Source of the DNA: Rhodospirillales bacterium
GTDB taxonomy: Bacteria; Pseudomonadota; Alphaproteobacteria; Bin95
DNA: 47,465 nt
Reading direction: 5' to 3'
NCBI GenBank assembly: GCA_008081395.1
Contig: VMCJ01000068.1
Coordinates: 1-47,465 of the forward strand
Numbering within the stretch: position 1 is the stretch's first letter; the number at the start of each line of letters is the position of its first letter. Below the pieces are notes generated by a model, which was given only the letters and a program-made list of their open reading frames with translations, had not been told where the DNA came from and did no database searches. The translations under genes and the position numbers were made by a program. This document shows, in pieces, positions 1-47,465 of the stretch.

Positions 1-2
1 AA

Positions 3-1262
3 ATGTTGGCAAACAAGCAAAATCAAGAAGAGTTGTCCGAACCCTTCATTTGGCCGGAGGAAGGCATCTCGCGGATTCCTTATCGATTATTTTTCGATCC
101 TGAAATCTACAAATTAGAACAAGAGAAAATTTTCAAAGGGCCCGTCTGGAATTTCCTTTGCATGGAATTCGATGTAGCTGAGCCCGGTGACTTCAAGACA
201 ACTTTTGTCGGTGAAACCCCTGTGATTGTTACCCGCGATCGCAAGGGCACCGTAAATGCTATGGTCAATAGATGCGCCCACAAAGGCGCTCTGGTTTGCT
301 TAAAAGAACGTGGTAACGCCAAAGCACTAACCTGCGTATACCATTCCTGGAATTATGGATTAGACGGCAAACTCATTGGCCTTGCCTTCAAAAACGGTGT
401 TGGCGGCAAGGGCGGCATGCCTGATGACTTCGACATGGCCCAGCATCGGTTACAACCGGTAAGGGTGGAAGTTTTCTGCGGAATGGTTTTCGGAACTTTT
501 TCCGATGAAACGCCATCAGTCGAGGACTTTCTGGGTAAAACGATGGCGGACTTCGTCCGCCGGAACCTTGGACGTAAGCTTAAACCTCTGGGCGTACAGA
601 GCCAAATCATCCACAATAACTGGAAGTTGTACGCCGAGAATCTTCGCGATGCCTATCATGCAACGCTGCTCCACACATTTTACACAACGTTTAAAGTAAA
701 CCGCCTTGATATGGATGGCGGCATTATCATCGCACCAGACAAGTGGCATCACATTTCTTATGCAAAACGGAAAACCTTCAACGAGGACGAAGAATATAAA
801 AAGGCTGGGGTGCACTCTGCTCAATATGAAAATAAGTTGGAGGGGCCTCAGCTCTTAGATACTTGGGATGAGTTCGATGATGGCATCACTCATTCTATTC
901 AAGCGTTTTTTCCAAATCTCTGCATACACTTTACACTAAATTCACTATGCGTGCGGCATTATTTGCCGCGTGGCCAAGATAAAACAGAGCTTTTCTGGAT
1001 CTATGTTGGCTATGAGGATGACACACCCGAAGAGACTGAAAAACGCGTTATGCAGGTGAATCTGACCGGATCTTCTGGCCTTGTTTCAATGGAAGACGGT
1101 TGCATTAACAATTTCGTGCAACGTGGCGCTAGAGGTTCTGAAGATAAGCGCGCCTTTATGGAAATGGGCGGTCGAGATGCCGAGAGCTCCGAAAATTCTC
1201 GCGCAACTGAGGCTGCCATTCGCGGCTTCTGGACCGGTTACCGCAGAATTATGGGCTTCTAA
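3..1262 (+). CDS. Rieske non-heme iron oxygenase, alpha (catalytic) subunit
   Basis: Large subunit of an aromatic ring-hydroxylating dioxygenase, 419 aa, which is normal for the family. The Rieske [2Fe-2S] ligands are visible as C91-x-H93 and C111-x2-H114. The mononuclear iron site follows the usual E-x3-D-x2-H-x4-H pattern (E212, D216, H219, H224), with a likely third iron ligand Asp in the late MEDG stretch. The beta subunit starts two bases after the stop, so this is an alpha/beta oxygenase. No ferredoxin or reductase gene is visible beside it. The substrate cannot be read from sequence; an aromatic acid (benzoate, anthranilate or salicylate type) is plausible because a CoA ligase follows. 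The start is at base 3 of the window, so the ribosome site is not visible and a longer N-terminus cannot be excluded. Confidence 0.9.
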   Translation: MLANKQNQEELSEPFIWPEEGISRIPYRLFFDPEIYKLEQEKIFKGPVWNFLCMEFDVAEPGDFKTTFVGETPVIVTRDRKGTVNAMVNRCAHKGALVCLKERGNAKALTCVYHSWNYGLDGKLIGLAFKNGVGGKGGMPDDFDMAQHRLQPVRVEVFCGMVFGTFSDETPSVEDFLGKTMADFVRRNLGRKLKPLGVQSQIIHNNWKLYAENLRDAYHATLLHTFYTTFKVNRLDMDGGIIIAPDKWHHISYAKRKTFNEDEEYKKAGVHSAQYENKLEGPQLLDTWDEFDDGITHSIQAFFPNLCIHFTLNSLCVRHYLPRGQDKTELFWIYVGYEDDTPEETEKRVMQVNLTGSSGLVSMEDGCINNFVQRGARGSEDKRAFMEMGGRDAESSENSRATEAAIRGFWTGYRRIMGF

Positions 1263-1264
1263 AA

Positions 1265-1735
1265 GTGATAGATGACGAACTTCGTGAGCGGCTGGATGAT
1301 TTTCAAGCTGACTACACTCACACGCTTGATGATGGCGAGCTTGAAGCGTGGCCAGGTTACTTCACCGAGGATGCAATTTATAAAATTGTAACCCGTGAAA
1401 ACCACGAAGCCGGCTTACCCATGGGTATATTTTATTGCAACACCGCAGGTATGATGAGAGATCGAGTATTAGCTCTACGTACTGCGAATATTTTCGAGCC
1501 TCATACCTACTGTCACATCCTATCGCGAGCTCGATATACGAAAGAGAATGGCGAAATCAAAGGACGAACTAATTTTCAGGTAATTCGAACAATGCAAGAT
1601 GGAGAAATGAGCCTCTTCCTTGCAGGGAAATACCTCGATCGGGTGGTAGAAGAAGGGACCGAGCTAAAATTCAAGGAACGCATAGTTGTTCTGGAAAGCC
1701 GTAGGATAGACGTACTCCTCGGAATTCCTGTCTAG
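1265..1735 (+). CDS. Ring-hydroxylating dioxygenase beta subunit
   Basis: Small subunit, 156 aa, with the NTF2/SnoaL-like fold expected of oxygenase beta subunits. It should pack against the preceding alpha subunit to make an alpha3beta3 enzyme. Recognisable family features are the acidic helical start, the WPGYFTEDAIYKI stretch and the conserved arginine-rich middle. The start is GTG, two bases after the alpha stop; no ATG lies early enough to give a full domain, so GTG with translational coupling is the best choice. The function is structural and it carries no catalytic metal ligand. The family call is secure, the substrate is not. Confidence 0.85.
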   Translation: MIDDELRERLDDFQADYTHTLDDGELEAWPGYFTEDAIYKIVTRENHEAGLPMGIFYCNTAGMMRDRVLALRTANIFEPHTYCHILSRARYTKENGEIKGRTNFQVIRTMQDGEMSLFLAGKYLDRVVEEGTELKFKERIVVLESRRIDVLLGIPV

Positions 1736-1778
1736 CAAAAACCCAAAGATAGAAACTAATCGCACGACAACAGGCAGA

Positions 1779-3347
1779 ATGGATCAGTCCTTGGTAAGGC
1801 TAACGGACTTCACAACCTACAGCGATGCTCATTTGCATTTCAAACCTGAACGACTATGGGACCTGTTTGACGGGAATAGAGAATGCTTCAACATTGCTCA
1901 TGAATGTGTTGATAGACATGCAACTTCATCAGAGAGAGTAGCTGTTCGCATAGTTCATGCTGATGGTCGCAATGACGCCCTTACATTTCAGCAATTAGCT
2001 GAGCGTTCTAATCAGTTTGCAAACCTTCTGAAAACAGAAGGGATCAAGTCGGGCGAGCGTGTAGCCATCATGCTAGAGCCAGAGGAAGCCTACTATGTTG
2101 CCCTCTTTGGTTGCATGAAAGCTGGCTGCATTGCAGTCCCTCTATTTACATTATTTGGGGAAGATGGACTGAAGCTTCGGATTGAAGATTGTAAACCAGC
2201 TGCTTTACTCACTAACTCTGAGAAAATGCCGATAGCGAAAGGCTTTTCAAATCTAAAACTATGGGTAACTGGGCCTGAATTTGAAAAGCAAATGGCAGCT
2301 CAAAAAAGTCAATTCTCATGGGAAACCAAGGGAGATGACCTTGCATGTTTTCAGTATACGTCTGGCACAACTCGAGAGCTACCTGATGCAATCCGCCATA
2401 CGCATCGAAGTTTAGTAACCTTAATGTCTGCTGCATTATATGGCACTGGCATTCGGCCCGGTGACCGTTTTTGCTGTCCTTCGTCCATCGCTTGGGGACA
2501 TGGATTATGGCATGGCACTCTGGCACCATTAGCTCTTGGTGTAGAGACAATGTCTTACGCCGGCCGCTTCGATCCCAAACGTCTTGTTCAGGCCATGAAA
2601 GATTTTGGCACAACAAACCTCTCGGCTGCTGCAACTCATTACAGGCTGATGATGAATACGGAGGAACTGGAACTTCAAGATCTTAAGCTAGAAAAACTCA
2701 CCTTCACCGGCGAGCCTATCGATAGTGAGACCGCGAATTTCTGTGAGGTTACTCTCAATCAACATCCTCGAAGCATGTATGGCACCACGGAAGTTGGAGT
2801 AATACTGGTCTCTTACCCTGGCGCAATTGATTTTGAGATGAAACCTGGCTCACTTGGGAAACCACCACCCGGTGTGGATGTCCGTATTCATCGTCCGGAT
2901 GGATCAGAAGCCAACCCAAACGAAACTGGTGAGATAGTTGTCGAGAGGCGAGGCCATTGGTTCCCTACCAAAGATCTTGGGCGCAAGGATAATGATGGTT
3001 ATTTTTTCCATGGCGGTCGAGCAGACGACGTGATCATCTCAGCAGGCTGGACTATGAGCGCTGTTGAAATCGAGGATGCCATCCTTCGACATGATGACGT
3101 ATTGGAAGCTGCTTGTATTGGGGTGCCCGATACCGCACGCGGGCACGTAGTAAAGGCTTTCCTTGTTGCTAAACGCAATAACTTAGATCTAGTCGATGAG
3201 GTGCAAAATATGGTCAGAGAGCGCCTCTCTCAGCACGAATACCCGAGGCTCATTGAATTTGTTGAAGAGCTACCAAAAACCCCGGCCGGCAAGGTCAATC
3301 GTAAGGTTCTCCGAGACCGAGAACGTTCGAAATTAGAAGAGAAATAA
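1779..3347 (+). CDS. AMP-dependent acyl-CoA synthetase (aryl or medium-chain type)
   Basis: ANL-superfamily adenylating enzyme, 522 aa, that would activate a carboxylic acid to its CoA thioester through an acyl-AMP. Motifs seen in order: the phosphate loop YTSGTT near residue 193, the YGTTE adenine-site motif, a KDLGRKDNDGYFFHGGRADD hinge region, and the C-terminal PKTPAGKVNRKVLR with the catalytic Lys. The phosphate loop continues as RELPDAIRH rather than the usual GxPKGV, a local variation. Overall it resembles benzoate-CoA or medium-chain (MACS) ligases. It lies between the oxygenase and the MaoC-like dehydratase, three bases before the latter, so it probably feeds a CoA-dependent degradation route. 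Substrate unknown. Confidence 0.88.
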   Translation: MDQSLVRLTDFTTYSDAHLHFKPERLWDLFDGNRECFNIAHECVDRHATSSERVAVRIVHADGRNDALTFQQLAERSNQFANLLKTEGIKSGERVAIMLEPEEAYYVALFGCMKAGCIAVPLFTLFGEDGLKLRIEDCKPAALLTNSEKMPIAKGFSNLKLWVTGPEFEKQMAAQKSQFSWETKGDDLACFQYTSGTTRELPDAIRHTHRSLVTLMSAALYGTGIRPGDRFCCPSSIAWGHGLWHGTLAPLALGVETMSYAGRFDPKRLVQAMKDFGTTNLSAAATHYRLMMNTEELELQDLKLEKLTFTGEPIDSETANFCEVTLNQHPRSMYGTTEVGVILVSYPGAIDFEMKPGSLGKPPPGVDVRIHRPDGSEANPNETGEIVVERRGHWFPTKDLGRKDNDGYFFHGGRADDVIISAGWTMSAVEIEDAILRHDDVLEAACIGVPDTARGHVVKAFLVAKRNNLDLVDEVQNMVRERLSQHEYPRLIEFVEELPKTPAGKVNRKVLRDRERSKLEEK

Positions 3348-3350
3348 TAC

Positions 3351-4481
3351 ATGAGCGATCTTTTCCCTGTTATCACCGATGATGGCTTAAACGATCTTAA
3401 GCGGCGAATTGGCGTGCCCATTGTTGGCTCCCTAGAGCCATGGTGCCATGAGGCAACCCGAGACAATATCCGTCACTACGCTCATGGAATTGGCGATGAC
3501 AATCCACTTTGGTGCAATCCTGAATACGCTGAAAACAGCCGTTTTGGCGGCATCACAGCGCTCCCTAGTTTTCTGTTCTCAACCAGCAGAATTATATCGG
3601 GGTACGTGGGTGGACTCCCTGGGGTTCATGCGATGTGGGCGGGCGCTGACTGGTCATGGCACGCTCCAATACGCAGAAACGATGAGATTAGAACTGAAGC
3701 CTATCTCAAGGATCTTATTTCGCACGACACCAAGTTTGCCGGCCGTGCGATCCAACAAATCTATCATGTCGATTTCTACAATCAGCGCAATGAGCTGCTG
3801 GCTGAAGCTGATAGTTGGTGTTTTAGGACAGAACGAGACGCAGCGAGAGAACGCGGGGTTAAATACACCGAAGTTCGCGAAAAAGGCGTTCGTCAATATA
3901 CCAAGGAAGAGCTGGAGGAATTCTACAATCTTTACGCAGCAGAAAAGCCTCGTGGGTCAGAGCCGAGATTTTGGGAAGATGTAAATGTTGGTGATGAATT
4001 ACCGACAATGCCCAAAGGCCCTATGACCGTTACTGGCTTTATTGCATACGCTCAGGGATGGGGCGGCCTTTACATTCGCGCTAATCGCATTGCATGGAAA
4101 CAAATAGATGCCCATCCTGGTCTTGGCATCGTAAATAAATTTAACATTCCAGATTGTCCTGAACGTGTGCATTGGGAAGAGGATTTCGCTCGACAAGTTG
4201 GAACACCCGGGGCTTATGACTACGGACCAGAGCGCTGCTCATGGTTAACTCATCACCTAACCGATTGGATGGGAGATCATGGTTTTTTGCGAAAAGCATC
4301 CTGCAAAATTCGCCGTCACAATCCCGAAGGAGATCTCCTGGTCATACGTGGGACTGTAAAAGACAAACGCATTGAGAATGGACGTCATCTCATCGAAATT
4401 TCACAAGAAGCTCGCCAACAAGATAATGAGCTCTCAGTGATTGGAACGGGTTTGGTAGAATTGCCAAGCCGAAATACTTGA
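3351..4481 (+). CDS. MaoC-like acyl dehydratase with FAS1-type N-terminal hot-dog domain
   Basis: Protein of 376 aa with two hot-dog folds: an N-terminal FAS1-dehydratase-like region (about residues 1-150) and a C-terminal MaoC-like region (about 200-376). This two-domain form hydrates or dehydrates acyl-CoA or enoyl-CoA substrates. The N-terminal half carries the W-C-N-P-E-Y pattern after GIGDDNPLW that is common in this group. It starts three bases after the CoA ligase stop, and its TGA overlaps the ATG of the next gene by one base, so the genes are co-translated. It would act on the CoA thioester made by its neighbour. The exact substrate cannot be inferred. Confidence 0.8.
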   Translation: MSDLFPVITDDGLNDLKRRIGVPIVGSLEPWCHEATRDNIRHYAHGIGDDNPLWCNPEYAENSRFGGITALPSFLFSTSRIISGYVGGLPGVHAMWAGADWSWHAPIRRNDEIRTEAYLKDLISHDTKFAGRAIQQIYHVDFYNQRNELLAEADSWCFRTERDAARERGVKYTEVREKGVRQYTKEELEEFYNLYAAEKPRGSEPRFWEDVNVGDELPTMPKGPMTVTGFIAYAQGWGGLYIRANRIAWKQIDAHPGLGIVNKFNIPDCPERVHWEEDFARQVGTPGAYDYGPERCSWLTHHLTDWMGDHGFLRKASCKIRRHNPEGDLLVIRGTVKDKRIENGRHLIEISQEARQQDNELSVIGTGLVELPSRNT

Positions 4482-4867
4482 TGAAGCGTCATGGTCCAGA
4501 CGCGAAGAGCCCACTGAAATGGGCTCTTCTTCCGCCCATCGTAGGGTTTATCGTAGTCAGTTTAGATAAGAATTTGATTGGAGCTGCGAAGGAAGCTTTT
4601 GAATTCGATTTGCGAACTGCGATTGTATTAATTGCTGTTGCACTTGTAGAGGGATGGCGAAACTGGGCCTATCCCCTTGAGGCAACAAAGGAAAGCCCCC
4701 GAACCCTGGCTATTGCTCTAACGCTGATTGGTGGTCTTATTGCAGTTTGCATCTCAATAGGTGGAGAAAGCTCACAATTAATTCTTTACTTGTCTCTAAT
4801 TTTTGGGGCTTTGAAATTTGGTAAATTTGCCAGTGTTTTGATATGGCAACCGGAGCCTAAGGTTTAG
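4481..4867 (+). CDS. Small integral membrane protein of unknown function
   Basis: Hypothetical protein of 128 aa. ATG at 4481 overlaps the preceding stop by one base (TGATG); a TTG just before it is in frame but less likely. Hydrophobic stretches suggest three or four membrane helices: one near residues 11-26, one around 42-56, and two between about 74 and 118. I do not recognise a family. Coupling to the dehydratase puts it in the catabolic operon, so a transport or membrane-anchoring role is possible but unproven. A hairpin overlaps its last codons and probably ends the transcript. Confidence 0.65.
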   Translation: MKRHGPDAKSPLKWALLPPIVGFIVVSLDKNLIGAAKEAFEFDLRTAIVLIAVALVEGWRNWAYPLEATKESPRTLAIALTLIGGLIAVCISIGGESSQLILYLSLIFGALKFGKFASVLIWQPEPKV

Positions 4868-4885
4868 AATAATAAACCTTTAGGC
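4855..4885 (+). terminator. Hairpin at the end of the oxygenase operon
   Basis: GCCTAAGGTTT (4855-4865) faces AAACCTTTAGGC (4874-4885), an 11-12 base stem with one bulge and a short AT-rich loop. The left arm lies in the last codons and stop of the membrane protein gene. The following tract (TTCTTCAAT) is only partly T-rich, so this is a weak intrinsic terminator or an mRNA-stabilising hairpin. Confidence 0.45.
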
Positions 4886-4900
4886 TTCTTCAATAAATTA

Positions 4901-4929
4901 ATCACTGCGCAAACATTGTGATGATTTGC
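4901..4929. promoter_or_regulatory. Nested inverted repeats upstream of the VOC gene
   Basis: ATCAC (4901-4905) pairs with GTGAT (4918-4922), and GCAAA (4909-4913) pairs with TTTGC (4925-4929). The arms interlock in an AT-rich gap about 100 bases before the next start. This could be an operator, but short dyads arise by chance. Confidence 0.2.
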
Positions 4930-5029
4930 AAAATATGTTGGGCACAGAAATATTTTTATTTAAGCTACGATCTGGCTACTCGACCCACTCCATGCTTTCC
5001 TTTGTCATTAAAGTCAGAGGGAGAGTGTC

Positions 5030-5437
5030 GTGAAGATAAAACGCGTTGAACACATTGCGATAGCAGTCAATGATATGGAAAAAGAGGGCCAAGCCTTAGA
5101 GCACATCTTTGGTCTAAAAAAAGATTATGATGAGCAGATTGGTGAAACACGGCTAGCAATGTATCCGATTGGTGAGACATCTATCGAGCTTCTAGAAGCA
5201 GTCGGCCCTTCCTCAAAAGTACAAGATTGGATCAATGAAAAAGGACAAAGCCTTTTTCACCTTTGCTTTGAGGTGGAGGATATCGATGGCGCGCTTGCTG
5301 AATTAAAAGAAAAAGGTGTGGCGTTGCTGGATAAAGAACCAAGATCTGGACATGGAGGAAGCCGCATCGCCTTTATCGACCCAAAAGCAACGGGAAATAT
5401 CTTAATTGAATTGGCAGAATTACCAGACGGACATTAA
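5030..5437 (+). CDS. Methylmalonyl-CoA epimerase-like VOC protein
   Basis: Vicinal-oxygen-chelate protein of 135 aa, close in length to methylmalonyl-CoA epimerases, which interconvert the R and S forms of methylmalonyl-CoA with a divalent metal. Likely metal ligands are His8 in VEHIAIAV, Glu in SIELLE, His in LFHLCFEVEDI and the late Glu in ILIELAE, which is the epimerase pattern. The start is GTG, supported by a strong AGAGGGAG site seven bases upstream. It has its own intergenic leader of about 160 bases. Methylmalonyl-CoA mutase is not in the window. It could instead act on another CoA ester from the neighbouring catabolic genes. Confidence 0.75.
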   Translation: MKIKRVEHIAIAVNDMEKEGQALEHIFGLKKDYDEQIGETRLAMYPIGETSIELLEAVGPSSKVQDWINEKGQSLFHLCFEVEDIDGALAELKEKGVALLDKEPRSGHGGSRIAFIDPKATGNILIELAELPDGH

Positions 5438-5481
5438 TCGAGCTGAAACTCTGCGCTAAACATGACGCTTATTTCTTTGCA

Positions 5482-5509
5482 TTATTGAATAAAACTAGCC
5501 CTTCAATAA
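5482..5509. promoter_or_regulatory. Perfect 8-base dyad before the CoA-transferase gene
   Basis: TTATTGAA (5482-5489) and TTCAATAA (5502-5509) form a perfect inverted repeat with a 12-base spacer, centred about 35 bases before the start at 5530. Arm length and roughly two-turn centre-to-centre spacing fit a dimeric repressor site. A stem-loop in the leader is the alternative. No regulator gene is nearby. Confidence 0.35.
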
Positions 5510-5529
5510 GTTGAAAGGATTGTCCTGGA

Positions 5530-6750
5530 ATGTCGGGATCACTTGGCCCTTTAAACGGTATCCGTGTCGTTGCCTGCTCAACTGCTCAGGCTGGTACAGT
5601 CCCTTACATGCTAATGGCGGATCTTGGTGCAGAAGTAATCAAAATTGAGAGCCCCAATGGAGGAGATCCGTCTAGAAAGGCTGGTGAAATCAAAGGAGAA
5701 AATGGCGAAATTTCGTCTTTCTTCGAAACCAATAACCGCGGCGTGAAAAGTTTAACTCTAAATCTGAAGACACCAGAGGCTCGGGAAATTCTTCATAAAC
5801 TTGTCAAAACAGCAGATATTTTCGGCCAGAATTTCCGTCCTGGAGCAGCGGAACGGAACGGCTTTGGATATGAAGATTTAAAAAAAATTAACCCTAAGCT
5901 TGTTTATGCGTCAGTATCTGCTTACGGCACACGCGGCCCTCACGCCAATCTTCCTGGTACGGACGCAGTGGGACAAGCCCTATCCGGGATCGCCGAAGCT
6001 TACTCCCAACCAGGCGGCTCCATGCGGACTGGCGTTGTGTCAGTAGCTGATGAAACGTGCGCAATGCTCACTTTTGGGGGTGTACTTGCTGCACTAATCA
6101 ATGCTCGTGAAACCGGCATTGGTCAGAAAGTGGAGACATCACTTGCAGGAAGTGCTGTCCGATTGATGGGATGGACACTGACCACAACTATGTGGCGCAA
6201 CAAAAATCCTATAACTGGTGCAAGAATTAACGGCACGCGCAATCGTCCAGGCATAGCGGCTACATTTGATGATATCGATGGACTGCCGTTAGTTTTGCAA
6301 CTAGACGCAAAAGACTGGCAGCCAGCAATGAATGCGCTTGGCTTCTGGGACACACTTGAACAAAGAGGTGCGAGTGATCTTGGACTGGCCCTAGTAGATG
6401 AAAACAAGAAAGATCTGATTTTAGAAACCTTGCGCGGCCTATTTGCAAAAGGCCGACGTGACGACATGCTAATAACTTTGCGGGAAGCAGATATCGTCGC
6501 GGCGCCAGTAAATACGTTATTGGAAGCTTCAAACGACGCAGACAATATTGCCAATGGCTATATTGCTGAAATGGAATACCCTGAAATTGGTGACACTCTC
6601 AAAGTACACGGTACACCATGGCAATTTTCAGAAACACCTCCTGTGTTCGGTCGAGCGCCTAAGCTGGGCGAACACAACCAAGCCATTCTTGAAGAGCTTG
6701 GATATTCTGCCGAGGCTATTCAAAATTTTGTTGATCAGAAAATTATCTAA
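5530..6750 (+). CDS. Family III CoA-transferase (CaiB/BaiF type)
   Basis: Transfers CoA between acyl-CoA and a free acid through an aspartyl-CoA intermediate. Length 406 aa is usual for the family. The N-terminal GIRVVACST and MLADLGAEVIKIE-type segment is diagnostic, and the catalytic Asp is D145 in the PGTDAVGQA motif. ATG at 5530 follows AAAGGA. The dehydrogenase gene begins 13 bases after its stop, so the two are probably cotranscribed. Family members differ widely in substrate (carnitine, formyl, succinyl, bile acids), so only the reaction class is supported. Confidence 0.9.
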   Translation: MSGSLGPLNGIRVVACSTAQAGTVPYMLMADLGAEVIKIESPNGGDPSRKAGEIKGENGEISSFFETNNRGVKSLTLNLKTPEAREILHKLVKTADIFGQNFRPGAAERNGFGYEDLKKINPKLVYASVSAYGTRGPHANLPGTDAVGQALSGIAEAYSQPGGSMRTGVVSVADETCAMLTFGGVLAALINARETGIGQKVETSLAGSAVRLMGWTLTTTMWRNKNPITGARINGTRNRPGIAATFDDIDGLPLVLQLDAKDWQPAMNALGFWDTLEQRGASDLGLALVDENKKDLILETLRGLFAKGRRDDMLITLREADIVAAPVNTLLEASNDADNIANGYIAEMEYPEIGDTLKVHGTPWQFSETPPVFGRAPKLGEHNQAILEELGYSAEAIQNFVDQKII

Positions 6751-6763
6751 AGGAGCCTGACCT

Positions 6764-7657
6764 ATGCGCATTGGATATATTGGCCTTGGAGCAATGGGGC
6801 GCCCCATGGCCATCAATCTTATAGAAGCTGGCCACGATTTAGTTGTTTGTGATACGGACGAAAATAGAACTGCAGTACTAGCACAGCGTGGGGCCGAGGT
6901 TGCCGCTTCACCGAGGGAAACAGCGGACAAATCAGACTACGTACTAGCTTGCCTTCCATCCCTTGCTGCCGCAGAGGATGTTGCTCTGGGCATTGACGGC
7001 GCTGATAAAGGCAATCGTGCCAAAGCATTTATAAATATGGGAACAACTGGCAGCGCCTATTCGCGCGCAGTTGCAGAAAGAATGAAGGCGGCTGGAAAAG
7101 TTTTTCTCGATGCACCTATTTCTGGGGGCCCTCCAGGCGCAGAAGCAGGGACACTTGGCATTATGTGTTCTGGTGACAAAGAAACTTTTGAAGCTCTAAA
7201 ATCCAGCTTAGAAGTCCTGTCAGGAAAACTAGTTTATCTAAACGAAAACCCCGGCGCCGCTCAGACCATGAAATTGGTTAATAATATTATTTCATTCGGA
7301 AACCTATCAGTGGCTCTGGAAGCAATGACTTTAGGGGCAAAGGCGGGCTTAGATCCTGAACAAATGTTGGAAGTCATTAATGCGTCATCAGGCCGGAATA
7401 GTGCAACCGACACCAAAATTCCAAATCACGTTCTTTCAAGAACCTTCGACTACGGCGGCGCCTTATATATCATTGAAAAAGACCTTGAGCTTTGGCGCAG
7501 AGAGGCAGAGGCCTACGAAACTCCAATGTGGCTAGGCACAAACATCCGCACGCTATTCCTGCAGTGCATGGCAGAAGTTGGTCGCGACCAAGATTTGACC
7601 GCCTTAACAACAACCCTTGAAAAGATGGCTGGCGTGCAAATACCTAAAACGAGGTAA
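6764..7657 (+). CDS. Beta-hydroxyacid dehydrogenase (3-hydroxyisobutyrate dehydrogenase family)
   Basis: NAD(P)-dependent oxidoreductase of 297 aa. The N-terminal nucleotide-binding motif is GYIGLGAMGRPMA. The substrate-binding DAPISGGPPGAEAGT follows near residues 116-130, and the catalytic Lys is K170 in QTMKLVNN. These are the standard landmarks of 3-hydroxyisobutyrate, tartronate-semialdehyde and related dehydrogenases. The start ATG follows AAAGGAG, a strong ribosome site. With the CoA-transferase upstream it may complete a short-chain hydroxyacid route, for example linked to valine or methylmalonate metabolism, though that is inference. Confidence 0.88.
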   Translation: MRIGYIGLGAMGRPMAINLIEAGHDLVVCDTDENRTAVLAQRGAEVAASPRETADKSDYVLACLPSLAAAEDVALGIDGADKGNRAKAFINMGTTGSAYSRAVAERMKAAGKVFLDAPISGGPPGAEAGTLGIMCSGDKETFEALKSSLEVLSGKLVYLNENPGAAQTMKLVNNIISFGNLSVALEAMTLGAKAGLDPEQMLEVINASSGRNSATDTKIPNHVLSRTFDYGGALYIIEKDLELWRREAEAYETPMWLGTNIRTLFLQCMAEVGRDQDLTALTTTLEKMAGVQIPKTR

Positions 7658-7681
7658 TAAAAATTTATGATTGCTTAGTGG

Positions 7682-7701
7682 ACTTCAAACGATCTTGAAG
7701 T
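7682..7701. terminator. Possible hairpin between convergent genes
   Basis: ACTTCAA (7682-7688) and TTGAAGT (7695-7701) make a seven-base stem with a six-base loop between convergent genes ending at 7657 and 7740. There is no T-run directly after it on either strand, so support is modest. Confidence 0.25.
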
Positions 7702-7739
7702 TCCAAGTGCACAAGCGACTTTTATCGGCAGAAACTTCA

Positions 7740-8549
7740 TTAACTTCGCTGAGCTATCATGAAAAGACGTCCGAATGGGAACAATGTGGCGCCATCACTC
7801 CGTTTAGGATAGGCGTCGCGCAAAACTGATCCGTATTCAGCTAGGAAGGCAGACGCTGCGGTCTCACCTAATGCCGTAAGGACTGGGCGGAGGGCCGATC
7901 CTTTTACCCACTCAAGAACTGGGTCATCTCCGGAAAGTTCTTGCAGATAATGACACTCCCATATGTCTATATGGTTTGCATAAGGTCGGAGGCGATCAAA
8001 ATAGACGTCTCCATCGTCTACCCATTTACGACCAACGCCTTGTCGAAGTTCAGCCGAACCATACCCTTCTCCATTATTGCCATTTGCAAGAACTTCTCGG
8101 AGCAGGCGATGGGATGCCTGACCCCATGACAGCGGCATTTGTACCGCAAGGACACCGCCAGGAGCCAACTGTTGCATAAGATGGGGGAACAGTGTGTCGT
8201 GACCATCTACCCAATGCAGAGCTGCGTTGGAGTAAATAACATCAGCAGGTTTTTCCGGAGCCCATCCAACAATGTCGGCTTCAACCCATTCAACATTATT
8301 TCCACCAGCGGCAGAACGACTCTTGGCCAACATTTCTGCAGAGGCATCGAGACCTATTACTTTCGCTGAGGGCCAGCGTTGTGTCATAGCGATTGCAATT
8401 TCGCCAGCACCACAACCAATATCATAACAGATGCTGGGCTCATCTAAATCGATACGCTGGAAGAGCTCAATCGCAGGCCGAAGACGGTGACCACCATAAC
8501 GAAGATACTGACCAGGGTCCCATTTGCCTTCGGGCCTATCATTACTCAT
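7740..8549 (-). CDS. tam: Trans-aconitate 2-methyltransferase
   Basis: SAM-dependent methyltransferase of 269 aa that methylates trans-aconitate, removing a TCA-cycle inhibitor formed from cis-aconitate. The start WDPGQYLRYGGHRLRPAIEL matches the family opening. Motif I is YDIGCGAGEIAIA near residues 38-50, followed by VIGLDASAEML and a YSNAALHWV stretch typical of Tam. The start ATG at 8549 has GGAG about 12 bases upstream on the minus strand. It is convergent with the dehydrogenase at 6764 and downstream of the TVP38-like gene on the same strand. Confidence 0.85.
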   Translation of the reverse strand: MSNDRPEGKWDPGQYLRYGGHRLRPAIELFQRIDLDEPSICYDIGCGAGEIAIAMTQRWPSAKVIGLDASAEMLAKSRSAAGGNNVEWVEADIVGWAPEKPADVIYSNAALHWVDGHDTLFPHLMQQLAPGGVLAVQMPLSWGQASHRLLREVLANGNNGEGYGSAELRQGVGRKWVDDGDVYFDRLRPYANHIDIWECHYLQELSGDDPVLEWVKGSALRPVLTALGETAASAFLAEYGSVLRDAYPKRSDGATLFPFGRLFMIAQRS

Positions 8550-8619
8550 TTTTAAATCATCTCCACATAGTATGCACTGAACACCATCCGCATATATTCC
8601 AGTTGGTCAAGAATACATA

Positions 8620-9399
8620 TCAATCTTCTTGTCGACTCGGTCTCCAAAGAGTTGGTACTAGCGACAAACACGCAAGAAGTATGAGCGGCAACAGGAATTC
8701 CCATTGGACTAAAACATTCAGGTTGGGCTTACCGTCAGCAGAAAAGATAGATGCAAGACCAGCTCCAATACCGGCATAGATAAACGTCCCTGGGATTATT
8801 CCAATAAAGGTAGAAATTACGTAAGTTCTTATCGGTATACCAACCAATGCCGGGACGACATTCACAACAACAAATGGGAAAATTGGAACAAGTCGGAGTG
8901 CAAGGAGGTAAAAAAAAGCGTTTTGATTTAACTTCCGACGAAAGGTAGGAGCATGCCTACCTAATCGACTATTGAAGAATTCTGAAAAAGCATATCTTGC
9001 TGCAATAAATAAGATTGAAGAGCCAATCGTTGCTCCAAAAACAGCAAGTATCCCTCCATAAAGGGTTCCAAAAAACAGCCCTCCAGAAAGCGTAAGTATT
9101 GTTCCTACAGGCAAGAAAAACGCAGTTGATAGCACATAGCTAACAAAATAAATCGCAACAGCAAGCCCGAAATTGATCTCTACAAATTCGCTAAGCTCAG
9201 CAGCTTTTTCATCCAAAACACTGAGACTCAAATACTCCGAAGCGCCAAAGAACAGAAAGGCCAGAAAACCCATAATTAAAGCTGCAATTGGTAGAAGTCT
9301 TTTCCAATTCGGTCTTTGCGCTGGAAGATCTTGGCCAATAGAGGAATTTGCTTCTGATGTTTTCCGGTGATTTTTCACAATCTTTATAACCTTCACCAA
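8620..9399 (-). CDS. TVP38/TMEM64 (DedA-like) membrane protein
   Basis: Integral membrane protein of about 259 aa with a cytoplasmic lysine-rich N-terminus and about five or six hydrophobic segments. The VTT/DedA core is clear: RLVPIFPFVVVNVVPALVGI followed by a G-I-I-P-G-T-F segment. Eukaryotic relatives are lipid scramblases, and bacterial members support membrane homeostasis, so a lipid-handling role is likely but not shown. The N-terminus is uncertain: TTG at 9399, GTG at 9396 and GTG at 9378 are in frame, and a GAAGG sequence (9394-9390) would serve the 9378 start with rather long spacing. Tam lies 70 bases downstream. Confidence 0.8.
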   Translation of the reverse strand: MVKVIKIVKNHRKTSEANSSIGQDLPAQRPNWKRLLPIAALIMGFLAFLFFGASEYLSLSVLDEKAAELSEFVEINFGLAVAIYFVSYVLSTAFFLPVGTILTLSGGLFFGTLYGGILAVFGATIGSSILFIAARYAFSEFFNSRLGRHAPTFRRKLNQNAFFYLLALRLVPIFPFVVVNVVPALVGIPIRTYVISTFIGIIPGTFIYAGIGAGLASIFSADGKPNLNVLVQWEFLLPLILLACLSLVPTLWRPSRQED

Positions 9400-9460
9400 A
9401 AAAACATACGTTTACACAATAAAATACATTTTACCGCGGCATTAGGAGATATATACAACA

Positions 9461-9490
9461 TTGACCCCTGCCCCAGCTATCTATTATAAG
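9461..9490 (+). promoter_or_regulatory. Likely sigma-70 promoter of the rpmH operon
   Basis: TTGACC at 9461-9466 and TATAAG at 9485-9490 are separated by 18 bases, the best -35/-10 pair in this gap. Transcription would start near 9497, giving a leader of about 85 bases before rpmH. The position between the divergent TVP38-like gene and rpmH fits. Confidence 0.5.
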
Positions 9491-9580
9491 CCACGCTTCG
9501 TATTGGATACTGTTATCTAACAGGAAAATTCGCCCGGTCCTCGAGCATAAAGCCGGCCGAGAATATTGGAGTTTGATCCC

Positions 9581-9715
9581 ATGAAGCGCACTTACCAGCC
9601 CAGCGTGCTCGTTCGCAAGCGCCGCCACGGTTTTCGCTCGCGCATGGCTACAGTTGGCGGACGCCGCGTTCTAGCCACCCGAAGAGCGAAGGGCCGCAAG
9701 CGTCTCTCTGCATAA
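9581..9715 (+). CDS. rpmH: 50S ribosomal protein L34
   Basis: Short basic protein of 44 aa, the usual L34 length. It begins MKRTYQPS, continues with [13 protein letters not shown], and ends KGRKRLSA, the conserved L34 pattern. GGAG lies nine bases before the ATG. It is followed after five bases by rnpA, the nearly universal rpmH-rnpA pairing, and is preceded by a good promoter candidate. It is the first gene of the ribosome/RNase P/membrane-insertion cluster. Confidence 0.97.
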
Positions 9716-9720
9716 ATGCA

Positions 9721-10095
9721 ATGAGGCGGACGATTACTATTGGCCGCCTAAAACGCCGTCGAGAATTTCTTGCGGCTGCCCGTGGCAGAAAATCCGGCGG
9801 TCCAATAGTGGGGTTGCAAGGCATAAAGCAGCGCCCTAGCGAAACACCAGACCAAACCGTTCGTATTGGCTTCACCTGCTCAAAAAAAGTAGGCAATGCC
9901 GTTGCTCGTAACCGGGCACGACGAAGGCTGAAAGCCGCAGCGGCTGAACTAGCGCCCGATTTAGCAATTCCAGGTTGCGACTATGTGTTGGTTGGCCGGA
10001 CAGCGACCGTTAACGTACCTTTTGATAGAATTAAAAATGACCTGCGAAGGGCATTCAAAGAGGTTGGGAAACGGCTGGAGGACAATATATCATGA
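9721..10095 (+). CDS. rnpA: Ribonuclease P protein component
   Basis: Protein subunit of RNase P, 124 aa, which helps the RNA subunit remove the 5-prime leader of pre-tRNAs. The N-terminus ITIGRLKRRREF is typical of alphaproteobacterial RnpA. The RNR signature is seen in KKVGNAVARNRARRRLKAA near residues 58-76. ATG at 9721 is chosen because an ATG at 9716 hits an in-frame stop at once. Its stop overlaps the yidD start by four bases (ATGA), indicating coupling. Confidence 0.96.
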   Translation: MRRTITIGRLKRRREFLAAARGRKSGGPIVGLQGIKQRPSETPDQTVRIGFTCSKKVGNAVARNRARRRLKAAAAELAPDLAIPGCDYVLVGRTATVNVPFDRIKNDLRRAFKEVGKRLEDNIS

Positions 10096-10334
10096 AACGA
10101 ATGTTGATCTGTATCGCTAAAATCCCGGTCATCCTGTACAGATATGGGATCTCTCCGTTTACGCCGATGTCCTGTCGCTTTCACCCAACTTGCTCCGCAT
10201 ACGCGATGGAAGCTATAGATACCCATGGGGCCCTAAAAGGTTGCCTTCTTGCTTTGCGGCGTTTAGTGCGCTGCCGACCAGGTAGCAGCAGCGGGTACGA
10301 CCCAGTCCCCGCCCCTAAAACATCTATTTTTTAA
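10092..10334 (+). CDS. yidD: Membrane protein insertion efficiency factor YidD
   Basis: Small protein of 80 aa with the YidD hallmark: YRYGISPFTPMSCRFHPTCS, three conserved cysteines, then Y-x-M-E-A-I-x-x-H-G-A-x-K-G. It is thought to assist membrane insertion with YidC at the inner face of the membrane. It overlaps rnpA by four bases and lies 45 bases before yidC, the standard arrangement. Confidence 0.95.
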   Translation: MKRMLICIAKIPVILYRYGISPFTPMSCRFHPTCSAYAMEAIDTHGALKGCLLALRRLVRCRPGSSSGYDPVPAPKTSIF

Positions 10335-10379
10335 TAAGCTTTCTTCTTTTAACTTTTTGACGATTGGGATCACATAGGG

Positions 10380-12182
10380 ATGGACCGCAACCTGTTGTTA
10401 GCGATGGCGTTGTCTATCGGTATTTTGCTTGGCTGGAACGTACTTTTTCCGCCACCAAAAACGCCAACTGTGCAGACAACAGAAACATCTGCATCAGATA
10501 CTCCTGCAAAATCTCCATCTGATGTGGCATTGCCCTCTGCAAGTAGTACCAGTGGTCAAGCGCCTGCAGTAATCAATCAGGACTTAATTAATTCCGTATC
10601 CCGCGAACAAGCAGTACGATCTACCCCAAGGCTCGAGATAGATAGCAACCGCCTACACGGATCAATCTCCTTAAAAGGTGCCCGCATCGATGACCTTACC
10701 CTGTCCACCTACAAAGAAACGCTAGATAGCAACAGCCCCCCAGTCACCCTGCTGAGTCCCAGCGGAAGCCCAAAATCGTATTTCGCTGAATTTGGTTGGA
10801 TAGGCGGTGGAGAAGGCGTTAGTCCATCAGCAGAAAGCTTGTGGCAAGCAAGCGGTGGACCGCTACGACCTGGAAATCCGGTTACTTTGACCTGGAAAGG
10901 AACCACAGGACTAAATTTTGAGCGTAAAATCAGTCTTGATGATGGCTATATGTTCACCATCGAGGATTCAGTTCAGAATCAAGGAAACTCTCCCGTCTCG
11001 CTGACTCCTTATGCACTTGTTTCGCGAACAGGAAAACCAAAAGTAACTCAATTATTTGTTCTTCATGAAGGTCTTTTGGGCGTCCTAGGTGGATCTTTAA
11101 AAGAAGTCGACTACAGCGACCTAATGGATGATGGCGCCAAGGGCATGGTTGAAGAAAAGTCGACCGGCGGATGGATTGGAATTACAGACGTTTATTGGCT
11201 AGCAGCTGTGATCCCAGATCAGAATACTCCAATCAATGCAAGGTTTATGCACCATAGTCAGGGCGGGCTGGATCGTTTCCAGACTGATTACGTAGCCGAG
11301 TCTGCTGTGAGCGTGGCTCCAGGTGGATCTGCCGCCTTCACCCACCGCTTTTTTGGAGGCGCAAAAGAGGTGCGTCTTCTTGATAATATCGAAGCTAAAC
11401 TTGGTGTTCAGAATTTTGATCTCGCGATCGATTTTGGATGGTTTTATTTCCTTACCAAACCATTCTTCTATGCCATTGATTGGCTATACAGCATTCTAGG
11501 CAATTTTGGCCTAGCTATAATGGCCCTAACCGTGTTGATTAAATTAGCATTCTTCCCCTTGGCGAATAAGTCATACAAATCGATGAGCCAGATGAAAGCG
11601 CTGCAACCAGAGATGGTTAAACTGCGTGAGCGCTTCGGTGAAGACCGTACAAAACTCAATCAGGAAATGATGGCTTTGTACAAGGAAAAGAAGGTCAATC
11701 CGGCTTCTGGCTGCCTACCAATTCTGATTCAAATCCCAGTATTCTTTGCCCTTTATAAGGTGCTTATTGTTACAATTGAAATGAGGCATGCTCCTTTCTT
11801 CGGCTGGATCCAGGATCTATCGGCTCCAGACCCAACAAGTGTATTTAATCTATTTGGCCTTCTGCCCTATGATCCGTCAGTGTTTATTCCAGGGGGCTTT
11901 AATATTGGTGCGTGGGCGCTTGCTATGGGTTTGACTATGTTCTTCCAGCAACGTCTCAATCCACAGCCCACCGATCCGGTTCAGGCAAAAATTTTCGCAT
12001 TTATGCCTATTATTTTCACATTCCTGCTCGCCAGCTTTGCAGCTGGACTAGTAATCTACTGGACGTGGAACAACCTGCTCTCCATCGCACAGCAAGCACT
12101 CATTATGAAGCGTCAGGGCGTTCCAATAGGCCGACGCGCCCATGCGAGGGCAGAAGCAGCCAAGAAAAGCAGCAGCGACTGA
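10380..12182 (+). CDS. yidC: Membrane protein insertase YidC
   Basis: Full-length 600 aa Gram-negative YidC, which inserts inner-membrane proteins alone or with SecYEG. The first helix is at residues 3-21 (LLLAMALSIGILLGW), followed by a Ser/Pro/Thr-rich linker and the large periplasmic beta-sandwich domain to about residue 350. The conserved 60KD_IMP membrane domain follows, with the NKSYKSMSQMKALQPE coiled hairpin and the P-A-S-G-C-L-P segment. The basic C-terminal tail (GRRAHARAEAAKKSS) may contact the ribosome. Cotranscription with yidD and engB is likely; engB begins 12 bases after the stop. Confidence 0.97.
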   Translation: MDRNLLLAMALSIGILLGWNVLFPPPKTPTVQTTETSASDTPAKSPSDVALPSASSTSGQAPAVINQDLINSVSREQAVRSTPRLEIDSNRLHGSISLKGARIDDLTLSTYKETLDSNSPPVTLLSPSGSPKSYFAEFGWIGGGEGVSPSAESLWQASGGPLRPGNPVTLTWKGTTGLNFERKISLDDGYMFTIEDSVQNQGNSPVSLTPYALVSRTGKPKVTQLFVLHEGLLGVLGGSLKEVDYSDLMDDGAKGMVEEKSTGGWIGITDVYWLAAVIPDQNTPINARFMHHSQGGLDRFQTDYVAESAVSVAPGGSAAFTHRFFGGAKEVRLLDNIEAKLGVQNFDLAIDFGWFYFLTKPFFYAIDWLYSILGNFGLAIMALTVLIKLAFFPLANKSYKSMSQMKALQPEMVKLRERFGEDRTKLNQEMMALYKEKKVNPASGCLPILIQIPVFFALYKVLIVTIEMRHAPFFGWIQDLSAPDPTSVFNLFGLLPYDPSVFIPGGFNIGAWALAMGLTMFFQQRLNPQPTDPVQAKIFAFMPIIFTFLLASFAAGLVIYWTWNNLLSIAQQALIMKRQGVPIGRRAHARAEAAKKSSSD

Positions 12183-12194
12183 AGGGCGTGAAAG

Positions 12195-12848
12195 ATGGAT
12201 TCCCCTGCCGATATAATGTTCGGCATAACATCAGAGACAAAGGAACTAGGCAGAAAGCTCTTCCAGGGAGAAGCAACATTCTTATGGGAGGCTAAAGCTC
12301 TTGATAACCTTCCGCCTGCAGATCTTCCTGAAATAGCTTTTGCTGGCAGATCAAATGTTGGAAAATCGAGCCTTATCAACGCTCTCTTAGGTCGAAAAGG
12401 CCTTGCCCGTGCGTCAAATACACCGGGTCGCACCCAAAGCTTGATCTTCTTTGATCTTGCAAATCGACTACGGATTGTTGATCTGCCAGGCTATGGATAT
12501 GCACGAGCATCTAAAAGTAAAATCAAGGACTGGACCGATCTCACCCGAGATTTTTTGAGAGGACGTTCCAAATTATCCAGGCTCTGTCTCCTCGTTGATG
12601 GAAGACATGGCTTGAAACCTAGTGACCATGAGATGATGAAACTTTTGGATGAAGCAGCACTATCTTTCCAAGTAGTACTAACAAAGCGCGATAAAGTGAA
12701 AGCTGAGGCGGCCGAGGCTACTCATAAGGCGACCATCTCTGCTGCCTCTAAATATCGCGCAGCGCATCCATGGGTTGTATTTACGAGTTCCGAAAAAGGC
12801 GATGGCCTACCGGAGTTACGAGCGCACCTATCGGCGTTCGTAGAATAG
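12195..12848 (+). CDS. engB: Ribosome biogenesis GTP-binding protein EngB (YihA/YsxC)
   Basis: GTPase of 217 aa needed for 50S subunit assembly. All G motifs are present: G1 GRSNVGKSS, G2 NTPGRTQ, G3 DLPGYGYA and G4 TKRDK. The start ATG at 12195 follows AAGGGCG with about eight bases spacing. It sits between yidC and argB, the order found in many Alphaproteobacteria. The stop codon TAG overlaps the ribosome site (AGGA) of argB, so expression of the two is probably linked. Confidence 0.95.
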   Translation: MDSPADIMFGITSETKELGRKLFQGEATFLWEAKALDNLPPADLPEIAFAGRSNVGKSSLINALLGRKGLARASNTPGRTQSLIFFDLANRLRIVDLPGYGYARASKSKIKDWTDLTRDFLRGRSKLSRLCLLVDGRHGLKPSDHEMMKLLDEAALSFQVVLTKRDKVKAEAAEATHKATISAASKYRAAHPWVVFTSSEKGDGLPELRAHLSAFVE

Positions 12849-12856
12849 GAAGAACA

Positions 12857-13753
12857 ATGTCAAAAGAAAATCAGGACCGAAATCTGCGCGTCGATGTCTT
12901 GTCCGAAGCATTACCATTTATGCGGCGATACGCTGGTGAAATAATAGTGATCAAGTACGGTGGCCATGCCATGGGCGAGCAGGCACTGGCAGATGGCTTC
13001 GCGCGCGATATTGTATTGCTGAAACAAATAGGTGCGTTCCCAATCGTTGTGCACGGTGGTGGCCCTCAAATTGGAGCTATGCTCAAGCGCCTAGCTATAG
13101 AGAGTGAATTTATTGATGGCTTGCGAGTGACCGATAAGCCTACGGTTGAAGTTGTGGAAATGGTATTAGCTGGCGCAATCAATAAGGGTATAGTTGCCGC
13201 TATAAATCGTGCCGGAGGCCGTGCAATCGGAATGTCCGGAAAAGACGCTGACCTAATCCGCGCAAAAAAGCTTAGTCATGTTGCTAAAGAAACCGATAGC
13301 AATATTGAGAAGGTAATTGACCTAGGCTACGTGGGTGATCCGGAGCGAGTAAATGGTGACGTACTAATCGAACTTGCAAAAACTGGTGTTGTTCCTGTGA
13401 TTGCCCCTATAGGGTTCGACGATGAAGGTGCAACCTACAACATTAATGCAGATACCGCTGCCGGGGCAGTTGCAGCAGCAGTCAAAGCTAAACGCCTTTT
13501 GATGCTCACCGATGTCGCGGGAGTCCTAGATGCAGATGGCAATCGACTGGAAGATATCTCTGCTGACCTTGCACGCTCTATGATTAAAGATGGCGTTATT
13601 AAAGGTGGCATGATCCCAAAAATTGAAACTTGCCTCGACGCAGTTCAAGAAGGCGTAGAGGCATCAGTCATTTTAGACGGAAGAGTGCCTCACGCTATTC
13701 TTCTTGAAATCTTTACTGAACGCGGCGACGGTACAATAATTCGCCCCGCTTAA
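12857..13753 (+). CDS. argB: Acetylglutamate kinase
   Basis: Phosphorylates N-acetyl-L-glutamate, the second step of arginine synthesis. The protein is 298 aa from ATG at 12857; the open frame extends farther upstream inside engB, but AGGA six bases before this ATG and family length both favour it. Motifs: IKYGGHAMGE near residue 30, the HGGGPQIG loop, INADTAAGAVA in the substrate/ATP region and GGMIPKIETC near the C-terminus, which is typical of the family. It is the last gene of the housekeeping run and the MFS gene follows after 35 bases. Confidence 0.95.
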   Translation: MSKENQDRNLRVDVLSEALPFMRRYAGEIIVIKYGGHAMGEQALADGFARDIVLLKQIGAFPIVVHGGGPQIGAMLKRLAIESEFIDGLRVTDKPTVEVVEMVLAGAINKGIVAAINRAGGRAIGMSGKDADLIRAKKLSHVAKETDSNIEKVIDLGYVGDPERVNGDVLIELAKTGVVPVIAPIGFDDEGATYNINADTAAGAVAAAVKAKRLLMLTDVAGVLDADGNRLEDISADLARSMIKDGVIKGGMIPKIETCLDAVQEGVEASVILDGRVPHAILLEIFTERGDGTIIRPA

Positions 13754-13788
13754 AGGTATCCAACATTTTTACTTCCCTTCGCAGTATT

Positions 13789-15033
13789 GTGTTTCGAGCG
13801 GTCTCAGACCGAATGTTCTACGGCTGGCCCATACTAGCCGTGGCAGCTCTAGCAATGTTTGGGACTGGCCCAGGTCAATCTCATCTTATCGGGCTTTTCT
13901 TTGATCCGATGCAGGCAGAGCTTGGTCTTAGTCGGACACAAATTTCGACAGCCTACGGATCAGCTACGTTAATAGCTGCCCTTTTATTACCTCGTATGGG
14001 AAAGCTAATCGACAAATTTGGCCCTGCGCGGATGATTTGGTTGATAATACCTGGAGTTGGGCTGGCCGCTGTGGCAACAGGTTTAGCAACAGGATGGCTT
14101 TATTTGGCTTTCGCCTTTGGAGCCTTGCGCTTTCTTGGCCAAGGCTCCCTTATGATGAACTGTGCAAACATAACATCCCAATGGTTTGATAGAAAAAGAG
14201 GCTTTGCGCTCGGGATAATGGCTCTGGGCTTTCCTATATCTATCGCTATTCACCCCCCTCTCACCCAATGGCTAATTGCAGAACTTGGCTGGCGAGATGC
14301 GTGGATAGCTTTAGGGATAATCACGACTTTGACTCTCTTGCCCCCTGCCCTCCTTTTTTTACACAACCGTCCCGAAGATGTTGGGCTTCAGCCTGACGGC
14401 GATAGCAATGCACCTTCCCAAACATCCGGTCCAAAACTTGGAGGATTTACCAAAGCAGAGGCACTTAAAATGCCTGCTTTTTACATTCTCGTAGCAGGCA
14501 TGTTTTGTATGTCTTTACTCATGACCGCCCTTCATGTGGAATTTACCGCTATCCTGAAATCCCAAGGTCTTCAAAAAGATGTGGCAGCAGCAATGTTCAC
14601 GGTTACAGGGGTAACAGCTGCATTGATGATGCCTGTTATCGGCCGACTACTTGATACGGTTCCCACAAAATGGATGTTCTTTCTTGGCTTAATTATTCAG
14701 TCGGCTTCGCTGGTATCTGTAAGTCTGACCTCCGATACAGCCACAGCTGTCATTTTTGGAGTAATCTTTGGCATAAATAACGCCATCACTATGACCTATG
14801 TTGGCTACCTATGGCCACGATATTTTGGCCGGCGGCATCTTGGAGAAATCCAGGGCACAGGACAGATGATCCTAATTGTTGGTGCAAGCATTGGCCCTTT
14901 GCCACTTGCTTGGGCAATAGACAATTGGGGTAATTATGACAGCATGCTTCAAATCCTAGCATTAGGGCCACTTGCTGTAGCGTTAATTGTCGCGTTGTTT
15001 TTACCTGCACCTAATCCTCCAGCAGGGAATTAG
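13789..15033 (+). CDS. MFS transporter (oxalate/formate antiporter-like)
   Basis: Major facilitator of 414 aa with about 12 predicted helices and a long central loop near residues 200-220. The opening FYGWPILAVAALAMFG and the R-M-G-K-L-I-D-K-F-G loop between helices 2 and 3 fit the OFA/monocarboxylate carrier groups. The start is uncertain: GTG at 13789 has a weak ribosome site and ATG at 13813 (residue 9) is an alternative. It is followed on the same strand by two SDR genes, so it may import their substrate, an organic acid or polyol. Substrate not determinable. Confidence 0.8.
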   Translation: MFRAVSDRMFYGWPILAVAALAMFGTGPGQSHLIGLFFDPMQAELGLSRTQISTAYGSATLIAALLLPRMGKLIDKFGPARMIWLIIPGVGLAAVATGLATGWLYLAFAFGALRFLGQGSLMMNCANITSQWFDRKRGFALGIMALGFPISIAIHPPLTQWLIAELGWRDAWIALGIITTLTLLPPALLFLHNRPEDVGLQPDGDSNAPSQTSGPKLGGFTKAEALKMPAFYILVAGMFCMSLLMTALHVEFTAILKSQGLQKDVAAAMFTVTGVTAALMMPVIGRLLDTVPTKWMFFLGLIIQSASLVSVSLTSDTATAVIFGVIFGINNAITMTYVGYLWPRYFGRRHLGEIQGTGQMILIVGASIGPLPLAWAIDNWGNYDSMLQILALGPLAVALIVALFLPAPNPPAGN

Positions 15034-15076
15034 TGTATACTCCACACTCAAAGAATTACATGAGTGGGGAATACAT

Positions 15077-15841
15077 ATGCGCCTATTTGATCTTTCAGGC
15101 AGCGTAGCTCTCATTACGGGCGGCAATGGTGGCATTGGCCTGGCTTTTGGCAAGGCAATGGCAGAAGCAGGCGCACAAGTGATGGTTGCTGGCAGAAACA
15201 CAAAAAAAAATGCTGCGGCAGTGGAACAAATCCAAAGTCTTGGTGCTGAGGCAGACAGCATAGAAGTAGATATAACTGATCCGGAAGCCTGTCGCCGCAT
15301 GGTCCAGGAAACCGTCAAACGGTTCAATTCTCTGAACATTCTGGTTAACAATGCTGGTACGGCGGTCCGCAAGCAGCCTCAAGATATTAGCCTAGAAGAA
15401 TTTCGATTGGTTATGGAGACCAATCTGACTAGTGCTTTCGTGACTTCACAAGCCGCATACCCAGAAATGCTAAAGGTCGGCGGTGGAAAAATTATCAACA
15501 TAGGCTCAATGATGTCGTTGTTCGGAGCCGCCTTCTCATCACCATATGCATCTTCAAAGGGAGGAATTGTTCAACTTACAAAATCCCTCGCCTGTGCTTG
15601 GGCTAAGGACAATATTCAATGTAACGCTGTCCTCCCAGGCTGGATCGATACAGAACTAACTCAGCAAGCGAGACAACAAGTACCCGGTCTGCATGAACGG
15701 GTGCTTAGCCGATCTCCAACAGGACGCTGGGGTGTTCCAGACGACCACGCGGGCACGGCAGTATTCCTAGCAAGCCAAGCTTCAGATTTTGTCACTGGGG
15801 CATCGATTCCAGTTGATGGCGGATACTCGGTTTTCATCTGA
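15077..15841 (+). CDS. Short-chain dehydrogenase/reductase
   Basis: Classical SDR of 254 aa. Cofactor motif is TGGNGGIG (residues 14-21), structural NNAG at 91-94, and the catalytic set is S144, Y157 and K161 in a YASSK motif. Residue R40 after the second beta strand suggests NADP preference. The frame is open farther upstream into the MFS gene, but ATG at 15077 has AGTGGGGA seven bases before it and gives a family-length protein. Closest general resemblance is to gluconate 5-dehydrogenase-like SDRs. Its stop shares a base with the next SDR start (TGATG). Confidence 0.85.
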   Translation: MRLFDLSGSVALITGGNGGIGLAFGKAMAEAGAQVMVAGRNTKKNAAAVEQIQSLGAEADSIEVDITDPEACRRMVQETVKRFNSLNILVNNAGTAVRKQPQDISLEEFRLVMETNLTSAFVTSQAAYPEMLKVGGGKIINIGSMMSLFGAAFSSPYASSKGGIVQLTKSLACAWAKDNIQCNAVLPGWIDTELTQQARQQVPGLHERVLSRSPTGRWGVPDDHAGTAVFLASQASDFVTGASIPVDGGYSVFI

Positions 15842-16590
15842 TGATTGGAACAGAATTAAAAGAGAGAATTATATTTGTAACTGGTGCCTCAAGTGGTATC
15901 GGCGCTTCGGTTTCGAAAATGTTGGTCGCCCGTGGAGCAAAGGTCGTAGGCGCTGCTCGCAGTTCTAAAACGTTAGAATCGATGGCTGATACGCTTGGAA
16001 ATAACTTCTTACCCTGGCCAATGGATGTAACTGACGGCGCTGCTGTTGCAAATATTCCTGCCACACTGCCAGAAGCATGGCAGGATATCGCTGCAGTTAT
16101 AAATAACGCCGGACATGACACAGGTGGACGCGAGCGCCTGGATGAATGTGAGCCAGATGAGCTGGCACGCATTATAGAGGTCAATGTCATAGGTATGATC
16201 AGAGTTGCCAGGACCTTTGCTGCACATTTTCTGGAACATGGAGGCGGTGATATTGTTAACGTTGGCTCTACTTCCGGACACTTCGCCATTTCAAATGATG
16301 CCGCTTACGTGTCCAGTAAGTTTGCCATTAACGGACTTACACGCGCGCTTCGTGCTGATTACGAAGGATGTGGCATAAGAGTTATCGAAGTATCCCCTGG
16401 AGTAGTTCGGACTGGGTTTGCCCAAGCGAGATATCATGATGATGCAAAACAGGCAGCATTATTTTATGAGCGCTTCCCAGCGGTGCTTGAGGCAGATGAT
16501 GTGGCAAGAACAATTATCTTCGCTTTGGAGCAACCTCCTCATGTTGCTATTGGCGAACTCCTTATGTTCCCTGTTCATGGCCCTCGTTAA
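15841..16590 (+). CDS. Short-chain dehydrogenase/reductase, YdfG-like
   Basis: Second SDR of the pair, 249 aa, with TGASSGIG at residues 14-21, INNAG near 87-91 and catalytic S143, Y156 and K160 (YVSSK). Overall pattern resembles the YdfG/serine and 3-hydroxy-acid dehydrogenase branch, with A39-R40 favouring NADP. Start ATG overlaps the preceding TGA by one base, so the two SDRs are co-translated and perhaps act in sequence or as a pair on the same hydroxy/keto substrate. Substrate unknown. Confidence 0.85.
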   Translation: MIGTELKERIIFVTGASSGIGASVSKMLVARGAKVVGAARSSKTLESMADTLGNNFLPWPMDVTDGAAVANIPATLPEAWQDIAAVINNAGHDTGGRERLDECEPDELARIIEVNVIGMIRVARTFAAHFLEHGGGDIVNVGSTSGHFAISNDAAYVSSKFAINGLTRALRADYEGCGIRVIEVSPGVVRTGFAQARYHDDAKQAALFYERFPAVLEADDVARTIIFALEQPPHVAIGELLMFPVHGPR

Positions 16591-16712
16591 TTACTGCACC
16601 GCCAATAAGAAAAGCTTTTTAATCAGGAAAAGCATAAAGCCGTAGAATGAAATCCATTTTTAAGCAAAACTAACAGAATACTTTGCCCTTACTTTAACGG
16701 AGACCGTTTAAA

Positions 16713-17264
16713 ATGACTCGTCTACCCCTGCCATCTGATGCAGAGCTTTCACCAAGACAGAAAGAAGTTATAGAGATGGTGAAAAATGGGCCTCGTGGCG
16801 GTGTACGGGGTCCCTTTGGAGCATGGATTCGCAGCCCTGAGTTTGCTGCAATCGCTCAAGACCTTGGCGCACACATAAGGTTTCGTTCCTGCCTTAACGA
16901 CCGAGTACGCGAGATAGTCATTTGCACAACTGCAGCGAGTATTCGAGCCCAGTATGAGTGGTTTGCTCACGCAAGAATAGCTTTAGAAGCCGGGGTTTCT
17001 GCCGAGACATTGGAAGCTATTCGCACAGGAAATAAACCTGAAAATGCTGCCGATGATGAAATCATGGCCTACGCATTTGCCACTGAATTACTAAATACAA
17101 AGCGTATTTCTGACCAAAGCTTTAGCCAGGCAGTTGAAATGTTTGGCGAAGAGGGACTTGTCGAAATTGTTGGTGCTTGCGGTTACTACACGCTCGTTGG
17201 TCTTACTTTAAATGTCGCTGCCGTACCTTTACCAGACGGTGAACCTCTGCCGTTCCCAGAGTAA
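16713..17264 (+). CDS. Carboxymuconolactone decarboxylase family protein
   Basis: Helical AhpD-like/CMD-fold protein of 183 aa. The core helix pair is seen in REIVICTTAASIRAQYEWFAHARIALEAGVS; it lacks the CxxC of AhpD peroxidases and so resembles the 4-carboxymuconolactone decarboxylase branch, which acts in aromatic ring catabolism. Many such genes in catabolic clusters have no proven activity. ATG at 16713 follows ACGGAGA. The next gene begins at or just after its stop, so the pair is cotranscribed. Confidence 0.8.
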   Translation: MTRLPLPSDAELSPRQKEVIEMVKNGPRGGVRGPFGAWIRSPEFAAIAQDLGAHIRFRSCLNDRVREIVICTTAASIRAQYEWFAHARIALEAGVSAETLEAIRTGNKPENAADDEIMAYAFATELLNTKRISDQSFSQAVEMFGEEGLVEIVGACGYYTLVGLTLNVAAVPLPDGEPLPFPE

Positions 17265-17265
17265 A

Positions 17266-18033
17266 TTGACATTGCAGAACCCTGTAGAAACTGAAAGAAA
17301 CGGTGAAGTAGCAATCCTCCGTTTGAACCGCCCCAATTCCTTAAATGCTATCAGCCGTGATCTAGCCAAAGCCGCCGCCGAAGCACTGATCGAATTAGAC
17401 TCAGATCCGGAAATAAAAGGCATAGTGCTGACTGGGGCCGGGGACAGAGCATTTTGCGCCGGCGTTGACCTAGAGGAAGCGAAACTAATTAAGGTAGAAG
17501 ACATTGAGGTCTGGTTTGGGCTGATCTGCAATGTCTACAAACAAATTCTACTTACCAATAAACCCATCATTTCCGCGTTAAATGGTGTTGCAACTGGCGG
17601 CGGCTTCCAAATTGCCCTCGTTTCAGATCTTCGCGTTGCTCACCATGGAGTCAAACTTGGGCAGCCCGAGATTAATGCAGGGATCCCGAGTGTAATGGGA
17701 TCCTATTGGATGAGCCTCCATCTACCCTGGTCGCTCAATCAAGAATTATCTATGACTGGCCGGATGATGGATGCTGAAGAGGCTCAACGTTATGGCATCC
17801 TAAATCGGGTCGTGGCGCCTGAACAGGTAATTGAAACCGCTACAGAAGTTGCCCTTCATCTTTCAAACAAGATGCCAACAGCGTGGCTGAGAACCAAGCA
17901 AAGATTTCGAGAGGTAGCACTCAAAGGCTTCGATGAGGCTTTTCGGTCGGGCGTACTTGGTCAACAAGCCGCCTTCGCCAATGGAGAACCACAGGCATTC
18001 ATCAATGCATTCTTTGCCGCTAGAAATAAATAG
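17266..18033 (+). CDS. Enoyl-CoA hydratase/isomerase family protein
   Basis: Crotonase-fold protein, 255 aa from TTG at 17266, directly after the preceding stop. An ATG at 17212 is in frame and would overlap the upstream gene by 53 bases, so the start is not settled. Oxyanion-hole segments are FCAGVDL and ALNGVATGGGF, and the conserved Glu lies in LGQPEINAGIP. The second acidic residue of true hydratases, eight positions before the GQPE Glu region, appears replaced by His, so another crotonase reaction (isomerase, hydrolase, ring opening) is possible. Confidence 0.82.
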   Translation: MTLQNPVETERNGEVAILRLNRPNSLNAISRDLAKAAAEALIELDSDPEIKGIVLTGAGDRAFCAGVDLEEAKLIKVEDIEVWFGLICNVYKQILLTNKPIISALNGVATGGGFQIALVSDLRVAHHGVKLGQPEINAGIPSVMGSYWMSLHLPWSLNQELSMTGRMMDAEEAQRYGILNRVVAPEQVIETATEVALHLSNKMPTAWLRTKQRFREVALKGFDEAFRSGVLGQQAAFANGEPQAFINAFFAARNK

Positions 18034-18114
18034 TGAGCGGGATTAAAGCTTAAATTCGATTTAACAAATGAATCTTTTAACTCAAGCAACCAGGACAATG
18101 GAGTTTTACGCAGC

Positions 18115-20388
18115 ATGGTCGATGCATTAAAAGCTGCCGCACTTGCATATCACCGGCGCGCTCCAGCGGGAAAACTATCTATCCAAGCAACAAAGCCGCT
18201 TGGAACACAACGCGATCTAGCTCTTGCCTATTCTCCCGGAGTGGCTGCCGCTTGCGAAGCTATCTTGGATAATCCTGAAGAGGCAGCAAACCTTACCAGC
18301 AGGGGCAATTTAGTAGGTGTGGTATCCAACGGTACAGCTGTACTTGGGCTCGGTGCAATTGGCCCACTCGCATCTAAACCCGTTATGGAAGGTAAAGCCG
18401 TTCTTTTTAAGAAATTCGCCGGGATCGACGTATTTGACATAGAGGTGGATGCTAACGATCCAGAGCGATTTTGTGATGTTGTAGCCGCACTTGAGCCCAC
18501 CTTCGGTGGCATTAACTTAGAGGACATTAAAGCCCCTGAGTGCTTTATTATTGAACAAGAACTTCGTCGCCGCATGTCGATCCCTGTATTCCATGATGAT
18601 CAACACGGCACCGCTATCATAGTCGCAGCAGCGATTTTGAACGGCCTGCGCCTCGTTGGGAAAGATCCTGGTCAGGTTAAATTAGTGACTTCTGGTGCCG
18701 GTGCGGCAGCTATCGCTTGCCTCAACTTACTTGTGAAACTTGGCATCAAGAAGGAAAACATTTGGGTAACTGATATAGCTGGGGTGGTGTTTGAAGGTCG
18801 CCAGCAAGAAATGGACGAATGGAAATCTGCTTACGCGCAACCTACTAACAAGCGTACATTAGCCGAAGTAATACCAAACACAGATGTTTTCTTAGGCCTA
18901 TCGGCAAAAGGCGTTCTGAAGGCTGAAATGGTTGAAGAGATGGCGGCTGATCCATTAATTCTTGCATTGGCCAATCCAAATCCAGAAATTGATCCTGCAA
19001 CAGTCCACCAAGTAAGGTCTGATGCCATGGTTGCGACCGGCCGTTCCGACTACCCTAACCAGGTTAACAATGTTTTGTGCTTCCCCTTTATCTTCAGAGG
19101 GGCTTTGGACGTAGGCGCCACAGAGATTAACGAAGAAATGAAGCTGGCTGCCGTCAGAGCAATCGCGGATCTAGCCATGGCAGAACAGTCTGAAGATGTT
19201 CAGGCCGCTTATGGGGGAGAGCAATTATCCTTCGGACAAAATTATATCATCCCAAAGCCTTTCGATCCGCGCTTAATTCTAAAAATAGCACCAGCGGTTG
19301 CTAAAGCTGCATGTGAGACCGGTGTAGCCAGACGCCCAATTGAGGATTGGGAGGCATACGAGGCAAGGTTAAATTCATTTGTGTTCCGCTCTGGCTTAAT
19401 CATGAAACCAGTATTTGAGAGAGCAAGAGAAGTACCTAAACGAGTAATATTTGCTGAAGGCGAGGATGAACGCGTTTTGCGCGCAGCACAGGCTGCAATT
19501 GATGAAGGCGTTGCAAAACCAATTCTGATTGGAAGGCCTCGCGTAGTAGAATCTAGGTTAACTCGATTAGGACTTCGTATTCGTGCTGGAGAAGACTTTG
19601 AATTAATCAATCCAGAGCACGATGATCGTTATCGAGATTATTGGGAAACATACCACAATTTAATGGGCAGAAGGGGTGTAACACCAGACGCTGCTAGGCT
19701 TGCTATTAGATCTGATCCAACTGCTATAGCTGCTATTGCGGTCAGACGTGGTGATGCCGATGCGATGATTTGCGGATTAAATGGTGCCTATGCGCAGCAA
19801 CTAAACTTGATTGATGCGGTAATAGGTAAAGCACCTGGTACGCAGCAGCTCGCCGCAATGAGCGGCCTGATAATGCCATCAGGCGCTTATTTCATATGCG
19901 ACACCTATGTAAATAATGATCCCTCTTCAGATGATATTGTTCGGATGACATTACTTGCAGCCAGCGAGCTAGCGCGCTTTGGAATGACTCCAAAGGTAGC
20001 ATTAGTTTCACATTCTAATTTTGGTGGTCGTGACAGTGAGTCTGCTTCAAAAATGCAGAAAGCAATGACTGTTTTAAAAGAAATGAAACTTGACTTTGAG
20101 GTCGAGGGCGAAATGCACGCCGATGCAGCGATTGATGAGGAAATTCGCAAGCGCATTTTACCATCGGCGAAATTAGAGGGGGCTGCCAACCTTTTAATTA
20201 TGCCAACACTAGACGCTGCCAACATTGCTTTTAATTTTGCTAAACGCGCGGCTGATGGTTTGCATATTGGACCAATTCTCTTGGGTGTTGCACAGCCAGC
20301 TCACGTGTTAACCCCATCTGCTACAGCACGAACGGTCTTGAACATGACAGCGATTGCTTCCGTTGAAGCTCAAACACGCGACCAATAA
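18115..20388 (+). CDS. maeB: NADP-dependent malic enzyme, MaeB type (malic enzyme plus phosphotransacetylase-like domain)
   Basis: Protein of 757 aa that decarboxylates malate to pyruvate with NADP. Residues 1-430 hold the malic enzyme: [39 protein letters not shown] and the nucleotide-binding [15 protein letters not shown]. About 440-757 is the phosphate-acetyltransferase-like domain ([16 protein letters not shown] onward), which in this family is thought to be regulatory and sensitive to acetyl-CoA. Length and domain order are exactly those of MaeB. It is upstream of the amidase with 25-28 bases between. Confidence 0.95.
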
Positions 20389-20416
20389 TAAAAAGCTAAC
20401 AAACGAGAGATGCATG

Positions 20417-21898
20417 ATGACTGATGACAGCTTAAATGATTTATCGGCTAAAGAAGCTCGGCGTCGGATCGGAACAAAAGAAATTTCGCCAGTTGAATTA
20501 TTGGAAGCTTGTATTGAGCGTATCGATCAAATCGATCCAGCAGTTAATGCCATCTGCGCTCGCGATTTTGATCGCGCAAGAGTAGCGGCAGTCGAGGCCG
20601 AAAGAATGGTGCTCCGCGGCGATGACCTCCCTCCGCTACACGGCCTACCTATTGGCATCAAAGATCTTCAAAATACGGCGGGACTAAGGACAACCTACGG
20701 GTCACCTCAATACAAAGACCACGTTCCCGATGAAGACGATATAATGGTTGCCCGTATAAAAAGCGCTGGTGGAATTGTCTTTTGCAAAACTAACACGCCT
20801 GAATTCGGGGCAGGAGCGAATACACGAAATCAGGTGTGGGGGGCAACGGGCAACCCTTTTAATCCACTTCTTAACGCTGGTGGGTCATCAGGTGGATCAG
20901 CAGTAGCCCTAGCATGTGGGATGATGCCTCTTGCAACAGGCTCAGACATGGGTGGATCCCTTCGTATTCCAGCGGCTTATTGTGGTGTGTCAGGTTTTCG
21001 ACCAACACCGGGCCTCGTACCAACGCAAAAACGAGTGCAGGGCTGGTCGCCGTTAAGTGTTGACGGTCCGATGGGACGATCGATTGAAGACATTTGTATG
21101 CTAATTGCTATGCAAACTGCTGATGACGCCCGCGATCCACTAAGTTTAGCTCTCGATCCTAGAGATCTAAGTACACCACTTCAGGTTGACCTTGGTAGTT
21201 TAAGCGTTGCTTGGTCCACGGACTTAGGCTTTGCTGATATAGACGAAGCTTATGGGAAAACTTTTCGCAGCAAAATCCACAAAATCAAAGGCCTTTTCAG
21301 AGAGTGTATTGAAGACACACCAGATCTTGGTGATGCAGAAAAGACCTTTAGTGTTCTGAGAGCACTGAGTTTCGTCGCCGGGCACACTGAGACCTATCTA
21401 AAAGACCCTAATCTACTTGGCCCAAATGTTCGTGCGAACTATGAGCAAGGCGCAGCTATGAGCTTGGCAGATGTTGCTGCGGCAGAAATTGAACAAACTA
21501 ATCTTTACAGACGAACGGAGGCATTTTTTGACAAATTTGATCTTTTGATAGCTCCAACAACGCCAATATCACCTTTCCCCTGGGAGCAACTTTACCTAGA
21601 AAAGATGAACGGGGAGAAACTTAAATCCTACTTTTCTTGGCTAGCTCCAACGTTTGGAATAACTCTAACCACGTGTCCCGCTGCATCCATACCATTAGGT
21701 TTAGACGAAAAAGGCATGCCCTTTGGTCTGCAAGTTATTGGTCCTGCAAAAGATGATGCGTTCGTCCTCGGTGCAGCCCACGCTATACAACAAGCAGTAG
21801 CAAGCATTCCGGAATTACAGAGGCCTAGACCTGATCTTGATCAACTTAAATCTGGACCAACACCAGAACTAAAATCAATAATTACTGCAACGAGTTAA
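20417..21898 (+). CDS. Amidase signature family amidase
   Basis: Serine amidohydrolase of about 493 aa. The Ser-cisSer-Lys triad is visible: K82 in GIKDLQNTAG, S157 in GGSSGGSA and S181 in GSDMGGSLR, with the same spacings (75 and 24 residues) as in fatty acid amide hydrolase. Start is ATG at 20417, seven bases after CGAGAG; the adjacent ATG at 20414 is possible. The frame is open upstream into maeB but without support. Substrates in the family range from aryl amides to acylated amines and Gln-tRNA; here no gatB or gatC is present, so catabolic use is likelier. Confidence 0.9.
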   Translation: MTDDSLNDLSAKEARRRIGTKEISPVELLEACIERIDQIDPAVNAICARDFDRARVAAVEAERMVLRGDDLPPLHGLPIGIKDLQNTAGLRTTYGSPQYKDHVPDEDDIMVARIKSAGGIVFCKTNTPEFGAGANTRNQVWGATGNPFNPLLNAGGSSGGSAVALACGMMPLATGSDMGGSLRIPAAYCGVSGFRPTPGLVPTQKRVQGWSPLSVDGPMGRSIEDICMLIAMQTADDARDPLSLALDPRDLSTPLQVDLGSLSVAWSTDLGFADIDEAYGKTFRSKIHKIKGLFRECIEDTPDLGDAEKTFSVLRALSFVAGHTETYLKDPNLLGPNVRANYEQGAAMSLADVAAAEIEQTNLYRRTEAFFDKFDLLIAPTTPISPFPWEQLYLEKMNGEKLKSYFSWLAPTFGITLTTCPAASIPLGLDEKGMPFGLQVIGPAKDDAFVLGAAHAIQQAVASIPELQRPRPDLDQLKSGPTPELKSIITATS

Positions 21899-21944
21899 GC
21901 CCTGCTATCAATTTGTTTTTGACCTACCGTCAGGAGAAACCTGA

Positions 21945-23000
21945 ATGACCGCACTAGCCGTCGACCTTTATAGTGACACGATTACGCGCCCAACCAATGC
22001 CATGCGCCAAGCAATGGCAAATGCTGAAGTGGGGAATGAACAGGCTGGTGAGGACCCAACAGTTAATAAGCTAATTGAAATGGTTGCCGAGCTCACTGGC
22101 CATGAAAGCGCTGTGTTTCTTCCCTCAGGCACAATGTGCAATGCAATTGCTTATCGCGTGTATTGTCGGCAGGGGGACAGCGTAATTATGGACCAACTGG
22201 CCCATCCCATACATGCAGAGGCTGGAGGTCCTGCCGCACTTTCCGGATGTATGATCACTCAGCTTGATGGTGGGCGAAGAGGAGTTTTTTCCGGCGCTTC
22301 CGTTGACCAAGCGATGAAGCCCTACAAGCACAACAGACCCGTGCCAAAATTAGTTTCAATTGAACAAACAAGTAATTTTGGAGGAGGCGCTTGCTGGACC
22401 CTAGATGAAGTGAAAGATGTTGCTGAGGCGTCTAAACGACATGGACTTGCCATGCACATGGATGGAGCACGTCTACTAAATGCGGTTGAGGCGACAGGAA
22501 CCTCAGCGCAAAAATTCGCAAGTAATTGTGATTCTGCGTGGATTGACCTGTCGAAGGGTCTTGGATGTCCTGTTGGAGCAGTGCTTGTTGGATCAAGGGA
22601 TTTTATTGAAGAAAGTTGGCGCTGGAAACACCAATTTGGTGGCGCTATGAGGCAATCAGGCATCATTGCTGCTGCCGGCGTTTATGCTCTTCAAAATCAT
22701 GTTGAACGTCTAGCCGACGATCACATCAATGCAAAACGTCTTGCACAAGGCCTTATGCAAATTCCAGGTATTGAAGTAGACCCAGAAGAACCTGAGACCA
22801 ATATGGTGTTTTTTGACGCTACCGCAACTGGCATAGATAACTATGAAATGTCCGAAAAGCTTTTACAAAAAGGCATCAGGATTGGCGCAGGCTATGGTCC
22901 TAAAGATTTAATGCGAGCGGTGACACACCTAGATGTGGATGCCAGCGGAATAGATTTAGCTCTATCTGTTATCCGTGATGTGGTAGCTGGCCGAGATTGA
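21945..23000 (+). CDS. Threonine aldolase-like PLP enzyme
   Basis: PLP-dependent aldolase of 351 aa that would cleave a beta-hydroxy-alpha-amino acid to glycine and an aldehyde. The opening DLYSDTITRPTNAMRQAM and GEDPTVNKL match low-specificity threonine aldolases. The PLP-phosphate site is PSGTMCNAIA, the ring-binding Asp is D173 in HMDGARLLNA and the Schiff-base Lys is K204 in DLSKGLG. AGGAG stands nine bases before the ATG. It opens a run of five tightly spaced genes; in that setting an aryl-serine substrate is as plausible as threonine. Confidence 0.9.
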   Translation: MTALAVDLYSDTITRPTNAMRQAMANAEVGNEQAGEDPTVNKLIEMVAELTGHESAVFLPSGTMCNAIAYRVYCRQGDSVIMDQLAHPIHAEAGGPAALSGCMITQLDGGRRGVFSGASVDQAMKPYKHNRPVPKLVSIEQTSNFGGGACWTLDEVKDVAEASKRHGLAMHMDGARLLNAVEATGTSAQKFASNCDSAWIDLSKGLGCPVGAVLVGSRDFIEESWRWKHQFGGAMRQSGIIAAAGVYALQNHVERLADDHINAKRLAQGLMQIPGIEVDPEEPETNMVFFDATATGIDNYEMSEKLLQKGIRIGAGYGPKDLMRAVTHLDVDASGIDLALSVIRDVVAGRD

Positions 23001-23011
23001 AAGATTTAGAT

Positions 23012-23368
23012 ATGGATACCCTTATTACAGAGACGATCCAAGATTGGCATATTCACGTTTACTTTGAAGCAGATACAAAAAAAACGGCTGAAGCACTTTA
23101 TCACAAAATTGAAAGCATCATGCCAGAGCTTCAAATCGGTCGAATGCATGACAAGCCTGTCGGCCCCCATCCATTTGGCAGCTTTCAGATTATAATCCCC
23201 AACGAAAAACTAGCAGAAATTGTTTCTTGGTTTTCCATAAATCGTCAGGGCCTCACAGTCCTCCTTCACCCAAATACAGAAAACGAACTAAGAGATCACC
23301 GAGATTACCCAATCTGGTTTGGCTCTGCTCCAAAGCTAAATTTTGAGATGTTTGAGAATAGGAAATGA
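23012..23368 (+). CDS. DOPA 4,5-dioxygenase family protein
   Basis: Small protein of 118 aa from ATG at 23012; a TTG at 22997 overlapping the aldolase stop is in frame. It shows the DOPA-dioxygenase-family landmarks: WHIHVYF near the start, the GPHPFGSFQI segment and LLHPNT, whose histidines are the expected non-heme iron ligands. Characterised relatives open the ring of L-DOPA or related catechols by extradiol cleavage. Many bacterial members are untested. Overlap of four bases with the next gene places it firmly in the operon. Confidence 0.82.
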   Translation: MDTLITETIQDWHIHVYFEADTKKTAEALYHKIESIMPELQIGRMHDKPVGPHPFGSFQIIIPNEKLAEIVSWFSINRQGLTVLLHPNTENELRDHRDYPIWFGSAPKLNFEMFENRK

Positions 23369-24447
23369 ATATATTTCCACCTCCTGGATCAAAATGGCCC
23401 TCAGAAATAGAAGAACGATTTTCTGAGGCCTCGCGGTTTGCCGAAATAAACGAAATATCTTGGTCTCGCGATCTCAGCCAAGTAATTGGTCAGGGACATT
23501 TTGAACCTCCTCCTTGGAATGAAATTATTGGCCACGTTCGTCCACGTGGCGGTCCAGCAGGATTGATCGTTCTTGGTGGTAAAATTGTAGCAGAATGGGG
23601 GGATACCAACCGCCCAGACATGACATTTTCATGTGCTAAATCCTGTATCTCGATGACAATAGGTCTTGCCTTGGACGACGGACTTATAAGCAATCCAGAT
23701 CAACCCATAGCTGAGCTCGTCAATGATGGTGGTTTCGACAGCATTCAAAATGCTCCTATCACCTGGACAAACATGCTTCAGCTAGCAAGTGAGTGGGAAG
23801 GTGAGCTTTGGGGGAAGCCTGATATAGTAGACCGGAACCGTGATCTATCAGTAGAGGGGCGTAATACTAAAAAAGGCGAAGCGCGGCCACTAAATGCTCC
23901 AGGAAGTTATTGGGAGTATAACGATGTTCGGGTTAACCGCCTCGCATTAGCCGCGCTTCAAGTTATAAAACGACCCCTCCCTGAGATATTCAGAACGCGA
24001 ATAATGGACCCTATTGGCGCGAGCAATACATGGGAATGGCATGGGTATTACAATAGCTGGATTGAGATTGACGATAGGCTGATGCAGTCGGTTTCAGGAG
24101 GGGCGCACTGGGGTGGCGGAATGTTCATTTCCGCGCGCGATCAAGCTCGCATCGGACTTCTAATGGCAAGAAACGGTCAATGGGATGGTCAACGAGTTAT
24201 CTCTGAAAGATACATTGAAAACGCCACATCACCTTCTAAAGTCAATCCGGTTTATGGCTGGCTATGGTGGCTGAATACTGATCGCGCTCGAATGCCTCGA
24301 GCACCAGAGGGTCCATTTCAGGCTGTTGGAGCTGGCGGTAATTCCATTTGGGTAGACCCAGAGCGCGATCTCGTTGTGGTTTCGCGGTGGCTTCAACCAG
24401 AAAAGACAGATGAATTCCTTGGCCTCATTTATAGCGCTCTATCGTAA
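23365..24447 (+). CDS. Beta-lactamase-fold serine hydrolase
   Basis: Class C/penicillin-binding-like serine hydrolase of 360 aa. The nucleophile motif is S89-C-A-K92 and the second motif region is WEYNDVRVN near residue 190, typical of the soluble esterase/peptidase branch. No signal peptide is visible, so it is probably cytoplasmic and not an antibiotic-resistance enzyme. It overlaps the previous gene by four bases (ATGA) and the next by one (TAATG). Likely roles are ester or amide hydrolysis of a pathway compound. Confidence 0.85.
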   Translation: MNIFPPPGSKWPSEIEERFSEASRFAEINEISWSRDLSQVIGQGHFEPPPWNEIIGHVRPRGGPAGLIVLGGKIVAEWGDTNRPDMTFSCAKSCISMTIGLALDDGLISNPDQPIAELVNDGGFDSIQNAPITWTNMLQLASEWEGELWGKPDIVDRNRDLSVEGRNTKKGEARPLNAPGSYWEYNDVRVNRLALAALQVIKRPLPEIFRTRIMDPIGASNTWEWHGYYNSWIEIDDRLMQSVSGGAHWGGGMFISARDQARIGLLMARNGQWDGQRVISERYIENATSPSKVNPVYGWLWWLNTDRARMPRAPEGPFQAVGAGGNSIWVDPERDLVVVSRWLQPEKTDEFLGLIYSALS

Positions 24448-25553
24448 TGACTAAAAAAGAGGAGCTGCTGGAAACCATAGCAGCATCCTTGATACCACTT
24501 CTTCAAGCGATGGACTCGTTGACGTGGGCGCGTCAGCGTTTCGAGCCCTACGGGATAGACTTAATCGTCAATGCGATCTGGGACAATTCAAAAACTCTGG
24601 AAGCTGCGCTTGCCACTCTTAGGTCTCGTAAATGGCCAAGCGAACTTAAAACCTTCAAAGGCATAATTGAAAAGTCATCAATAGCTACCTTAGATGCTTA
24701 TAAAGGGCTAAAAGAAGCGGCAAAATTAGATGGGTTCGATGCTCTTCTTCAGGCACACCGTAGCATCAAAGAACATATATTAGCGGAGCGAACCCTTTAC
24801 CCTGCCGCTGACATATCAACACCAATTAGCCAATATTATCTTCCTCAAGAATATAGAGAAACTAAAGATCTTCTCGAAAAGATTGAGTCAGGGGCTGACC
24901 AAGACGTACCACTTGGTGGCATCACAGAACATTCAATGCAAAACGGCAAAAATCTAACGGAGTATGCTGTCTATATTCCTGAATATTTGGACCCTGCTGT
25001 TGCTGCTCCAGTGGTGCTCGCGCTTCATGGAGGAAAAGGTAGCGGCAAAGATTTTATTTGGAGCTGGCTTCCTGCTGCCCGTGCTTTAGGCACCGTATTG
25101 ATAGCTCCAAACGCAAGAGACAAAACTTGGGCAATAGCGGGGGAAGACTTAGATAGCTCAACCCTGGACCGTGCACTCGAGGAAGTAGAGAAGCACCAAA
25201 ATCTTGATCGTAAGAAAGTTCTAATGACAGGAATGAGCGATGGAGGAACGTTCTGTTACGTATCAGGGCTTTTCAATAACAGCTGTGCCACCCACCTTGC
25301 TCCATTTTCCGCGAGTTTTCACCCCATGCTTCTTGAATTTATATCAAGTGACCGGCTGCAGCACTTACCAATCAGAATTGTTCACGGGACCAGAGACTGG
25401 ATGTTCCCTATAGAACTTGCCCACCAGGCAAAAGAATGTTTTCGTGCTAGCGGTGCGGACATAACTTTCGTAGAACTTACCGACCGCTCTCACGTCTTCC
25501 CTCAAGATGAAGCCTCGAGCACACTCGACTGGTTTTTAAATGGAGTTTCCTAA
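24447..25553 (+). CDS. Alpha/beta hydrolase with an extra helical N-terminal region
   Basis: Serine hydrolase of 368 aa. The C-terminal 200 residues form an esterase/PHB-depolymerase-like alpha/beta fold: LALHGGKGSG oxyanion segment near residue 192, nucleophile motif GMSDGG, Asp in HGTRDWMFP and His in DRSHVFPQ. The first 160 or so residues are predicted helical, rich in Leu, Lys and Glu, and do not match a domain I recognise. There is no signal peptide. It is joined to its neighbours by one-base overlaps on both sides, so it is expressed with the aldolase operon. Substrate unknown. Confidence 0.78.
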   Translation: MTKKEELLETIAASLIPLLQAMDSLTWARQRFEPYGIDLIVNAIWDNSKTLEAALATLRSRKWPSELKTFKGIIEKSSIATLDAYKGLKEAAKLDGFDALLQAHRSIKEHILAERTLYPAADISTPISQYYLPQEYRETKDLLEKIESGADQDVPLGGITEHSMQNGKNLTEYAVYIPEYLDPAVAAPVVLALHGGKGSGKDFIWSWLPAARALGTVLIAPNARDKTWAIAGEDLDSSTLDRALEEVEKHQNLDRKKVLMTGMSDGGTFCYVSGLFNNSCATHLAPFSASFHPMLLEFISSDRLQHLPIRIVHGTRDWMFPIELAHQAKECFRASGADITFVELTDRSHVFPQDEASSTLDWFLNGVS

Positions 25554-26434
25554 TGCTTTCTTCTCAGCTTGGTGTTTGGCAGTCCCTAGATCGACTAGGT
25601 TACGAGAATGGGTTTACCATCGCAAAAAAAGCTGAAGAGCTAAATTACGATACATTCTGGTATCCTGAGTCAGCCGTTTCTGAATCAATGGTGATTGGTG
25701 CTGCATTACTCCATAGGTTAGAACGGATGAACGTAGGTTCTTCCATTGCAAACATTTACGCACGAGATCCAGCTGCTGCAGGAAATGGAGTGCGGACTCT
25801 TAATGAGATTTCTGGCGGACGTTTCACTTTAGGCCTGGGTGTGTCACATGCTCCTATGGTTCAAGGAACGAGAGGTCATGTTTATGAAAAACCTCTAGCA
25901 GCCATGCGCATGTACCTAGAGGCCATTTATGCGATCCAACATAAACTGGAAAAGTCTACAAGCTTACCAATCATGCTGGGCGCGCTTGGACCAAAGATGC
26001 TTGAGTTATCAGGCGAACTCGCACAGGGAGCACTGCCTTACAACGTCACACCTGATCATACCATTTTAGCCCGACAAAAAATTGGTCCAGATCGGCGGCT
26101 TGTTGTGGAACAAAAAGTGGCATTGGTCTCGGAACCCAGTGAAGGAAGGCGGCTCGCCCGTATGGAACTTAACCGTTATATGACGCTGCCCAATTACAGA
26201 AATAACTGGTTACGTATCGGTTATAATGAAGACGATGTATCCGGAAATGGATCAGATCGTTTTATGGACGGAATGGTTGCTTGGGGATCAGTAGAGCAGA
26301 TTAAGTCAAGAATTCAGCAACATTTAGATGCAGGCGCTGACCAAGTTGCCATACAACCTATCATGGATCATTCAGAAATTGATAAGGGCAATATTGAACC
26401 AATCATCCATGCTCTTGAGGTGTTAGCGCCGTAA
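25553..26434 (+). CDS. LLM class flavin-dependent oxidoreductase (luciferase-like)
   Basis: Luciferase-like monooxygenase-fold protein of 293 aa. The AKKAEELNYDTFWYPES start, GSSIANIYARDP strand and GGRFTLGLGVSHAP segment are the family landmarks. It resembles the group annotated as probable F420-dependent oxidoreductases, but FMN is equally possible and cannot be separated by eye. GGAG stands seven bases before the ATG, inside the upstream gene. It is the last gene of the five-gene operon and is convergent with the glutathione transferase gene. Confidence 0.85.
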   Translation: MLSSQLGVWQSLDRLGYENGFTIAKKAEELNYDTFWYPESAVSESMVIGAALLHRLERMNVGSSIANIYARDPAAAGNGVRTLNEISGGRFTLGLGVSHAPMVQGTRGHVYEKPLAAMRMYLEAIYAIQHKLEKSTSLPIMLGALGPKMLELSGELAQGALPYNVTPDHTILARQKIGPDRRLVVEQKVALVSEPSEGRRLARMELNRYMTLPNYRNNWLRIGYNEDDVSGNGSDRFMDGMVAWGSVEQIKSRIQQHLDAGADQVAIQPIMDHSEIDKGNIEPIIHALEVLAP

Positions 26435-26478
26435 AAAAGTCACTGGCCTCTAGCAGCATTAGTCTTATCGTACTTTAG

Positions 26479-27117
26479 TCAAAAAGGCGTTTTATTAGTT
26501 TTCTCAATAACGTGTTCTATGAAAGCTGGTCGTTCGCAAAGGCGGGCATACCAAGCTTCAACATTTGGGTGTTTAGGGCGTTGGCTAGGCGTCCAATTCA
26601 TCCAGCGATGGGTCAAAACCCCGGCAGGAATATCACCTATTGTGAGTTGGCTGCCAGCTACAAAGTCCCGCCCTGTCAAATGTTTATCTAAAATATCATA
26701 CCAAGGGGTTGTCTTCTGGATTGCTGCTTCCACGGTCTTTATATCGCGCTCTTCCGCAGGCAACCGAAAGAAATAGTCTAAATAAATAACGTTGAAAGGC
26801 GCTAAGTTTAAGGAACTCCAATCCATCCAGCGCTCGGCATCTGCCCTATCACGAGGGTCGGAGGGGTATAAGCCACCCATTCCATGCTTTGCCGCCAAGT
26901 AACGAATTACTGCCCCAGATTCCCAGACGCACCAACCATCCTCCTCCTCAATAGTAGGCAGACGACCATTTGGGTTTTTTAGACGATACTCTGGGTCATC
27001 ATTTCCACCAAATTTTCCGCCCCAATCTATCCTTTCATAATCTATACCCAGTTCCCCTATGCACCACATTGCTTTGATCACATTTGAACCATCAGAGCGT
27101 CCCCAAACTTTGATCAT
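26479..27117 (-). CDS. Glutathione S-transferase
   Basis: Cytosolic GST of 212 aa. The N-terminal thioredoxin-like domain has the G-site pattern NPNGRLPTIEEE followed by ESGAVIRYLAAKHG; the C-terminal helical domain follows with GDIPAGVLTHRWM. Start ATG at 27117 is preferred because GGAG lies six bases before it; a GTG at 27129 would add four residues. It is monocistronic, convergent with the LLM gene and divergent from the lytic transglycosylase. Substrate unknown; detoxification or a role in the neighbouring catabolism is possible. Confidence 0.88.
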   Translation of the reverse strand: MIKVWGRSDGSNVIKAMWCIGELGIDYERIDWGGKFGGNDDPEYRLKNPNGRLPTIEEEDGWCVWESGAVIRYLAAKHGMGGLYPSDPRDRADAERWMDWSSLNLAPFNVIYLDYFFRLPAEERDIKTVEAAIQKTTPWYDILDKHLTGRDFVAGSQLTIGDIPAGVLTHRWMNWTPSQRPKHPNVEAWYARLCERPAFIEHVIEKTNKTPF

Positions 27118-27338
27118 TATCGTCTCCACAAAACCTCTTAAAAGAATAATTTAAAAACGGTTTTATACACTCTCTAAATTAAGCTACGAGCTAGTTTTTA
27201 TGAGTATCATTAACAAGACAAAGACAGCGGCTTTGACTTTATTTCTAGCTTGATCAAAATTATAAATCCATTTTCTCACAGCGCTATTGTTAAATTCTGA
27301 GATAGTGTTCCGCTTAAATAAGAACGGGAAAAAGTTCA

Positions 27339-29027
27339 TTGTTTTTTAAGATTTTCCCTGTTCTTTTAATTTTCAATATCGCGATTGCATTGCCGTCAAT
27401 GGCAACCCCAATCCTCGATATCCTCTCTGGTGAAGATGCTGTTCGCTATAGAAAAATTTTTTCAACACAAGATAAAGGGCAATTCAAAAAAGCCGACCGA
27501 GAAATACGTCAACTTAGGAATAAGGTTCTTTTAGGCCACACTAAATTTCAGCGGCTCATGCACCCAACAGCCTATAGGTCTCGATATTCAGAACTTAGGG
27601 ATTGGCTGGAGAATTACAGAGATCACCCCGAGGCCTATCGGGTATTTAGTCTTGCAATGAAACGGAAACCTAAAAAGGCGAAAGATCCCAAAAAACCGGT
27701 ATTCGATCCTCGCAAAATTTCGGCATTGGTCACTGATAGCCCTGAAAATCCTGCTCTATTCACAGGTAGACAGAATGGCATCCAGAAAGAGATTAGAAAG
27801 TTAGTTCGCAGAGGAAAAAATAACCAAGCCGCCCGGCTCTTGAAGAGTAAAAAAACACAAAAAATTCTATCAAACATCCAGCAAGATATTCTCACCACCA
27901 GAGTGGCAATGGGATATTTCGTCAGCGGCAAAGATAAAACCGCCTATAAGCTAGCGGCATCAGCAGCCGCGCGTTCGGGCTTGAAGGTTGGACAATCTCA
28001 CTGGGTTGCAGGACTTGCAGCTTTTCGGTCAGGAGACATTGGAAATTCTTTAAAACATTTTGAAGCCAATGCTTTAGCGGAGGGCGCCACTTCCTGGACG
28101 GCAGCAGCTGGGGCGTTCTGGGCTGGGCGGGTTCATCAAGCGAACGATAATTCTAAAGCTGCAGAGCGATGGATGAAAATTGCAGCCCAACATGAACTTA
28201 CATTCTACGGACAATTAGCTCTCCAAGCGCTAGACCTACCCAATACTCTGGACTGGCAAATCTCGCAGGCCACTGATTCGGACATTGATAGTCTTTCCAA
28301 AATTAAGGCAGGCAAAAGAGCTCTCGCACTTTTACAGATTGGTGAAATCTGGCGTGCTGACCAGGAAATGCATCAAATTGTTGATAATGCAAACGAGAGA
28401 CTGCTGCGCATAATCCTCTCAGTAGCTATTACTTATCAGGCGCCCAGGACTGCCATTAAGGCGGCTAATCAAATCAAACTATCAGGTGGTAAATTTGTTC
28501 CTGCTGGTCTGTACCCTATTGCATCATGGAAGCCACCAATAGCTGAACACCTTGATCCAGCACTATTGAATGCCTTTATGCGTCAAGAATCTCTTTTTAA
28601 TCCTCGAGCTGTAAGCGCAGCAGGTGCTCGTGGACTTATGCAAGTTCTCCCAGCAACAGCAAACTATACAGTCGGAAAAAATAAGTTTGTTGGAGCTCGG
28701 CGCGACCAACTTTTTAACCCAGGTAACAACATCGCCATAGCAGCACAGTACATTCACTATCTAATGGAAAAGGAAGCCGTAAATAGCGGTCTTTTTGAAC
28801 TTGCAATTGCTTATAACGCCGGAATCGGCAATCTCAGGAGATGGCAAAAGTCAGTTAAGTCGAACGGCGACCCGCTGCTGTTTATTGAGGCAATACCATC
28901 AAGAGAAACACGGGTTTTCGTTGAAAAAGTCATGGCTAATTATTGGATCTATCGAGAGCAAATGGGGAAACACATGATGACCCGTTATGAGGTCCTCAAC
29001 AACCGTTGGCCAAGGTATGCAGAATAG
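27339..29027 (+). CDS. Soluble lytic murein transglycosylase (Slt family)
   Basis: Periplasmic enzyme of 562 aa that cleaves peptidoglycan glycan strands to 1,6-anhydro-muropeptides. Start appears to be TTG at 27339, giving a signal peptide of about 22 residues (FPVLLIFNIAIALPSMA). An alpha-helical superhelix region covers about 30-395. The catalytic domain begins near 405 with the Glu at 417 in AFMRQESLFNP, then AAGARGLMQVLPATA and AYNAGIGN, all standard SLT motifs. It is probably transcribed alone; a gap of 209 bases precedes it. Confidence 0.9.
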   Translation: MFFKIFPVLLIFNIAIALPSMATPILDILSGEDAVRYRKIFSTQDKGQFKKADREIRQLRNKVLLGHTKFQRLMHPTAYRSRYSELRDWLENYRDHPEAYRVFSLAMKRKPKKAKDPKKPVFDPRKISALVTDSPENPALFTGRQNGIQKEIRKLVRRGKNNQAARLLKSKKTQKILSNIQQDILTTRVAMGYFVSGKDKTAYKLAASAAARSGLKVGQSHWVAGLAAFRSGDIGNSLKHFEANALAEGATSWTAAAGAFWAGRVHQANDNSKAAERWMKIAAQHELTFYGQLALQALDLPNTLDWQISQATDSDIDSLSKIKAGKRALALLQIGEIWRADQEMHQIVDNANERLLRIILSVAITYQAPRTAIKAANQIKLSGGKFVPAGLYPIASWKPPIAEHLDPALLNAFMRQESLFNPRAVSAAGARGLMQVLPATANYTVGKNKFVGARRDQLFNPGNNIAIAAQYIHYLMEKEAVNSGLFELAIAYNAGIGNLRRWQKSVKSNGDPLLFIEAIPSRETRVFVEKVMANYWIYREQMGKHMMTRYEVLNNRWPRYAE

Positions 29028-29192
29028 AGAAAACGCCTCCAAAATGATCCATAAAGGTATGGCGCCTAATATTAAACAACTGAAGTTTTTGGGTGGAAAC
29101 GTCTTTATTGATCGGGACTTGCATACACAAAAAAACTAACCCACTTTTCATACCAAATATGATAGTCGAAAATTGGTAAAGGAAAGCGATCG

Positions 29193-29750
29193 ATGCCTGG
29201 CCTAGATCACGAGCGTCCATTTGTTCCGGTAAATATTGCTATCCTGACAGTCTCAGATACGCGCACCTTAGAGACTGATACCTCAGGTATGATTCTCGTG
29301 GAGCGAGCTGAAGCTGCTGGACATTTCGTCATCGATCGCAAAATTGTTATTGATGATGCAACCTTAATCGAAAGTCAGCTTCGAGAGTGGATCGCCGATA
29401 AGGAAGTGGATTGTGTCATTTCAACGGGTGGAACTGGTGTCACAGGAAGAGATGTGACACCGGAAGCTTTCGAGAAAATCTTTGAAAAACGTATTGATGG
29501 TTTTGGTGAAGCATTTCGCTGGATCAGTTTTCAAAAGATAGGCACATCAGCAATGCAATCTCGTGCAACTGCTGGAGTTGCTGGAGGGACTTATCTCTTT
29601 GCTTTGCCTGGATCTACGGGCGCCTGCAAAGATGGCTGGGATGAAATCCTTGCATACCAGCTGGATAATCGCTTCAGGCCATGTAACTTTGTAGAAATCA
29701 TGCCAAGACTAAAAGAAACAATTCCTCAGCGGGGAAGAAGTTCAGGATAA
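29193..29750 (+). CDS. moaB: Molybdenum cofactor biosynthesis protein MoaB
   Basis: MoaB/Mog-fold protein of 185 aa, involved in adenylylating molybdopterin before metal insertion. Landmarks are NIAILTVSDTRT, the STGGTGVTGRDVTPEA loop and the LFALPGSTGACKDGWDEIL segment. ATG at 29193 has AAGGAAAG about eight bases upstream. It stands alone, not in a mo-cofactor operon, but lies about 12 kb from the SoeA-like molybdoenzyme that needs such a cofactor. Confidence 0.9.
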   Translation: MPGLDHERPFVPVNIAILTVSDTRTLETDTSGMILVERAEAAGHFVIDRKIVIDDATLIESQLREWIADKEVDCVISTGGTGVTGRDVTPEAFEKIFEKRIDGFGEAFRWISFQKIGTSAMQSRATAGVAGGTYLFALPGSTGACKDGWDEILAYQLDNRFRPCNFVEIMPRLKETIPQRGRSSG

Positions 29751-29818
29751 TAATTGAATAAATTAGGATCTTTACAAAAAACTCCTACGTTATTTAGCTC
29801 CAAAAGAAGGGAATCATT

Positions 29819-30700
29819 ATGCCCAATGCCGTCGCCCCTGATGATGTTACACTTTATTACGAAGAGACCGGAGAAGGCCGGGCAATAATATTCGTCCACG
29901 AATTTGCAGGTGATATGCGAGCATGGGAACCGCAAATGCGCCATTTCGGCAGGCGATATCGTTGCGTTTCATACAATGCCCGAGGATATCCTCCATCGGA
30001 CGTGCCACCTGCTGGACAGTACAGTCAAGAGATAGCTCGCGATGATATTATCGCAGTCATGGATGCTGCTGGCATAGAGAAAGCCCATATAGTTGGCCTC
30101 TCCATGGGTGGGTTTGCAGCACTGCACTTTGGAATAACCCATGGCAACCGAGCTCATTCAATAACTGTAGCTGGGTGTGGCTATGGCGCAGAACCAGAAA
30201 AACGCGAGCAGTTCCGGGAAGAGACTGCGGCAACCGCTAAACTCATTGAGGAAGATGGAGCTCAAGCCTTTGCTGAAGCTTATTCCATGGGTCCGACGCG
30301 TGTACAGTTTTTAAACAAAAACCCAAGGGGATTCCAAGAATTCAAGGAGCAGCTGGCCGAGCATTCTACAGACGGGGCAGCTCGCACCATGCTTGGAGTT
30401 CAAAGAGAAAGACCAAGCCTTTTTGAGCTTCAAGAACAAATGGCCAAGATAACAACGCCAACGCTTGTTTTAACCGGCGACGAAGATTGGCCATGTCTTC
30501 TTCCAGGTATCATGATGAAGCAGGCTATCCCGACAGCTGCATTGGCAGTTATGCCGAACTGTGGGCACACAATAAATATTGAAGACCCTCAGGCCTTCAA
30601 TGCCATTGTCGACCGGTTCCTCGCTGAAGTTGACGCTGGCACTTGGCCAACACGTGATCCTCGCGCAATGGCCTCTTCAATTCTTGGACTGAAAAACTAG
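29819..30700 (+). CDS. Alpha/beta hydrolase
   Basis: Alpha/beta fold hydrolase of 293 aa. Oxyanion segment FVHEFAGDMRAWEPQ, nucleophile elbow GLSMGG near residues 95-100, acidic residue in TGDEDWP and His in CGHTINIEDP. The pattern resembles the 3-oxoadipate enol-lactonase/haloperoxidase-like group. AAGGGA stands seven bases before the ATG. The SDR gene follows 21 bases after the stop, suggesting a pair. Substrate unknown. Confidence 0.85.
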   Translation: MPNAVAPDDVTLYYEETGEGRAIIFVHEFAGDMRAWEPQMRHFGRRYRCVSYNARGYPPSDVPPAGQYSQEIARDDIIAVMDAAGIEKAHIVGLSMGGFAALHFGITHGNRAHSITVAGCGYGAEPEKREQFREETAATAKLIEEDGAQAFAEAYSMGPTRVQFLNKNPRGFQEFKEQLAEHSTDGAARTMLGVQRERPSLFELQEQMAKITTPTLVLTGDEDWPCLLPGIMMKQAIPTAALAVMPNCGHTINIEDPQAFNAIVDRFLAEVDAGTWPTRDPRAMASSILGLKN

Positions 30701-30721
30701 TCGGCACACGGAGTTTTTATC

Positions 30722-31492
30722 ATGGCAGGAATGCTTGAGGGAAAAGTATCACTTATTACTGGTGGCGCACGTGGTATTGGACGAGAGACGGCTCTGCTGT
30801 TTGCAGAAGAAGGTGCCAAAGTAGTTGTTTCAGATTTAAATTCTGAGGGCTCAGAGGAAACAGTTGCCCTTATAAATAAACAAGGAGGACAAGCCCTCAG
30901 CAAGCCATGTGACGTAACTAACACTGAAGCAGTAAATTCATTGGTAGATTTTACCATTAGCTCTTTTGGTAGGATTGATTGTGCCTTCAATAACGCCGGA
31001 ATAGCCCCTTATCAGATTGGTGCGCAGGGAAAGCGCACTGGAGATTGGCCAGAAGATTCTGTCGACAAGATGCTTGCTATTAACCTGAAGGGTGTTTGGG
31101 CTTGTATGGCAGCAGAATTGAGAGCCATGTCAGCTGCAGGTAATGGTGGATCAATCATAAATACAGCTTCAATTGCTGGTCTAGCTGGACTGGCTTTCAC
31201 ATCCATGTACGTAGCTGCAAAACATGGCGTTGTTGGCCTCACAAAAACGGCCGCTATTGAATACGCCCCAGATAATATCAGAGTGAATTCAGTATGCCCT
31301 GGCTACATAGAGACCGATATGACGAGAGAAACAATGGCACAACGTGGCGAGCAAGTGTTATCTCGCGTGCCAGCTAAACGAATGGGTCAGCCGCGGGAAA
31401 TTGCTGAGATGGTTTGCTGGCTAGCATCAGATAGAGCTTCATTTGTCACTGGGTCCAATTATAACGTAGATGGCGGTTTCGTCGCATCCTAG
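30722..31492 (+). CDS. Short-chain dehydrogenase/reductase
   Basis: Classical SDR of 256 aa: TGGARGIG at residues 13-20, D38 after the second beta strand favouring NAD, NNAG near 90-93, catalytic N121, S150, Y163 and K167 (YVAAK). The C-terminal NVDGGF is typical. ACGGAG lies eight bases before the ATG. It is paired with the upstream alpha/beta hydrolase. Similar SDRs are annotated as 3-oxoacyl reductase or glucose dehydrogenase, which does not fix the substrate. Confidence 0.87.
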   Translation: MAGMLEGKVSLITGGARGIGRETALLFAEEGAKVVVSDLNSEGSEETVALINKQGGQALSKPCDVTNTEAVNSLVDFTISSFGRIDCAFNNAGIAPYQIGAQGKRTGDWPEDSVDKMLAINLKGVWACMAAELRAMSAAGNGGSIINTASIAGLAGLAFTSMYVAAKHGVVGLTKTAAIEYAPDNIRVNSVCPGYIETDMTRETMAQRGEQVLSRVPAKRMGQPREIAEMVCWLASDRASFVTGSNYNVDGGFVAS

Positions 31493-31548
31493 GGCATTAA
31501 TTTTAATCCTAAATATTCGATCATAGCTCTTTCAAGGATCCAGATTAA

Positions 31549-32139
31549 ATGGATGGCATGATCAAAGAAAATCCTCACGCCTTATTCGAAGAATGGTTAT
31601 CTGAGGCGGAAGCAAACGAACTAAATGACCCTACGGCCATGGCGCTTGCAACGGCTGACCCAGAAGGTCAACCATCTGTTCGCATGGTTCTCCTAAAAGG
31701 TCATGATGAGCGAGGCTTTGTTTTTTATACCAATTTAGGCAGCAGAAAAGCATCAGAGATAACTGAAAATCCAAATGTTGCCCTCCTTTTTCATTGGAAA
31801 TCTCTTCGTCGGCAAGTTCGAGTAGAGGGACCGCTCAGACAAGTAACCGATGCCGAGGCTGATGCATATTTTGCTTCTAGAGCACGCCTAAGCCGAATTG
31901 GAGCTTGGGCATCTGACCAATCGCAACCTTTGGAAAGTCGTGCTGTTTTGGAAGCTAGAGTTGCTGAGGTGGAAAAACGTTTCGAAGGACAAGATCCTCC
32001 CCGCCCAAAAGATTGGTCGGGCTTCCGTGTACAGCCAAGGCGAATAGAATTTTGGCAGGACGGTGCCTTCAGGCTCCACGATCGTATCGTCTACTACTTT
32101 GAGGACGACCACTGGCGCACACAGAGACTGTTTCCCTGA
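31549..32139 (+). CDS. pdxH: Pyridoxamine 5-prime-phosphate oxidase
   Basis: FMN enzyme of 196 aa that oxidises pyridoxine or pyridoxamine phosphate to PLP. Conserved stretches: [48 protein letters not shown] and the C-terminal [14 protein letters not shown] plus W-x-x-x-R-L-F-P, the exact family ending. AAGGA lies upstream of the ATG; a second ATG nine bases later is possible. It supplies PLP, needed by the threonine aldolase-like and serine palmitoyltransferase enzymes of this window. Confidence 0.95.
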
Positions 32140-32228
32140 TGCCAGCGCCTCTAATAACTACTCTGTCAATTTAAATAAAAATCCTCCATTATCCCTCTCC
32201 AGATCCATGCTCTTCGGCGGAGGTGAAA

Positions 32229-33092
32229 ATGACCTATGCGTCTATCCTAGCACCATTGAGTGATGCAAAAGTTGGAAGTTCCGCAATAGACGCGGCTCTG
32301 CTAATTGCAAAAAAATTCTCAGCCCACCTCGATGTTTTACATGTAACAACTGACCCCAGGCAGATCATTCCCTATGTTGGAGAGGGACTGTCTGGCTCCC
32401 TGGTTGATGAGGTAGTTTCAGCTGCCGCGACAGATAGTGGAAAACGGCAATTAGCTGCACAAGAACTTTTCAACTCCAAAACTAAATCCAGTGGTGTTCC
32501 TGTTGTTGAAATTCCTTCCGCTGGCTTAAGCGTAGCGTGGCGGGAGGACAATGGACGCGATGATGAAAGAGCTGCAGTTTGGGCTCGAACAGCAGATTTA
32601 GCAGTCACCCCAAGACCTCAAGCCAATGCCGAAGCCTCAACAACTGCTATGTTCGAGGCATTGGTTTTTGAAGGTGGCCTACCTGTTGTGCTCGCTCCCC
32701 CTCAAACTCCAACTTCGGTAGGAGAACGGATTCTAATTGGATGGAATGGTGGCGCAGAATGTGCCCGCGCCATTGCTTCAGCAATGCCCTTTTTAGAAAC
32801 CGCCTCAGCTGTAAAAATAGTATCAATGCAAGGCTGGCTTGACGGTGTAGCGAGCCTAAAAAAAGTTCAAGAACGTTTAGCTTGGCGTAATATTTCGTCA
32901 GAATGTGAAGAGCTGCCAGGAGATTCTCCAATCGAGATTGGAGAAAATCTACTCAGTGCGGCGGGTAATTTCGGGGCTGATCTTGTTGTGATGGGCGCCT
33001 ATACACAAAGTAGAATCAGACAAATGATCCTTGGAGGTGTGACACGGCACGCTGTCTCTAATGCACAGTGTTGTCTATTTTTGGAACGTTAA
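32229..33092 (+). CDS. Universal stress protein, tandem-domain type
   Basis: Usp-family protein of 287 aa with two Usp-like halves. The C-terminal half keeps the nucleotide-binding pattern, G-A-Y-T-Q-S-R-I-R-Q-M-I-L-G-G-V-T; the first half is degenerate. Start is ATG at 32229 because GGAGGTG sits four bases before it; a GTG at 32223 lies inside that ribosome site. Its 3-prime end overlaps the convergent MFS gene by 18 bases. General stress role only. Confidence 0.85.
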   Translation: MTYASILAPLSDAKVGSSAIDAALLIAKKFSAHLDVLHVTTDPRQIIPYVGEGLSGSLVDEVVSAAATDSGKRQLAAQELFNSKTKSSGVPVVEIPSAGLSVAWREDNGRDDERAAVWARTADLAVTPRPQANAEASTTAMFEALVFEGGLPVVLAPPQTPTSVGERILIGWNGGAECARAIASAMPFLETASAVKIVSMQGWLDGVASLKKVQERLAWRNISSECEELPGDSPIEIGENLLSAAGNFGADLVVMGAYTQSRIRQMILGGVTRHAVSNAQCCLFLER

Positions 33093-34307
33093 TGACCGTA
33101 GCAACGGCCATGCGTGCCATATAGCCAAGCCAAGACTGAATGACGCTAAAACCGATATGATAGAAATCCCACGCAATTGGTCGCGTAAATCAACTCCAGC
33201 ATCTATTAAATAACCTGTTACCAGAGGGCCTAACGCGGTTGCAAAAACCATAATAGCCGTCGCCATTGATCTAATTGAGCCAAGATATTTGGTTCCATAA
33301 ATCTCAGGCCAGTATGCGCCACCTACTGCGGCTATCACGCCCGTAGAGAGTCCAACGAGCGCCATACCTACCGCTGCCCCATCAAGTCCACTTGCATTTG
33401 CGATCAAAGCATAACCGGCAGCAGCTGGAAGCAACATGACCGGCAAAATTCGGGCCACCCCAAAACGATCTATCGCACCACCAGCCACCCATAGACCAAA
33501 AATATTTGCCATAGTCATTACAGCAAAAAGACTAGCAAAACCTGTGTGGCTCCAGCCTTTGATTTCTGATAGGTGGACCTGTTGAAATGCTAAGGCAGTC
33601 GAAAAAATTGGCTGAGCAAGAAAGCCTGGAAATGTAGCCCAAAAGAGCCAATGTTGAAGCACCTGTTTCCGCTTCCAGTGCTTATTTAGTATGCCAGTGC
33701 CGCCTGGCTCCAAGGCAATTTGTTGTGGCTGACGCTCATGTTTCAACAAAAATATCAAAGGCATCAAAGCTATGAGCGGAAAGAGAGATGCAAATAGCCA
33801 TGCTGAACGCCAACTACTAATAGACATCACCATTACAAAAGCTGCAGGGAATAGGGCCTGGCCGAGCGAGTGCCCAAGAAATACTACCGAAATTGCACGC
33901 CCTCTATTTGCACGGAACCACCTCCCAACAGCCACCGCTGGAATATGCGTCAGCATTCCCTGACCAAAAAAGCGAAGACCACAAATGATAACTGGCAAAA
34001 GCCAAGCAGCGTTAGAAACTGCCATGGCACAGCACATTCCAGCTAGTCCGACTATCACAAAAGCTGCGAGTTTCCGAACTTTCATACGATCTGCCAACGG
34101 TCCAACCATTATCATTATGGCGGCTGAAGCCAACGTACCAATGGTGTACGCATTACCCCAATCACTGTGGGATAGATTAAATTCTGCACGAATTTCGCCG
34201 GCAAATATGGAAATAAAAAATGTTTGGCCAAAAGATGAACTTAAGGTCATCAAAACGCCTGCACCAAGCCAGGTACTATTTGCAGTTAAAAATTTTAAGA
34301 TCGGCAT
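33075..34307 (-). CDS. MFS transporter
   Basis: Major facilitator of 410 aa with 12 predicted helices. The loop between helices 2 and 3 is GPLADRMKVRKLA and the fourth helix begins RFFGQGMLTH, a match to the same monocarboxylate/OFA-like branch as the carrier at 13789. It lies 171 bases downstream of the serine palmitoyltransferase gene on the same strand, behind a hairpin and a promoter candidate, so it is probably a separate unit. Substrate unknown. Confidence 0.82.
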   Translation of the reverse strand: MPILKFLTANSTWLGAGVLMTLSSSFGQTFFISIFAGEIRAEFNLSHSDWGNAYTIGTLASAAIMIMVGPLADRMKVRKLAAFVIVGLAGMCCAMAVSNAAWLLPVIICGLRFFGQGMLTHIPAVAVGRWFRANRGRAISVVFLGHSLGQALFPAAFVMVMSISSWRSAWLFASLFPLIALMPLIFLLKHERQPQQIALEPGGTGILNKHWKRKQVLQHWLFWATFPGFLAQPIFSTALAFQQVHLSEIKGWSHTGFASLFAVMTMANIFGLWVAGGAIDRFGVARILPVMLLPAAAGYALIANASGLDGAAVGMALVGLSTGVIAAVGGAYWPEIYGTKYLGSIRSMATAIMVFATALGPLVTGYLIDAGVDLRDQLRGISIISVLASFSLGLAIWHAWPLLRSLTFQK

Positions 34308-34331
34308 GCACTAATTCTGTAAGTATAAAAA

Positions 34332-34361
34332 CTTATGCTGGCTGAATGATTGTTGCGTCAA
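34332..34361 (-). promoter_or_regulatory. Candidate promoter for the minus-strand MFS gene
   Basis: On the minus strand TTGACG (34361-34356) and CATAAG (34337-34332) are 18 bases apart, just before the MFS start at 34307. A TATACT sequence a little nearer the start is an alternative -10 without a good -35. Confidence 0.35.
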
Positions 34362-34365
34362 AATA

Positions 34366-34381
34366 AAAGCACTTTTGCTTT
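34366..34381 (-). terminator. Probable terminator of the sphingolipid operon
   Basis: On the minus strand AAAGCA and TGCTTT form a six-base stem with a four-base loop, followed directly by TATTTT. The stem is short and AT-rich, but its place about 100 bases after the last sphingolipid gene and just before the MFS promoter fits a terminator. Confidence 0.4.
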
Positions 34382-34478
34382 GAGTTTGAGAAGCAATAAA
34401 AACAAAAGGATGCAGAAATACTAGAAATCGTTAACCACTCGTCAATTTCATCGCTGCTCTTATTTTTATCAGTCTGAG

Positions 34479-35660
34479 CTAGTCCAGTTGGGCCACTTTT
34501 GCAAAGCAGTCGACAATGAAGTCAATCTGCTCTGAAGTATGCGCTGCTGATACCGAGCACCTAAGCAAACTCTTGCTGTTTGGAGTTCCAGGAGGGATAG
34601 CAAGATTCACGTACACACCAGATTGCAGTAGGACGTTCCAAGCCTTTGCTGCGCGCATTGGATCTCCAAGATCAGCTGCAACAATGGGACTTGGGTCGGC
34701 CATCAATTCAAATCCTACCGATTTGAGGCCTGCGTGTAGCCGATGCGCGTTCTCCCAGAGATTCTTGCGTAAGCTAGGTCTGTCGGAGATTATCTTCAAA
34801 GCAGCCCTTGTCACCTCAATACTGGCTGCGGAAGAAGATGCTGTGAACATGTAAGCACGCGCAGCCACTCTAAGCAGATCAAAATCAGGATGATCGGAAA
34901 CAGCAAACCCACCTATCCCTGCAAGGCTTTTTGAAAAAGTCCCAACTAAAAAATCGGCTTCCTTCAGGACGCCACAGTCTTCTGCTACACCAAGCCCTTG
35001 TTTTCCAAAACCACCAAACGAGTGAGCCTCGTCAACCATGAGATATGCTTTATGTCGGTTCTTAACTTCAACAAATTCGTCAATAGGGGCTATATCACCA
35101 AACATGCTGTATAGGCCTTCGACAATTACGAGTTTGTTGGAATGGTTTGAATCTGAGCGACTTAAACGACGATCAAGAGAAGATGGATCGTTGTGGGCAA
35201 AGCGGATAATTTCAGCTCCCGAAAGCTGACAGGCGTCGTAAATGCTAGCGTGACAATCAGCATCAATGAATACCTGATCGCCCTTTTGGGCAAGGCCGGC
35301 CACGACAGATAAATTTGCTTGGTAGCCAGTAGTGAACACAAGCGCAGATGACATGCCGTAGTGAGCTGCCATTTCTTGCTCTAGCAAACGATGGGGACCA
35401 AAAGTCCCATTAGCTATGCGGGAACCAGTTGTTCCGGTGCCAAATTTTTCTAAAGCATTCTTTGCCGCTGAAATCACGGCTTCGTCAAACGTTAAACCAA
35501 GATAATTATTTGTTCCCGCCAGCACGATCTCTCGATCACCTATAAGACCAATCGTAGGTGATAATATATTGTCAAAAGCAACGCCGAATGGGTCACCACC
35601 ACCAGCTGTTAAAGCAGCGTATGCCTCTTTTAGAGGCTGAAATTTGTCGAATAGATCCAT
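34479..35660 (-). CDS. spt: Serine palmitoyltransferase (alpha-oxoamine synthase family)
   Basis: PLP enzyme of 393 aa that condenses serine with an acyl thioester to 3-ketosphinganine, the first step of sphingolipid synthesis. Catalytic landmarks are H137 (stacks on PLP), D210 and H213 in VDEAHSFGG, and the Schiff-base K244 in GTFSKSLAG. The D210 to K244 spacing of 34 residues equals that in the Sphingomonas enzyme. Sequence alone could also suggest 8-amino-7-oxononanoate or 2-amino-3-ketobutyrate ligase activity, but the adjacent ACP, CerR-like reductase and acyl-AMP ligase decide for sphingolipids. It starts six bases after the ACP stop. Confidence 0.88.
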   Translation of the reverse strand: MDLFDKFQPLKEAYAALTAGGGDPFGVAFDNILSPTIGLIGDREIVLAGTNNYLGLTFDEAVISAAKNALEKFGTGTTGSRIANGTFGPHRLLEQEMAAHYGMSSALVFTTGYQANLSVVAGLAQKGDQVFIDADCHASIYDACQLSGAEIIRFAHNDPSSLDRRLSRSDSNHSNKLVIVEGLYSMFGDIAPIDEFVEVKNRHKAYLMVDEAHSFGGFGKQGLGVAEDCGVLKEADFLVGTFSKSLAGIGGFAVSDHPDFDLLRVAARAYMFTASSSAASIEVTRAALKIISDRPSLRKNLWENAHRLHAGLKSVGFELMADPSPIVAADLGDPMRAAKAWNVLLQSGVYVNLAIPPGTPNSKSLLRCSVSAAHTSEQIDFIVDCFAKVAQLD

Positions 35661-35666
35661 TTCGGT

Positions 35667-35915
35667 TCAATCTACGCGAGCTTTTGCAACAACTTGGGCG
35701 AATTGTCCTACGGTACTAACTTCGCTGAGTAGATTAATAGGAATTGAAATATCGTACTTGTCCTCTACCATTAAGACAAAATCCATAACTGCTACTGAAT
35801 CAACATTAAGATCAGCGTTAAAATCAGTATCTGCCGTAATTTCAATGCCAGCTTTATTGAGTCCAGAGAGCATCTCGCTTATTTCAGAAATTAGCTTCTG
35901 ATCAACTTCACTCAT
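35667..35915 (-). CDS. Acyl carrier protein dedicated to sphingolipid synthesis
   Basis: ACP of 82 aa. The phosphopantetheine attachment Ser is S40 in LNVDSVAVMDF, and the protein is acidic and helical as expected. GGGAG stands nine bases before the ATG. In the Caulobacter ceramide cluster an ACP occupies the same place, loaded by the acyl-ACP synthetase and used by serine palmitoyltransferase; this copy should do the same. It is distinct in context from the fatty-acid synthesis AcpP, which is not in the window. Confidence 0.9.
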   Translation of the reverse strand: MSEVDQKLISEISEMLSGLNKAGIEITADTDFNADLNVDSVAVMDFVLMVEDKYDISIPINLLSEVSTVGQFAQVVAKARVD

Positions 35916-35971
35916 TAACTAAACTCCCAAAACTTAGTCGGTTGCTAAATCACAAACCGCTGACAACGTCA

Positions 35972-36916
35972 CTAGTGAGCTCTATACCACTCAAGCGTTT
36001 TTCTGAAACCCATCTCTAATGAAGTATGGGGCTTCCAGTCGGGTAAACGCCGCGCCGGATTGACGCGCCAATCACCAAACATAATTTCGCGTGCTTTATC
36101 CCGTGTCAAAAAAGGCGTTGATAAACCGGTCACAGCAGCAAAGGACCCTAAAGTCCCTGCTATCGTCAAAATAGTGTTTGGTATGGATAACCGACTTACT
36201 CGACCTGTCGATATGCCTTTTGCCGCGCTAACTACTTCATTCCAAGTATATCCACCAGAACCATCATCTATTTCGAACACTGGACCAATTGAACTAGCAG
36301 CATCTAGAGTTGCCAGTGCAGCAGAAGCGGCATCCTGTACATAGATCATAGAAAATTTTGCATCACTTGGGCCAATGCAAGGGACTATTCCTTTAGCTAG
36401 AGCGCGGAAGAATGGTCTTGTTGCTAAGTCTGCGGGACCATAAATTGCTGGTGGGCGTAAAATAGCAAAAGACCGGCCAGCAAGCACTTTCGCAATTTCC
36501 GCTTCCGCTTCCGCTTTACTCTCAGCGTAAGGTGAAATTTGAGGAAGGTTAGCAGCAAGTGATGAAATCATAACGAATGGTAAATCTGGGTTTGCCAGTG
36601 CTCGCCACGCCCGAGCAGCTTTGGCTGAGCCATCTCTGTTTACTGAAAGAAAAGTGGATCTATTCTTCGCACGAACTACACCTGCGTTATGAACAAATGC
36701 ATCTGTTCCATCGGCAAGCCGCATTAGCGCATCTTGGTCGGCAAGATTTCCAACTATAAATTCGTCGAAATTAGGGGAAAGGGACTGGCTAGGGTCACGG
36801 ACGAAAGCCCGCACACGCCAACCATGGGCCTTTGCTTCACTTGCTATTTGCCCCCCAAGAAAACCCGTAGCGCCTGTCAGGGCTAAAAGAGGGGCTTTTG
36901 GTAGCGAACTAGCCAG
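35972..36916 (-). CDS. cerR: NAD(P)-dependent epimerase-type reductase, CerR-like, with a probable CTG start
   Basis: Extended-SDR protein, 314 aa if begun at CTG (36916). The dinucleotide motif TGATGFLGG is encoded upstream of the first ordinary start (GTG at 36814), so a GTG start would remove it. Between the in-frame stop (36931-36929) and that GTG no ATG, GTG or TTG exists; CTG at 36916 gives a proper first beta strand (PLLALTG). Later come the acceptor motif HNAGVV and the catalytic Tyr-Lys in YAESK. In Caulobacter, CerR reduces 3-oxo-ceramide. It begins five bases after the ligase stop. Confidence 0.8.
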   Translation of the reverse strand: MASSLPKAPLLALTGATGFLGGQIASEAKAHGWRVRAFVRDPSQSLSPNFDEFIVGNLADQDALMRLADGTDAFVHNAGVVRAKNRSTFLSVNRDGSAKAARAWRALANPDLPFVMISSLAANLPQISPYAESKAEAEAEIAKVLAGRSFAILRPPAIYGPADLATRPFFRALAKGIVPCIGPSDAKFSMIYVQDAASAALATLDAASSIGPVFEIDDGSGGYTWNEVVSAAKGISTGRVSRLSIPNTILTIAGTLGSFAAVTGLSTPFLTRDKAREIMFGDWRVNPARRLPDWKPHTSLEMGFRKTLEWYRAH

Positions 36917-36921
36917 CTTTT

Positions 36922-38709
36922 TTAATCTCTAGCCATTGCTGATATGGTAGCGGAAGAGGCAGTTCGGAGCGCAACACTTGTGCTTTGTGGTGAATAATGC
37001 CCTGCAAGATAATTAGCTTTTGCTGCCGTGCGGCTAAGCTTTCCTGAAGAAGTCATCGGCAAACTTCTAGGTTGCGCAAGAACAACCTTACAATCAGCGC
37101 CCGCGATTAACCGCGTCTGAGCAGCAATTTCACGCTCAAGTTGTTCACGAGTGTCTTTGTCAGTCGCACGACATTGCACGACAACAATCACTTCCTCGGC
37201 GCCATCTTGATCTTCTACGGAGAATGCTGCCGCATCCCCTCGCCTTAAGCCCTCAAGACCTTCAACCGCCCACTCAATATCTTGCGGCCATATGTTACGG
37301 CCATTGTAAATTATTAAGTCCTTGCCTCTACCAGTTATCACGAGGTTACCATTCACGGTGTAACCCATGTCACCCGTGTCTAACCAACCGGTTTTGGAAA
37401 GCACTCTTTTTGTAGCAGCAGGATCCCCAAAATAACCATTCATAACACTGGGACCGCGCACGTACACTCTACCAATCAATCGATCAGCTAAGTCGTTGCC
37501 CTCATTATCACGAATTGCCAACTCATGGTTCGGCAATATTTTCCCGCAAAACGCAAAAGGCCTAACTTCTAATGCGTCATTTGCAGGCTGCCCTGGCCTT
37601 GCACGCCCCGTAAGGGAGTAATCGCGTTTAACAATGGCATCGACTTCAATACCTGTGTCGATTTCTGAAAAAGTGACCGCCAGCGTCGACTCTGCCAGCC
37701 CATAACTCGCAAGAAATGCCTTTGAATTAAAGCCACTGGGTTCAAAGGTTTCAGCAAAACGCGCCAATATGTCAGCGCGAACCATTTCTGCGCCGATCCC
37801 TGCAACCCGCCAAGCAGATAAATCAAATTCATCCGAACGAGCTCGAGCCGCTCGCCGCAGGCAAATGTCATATCCAAAAGTAGGACTAAATGAAATTGTG
37901 CCCTTATTTTCTGATAAGACCTTGAGCCAAATCAGAGGGCGGCGAGCAAAATCAGGAGTAGCGATAAAGTCAGTGGACATCTGCGCATACGTTGGGCTCA
38001 AGCAACAACCCACCAGTCCCATATCATGGTAAAGTGGGAGCCATGACACGCAACGATCCCCATGACGCGCCTTGACGCCATGATTGAGAATTCCTGAGCA
38101 ATTGGCCGTCACTGATTTGTGCGATGCAGCTATTCCGTGAGGAAAACGAGTACTTCCGGAGGAGTACTGAATGTAACAAATATCATCTTCAGTTATTCGA
38201 GGAAGAGGCGTTTTACTTTCAGGCAATCTGTAAAAGTCTGCATGAGTGCCTACCATGGGGGTCTGCAACCCAGCGGAAGCTTGACGTAAGTAGTCAACCA
38301 ACTCTGCGGATGATACTGCCGCAGCTGCTCGAGCGCTCTGCATCATCCGAGACAGCTGAGCAATATAGGCTTCTTTTCCACCAAGATGCATCGGAAAGGG
38401 CAGCGGCACCGGAACTAACCCTGCGTACTGACATCCATAAAAGAAAACAAAAAAATCTGGGGTGGACTCGGCTATCATTGCCACCCGGTCACCCTTCTTT
38501 AATCCTGCGCCAACCAGACGTTGGGCTAAATCCAAGGAGCGTTCACGCAACTGACCAAAAGTCAAAGTGCCTGATAAGTCACCACGTGGAGTGTAGAAGC
38601 TAAAGCCTGTTTCCCCAGCCGCTGCATAGTCCAGGGCTTCCAACACAGTCCTAAAACCATCCGTTTTGAATGGCAGATTTCTGTTCTTATTTGGCAAGGA
38701 AGCTATCAT
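36922..38709 (-). CDS. Fatty acyl-AMP ligase / acyl-ACP synthetase
   Basis: Adenylating enzyme of about 595 aa, longer than usual acyl-CoA synthetases and typical of FAAL proteins. Motifs: FTFGQLRERS-like N-terminus, PLPFPMHLGG, phosphate loop IQYSSGSTRFPHGI, LPLYHDMGLVG, and WLDTGDMGY with GRGKDLIIYNGRNIWPQDIE. These are classical FAAL features. In Caulobacter the equivalent (AasR) loads fatty acid onto the dedicated ACP for serine palmitoyltransferase. Start ATG at 38709 is chosen; TTG at 38718 is also in frame with GGGGTGA near it. First gene of the minus-strand operon, and its expression probably drives the other three. Confidence 0.87.
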   Translation of the reverse strand: MIASLPNKNRNLPFKTDGFRTVLEALDYAAAGETGFSFYTPRGDLSGTLTFGQLRERSLDLAQRLVGAGLKKGDRVAMIAESTPDFFVFFYGCQYAGLVPVPLPFPMHLGGKEAYIAQLSRMMQSARAAAAVSSAELVDYLRQASAGLQTPMVGTHADFYRLPESKTPLPRITEDDICYIQYSSGSTRFPHGIAASHKSVTANCSGILNHGVKARHGDRCVSWLPLYHDMGLVGCCLSPTYAQMSTDFIATPDFARRPLIWLKVLSENKGTISFSPTFGYDICLRRAARARSDEFDLSAWRVAGIGAEMVRADILARFAETFEPSGFNSKAFLASYGLAESTLAVTFSEIDTGIEVDAIVKRDYSLTGRARPGQPANDALEVRPFAFCGKILPNHELAIRDNEGNDLADRLIGRVYVRGPSVMNGYFGDPAATKRVLSKTGWLDTGDMGYTVNGNLVITGRGKDLIIYNGRNIWPQDIEWAVEGLEGLRRGDAAAFSVEDQDGAEEVIVVVQCRATDKDTREQLEREIAAQTRLIAGADCKVVLAQPRSLPMTSSGKLSRTAAKANYLAGHYSPQSTSVALRTASSATISAMARD

Positions 38710-38718
38710 AGCTTTCAA

Positions 38719-39005
38719 GTCACCCCGGATTAAAATCAGCCTACATCGAGACTTCTAAACGAATTCTTCGCTGTCTACGTTCCAACAAACAGACTCTAGG
38801 GCCATTCGAACAATCTAACTGGGGCCCAATTTTCTAACTGCTGCAACACTCTCTATTGAGGGAGCAAACCACGTGTTATGATCTTCCCTTCACATACGCC
38901 ACCCGTCAAAACCACGGGTTACGCACAAAAACCAATGTAGCAGAATGGGTTCGCCTGTGAATCTGCAACATGGTCGCAGCTTATTTGTAGCGGGAGGGAA
39001 GCACT
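38719..39005. other. Divergent intergenic region with a hairpin
   Basis: 287 bases between the divergent acyl-AMP ligase and DUF1491 genes. No convincing gene. ACCCGT (38901-38906) and ACGGGT (38914-38919) form a six-base stem with a seven-base loop. A TATGAT at 38877-38882 could be a -10 for the plus strand, but its best -35 (TTGAGG at 38856) is only 15 bases away. The minus-strand operon promoter must also lie here but I could not place it. Confidence 0.3.
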
Positions 39006-39353
39006 TTGACTTCGGAACGCCTAAGGTCACGAGTGGTTGTGGACTCCTGCATAAGATCAGCAGAAATATCGGGACACCCAGCTGCTGTTCTTCGCCGAGG
39101 CGACCCTGATGCCGGATCTGTTTTTATAAAAGTCTACAGCCGAAGTGGAAATGCATATTTATATGGCCAGTCGCTCACTGAAGACGGAAAGTGGAACTGG
39201 CGGAACCTTCTTCCAGAAAATTCCCAGACAGAAGTTGCAGCTGATGAACGTATTACAAAGGAATTCAAAATTGACCGCGATATTTGGGTCGTTGAAGTGC
39301 TAGACGATGCCTTAGAAAACCCACTCTTTAAACGGAGAGAAGATATAGAATAA
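39006..39353 (+). CDS. DUF1491 family protein
   Basis: Conserved alphaproteobacterial protein of unknown function, 115 aa. The family signature is seen in PAAVLRRGDPDAGSVFIKVY near the start and in the RDIWVVEVLDD near the C-terminus. Start is TTG at 39006, with AGGGA seven bases upstream (38994-38998), since no ATG is near. Probably cytoplasmic. It stands alone between the sphingolipid and sulfite clusters and gives no sign of belonging to either. Confidence 0.78.
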   Translation: MTSERLRSRVVVDSCIRSAEISGHPAAVLRRGDPDAGSVFIKVYSRSGNAYLYGQSLTEDGKWNWRNLLPENSQTEVAADERITKEFKIDRDIWVVEVLDDALENPLFKRREDIE

Positions 39354-39547
39354 GCTGACGGCACTATTGAAAAAGGTCTTAGAGAAAATTCTATTAAGTT
39401 CGGGCGCGATCATTTATCTTTTTTAGACAACAAATCAACACATGCTGGAAGGACATTTCACCTATCTGTTTGCTTTTATCACTCTTTGTTAAAAATAATG
39501 AAGCACCAAGACAAATCAGCCTAGTTCGCTGATCGGATAATGATCAT
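39354..39547 (+). promoter_or_regulatory. Leader of the sulfite cluster with a weak promoter candidate
   Basis: 194 bases without a gene. TTGCTT (39470-39475) and AATAAT (39494-39499) are 18 bases apart and could be a promoter. A GATAAT at about 39535 is closer to the start but has no -35. Neither is strong. Confidence 0.25.
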
Positions 39548-40471
39548 ATGCACGTTTACCTCCCTATTGCAGAAATTTCAGTTGATATCTTCTTGCTGAT
39601 AGGACTTGGAGCTGCTGTAGGAATATTGTCTGGCGTCTTTGGCGTTGGTGGCGGATTTCTTATGACACCATTGCTTATGTTTATAGGAGTACCCCCAGCA
39701 GTAGCAGTTGGATCCGGAGCAAATTTGCTCGTGGCAACCTCAATAACAGGGGTATTGGCACATTGGCGACGCCGGAGCGTTGATTTTAAGATGGGCGGAG
39801 TGCTGCTAGTAGGCGGCGTCATTGGATCCACCATCGGCGTCTTTCTCTTTCAAAAATTACAATCAATTGGTCAAGTAGACGTTGTAATTGGACTTTCCTA
39901 TGTCGTTTTCTTAGGCGTAATTGGGAGTTTGATGTTCTTTGAGTCAGTTAGGTCAATTGCAAGAAAACGACGCGGAACTGCACAACGCGGCAAACTGCAC
40001 ACTCATATATGGGTACATGGTCTACCCTTTAAAATGCGTTTTCATAAATCCCGTTTATATGTTTCAGCACTCCTGCCTTTGGCTGTCGGTGCTTTTGTAG
40101 GGCTTCTAGCAGCTATTATGGGCGTTGGTGGAGGTTTTATAATGGTGCCCGCGATGATTTATCTTATAGGAATGCCAACGTCCGTAGTTGCTGGGACGTC
40201 ACTATTTCAAATTTTGTTTGTTGTGATGAATGTCACCTTAATGCAGTCATGGCTGAATCAAACTGTAGATATTATTCTTGCAGTTTTAATGCTAGTTGGG
40301 TCTGTCGTAGGTGTTCAACTTGGAACTCGGTTAGGCAACAAATTGCCCGGGGAACAGTTTCGTGTACTGCTTGCCGTCTTGGTTCTGGCGACTTGCGCTG
40401 GCATCCTCTTTGAATTGGTTGCTACACCAAACTTTCCATATTCGATCACTATCCAAACAGGAATGAAGTGA
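39548..40471 (+). CDS. Sulfite exporter TauE/SafE family protein
   Basis: Integral membrane protein of 307 aa with two homologous halves. Each has the glycine-rich signature: GVFGVGGGFLMTPLL near residue 30 and AAIMGVGGGFIMVPA near 195. About eight helices are predicted, with a basic cytoplasmic loop near 135-165. TauE/SafE proteins are proposed to export sulfite or sulfoacetate. The neighbouring sulfite-oxidising Soe genes make sulfite the natural substrate. Its stop overlaps the next start (TGATG). Confidence 0.88.
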   Translation: MHVYLPIAEISVDIFLLIGLGAAVGILSGVFGVGGGFLMTPLLMFIGVPPAVAVGSGANLLVATSITGVLAHWRRRSVDFKMGGVLLVGGVIGSTIGVFLFQKLQSIGQVDVVIGLSYVVFLGVIGSLMFFESVRSIARKRRGTAQRGKLHTHIWVHGLPFKMRFHKSRLYVSALLPLAVGAFVGLLAAIMGVGGGFIMVPAMIYLIGMPTSVVAGTSLFQILFVVMNVTLMQSWLNQTVDIILAVLMLVGSVVGVQLGTRLGNKLPGEQFRVLLAVLVLATCAGILFELVATPNFPYSITIQTGMK

Positions 40472-41199
40472 TGCAAATGCTAGCGCTAATCCTTAGCGCA
40501 TTGATACCACTCACATTTGCAAAGGCTCAACAGATTGCAACCGATCTTTCGAGCCATGAAATAGAGATCAACGCAGGGTTTGATGGCGCTGAGCTCCTTT
40601 TATTCGGCCACGAAGGTAACACCGAAGACATACTGGTAATTGTTAAAGGCCCAGAGTTTAGCACAACAGTCCGGCGAAAAGAGCGAGTGGGTGGCATATG
40701 GGTAAACAAAACCGAAGTCTTATTTGAATCTGCCCCTGGGTTCTATTTTGTTGCTGCAACGCCAAACCTTAACGCTGATGGCCGAATTGAAACTATTTTT
40801 GCAGAGACTGGTCTTGGCGCTAGGTACCTCGGGCTAAATGCCAAAACCGAAACAAATCTTAGTGAAACTTTCAGAGGAGCTCTCATTGAGCTCAAAACAC
40901 GCGCCAAATTATATTCTGACTCACCCGGTACAGTGCAAATTCGTCCAGATGGTTTGTTTCGAGTAAAAATTCCATTTCCAGCGTCAACACCTGTTGGCAC
41001 TTACTCTGTGACTGTTTATCAGGTTGTAGATGGGTGGCCGGTGGCGGGAGCAAGTACTCCACTTGCAGTCCGGAAAGTTGGATTCAGCGCCTACGTATTC
41101 GACCTCGCCCATAACCAGCCTCTCATCTACGGTATAATTGCAATCGCTATTGCCCTCAGCGCAGGATGGCTTGGTGGCCTAGCCTTCAGGCGCAGTTAG
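40471..41199 (+). CDS. TIGR02186 family exported/membrane protein
   Basis: Protein of 242 aa with an N-terminal signal sequence (MLALILSALIPLTFAKAQQ) and one C-terminal membrane helix (IIAIAIALSAGWLGGLAF) before a short basic tail, so the bulk lies in the periplasm as a beta-rich domain. It matches the alphaproteobacterial TIGR02186 (Alph_Pro_TM) family, which is commonly found next to TauE/SafE genes. ATG at 40471 is preferred over GTG at 40468 because AGGA stands eight bases before it. Function unknown; the context suggests a partner of the exporter. Confidence 0.82.
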   Translation: MQMLALILSALIPLTFAKAQQIATDLSSHEIEINAGFDGAELLLFGHEGNTEDILVIVKGPEFSTTVRRKERVGGIWVNKTEVLFESAPGFYFVAATPNLNADGRIETIFAETGLGARYLGLNAKTETNLSETFRGALIELKTRAKLYSDSPGTVQIRPDGLFRVKIPFPASTPVGTYSVTVYQVVDGWPVAGASTPLAVRKVGFSAYVFDLAHNQPLIYGIIAIAIALSAGWLGGLAFRRS

Positions 41200-41222
41200 G
41201 CTTTGCCAGCGAAGGATGCATC

Positions 41223-41720
41223 ATGAATAACGACGTCTCTCCTGGTTCTGGTAGAACCAACCGTGTGCTCTTATGTGTCTTAGACGACACCGATGAGTTA
41301 CATATTGCTCTTGATTACGCGTCAATGCGCTCCAAACGAACAGGGGCGCGTGTAGGGTTACTCTTTGTAATGGAGCAAGCGGATGCTTTTCAACATTGGG
41401 CATCGGTCGGCGATCTAATGCGTGAGGAAGCACGCGCAGACGCGGAGCGACGACTCCTCCAAGCAGCGGATAGAGTCAAACGCCTATCAGGTCTAACACC
41501 TCTTTTATACATTCGAGAGGGTCAATGCGGCGAAGAAGTCGTTCAACAGATTGAGGAAGACAGCGACATTGCGTTTCTCATTCTAGCTGCTAACACTGGG
41601 AAGGAGGGTCCTGGTCCTCTCATCACAGAAATAACGGGTAAAGCGATTGGCCGGCTACATATCCCACTCGTTATAGTGCCAGGCAACATGTCCGAAGAGG
41701 AAGTGCAGTCATTCGCATGA
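41223..41720 (+). CDS. Universal stress protein within the sulfite cluster
   Basis: Usp-fold protein of 165 aa: RVLLCVLDDTDELHIALDYA at the start and LHIPLVIVPG at the end. The expected ATP-binding pattern (G-x2-G-x9-G-S/T) is poorly kept (A-N-T-G-K-E-G-P-G-P-L-I-T), so nucleotide binding is doubtful. Start ATG at 41223 has AAGGA upstream; the frame is open farther into the previous gene without support. It overlaps the molybdoenzyme gene by four bases (ATGA), so it is co-translated with it. A regulatory or assembly role is possible but unproven. Confidence 0.78.
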   Translation: MNNDVSPGSGRTNRVLLCVLDDTDELHIALDYASMRSKRTGARVGLLFVMEQADAFQHWASVGDLMREEARADAERRLLQAADRVKRLSGLTPLLYIREGQCGEEVVQQIEEDSDIAFLILAANTGKEGPGPLITEITGKAIGRLHIPLVIVPGNMSEEEVQSFA

Positions 41721-44584
41721 AACAAGAAAAAATAGAAACATCCAGACCTGTCGCTGATACCGTAAAGACCACCACTTGCTACATGTGCGCCTGTCGGTGC
41801 GGTATCCGTGTTCACTTACGTGATGGCAAAATCCGCTATATTGACGGCAACCCCGACCATCCAGTCAATAAAGGTGTCCTCTGCGGCAAAGGCTCTGCAG
41901 GTATTATGCACCATTATTCCCCTGCCCGACTGTCTAAGCCTCTCAAACGCGTTGGAGCACGCGGCGAAGGTAAATTTGAAGAGATTGAATGGGAAGAAGC
42001 ACTGCGATTGGCAACTGGTTGGCTGTCAGAAGTTAGGAATAACGATCCCCGTCGCCTTGCCTTTTTCACTGGACGCGATCAATCGCAGGCCCTCACTGGT
42101 TTCTGGGCGGCACAATTCGGCACACCTAATTTTGCAGCCCATGGCGGTTTTTGTTCAGTCAACATGGCAGCTGGTGGACTGTATTCTATAGGCGGGTCTT
42201 TTTGGGAATTTGGCGAACCTGACTGGGAAAATGCTCGAATGCTTCTCTTGTTTGGAGTTGCAGAGGACCATGATTCAAATCCAATAAAAATCGGCCTCGG
42301 CAAAATGAAAGCCAGAGGAGCTAAAGTTGTCTCGGTTAACCCTGTTAGGACCGGTTACTCAGCGATAGCTGATGAGTGGATTGGAGTCCGTCCTGGTACG
42401 GATGGCGCTTTAATTGGCGCTCTCATCCATGAACTTCTCCGAACAGATCGCATCGATCTTGAGTTTTTGGCCCAAACAACGGACGCTAGCTGGTTAGTGA
42501 TACAAAATCCTGGTCAAGCTGATCATGGACAGGTGGTTCGAGATGATGAGGGACAACCTCTAAGCTGGGATGGAATTAATAATAAATTGGTTCCGGCTCG
42601 TAGTGTGGAAGCAAAACTAGCTCTCATTGGAGAGCGCGATCTTCCTGGAGGCCAAAAGGCAAAAAGTGTTTTTCAACTTTTAGCTGAACGATATCTCGGA
42701 CCTGAGCATTCACCAGAAGCTGTATCAAAGTTAACGGATGTCCCCGCCGAGCGCATTCGACATCTCGCGCAAGAAATAGCCATCGCTGCATTTGATGACC
42801 CCATGGAAATTCAACAGCCCTGGACTGATTGGCGTGGAGTTCGGCACGAAAGCATGAAGGGCCGCCCAGTTTCAATTCATGCGATGCGCGGAATCTCAGC
42901 CCATTCTAATGGGTTTGACACGTGCAGATTACTGCATGTTTTGCAAATGCTTTTAGGTGCGGTGGATGCTCCAGGGTCCTTTCGCTACAAGGCCCCTTTT
43001 CCAAAGCCCATACCTCCGGGACCGAAGCCAGCTGGCAAACTTTCTCAAATCAAAGCAGGTGAACCTATTCCTGGAATGCCGTTAGGATTTGTGGGAGGAC
43101 CCGAGGATCTTCTTCTAGATGAGATCGGGGGACCTATTCGAATTGACCATGCTTACAGTTGGGAGGCCCCTCTCTCAGCACATGGACTAATGCACATGGT
43201 TATCGAGAACGCCGGCAAGGCTAACCCGACCCCAGTGGATGTCCTTTTCATGTACATGGCAAATATGGGTTGGAACTCATCTATGAATGTCGCCAATGCA
43301 TTGAAAAATTTAACGGCGATTGATGAAAGTACGGGTGAGTACAAAATTAAACATTTTATCTACAGTGATGCTTTCTGGTCCGAAACAGTCTCATATGCAG
43401 ATCTGGTGCTACCAGACACGACCTACCTAGAACGATGGGATGCCATATCTATCCTGGACAGGCCTATTTCTGATGCAGAAGGGCCTGCGGATGCAATTCG
43501 CCAGCCCGTTGTAGAACCAGATCGGGATGTTCGAGCATTCCAAGACGTAGTTATAGACCTAGGCTACCGACTTGGCCTTCCAGCGTTCACTACAGACAAT
43601 GGATCACCACGATACCCCGGGGGATATGCAGATTATATCGTAAATCACGAGCGAGCTCCCGGCGTTGGCCCTCTAGCGGGTTGGCGTGGCGAGGATGGCG
43701 AAAGAAGTGGTGTAGGGTCACCCAATCCAAACCAACTCGACCGGTATATTAAAAACGGTGCCTTTTGGAAGCACCATCTCGAGCCAGATCAGCGTTACTT
43801 TAAACATTCCAACAAAAATTACTTGGAATGGGCAAAAGGAATGGGTTTCATACCATCTGCAGATCCCATCGTTCTGCGCATTTACTCAGAACCAATGCAG
43901 GCATTCCATCAAGCAGCTGCTGGGCATGGAGAAATTCAACCACCAACAGCTGAGGCCAGGCAACGTATACTGGAAAATTTTGACCCCATACCTCGTTGGC
44001 GCCCCCCGCTCAGTGGATTGGAAGACCCCAGTGGCGATTATCCACTTCACGCTATAACTCAGCGCCCCATGGCAATGTACCATTCTTGGGGTTCACAAAA
44101 CGCTTGGCTTCGACAAATCCATACGTCCAATCGTCTCTTTGTGGCCAGAGAACTCGCAGAGAGTCTCGGGCTAAAGGATGATGATTGGGCGTACGTAAAA
44201 AGCCCAACAGGTAAAATCAAGGCTCGCATAAAGACTATGGAAGGTGTTAATCCCAGGACTGTTTGGACCTGGAACGCCATTGGAAAACGACGAGGTGCTT
44301 GGGGCTTGTCAGATGACGCTCCGGAAAGCAACGAAGGATTTCTGCTCAACCATCTTATTTCCGAACTCCTGCCAAAATCTAATGGAATTCAGTGGCCAAA
44401 TGCCGACCCTGTGACCGGCCAAGCGGCTTGGTTTGACCTACGGGTTCAACTAGAACCAGCACCAGTTGGCGCTGATATGACCGAGCCCCTGGCACCATCT
44501 CTTCCGCAAAACCCTTCCAGTGGGAAGCGACCAAACCTCCTACAATACGGTGCTGCTTTTAAAACAAAGGGGCAAGTACAATGA
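41717..44584 (+). CDS. soeA: Molybdopterin oxidoreductase, SoeA-like sulfite dehydrogenase catalytic subunit
   Basis: DMSO-reductase-family enzyme of 955 aa. The N-terminal [4Fe-4S] site is C21-x2-C24-x3-C28-x27-C56, with K58 two residues after the last Cys. The likely Mo ligand is C146 in GGFCSVN, as in SoeA, thiosulfate and polysulfide reductases. No twin-arginine signal is present, so it faces the cytoplasm, which favours SoeA over the exported Phs/Psr enzymes. A TauE/SafE exporter and SoeB/SoeC-like genes flank it. The reaction is oxidation of sulfite to sulfate with electrons passed to the quinone pool; substrate is inferred from context and family. Confidence 0.82.
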   Translation: MKQEKIETSRPVADTVKTTTCYMCACRCGIRVHLRDGKIRYIDGNPDHPVNKGVLCGKGSAGIMHHYSPARLSKPLKRVGARGEGKFEEIEWEEALRLATGWLSEVRNNDPRRLAFFTGRDQSQALTGFWAAQFGTPNFAAHGGFCSVNMAAGGLYSIGGSFWEFGEPDWENARMLLLFGVAEDHDSNPIKIGLGKMKARGAKVVSVNPVRTGYSAIADEWIGVRPGTDGALIGALIHELLRTDRIDLEFLAQTTDASWLVIQNPGQADHGQVVRDDEGQPLSWDGINNKLVPARSVEAKLALIGERDLPGGQKAKSVFQLLAERYLGPEHSPEAVSKLTDVPAERIRHLAQEIAIAAFDDPMEIQQPWTDWRGVRHESMKGRPVSIHAMRGISAHSNGFDTCRLLHVLQMLLGAVDAPGSFRYKAPFPKPIPPGPKPAGKLSQIKAGEPIPGMPLGFVGGPEDLLLDEIGGPIRIDHAYSWEAPLSAHGLMHMVIENAGKANPTPVDVLFMYMANMGWNSSMNVANALKNLTAIDESTGEYKIKHFIYSDAFWSETVSYADLVLPDTTYLERWDAISILDRPISDAEGPADAIRQPVVEPDRDVRAFQDVVIDLGYRLGLPAFTTDNGSPRYPGGYADYIVNHERAPGVGPLAGWRGEDGERSGVGSPNPNQLDRYIKNGAFWKHHLEPDQRYFKHSNKNYLEWAKGMGFIPSADPIVLRIYSEPMQAFHQAAAGHGEIQPPTAEARQRILENFDPIPRWRPPLSGLEDPSGDYPLHAITQRPMAMYHSWGSQNAWLRQIHTSNRLFVARELAESLGLKDDDWAYVKSPTGKIKARIKTMEGVNPRTVWTWNAIGKRRGAWGLSDDAPESNEGFLLNHLISELLPKSNGIQWPNADPVTGQAAWFDLRVQLEPAPVGADMTEPLAPSLPQNPSSGKRPNLLQYGAAFKTKGQVQ

Positions 44585-45303
44585 CTAGCTTACCCAAAAG
44601 CAATCCAGCTAAGAGCCTTGGTCTTGTAATAGACCTAGATACCTGCGTTGGCTGTCATGCCTGCGCCGTAAATTGTAAGGAATGGAACACCGGGGGCCAC
44701 ATGGCACCTCTTACCGACCTTAATCCTTATGATTCAAATCCGGATGGCGTTTGGTTTAACAGGGTCCATACCTATGAAGCAGGGGATCGTGAAACAGGTC
44801 GCACTGTGCACTTTCCACGCTCATGTCTTCATTGTGCCGAACCCCAATGTGTATCCGTTTGTCCAACCGGAGCATCGTACAAAAGAACGGAAGATGGGAT
44901 TGTCCTTGTCGATGAAGATAAATGTATCGGCTGTAAGCTATGCTCCTGGGCATGCCCGTATGGAGCCAGAGAATATGATCCACATGCGGGTGTTATGAAA
45001 AAATGCACCCTCTGCATTGACCGAATTTACAACGAAACACTTCCTGAAAATGAGCGAGTGCCTGCCTGCGTTGCTACTTGCCCTGCTTCCGCTCGTCACT
45101 TTGGAGACCTTGGAGATCCAAATTCTGATGTCTCGAAGTTAGTAGCTAGCCGTGGCGGCTATGATCTTGGACAAGAGCTCGGCTATAAACCCACAAATAA
45201 GTATCTTCCGCCTAGAACTTCAAAAAAGGCTCAGGAACGATCGACAAATGATGATCCACAAAATGGTCTTTTGCGATGGGTCGATCGATTACTTTCAAAC
45301 TAG
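44581..45303 (+). CDS. soeB: 4Fe-4S ferredoxin-type subunit, SoeB-like
   Basis: Electron-transfer subunit of 240 aa with four cysteine groups for [4Fe-4S] clusters: CVGCHACAVNC near residue 22; CLHCAEPQCVSVCP near 82; CIGCKLCSWACP near 116; and CTLCIDR with a later C-V-A-T-C-P near 142-165. This is the DmsB/PsrB/SoeB pattern. It overlaps the molybdoenzyme gene by four bases and is followed after 12 bases by the membrane anchor gene. It passes electrons from the Mo subunit to the anchor. Confidence 0.9.
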   Translation: MTSLPKSNPAKSLGLVIDLDTCVGCHACAVNCKEWNTGGHMAPLTDLNPYDSNPDGVWFNRVHTYEAGDRETGRTVHFPRSCLHCAEPQCVSVCPTGASYKRTEDGIVLVDEDKCIGCKLCSWACPYGAREYDPHAGVMKKCTLCIDRIYNETLPENERVPACVATCPASARHFGDLGDPNSDVSKLVASRGGYDLGQELGYKPTNKYLPPRTSKKAQERSTNDDPQNGLLRWVDRLLSN

Positions 45304-45315
45304 TTTGGAAAAAAA

Positions 45316-46242
45316 ATGCATCCGGCATACTCCGTTATCTTCTTCACAACTTCTTCCGGCTTTGGATACGGTTTGGCGTTTTGGATTCTTATCCTAAGCC
45401 TAACCAAAGTTGTGGATGATCAATGGCTTGGTGGCATAGGCCTAATGATAGCTTTGGCAGCTATCACCTTTGGTCTTCTAGCCTCAACAATGCACTTAGG
45501 TAACCCGGGTCGCGCTTGGCGTGCGTTTAGCCAATGGCGGTCATCGTGGCTTTCCCGAGAAGGTGTTGTAGCTGTCTTAAGCCTTGTCTTTATAAGCCTC
45601 GCTTGGCTTGGAATGGTCACTGATGTGAAAGGAAATTTTTGGGTTATTTCATCCTGGCTAGGGATTCTAACTGCCCTCACAACAGTATTGTGCACCGGCA
45701 TGATCTATCAATCTTTGAAACCTATCGCAGCATGGCAATCAAAACTCACGACGCCAGTTTACCTCACCTATGCAATTTTGACTGGCGGATTTGCCTCGGC
45801 TGCGCTGATAAGCTTTTTCGATAGTGAAGGCCAATTGCCCGCCGCCTTATCAGTGATAGCTGCTATCACTCTGGCAGGTATGAAAATTTCCTATTGGAAG
45901 CGCGCATCGCGAGTAATTTCCCTAACCCCAGAGAGCGCAACCGGCTTAGGTAAACTCGGGAAAGTTCGGCAACTTGAGGCTCCACACGCAACAGCAAACT
46001 ATATAAATAAAGAAATGGGGTTCAAGGTAGCGCGGAAACACTCAGAAAAATTAAGGACAATTGTTCTATGCATGGGTTTTCTGGCACCAGTCATCCTTGG
46101 GTTAATTGGCATTTTAAATGATGGCTTATCTCAGGTGATGTGGAGCATCGCCGCCCTTTTATCAATTGGTGGGGCTGTAGTTGAAAGATGGTTATTTTTT
46201 GCCGAGGCCAAGCATGCAGTCTCGGCCTTTTACAGCAGCTAA
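45316..46242 (+). CDS. soeC: DmsC-type membrane anchor subunit, SoeC-like
   Basis: Hydrophobic protein of 308 aa with about eight membrane helices, of the dimethyl sulfoxide reductase anchor (DmsC) family. The early HLGNPGRAWRAFSQWRSSWLSREG stretch between helices 2 and 3 is the family hallmark. It anchors the A and B subunits and passes electrons to quinone. GGAAAA precedes the ATG. It is the last gene of the sulfite cluster, and a hairpin terminator follows. Confidence 0.87.
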   Translation: MHPAYSVIFFTTSSGFGYGLAFWILILSLTKVVDDQWLGGIGLMIALAAITFGLLASTMHLGNPGRAWRAFSQWRSSWLSREGVVAVLSLVFISLAWLGMVTDVKGNFWVISSWLGILTALTTVLCTGMIYQSLKPIAAWQSKLTTPVYLTYAILTGGFASAALISFFDSEGQLPAALSVIAAITLAGMKISYWKRASRVISLTPESATGLGKLGKVRQLEAPHATANYINKEMGFKVARKHSEKLRTIVLCMGFLAPVILGLIGILNDGLSQVMWSIAALLSIGGAVVERWLFFAEAKHAVSAFYSS

Positions 46243-46316
46243 CAGAAAGTTCGTAAGTGCAATTTTAACCCACAGCCGTTCCCATCAAGATTGCCAACAA
46301 AAGTCAGGATACTGAT

Positions 46317-46345
46317 TGGAATGCATTGGCATTCCATCCATTTTT
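46317..46345 (+). terminator. Intrinsic terminator of the sulfite cluster
   Basis: TGGAATGC (46317-46324) and GCATTCCA (46329-46336) are a perfect eight-base inverted repeat with an ATTG loop, followed after four bases by TTTTT. It lies 75 bases after soeC, in a 236-base gap without other features, and is the clearest terminator in the window. Confidence 0.65.
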
Positions 46346-46478
46346 AGCCGATAGAAATCATTATTACTTGATATATTAACTTTCCGATCAAAATAAGGAA
46401 TAATGAGTTCCGTAGGCACAGATCTAGCTGAGCTGCCATTTCAATAAACAATAAACTGCTGGCTTTGAGGGTAGAAAT

Positions 46479-47039
46479 ATGTTCATTCAATCTGAAACAA
46501 CACCAAACCCGGCGACATTAAAATTCATTCCAGGTGTGGAAGTCCTTGCTGCTGGCTCCGCTGATTTTCAAAACATAGGGGCGGCTCAAGATTCACCCCT
46601 TGCCCTTGCCCTGTTTGACATTGAAGGTGTCACCGCTGTTTTTCTGGGCAAAGATTTCATCTCGGTTTCCAAATCTGAAATGATTGAATGGCAAATTTTA
46701 AAGCCTGCTGTCTTGGGCGCAATTATGGAGCACTTTACGCGTGGGCTTCCTGTACTCAACAATGAAGCGGAACTCGATGGCGAAGAGGATGGGCCAGACT
46801 TCAGTGATCCCGTGGTTCAACAGATCCAGGAGCTTTTAGACACTCGAGTTCGTCCAGCAGTTGCGGGAGACGGTGGCGATATAGTTTTCCGAGGGTTTGA
46901 GGAAGGTATTGTTTATTTGTCGATGCAGGGCGCATGTGCAGGCTGCCCGAGTTCAACAGCTACTCTAAAAATGGGTATTGAAAATATGCTTCGGCACTTC
47001 ATTCCTGAGGTTCAAGAAGTTCGCCCAGCTCCTTACTGA
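46479..47039 (+). CDS. Nfu/NifU-type iron-sulfur cluster carrier
   Basis: Fe-S scaffold/carrier of 186 aa. The N-terminal Nfu_N domain begins MFIQSETTPNPATLKFIPG and the C-terminal NifU domain has the cluster-binding CAGCPSS (CxxC) near residue 157. This two-domain form is standard in Alphaproteobacteria and mitochondria and delivers [4Fe-4S] clusters to client enzymes. GAGGG stands before the ATG. The following gene starts about 27-60 bases later. Confidence 0.93.
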   Translation: MFIQSETTPNPATLKFIPGVEVLAAGSADFQNIGAAQDSPLALALFDIEGVTAVFLGKDFISVSKSEMIEWQILKPAVLGAIMEHFTRGLPVLNNEAELDGEEDGPDFSDPVVQQIQELLDTRVRPAVAGDGGDIVFRGFEEGIVYLSMQGACAGCPSSTATLKMGIENMLRHFIPEVQEVRPAPY

Positions 47040-47098
47040 TAGACATCAGTAAGTATTCTCGGCAAATGCGACTTATATTTGCGATGACCAGCAATCAT

Positions 47099-47465
47099 AT
47101 GAGAAGTTATACCGGACCAGGGCTTTTTAAGCGGCTCTTGGCCCTATGCCTACTGATAGCGGTAAGCGCTACATATGCTGCCGCTGAAGCGGATACAGCA
47201 GCTGTTTCTGAAAAAATGTCCCCGAACTCTGCGAAAGATCGGCATTCATCAATCAATATCGATGCGTGGTCTAAACTCGAAAATCAAAACTTTTCTGCAG
47301 AATTACCTCTTAATTACATCACTCTAACAAGAACAAATCTTCCAGTTTTCACCCTATTAAGTGAACTCACTGTTTCTCTTAATTTTGCAGCCGAGACTTC
47401 TTACATCAAGCAACTATCTAAACAGCCTACTGTTCCTGGATTAGAGGCATTCTGGAGAGACCGCG
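47099..47465 (+). CDS. Exported protein, truncated by the window end
   Basis: Open frame running off the right edge, so only about 122 residues are seen and the stop is missing. It begins with a signal-peptide-like sequence: MRSYTGPGLFKRL, then LLALCLLIAVSATYAAA, cleaved probably near residue 29. Starts at 47066 and 47084 are also in frame and none has a good ribosome site, so the N-terminus is open. The visible mature part is polar and I do not recognise it. Probably periplasmic or secreted. Confidence 0.5.
   Translation, partial: MRSYTGPGLFKRLLALCLLIAVSATYAAAEADTAAVSEKMSPNSAKDRHSSINIDAWSKLENQNFSAELPLNYITLTRTNLPVFTLLSELTVSLNFAAETSYIKQLSKQPTVPGLEAFWRDR

Follow-up and report, generated by a model that had tools for sequence, protein, structure and literature searches.

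The ceramide genes of Caulobacter crescentus are CC_1165-CC_1162 and CC_1154, the latter encoding the ceramide synthase (bCerS), and its CPG genes are CC_1161-CC_1158, CC_1153 and CC_1152. In the bacterial pathway acylation precedes reduction, and the reductase CerR is periplasmic (PMC11087976). CerK and CpgC constitute the set for production of CPG but not CPG2, CpgA being needed for the second phosphoglycerate; Zymomonas, for instance, is predicted to be a producer of CPG but not of CPG2 (PMC11324152). The reaction catalyzed by CpgC is unknown (PMC12275187). All five ceramide genes are found together in only two of seven strains compared, C. crescentus and E. coli BL21, and YghO has been named as the E. 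coli orthologue of bCerS (PMC9386255).

Sphingolipid producers devoid of LPS are already known, since in the Sphingomonadaceae and Erythrobacteraceae glycosphingolipids are found and LPS is missing (PMC7956469). C. crescentus can also lose lipid A where an anionic sphingolipid supports growth (PMC10964400, PMC12275187). How sphingolipids travel to the outer membrane in bacteria has yet to be worked out, with no transporter identified (PMC11324152, PMC11087976); the C. crescentus LptC2, LptF2 and LptG2 proteins have been put forward as sphingolipid transporters, as a proposal only (PMC11324152). In a literature search whose coverage took in few subscription journals, no paper was found on the loss of LpxC in sphingolipid producers other than sphingomonads, and none on the lineage studied here.

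The stretch of DNA analyzed (the window) is a complete contig of 47,465 bases, C7 of its genome. Its minus strand carries, in this order, genes for a fatty acyl-AMP/acyl-ACP ligase (aasR, 36922-38709, with a TTG at 38718 as an alternative possible start), a CerR-like NAD-dependent reductase (cerR, 35972-36916), a dedicated acyl carrier protein (acpR, 35667-35915), and a serine palmitoyltransferase (SPT; spt, 34479-35660). An earlier note on this DNA had described these genes as one minus-strand operon with the Caulobacter order, and both the identities and the order were confirmed. The ligase scored 787.5 bits against NF006624, a fatty acyl-AMP ligase subfamily model with a cut-off of 600; the carrier protein matches PF00550 and has its phosphopantetheine serine in a DSV motif; the reductase contains GATGFLG and YxxxK motifs, and its homologues hold the same position in related loci. 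As in the Caulobacter-type ceramide pathway, acpR immediately precedes spt, an adjacency kept in nearly all related loci, and aasR is present in the genome. The short gaps that separate the ligase from the reductase (5 nt), the reductase from the carrier protein (56 nt) and the latter from SPT (6 nt) indicate that the four genes are likely to form one operon. Scans of the region for sigma-70 promoters and terminators gave scores no better than those of shuffled sequences. The GC content of the operon (0.476) is close to that of the remaining contig (0.470), so composition shows no trace of recent transfer. Downstream of spt, on the same strand and after a gap of 171 nt, there is a gene for an MFS transporter (33075-34307, PF07690). 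An MFS gene adjoins spt in two of the four other genomes of the genus (G010 and G012) and is not there in G013; it is no more than a candidate operon member.

No ATG, GTG or TTG is present upstream of the Rossmann (NAD) motif of the reductase. A CTG at 36916 (within 36914-36924), situated 5 nt past the ligase stop codon, restores the full Rossmann domain with an intact NAD motif, and the Epimerase score is 63.0 bits from this codon versus 36.6 from a downstream GTG. In the nearest relative (G010) a CTG lies at the same distance from the NAD motif, and in G011 and G013 an ATG is found slightly upstream. The conserved CTG at 36916 is thus the likely start codon, which gene-calling programs would overlook.

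The same four-gene order is found in E. coli B (BL21; ECD_02850-02854 plus yghO), where it was taken from an E. coli entry that contains this cluster. In the Sphingomonadaceae, biosynthesis genes are scattered (PMC11324152, PMC7956469) and aasR is far from acpR-spt (PMC9386255), whereas in the window aasR is inside the operon. The sphingomonads also belong to another lineage. The window SPT reaches 586.9 bits with the NF047599 SPT equivalog model (cut-off 500) but stays below the cut-off of NF047603, the second SPT model for proteobacteria. This protein conserves the PLP lysine K244 as well as H137, D210, H213 and R367, and all its top PDB matches are bacterial SPTs. It is 49-52% identical to the SPTs of the E. 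coli, Pseudomonas and Roseomonas clusters, and identity among members of the genus is 72-83%.

SPT, BioF, Kbl and 5-aminolevulinate synthase constitute one fold family whose members cross-match, and the enzyme might thus be a BioF/Kbl-type oxoamine synthase that yields biotin or an acyl-amine product, with no sphingolipid being made. This is very improbable. While the SPT equivalog model is matched well above its cut-off, the bioF model gives 327 bits against a cut-off of 426, and the Kbl and 5-aminolevulinate synthase models are also below theirs. Moreover, SPT and bCerS co-occur perfectly across the order (see below), and no BioB exceeds its cut-off anywhere in the genome, where just one further protein strongly resembles BioF, namely 5-aminolevulinate synthase, encoded on contig C67. 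A biotin-operon role for the oxoamine synthase, which the earlier note had considered, is contradicted by these results. With neither BioB nor BioF above cut-off, biotin auxotrophy is a possibility for this organism. Elsewhere in the window (3-4481 and 5530-7657) there are genes for a Rieske-type dioxygenase with its small subunit, a CoA ligase, a CoA-transferase and a 3-hydroxyisobutyrate dehydrogenase-like protein, which suggests degradation of aromatic or organic acids.

Neither bCerS nor any headgroup gene is present within the 47,465 bases of the window. Since the window is a whole contig, this absence says little, and the earlier claim that the cluster has no ceramide synthase holds for the window but not for the genome. 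A search of the whole draft assembly with E. coli YghO found a single bCerS gene, on contig C14 (22268-23410; 39% identity, E=2.2e-79), whose product can be aligned over its full length to both YghO and a Roseomonas protein (41% identity to the latter). The suggestion that the lineage places these genes elsewhere was therefore correct, and the use of a different acyltransferase is unsupported. An alternative candidate, a PF04339 FemAB_like protein encoded on contig C12 (L001:1489-2652), matches its model strongly yet does not resemble YghO in sequence, and no Pfam family is matched by YghO; for these reasons it was rejected. This protein, whose gene adjoins a RidA-like gene, is likely to be a false lead for annotators.

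On C14, bCerS is followed by a gene for an NTP transferase that is 38% identical to the product of the gene after bCerS in Roseomonas and resembles CC_1153 by position, with weak similarity to CofC. Divergently from bCerS lie genes for LptF2, LptG2, a CerK-like, DAGK-domain lipid kinase, and a CpgC-like protein. The latter two, beside LptG2, were recognized through their homologues in the Roseomonas cluster (30% and 36% identity, respectively). By homology, the Caulobacter-type pathway is complete through CpgC and spread over two loci. The organization shares with C. crescentus the ligase-reductase-ACP-SPT order, bCerS, CerK, CpgC, a CC_1153-like NTP transferase and LptF2/LptG2; it differs in being divided into two loci, in lacking CpgA, in having one LptF/LptG pair and in the absence of LpxC and LpxB. 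In E. coli B, whose bCerS is 38-39% identical, this gene is divergent and adjacent to the others. The plasmid cluster of Roseomonas mucosa and clusters from Geminicoccaceae and Rhodospirillales contain all the same genes, contiguous there but split here.

In Roseomonas-type clusters these genes are accompanied by ones for a CpgA-like CDP-alcohol transferase and for a fatty acid hydroxylase. The search for CpgA-C that the earlier note had proposed was successful for the CerK-like (CpgB) and CpgC-like genes but not for CpgA: the only CDP-alcohol phosphatidyltransferase of the genome was identified as PgsA, so the CPG2 pathway of Caulobacter is not encoded as such. The resulting gene set is like that of Zymomonas, and we infer that the headgroup would be CPG-like rather than CPG2. 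The end product could instead be unlike that of Caulobacter, either a derivative of ceramide phosphate whose headgroup differs or a glycosphingolipid that enzymes encoded elsewhere synthesize. The missing CpgA is in line with this possibility, as are the lack of a known activity for CpgC (PMC12275187) and the uronic-acid glycosphingolipids borne by LPS-lacking sphingomonads (PMC7956469). However, the CerK-like and CpgC-like genes, which together represent the CPG set (PMC11324152), are retained at the bCerS locus in the window's genome, G012 and G013. A different end product is thus the less probable outcome, although it deserves serious consideration, and it concerns the headgroup alone, being compatible with a replacement of lipid A. 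A further difference may affect the sphingolipid itself. In the four other genomes of the genus, a gene for a PF04116 fatty acid hydroxylase (sterol desaturase-like) adjoins bCerS and separates it from LptF2 (L110:356-1135 in G010; also L104, L105 and L106/L108/L112), but it is missing in the window's genome (L008:1826-2268), where there is no remnant of it between LptF2 and bCerS and no PF04116 protein genome-wide. The sphingolipid of this organism may therefore be devoid of a hydroxyl group that those of its relatives possess.

The order was sampled with 14 genomes, five from the genus of the window and nine others. SPT is present in 5/5 genomes of the genus and in 0/9 of the rest, and bCerS is found in the same five genomes and in none of the other nine. 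In all five, SPT and bCerS are located on different contigs; therefore, the split is common to the whole genus. The neighbors of bCerS could be read out to CerK and CpgC in the window's genome, G012 and G013, the contigs of G010 and G011 ending early. Of the named loci that retain 10 kb of flank to either side, 41 in all, 36 have bCerS inside these flanks. A distant bCerS is thus a minority arrangement, yet one that is already documented.

The operon is ordinary for bacterial sphingolipid synthesis; the unusual part is the absence of LpxC and LpxB throughout the genus. LpxC (PF03331) is found in 9/9 sister genomes of the order and in none of the five of the genus, and LpxB (PF02684) in 8/9 versus 0/5, the exception among the sisters being a fragmented draft. 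Matches in the sisters had E < 1e-75, and the five genomes gave no match whatever. Caulobacter itself matches both models. Although all genomes of the genus are drafts (83-99% complete), five separate absences make a chance loss through gaps unlikely. The genus is one clade, and the contrast between LpxC and SPT hence represents one evolutionary event and not five.

Each genome of the genus contains at most one LptF/LptG pair, located at the bCerS/CerK locus wherever the assembly shows its surroundings. In a maximum likelihood tree, LptF and LptG from the genus cluster with the LptF2/LptG2 proteins that sphingolipid loci of other Alphaproteobacteria encode (moderate support, 89/99 and 83/90, with 94/80 on the LptG split). 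They are separate from the sisters' canonical pair, whose clades are supported by 100/99 and 100/98. By this placement, the remaining pair of the genus is of the sphingolipid-linked type and the canonical pair is missing. In one sister genome, lptF-lptG lies beside pepA, surA, pdxA and ksgA, and in another lpxC is next to bamD and recN, upstream of bamD (gene names read from translations). E. coli B, unlike the genus of the window, keeps lipid A and its own LptF/LptG.

Judged by two enzymes, LpxC and LpxB, the lipid A pathway is absent from the genus. The sphingolipid pathway could instead be an addition to lipid A, provided that divergent or non-homologous enzymes escaped both models and that LptF2/LptG2 carry both lipids. 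That the lipid A enzymes examined are just these two leaves some room for this view, as does the coexistence of LpxC with sphingolipid genes in other genomes. For instance, among 50 named SPT-containing genomes, drawn from a set picked by similarity to the window SPT, 29 have LpxC and 21 gave no match, indicating that the sphingolipid pathway does not force the loss of lipid A. However, in 9/9 and 8/9 sister genomes the two models detect their targets without difficulty, and the canonical LptF/LptG pair is likewise missing from the genus, so that a mere addition to lipid A appears rather unlikely.

Isolates with SPT and no detected LpxC include Reyranella massiliensis, R. aquatilis, Arboricoccus pini and Aquibaculum arenosum, to which about a dozen genomes of the Reyranella group and two Geminicoccaceae are added; two of the 21, a Kuenenia-labelled bin and Nitrosospira NpAV, have to be taken with caution. 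In the Reyranella group, SPT, a metallophosphoesterase and bCerS are found in a row (L061, L064, L070, L073, L077, L079, L089, L090 and L097), and no LpxC was detected in any searched genome of the group with this row. The LpxC-minus state requires about seven changes on the SPT tree, which is a gene tree and not a species tree. A general link between SPT and loss of LpxC across the Alphaproteobacteria is not established, the frequency of LpxC in SPT-negative genomes being covered for the order of the window alone.

The simplest explanation of the absence of LpxC and LpxB, together with a sole LptF/LptG pair of the sphingolipid type, is that the genus has no lipid A and a phosphosphingolipid instead. 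We consider it quite probable that the operon and the C14 locus direct the synthesis of a Caulobacter-type phosphosphingolipid, exported via LptF2/LptG2 and most likely replacing lipid A in the genus. According to the homology of each protein to characterized enzymes, AasR would load a fatty acid onto AcpR, SPT would condense the acyl group with serine to give 3-oxo-sphinganine, the bCerS encoded on C14 would N-acylate the latter, and CerR would reduce the product. The CerK-like kinase would then phosphorylate the ceramide and the CpgC-like enzyme would modify it, after which LptF2/LptG2 would take the product for transport to the outer membrane. There it would stand in place of lipid A, since the genus retains neither LpxC nor LpxB and, of LptF/LptG, just the sphingolipid-linked pair.

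LPS-free producers being known from the Sphingomonadaceae, the novelty of the present case lies in its separate lineage, in a clear contrast with the sister group and in the retention of LptF/LptG of the sphingolipid type only. A bolder view, for and against which the balance seems to us even, is that the genus is a natural lipid A knockout in which a sphingolipid cluster, of horizontal or ancient origin, took over the outer leaflet, with LptF2/LptG2 as the sole envelope lipid extractor. If so, LptF2/LptG2 would serve exclusively to export sphingolipids, and such a replacement would have taken place several times in the Alphaproteobacteria, as SPT without detectable LpxC is found in Reyranella, Geminicoccaceae, Aquibaculum and the genus of the window. 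A lineage devoid of LpxC and LpxB, with one LptF/LptG pair of the sphingolipid-cluster type, is good comparative evidence for the carriage of sphingolipids by these permeases. The cultured bacteria with SPT and without LpxC (R. massiliensis, R. aquatilis, A. pini and A. arenosum) make the idea of replacement testable. For the question of what makes lipid A essential in most cases, a genus that seems to lack it and nine relatives of the same order that keep it offer a close comparison.
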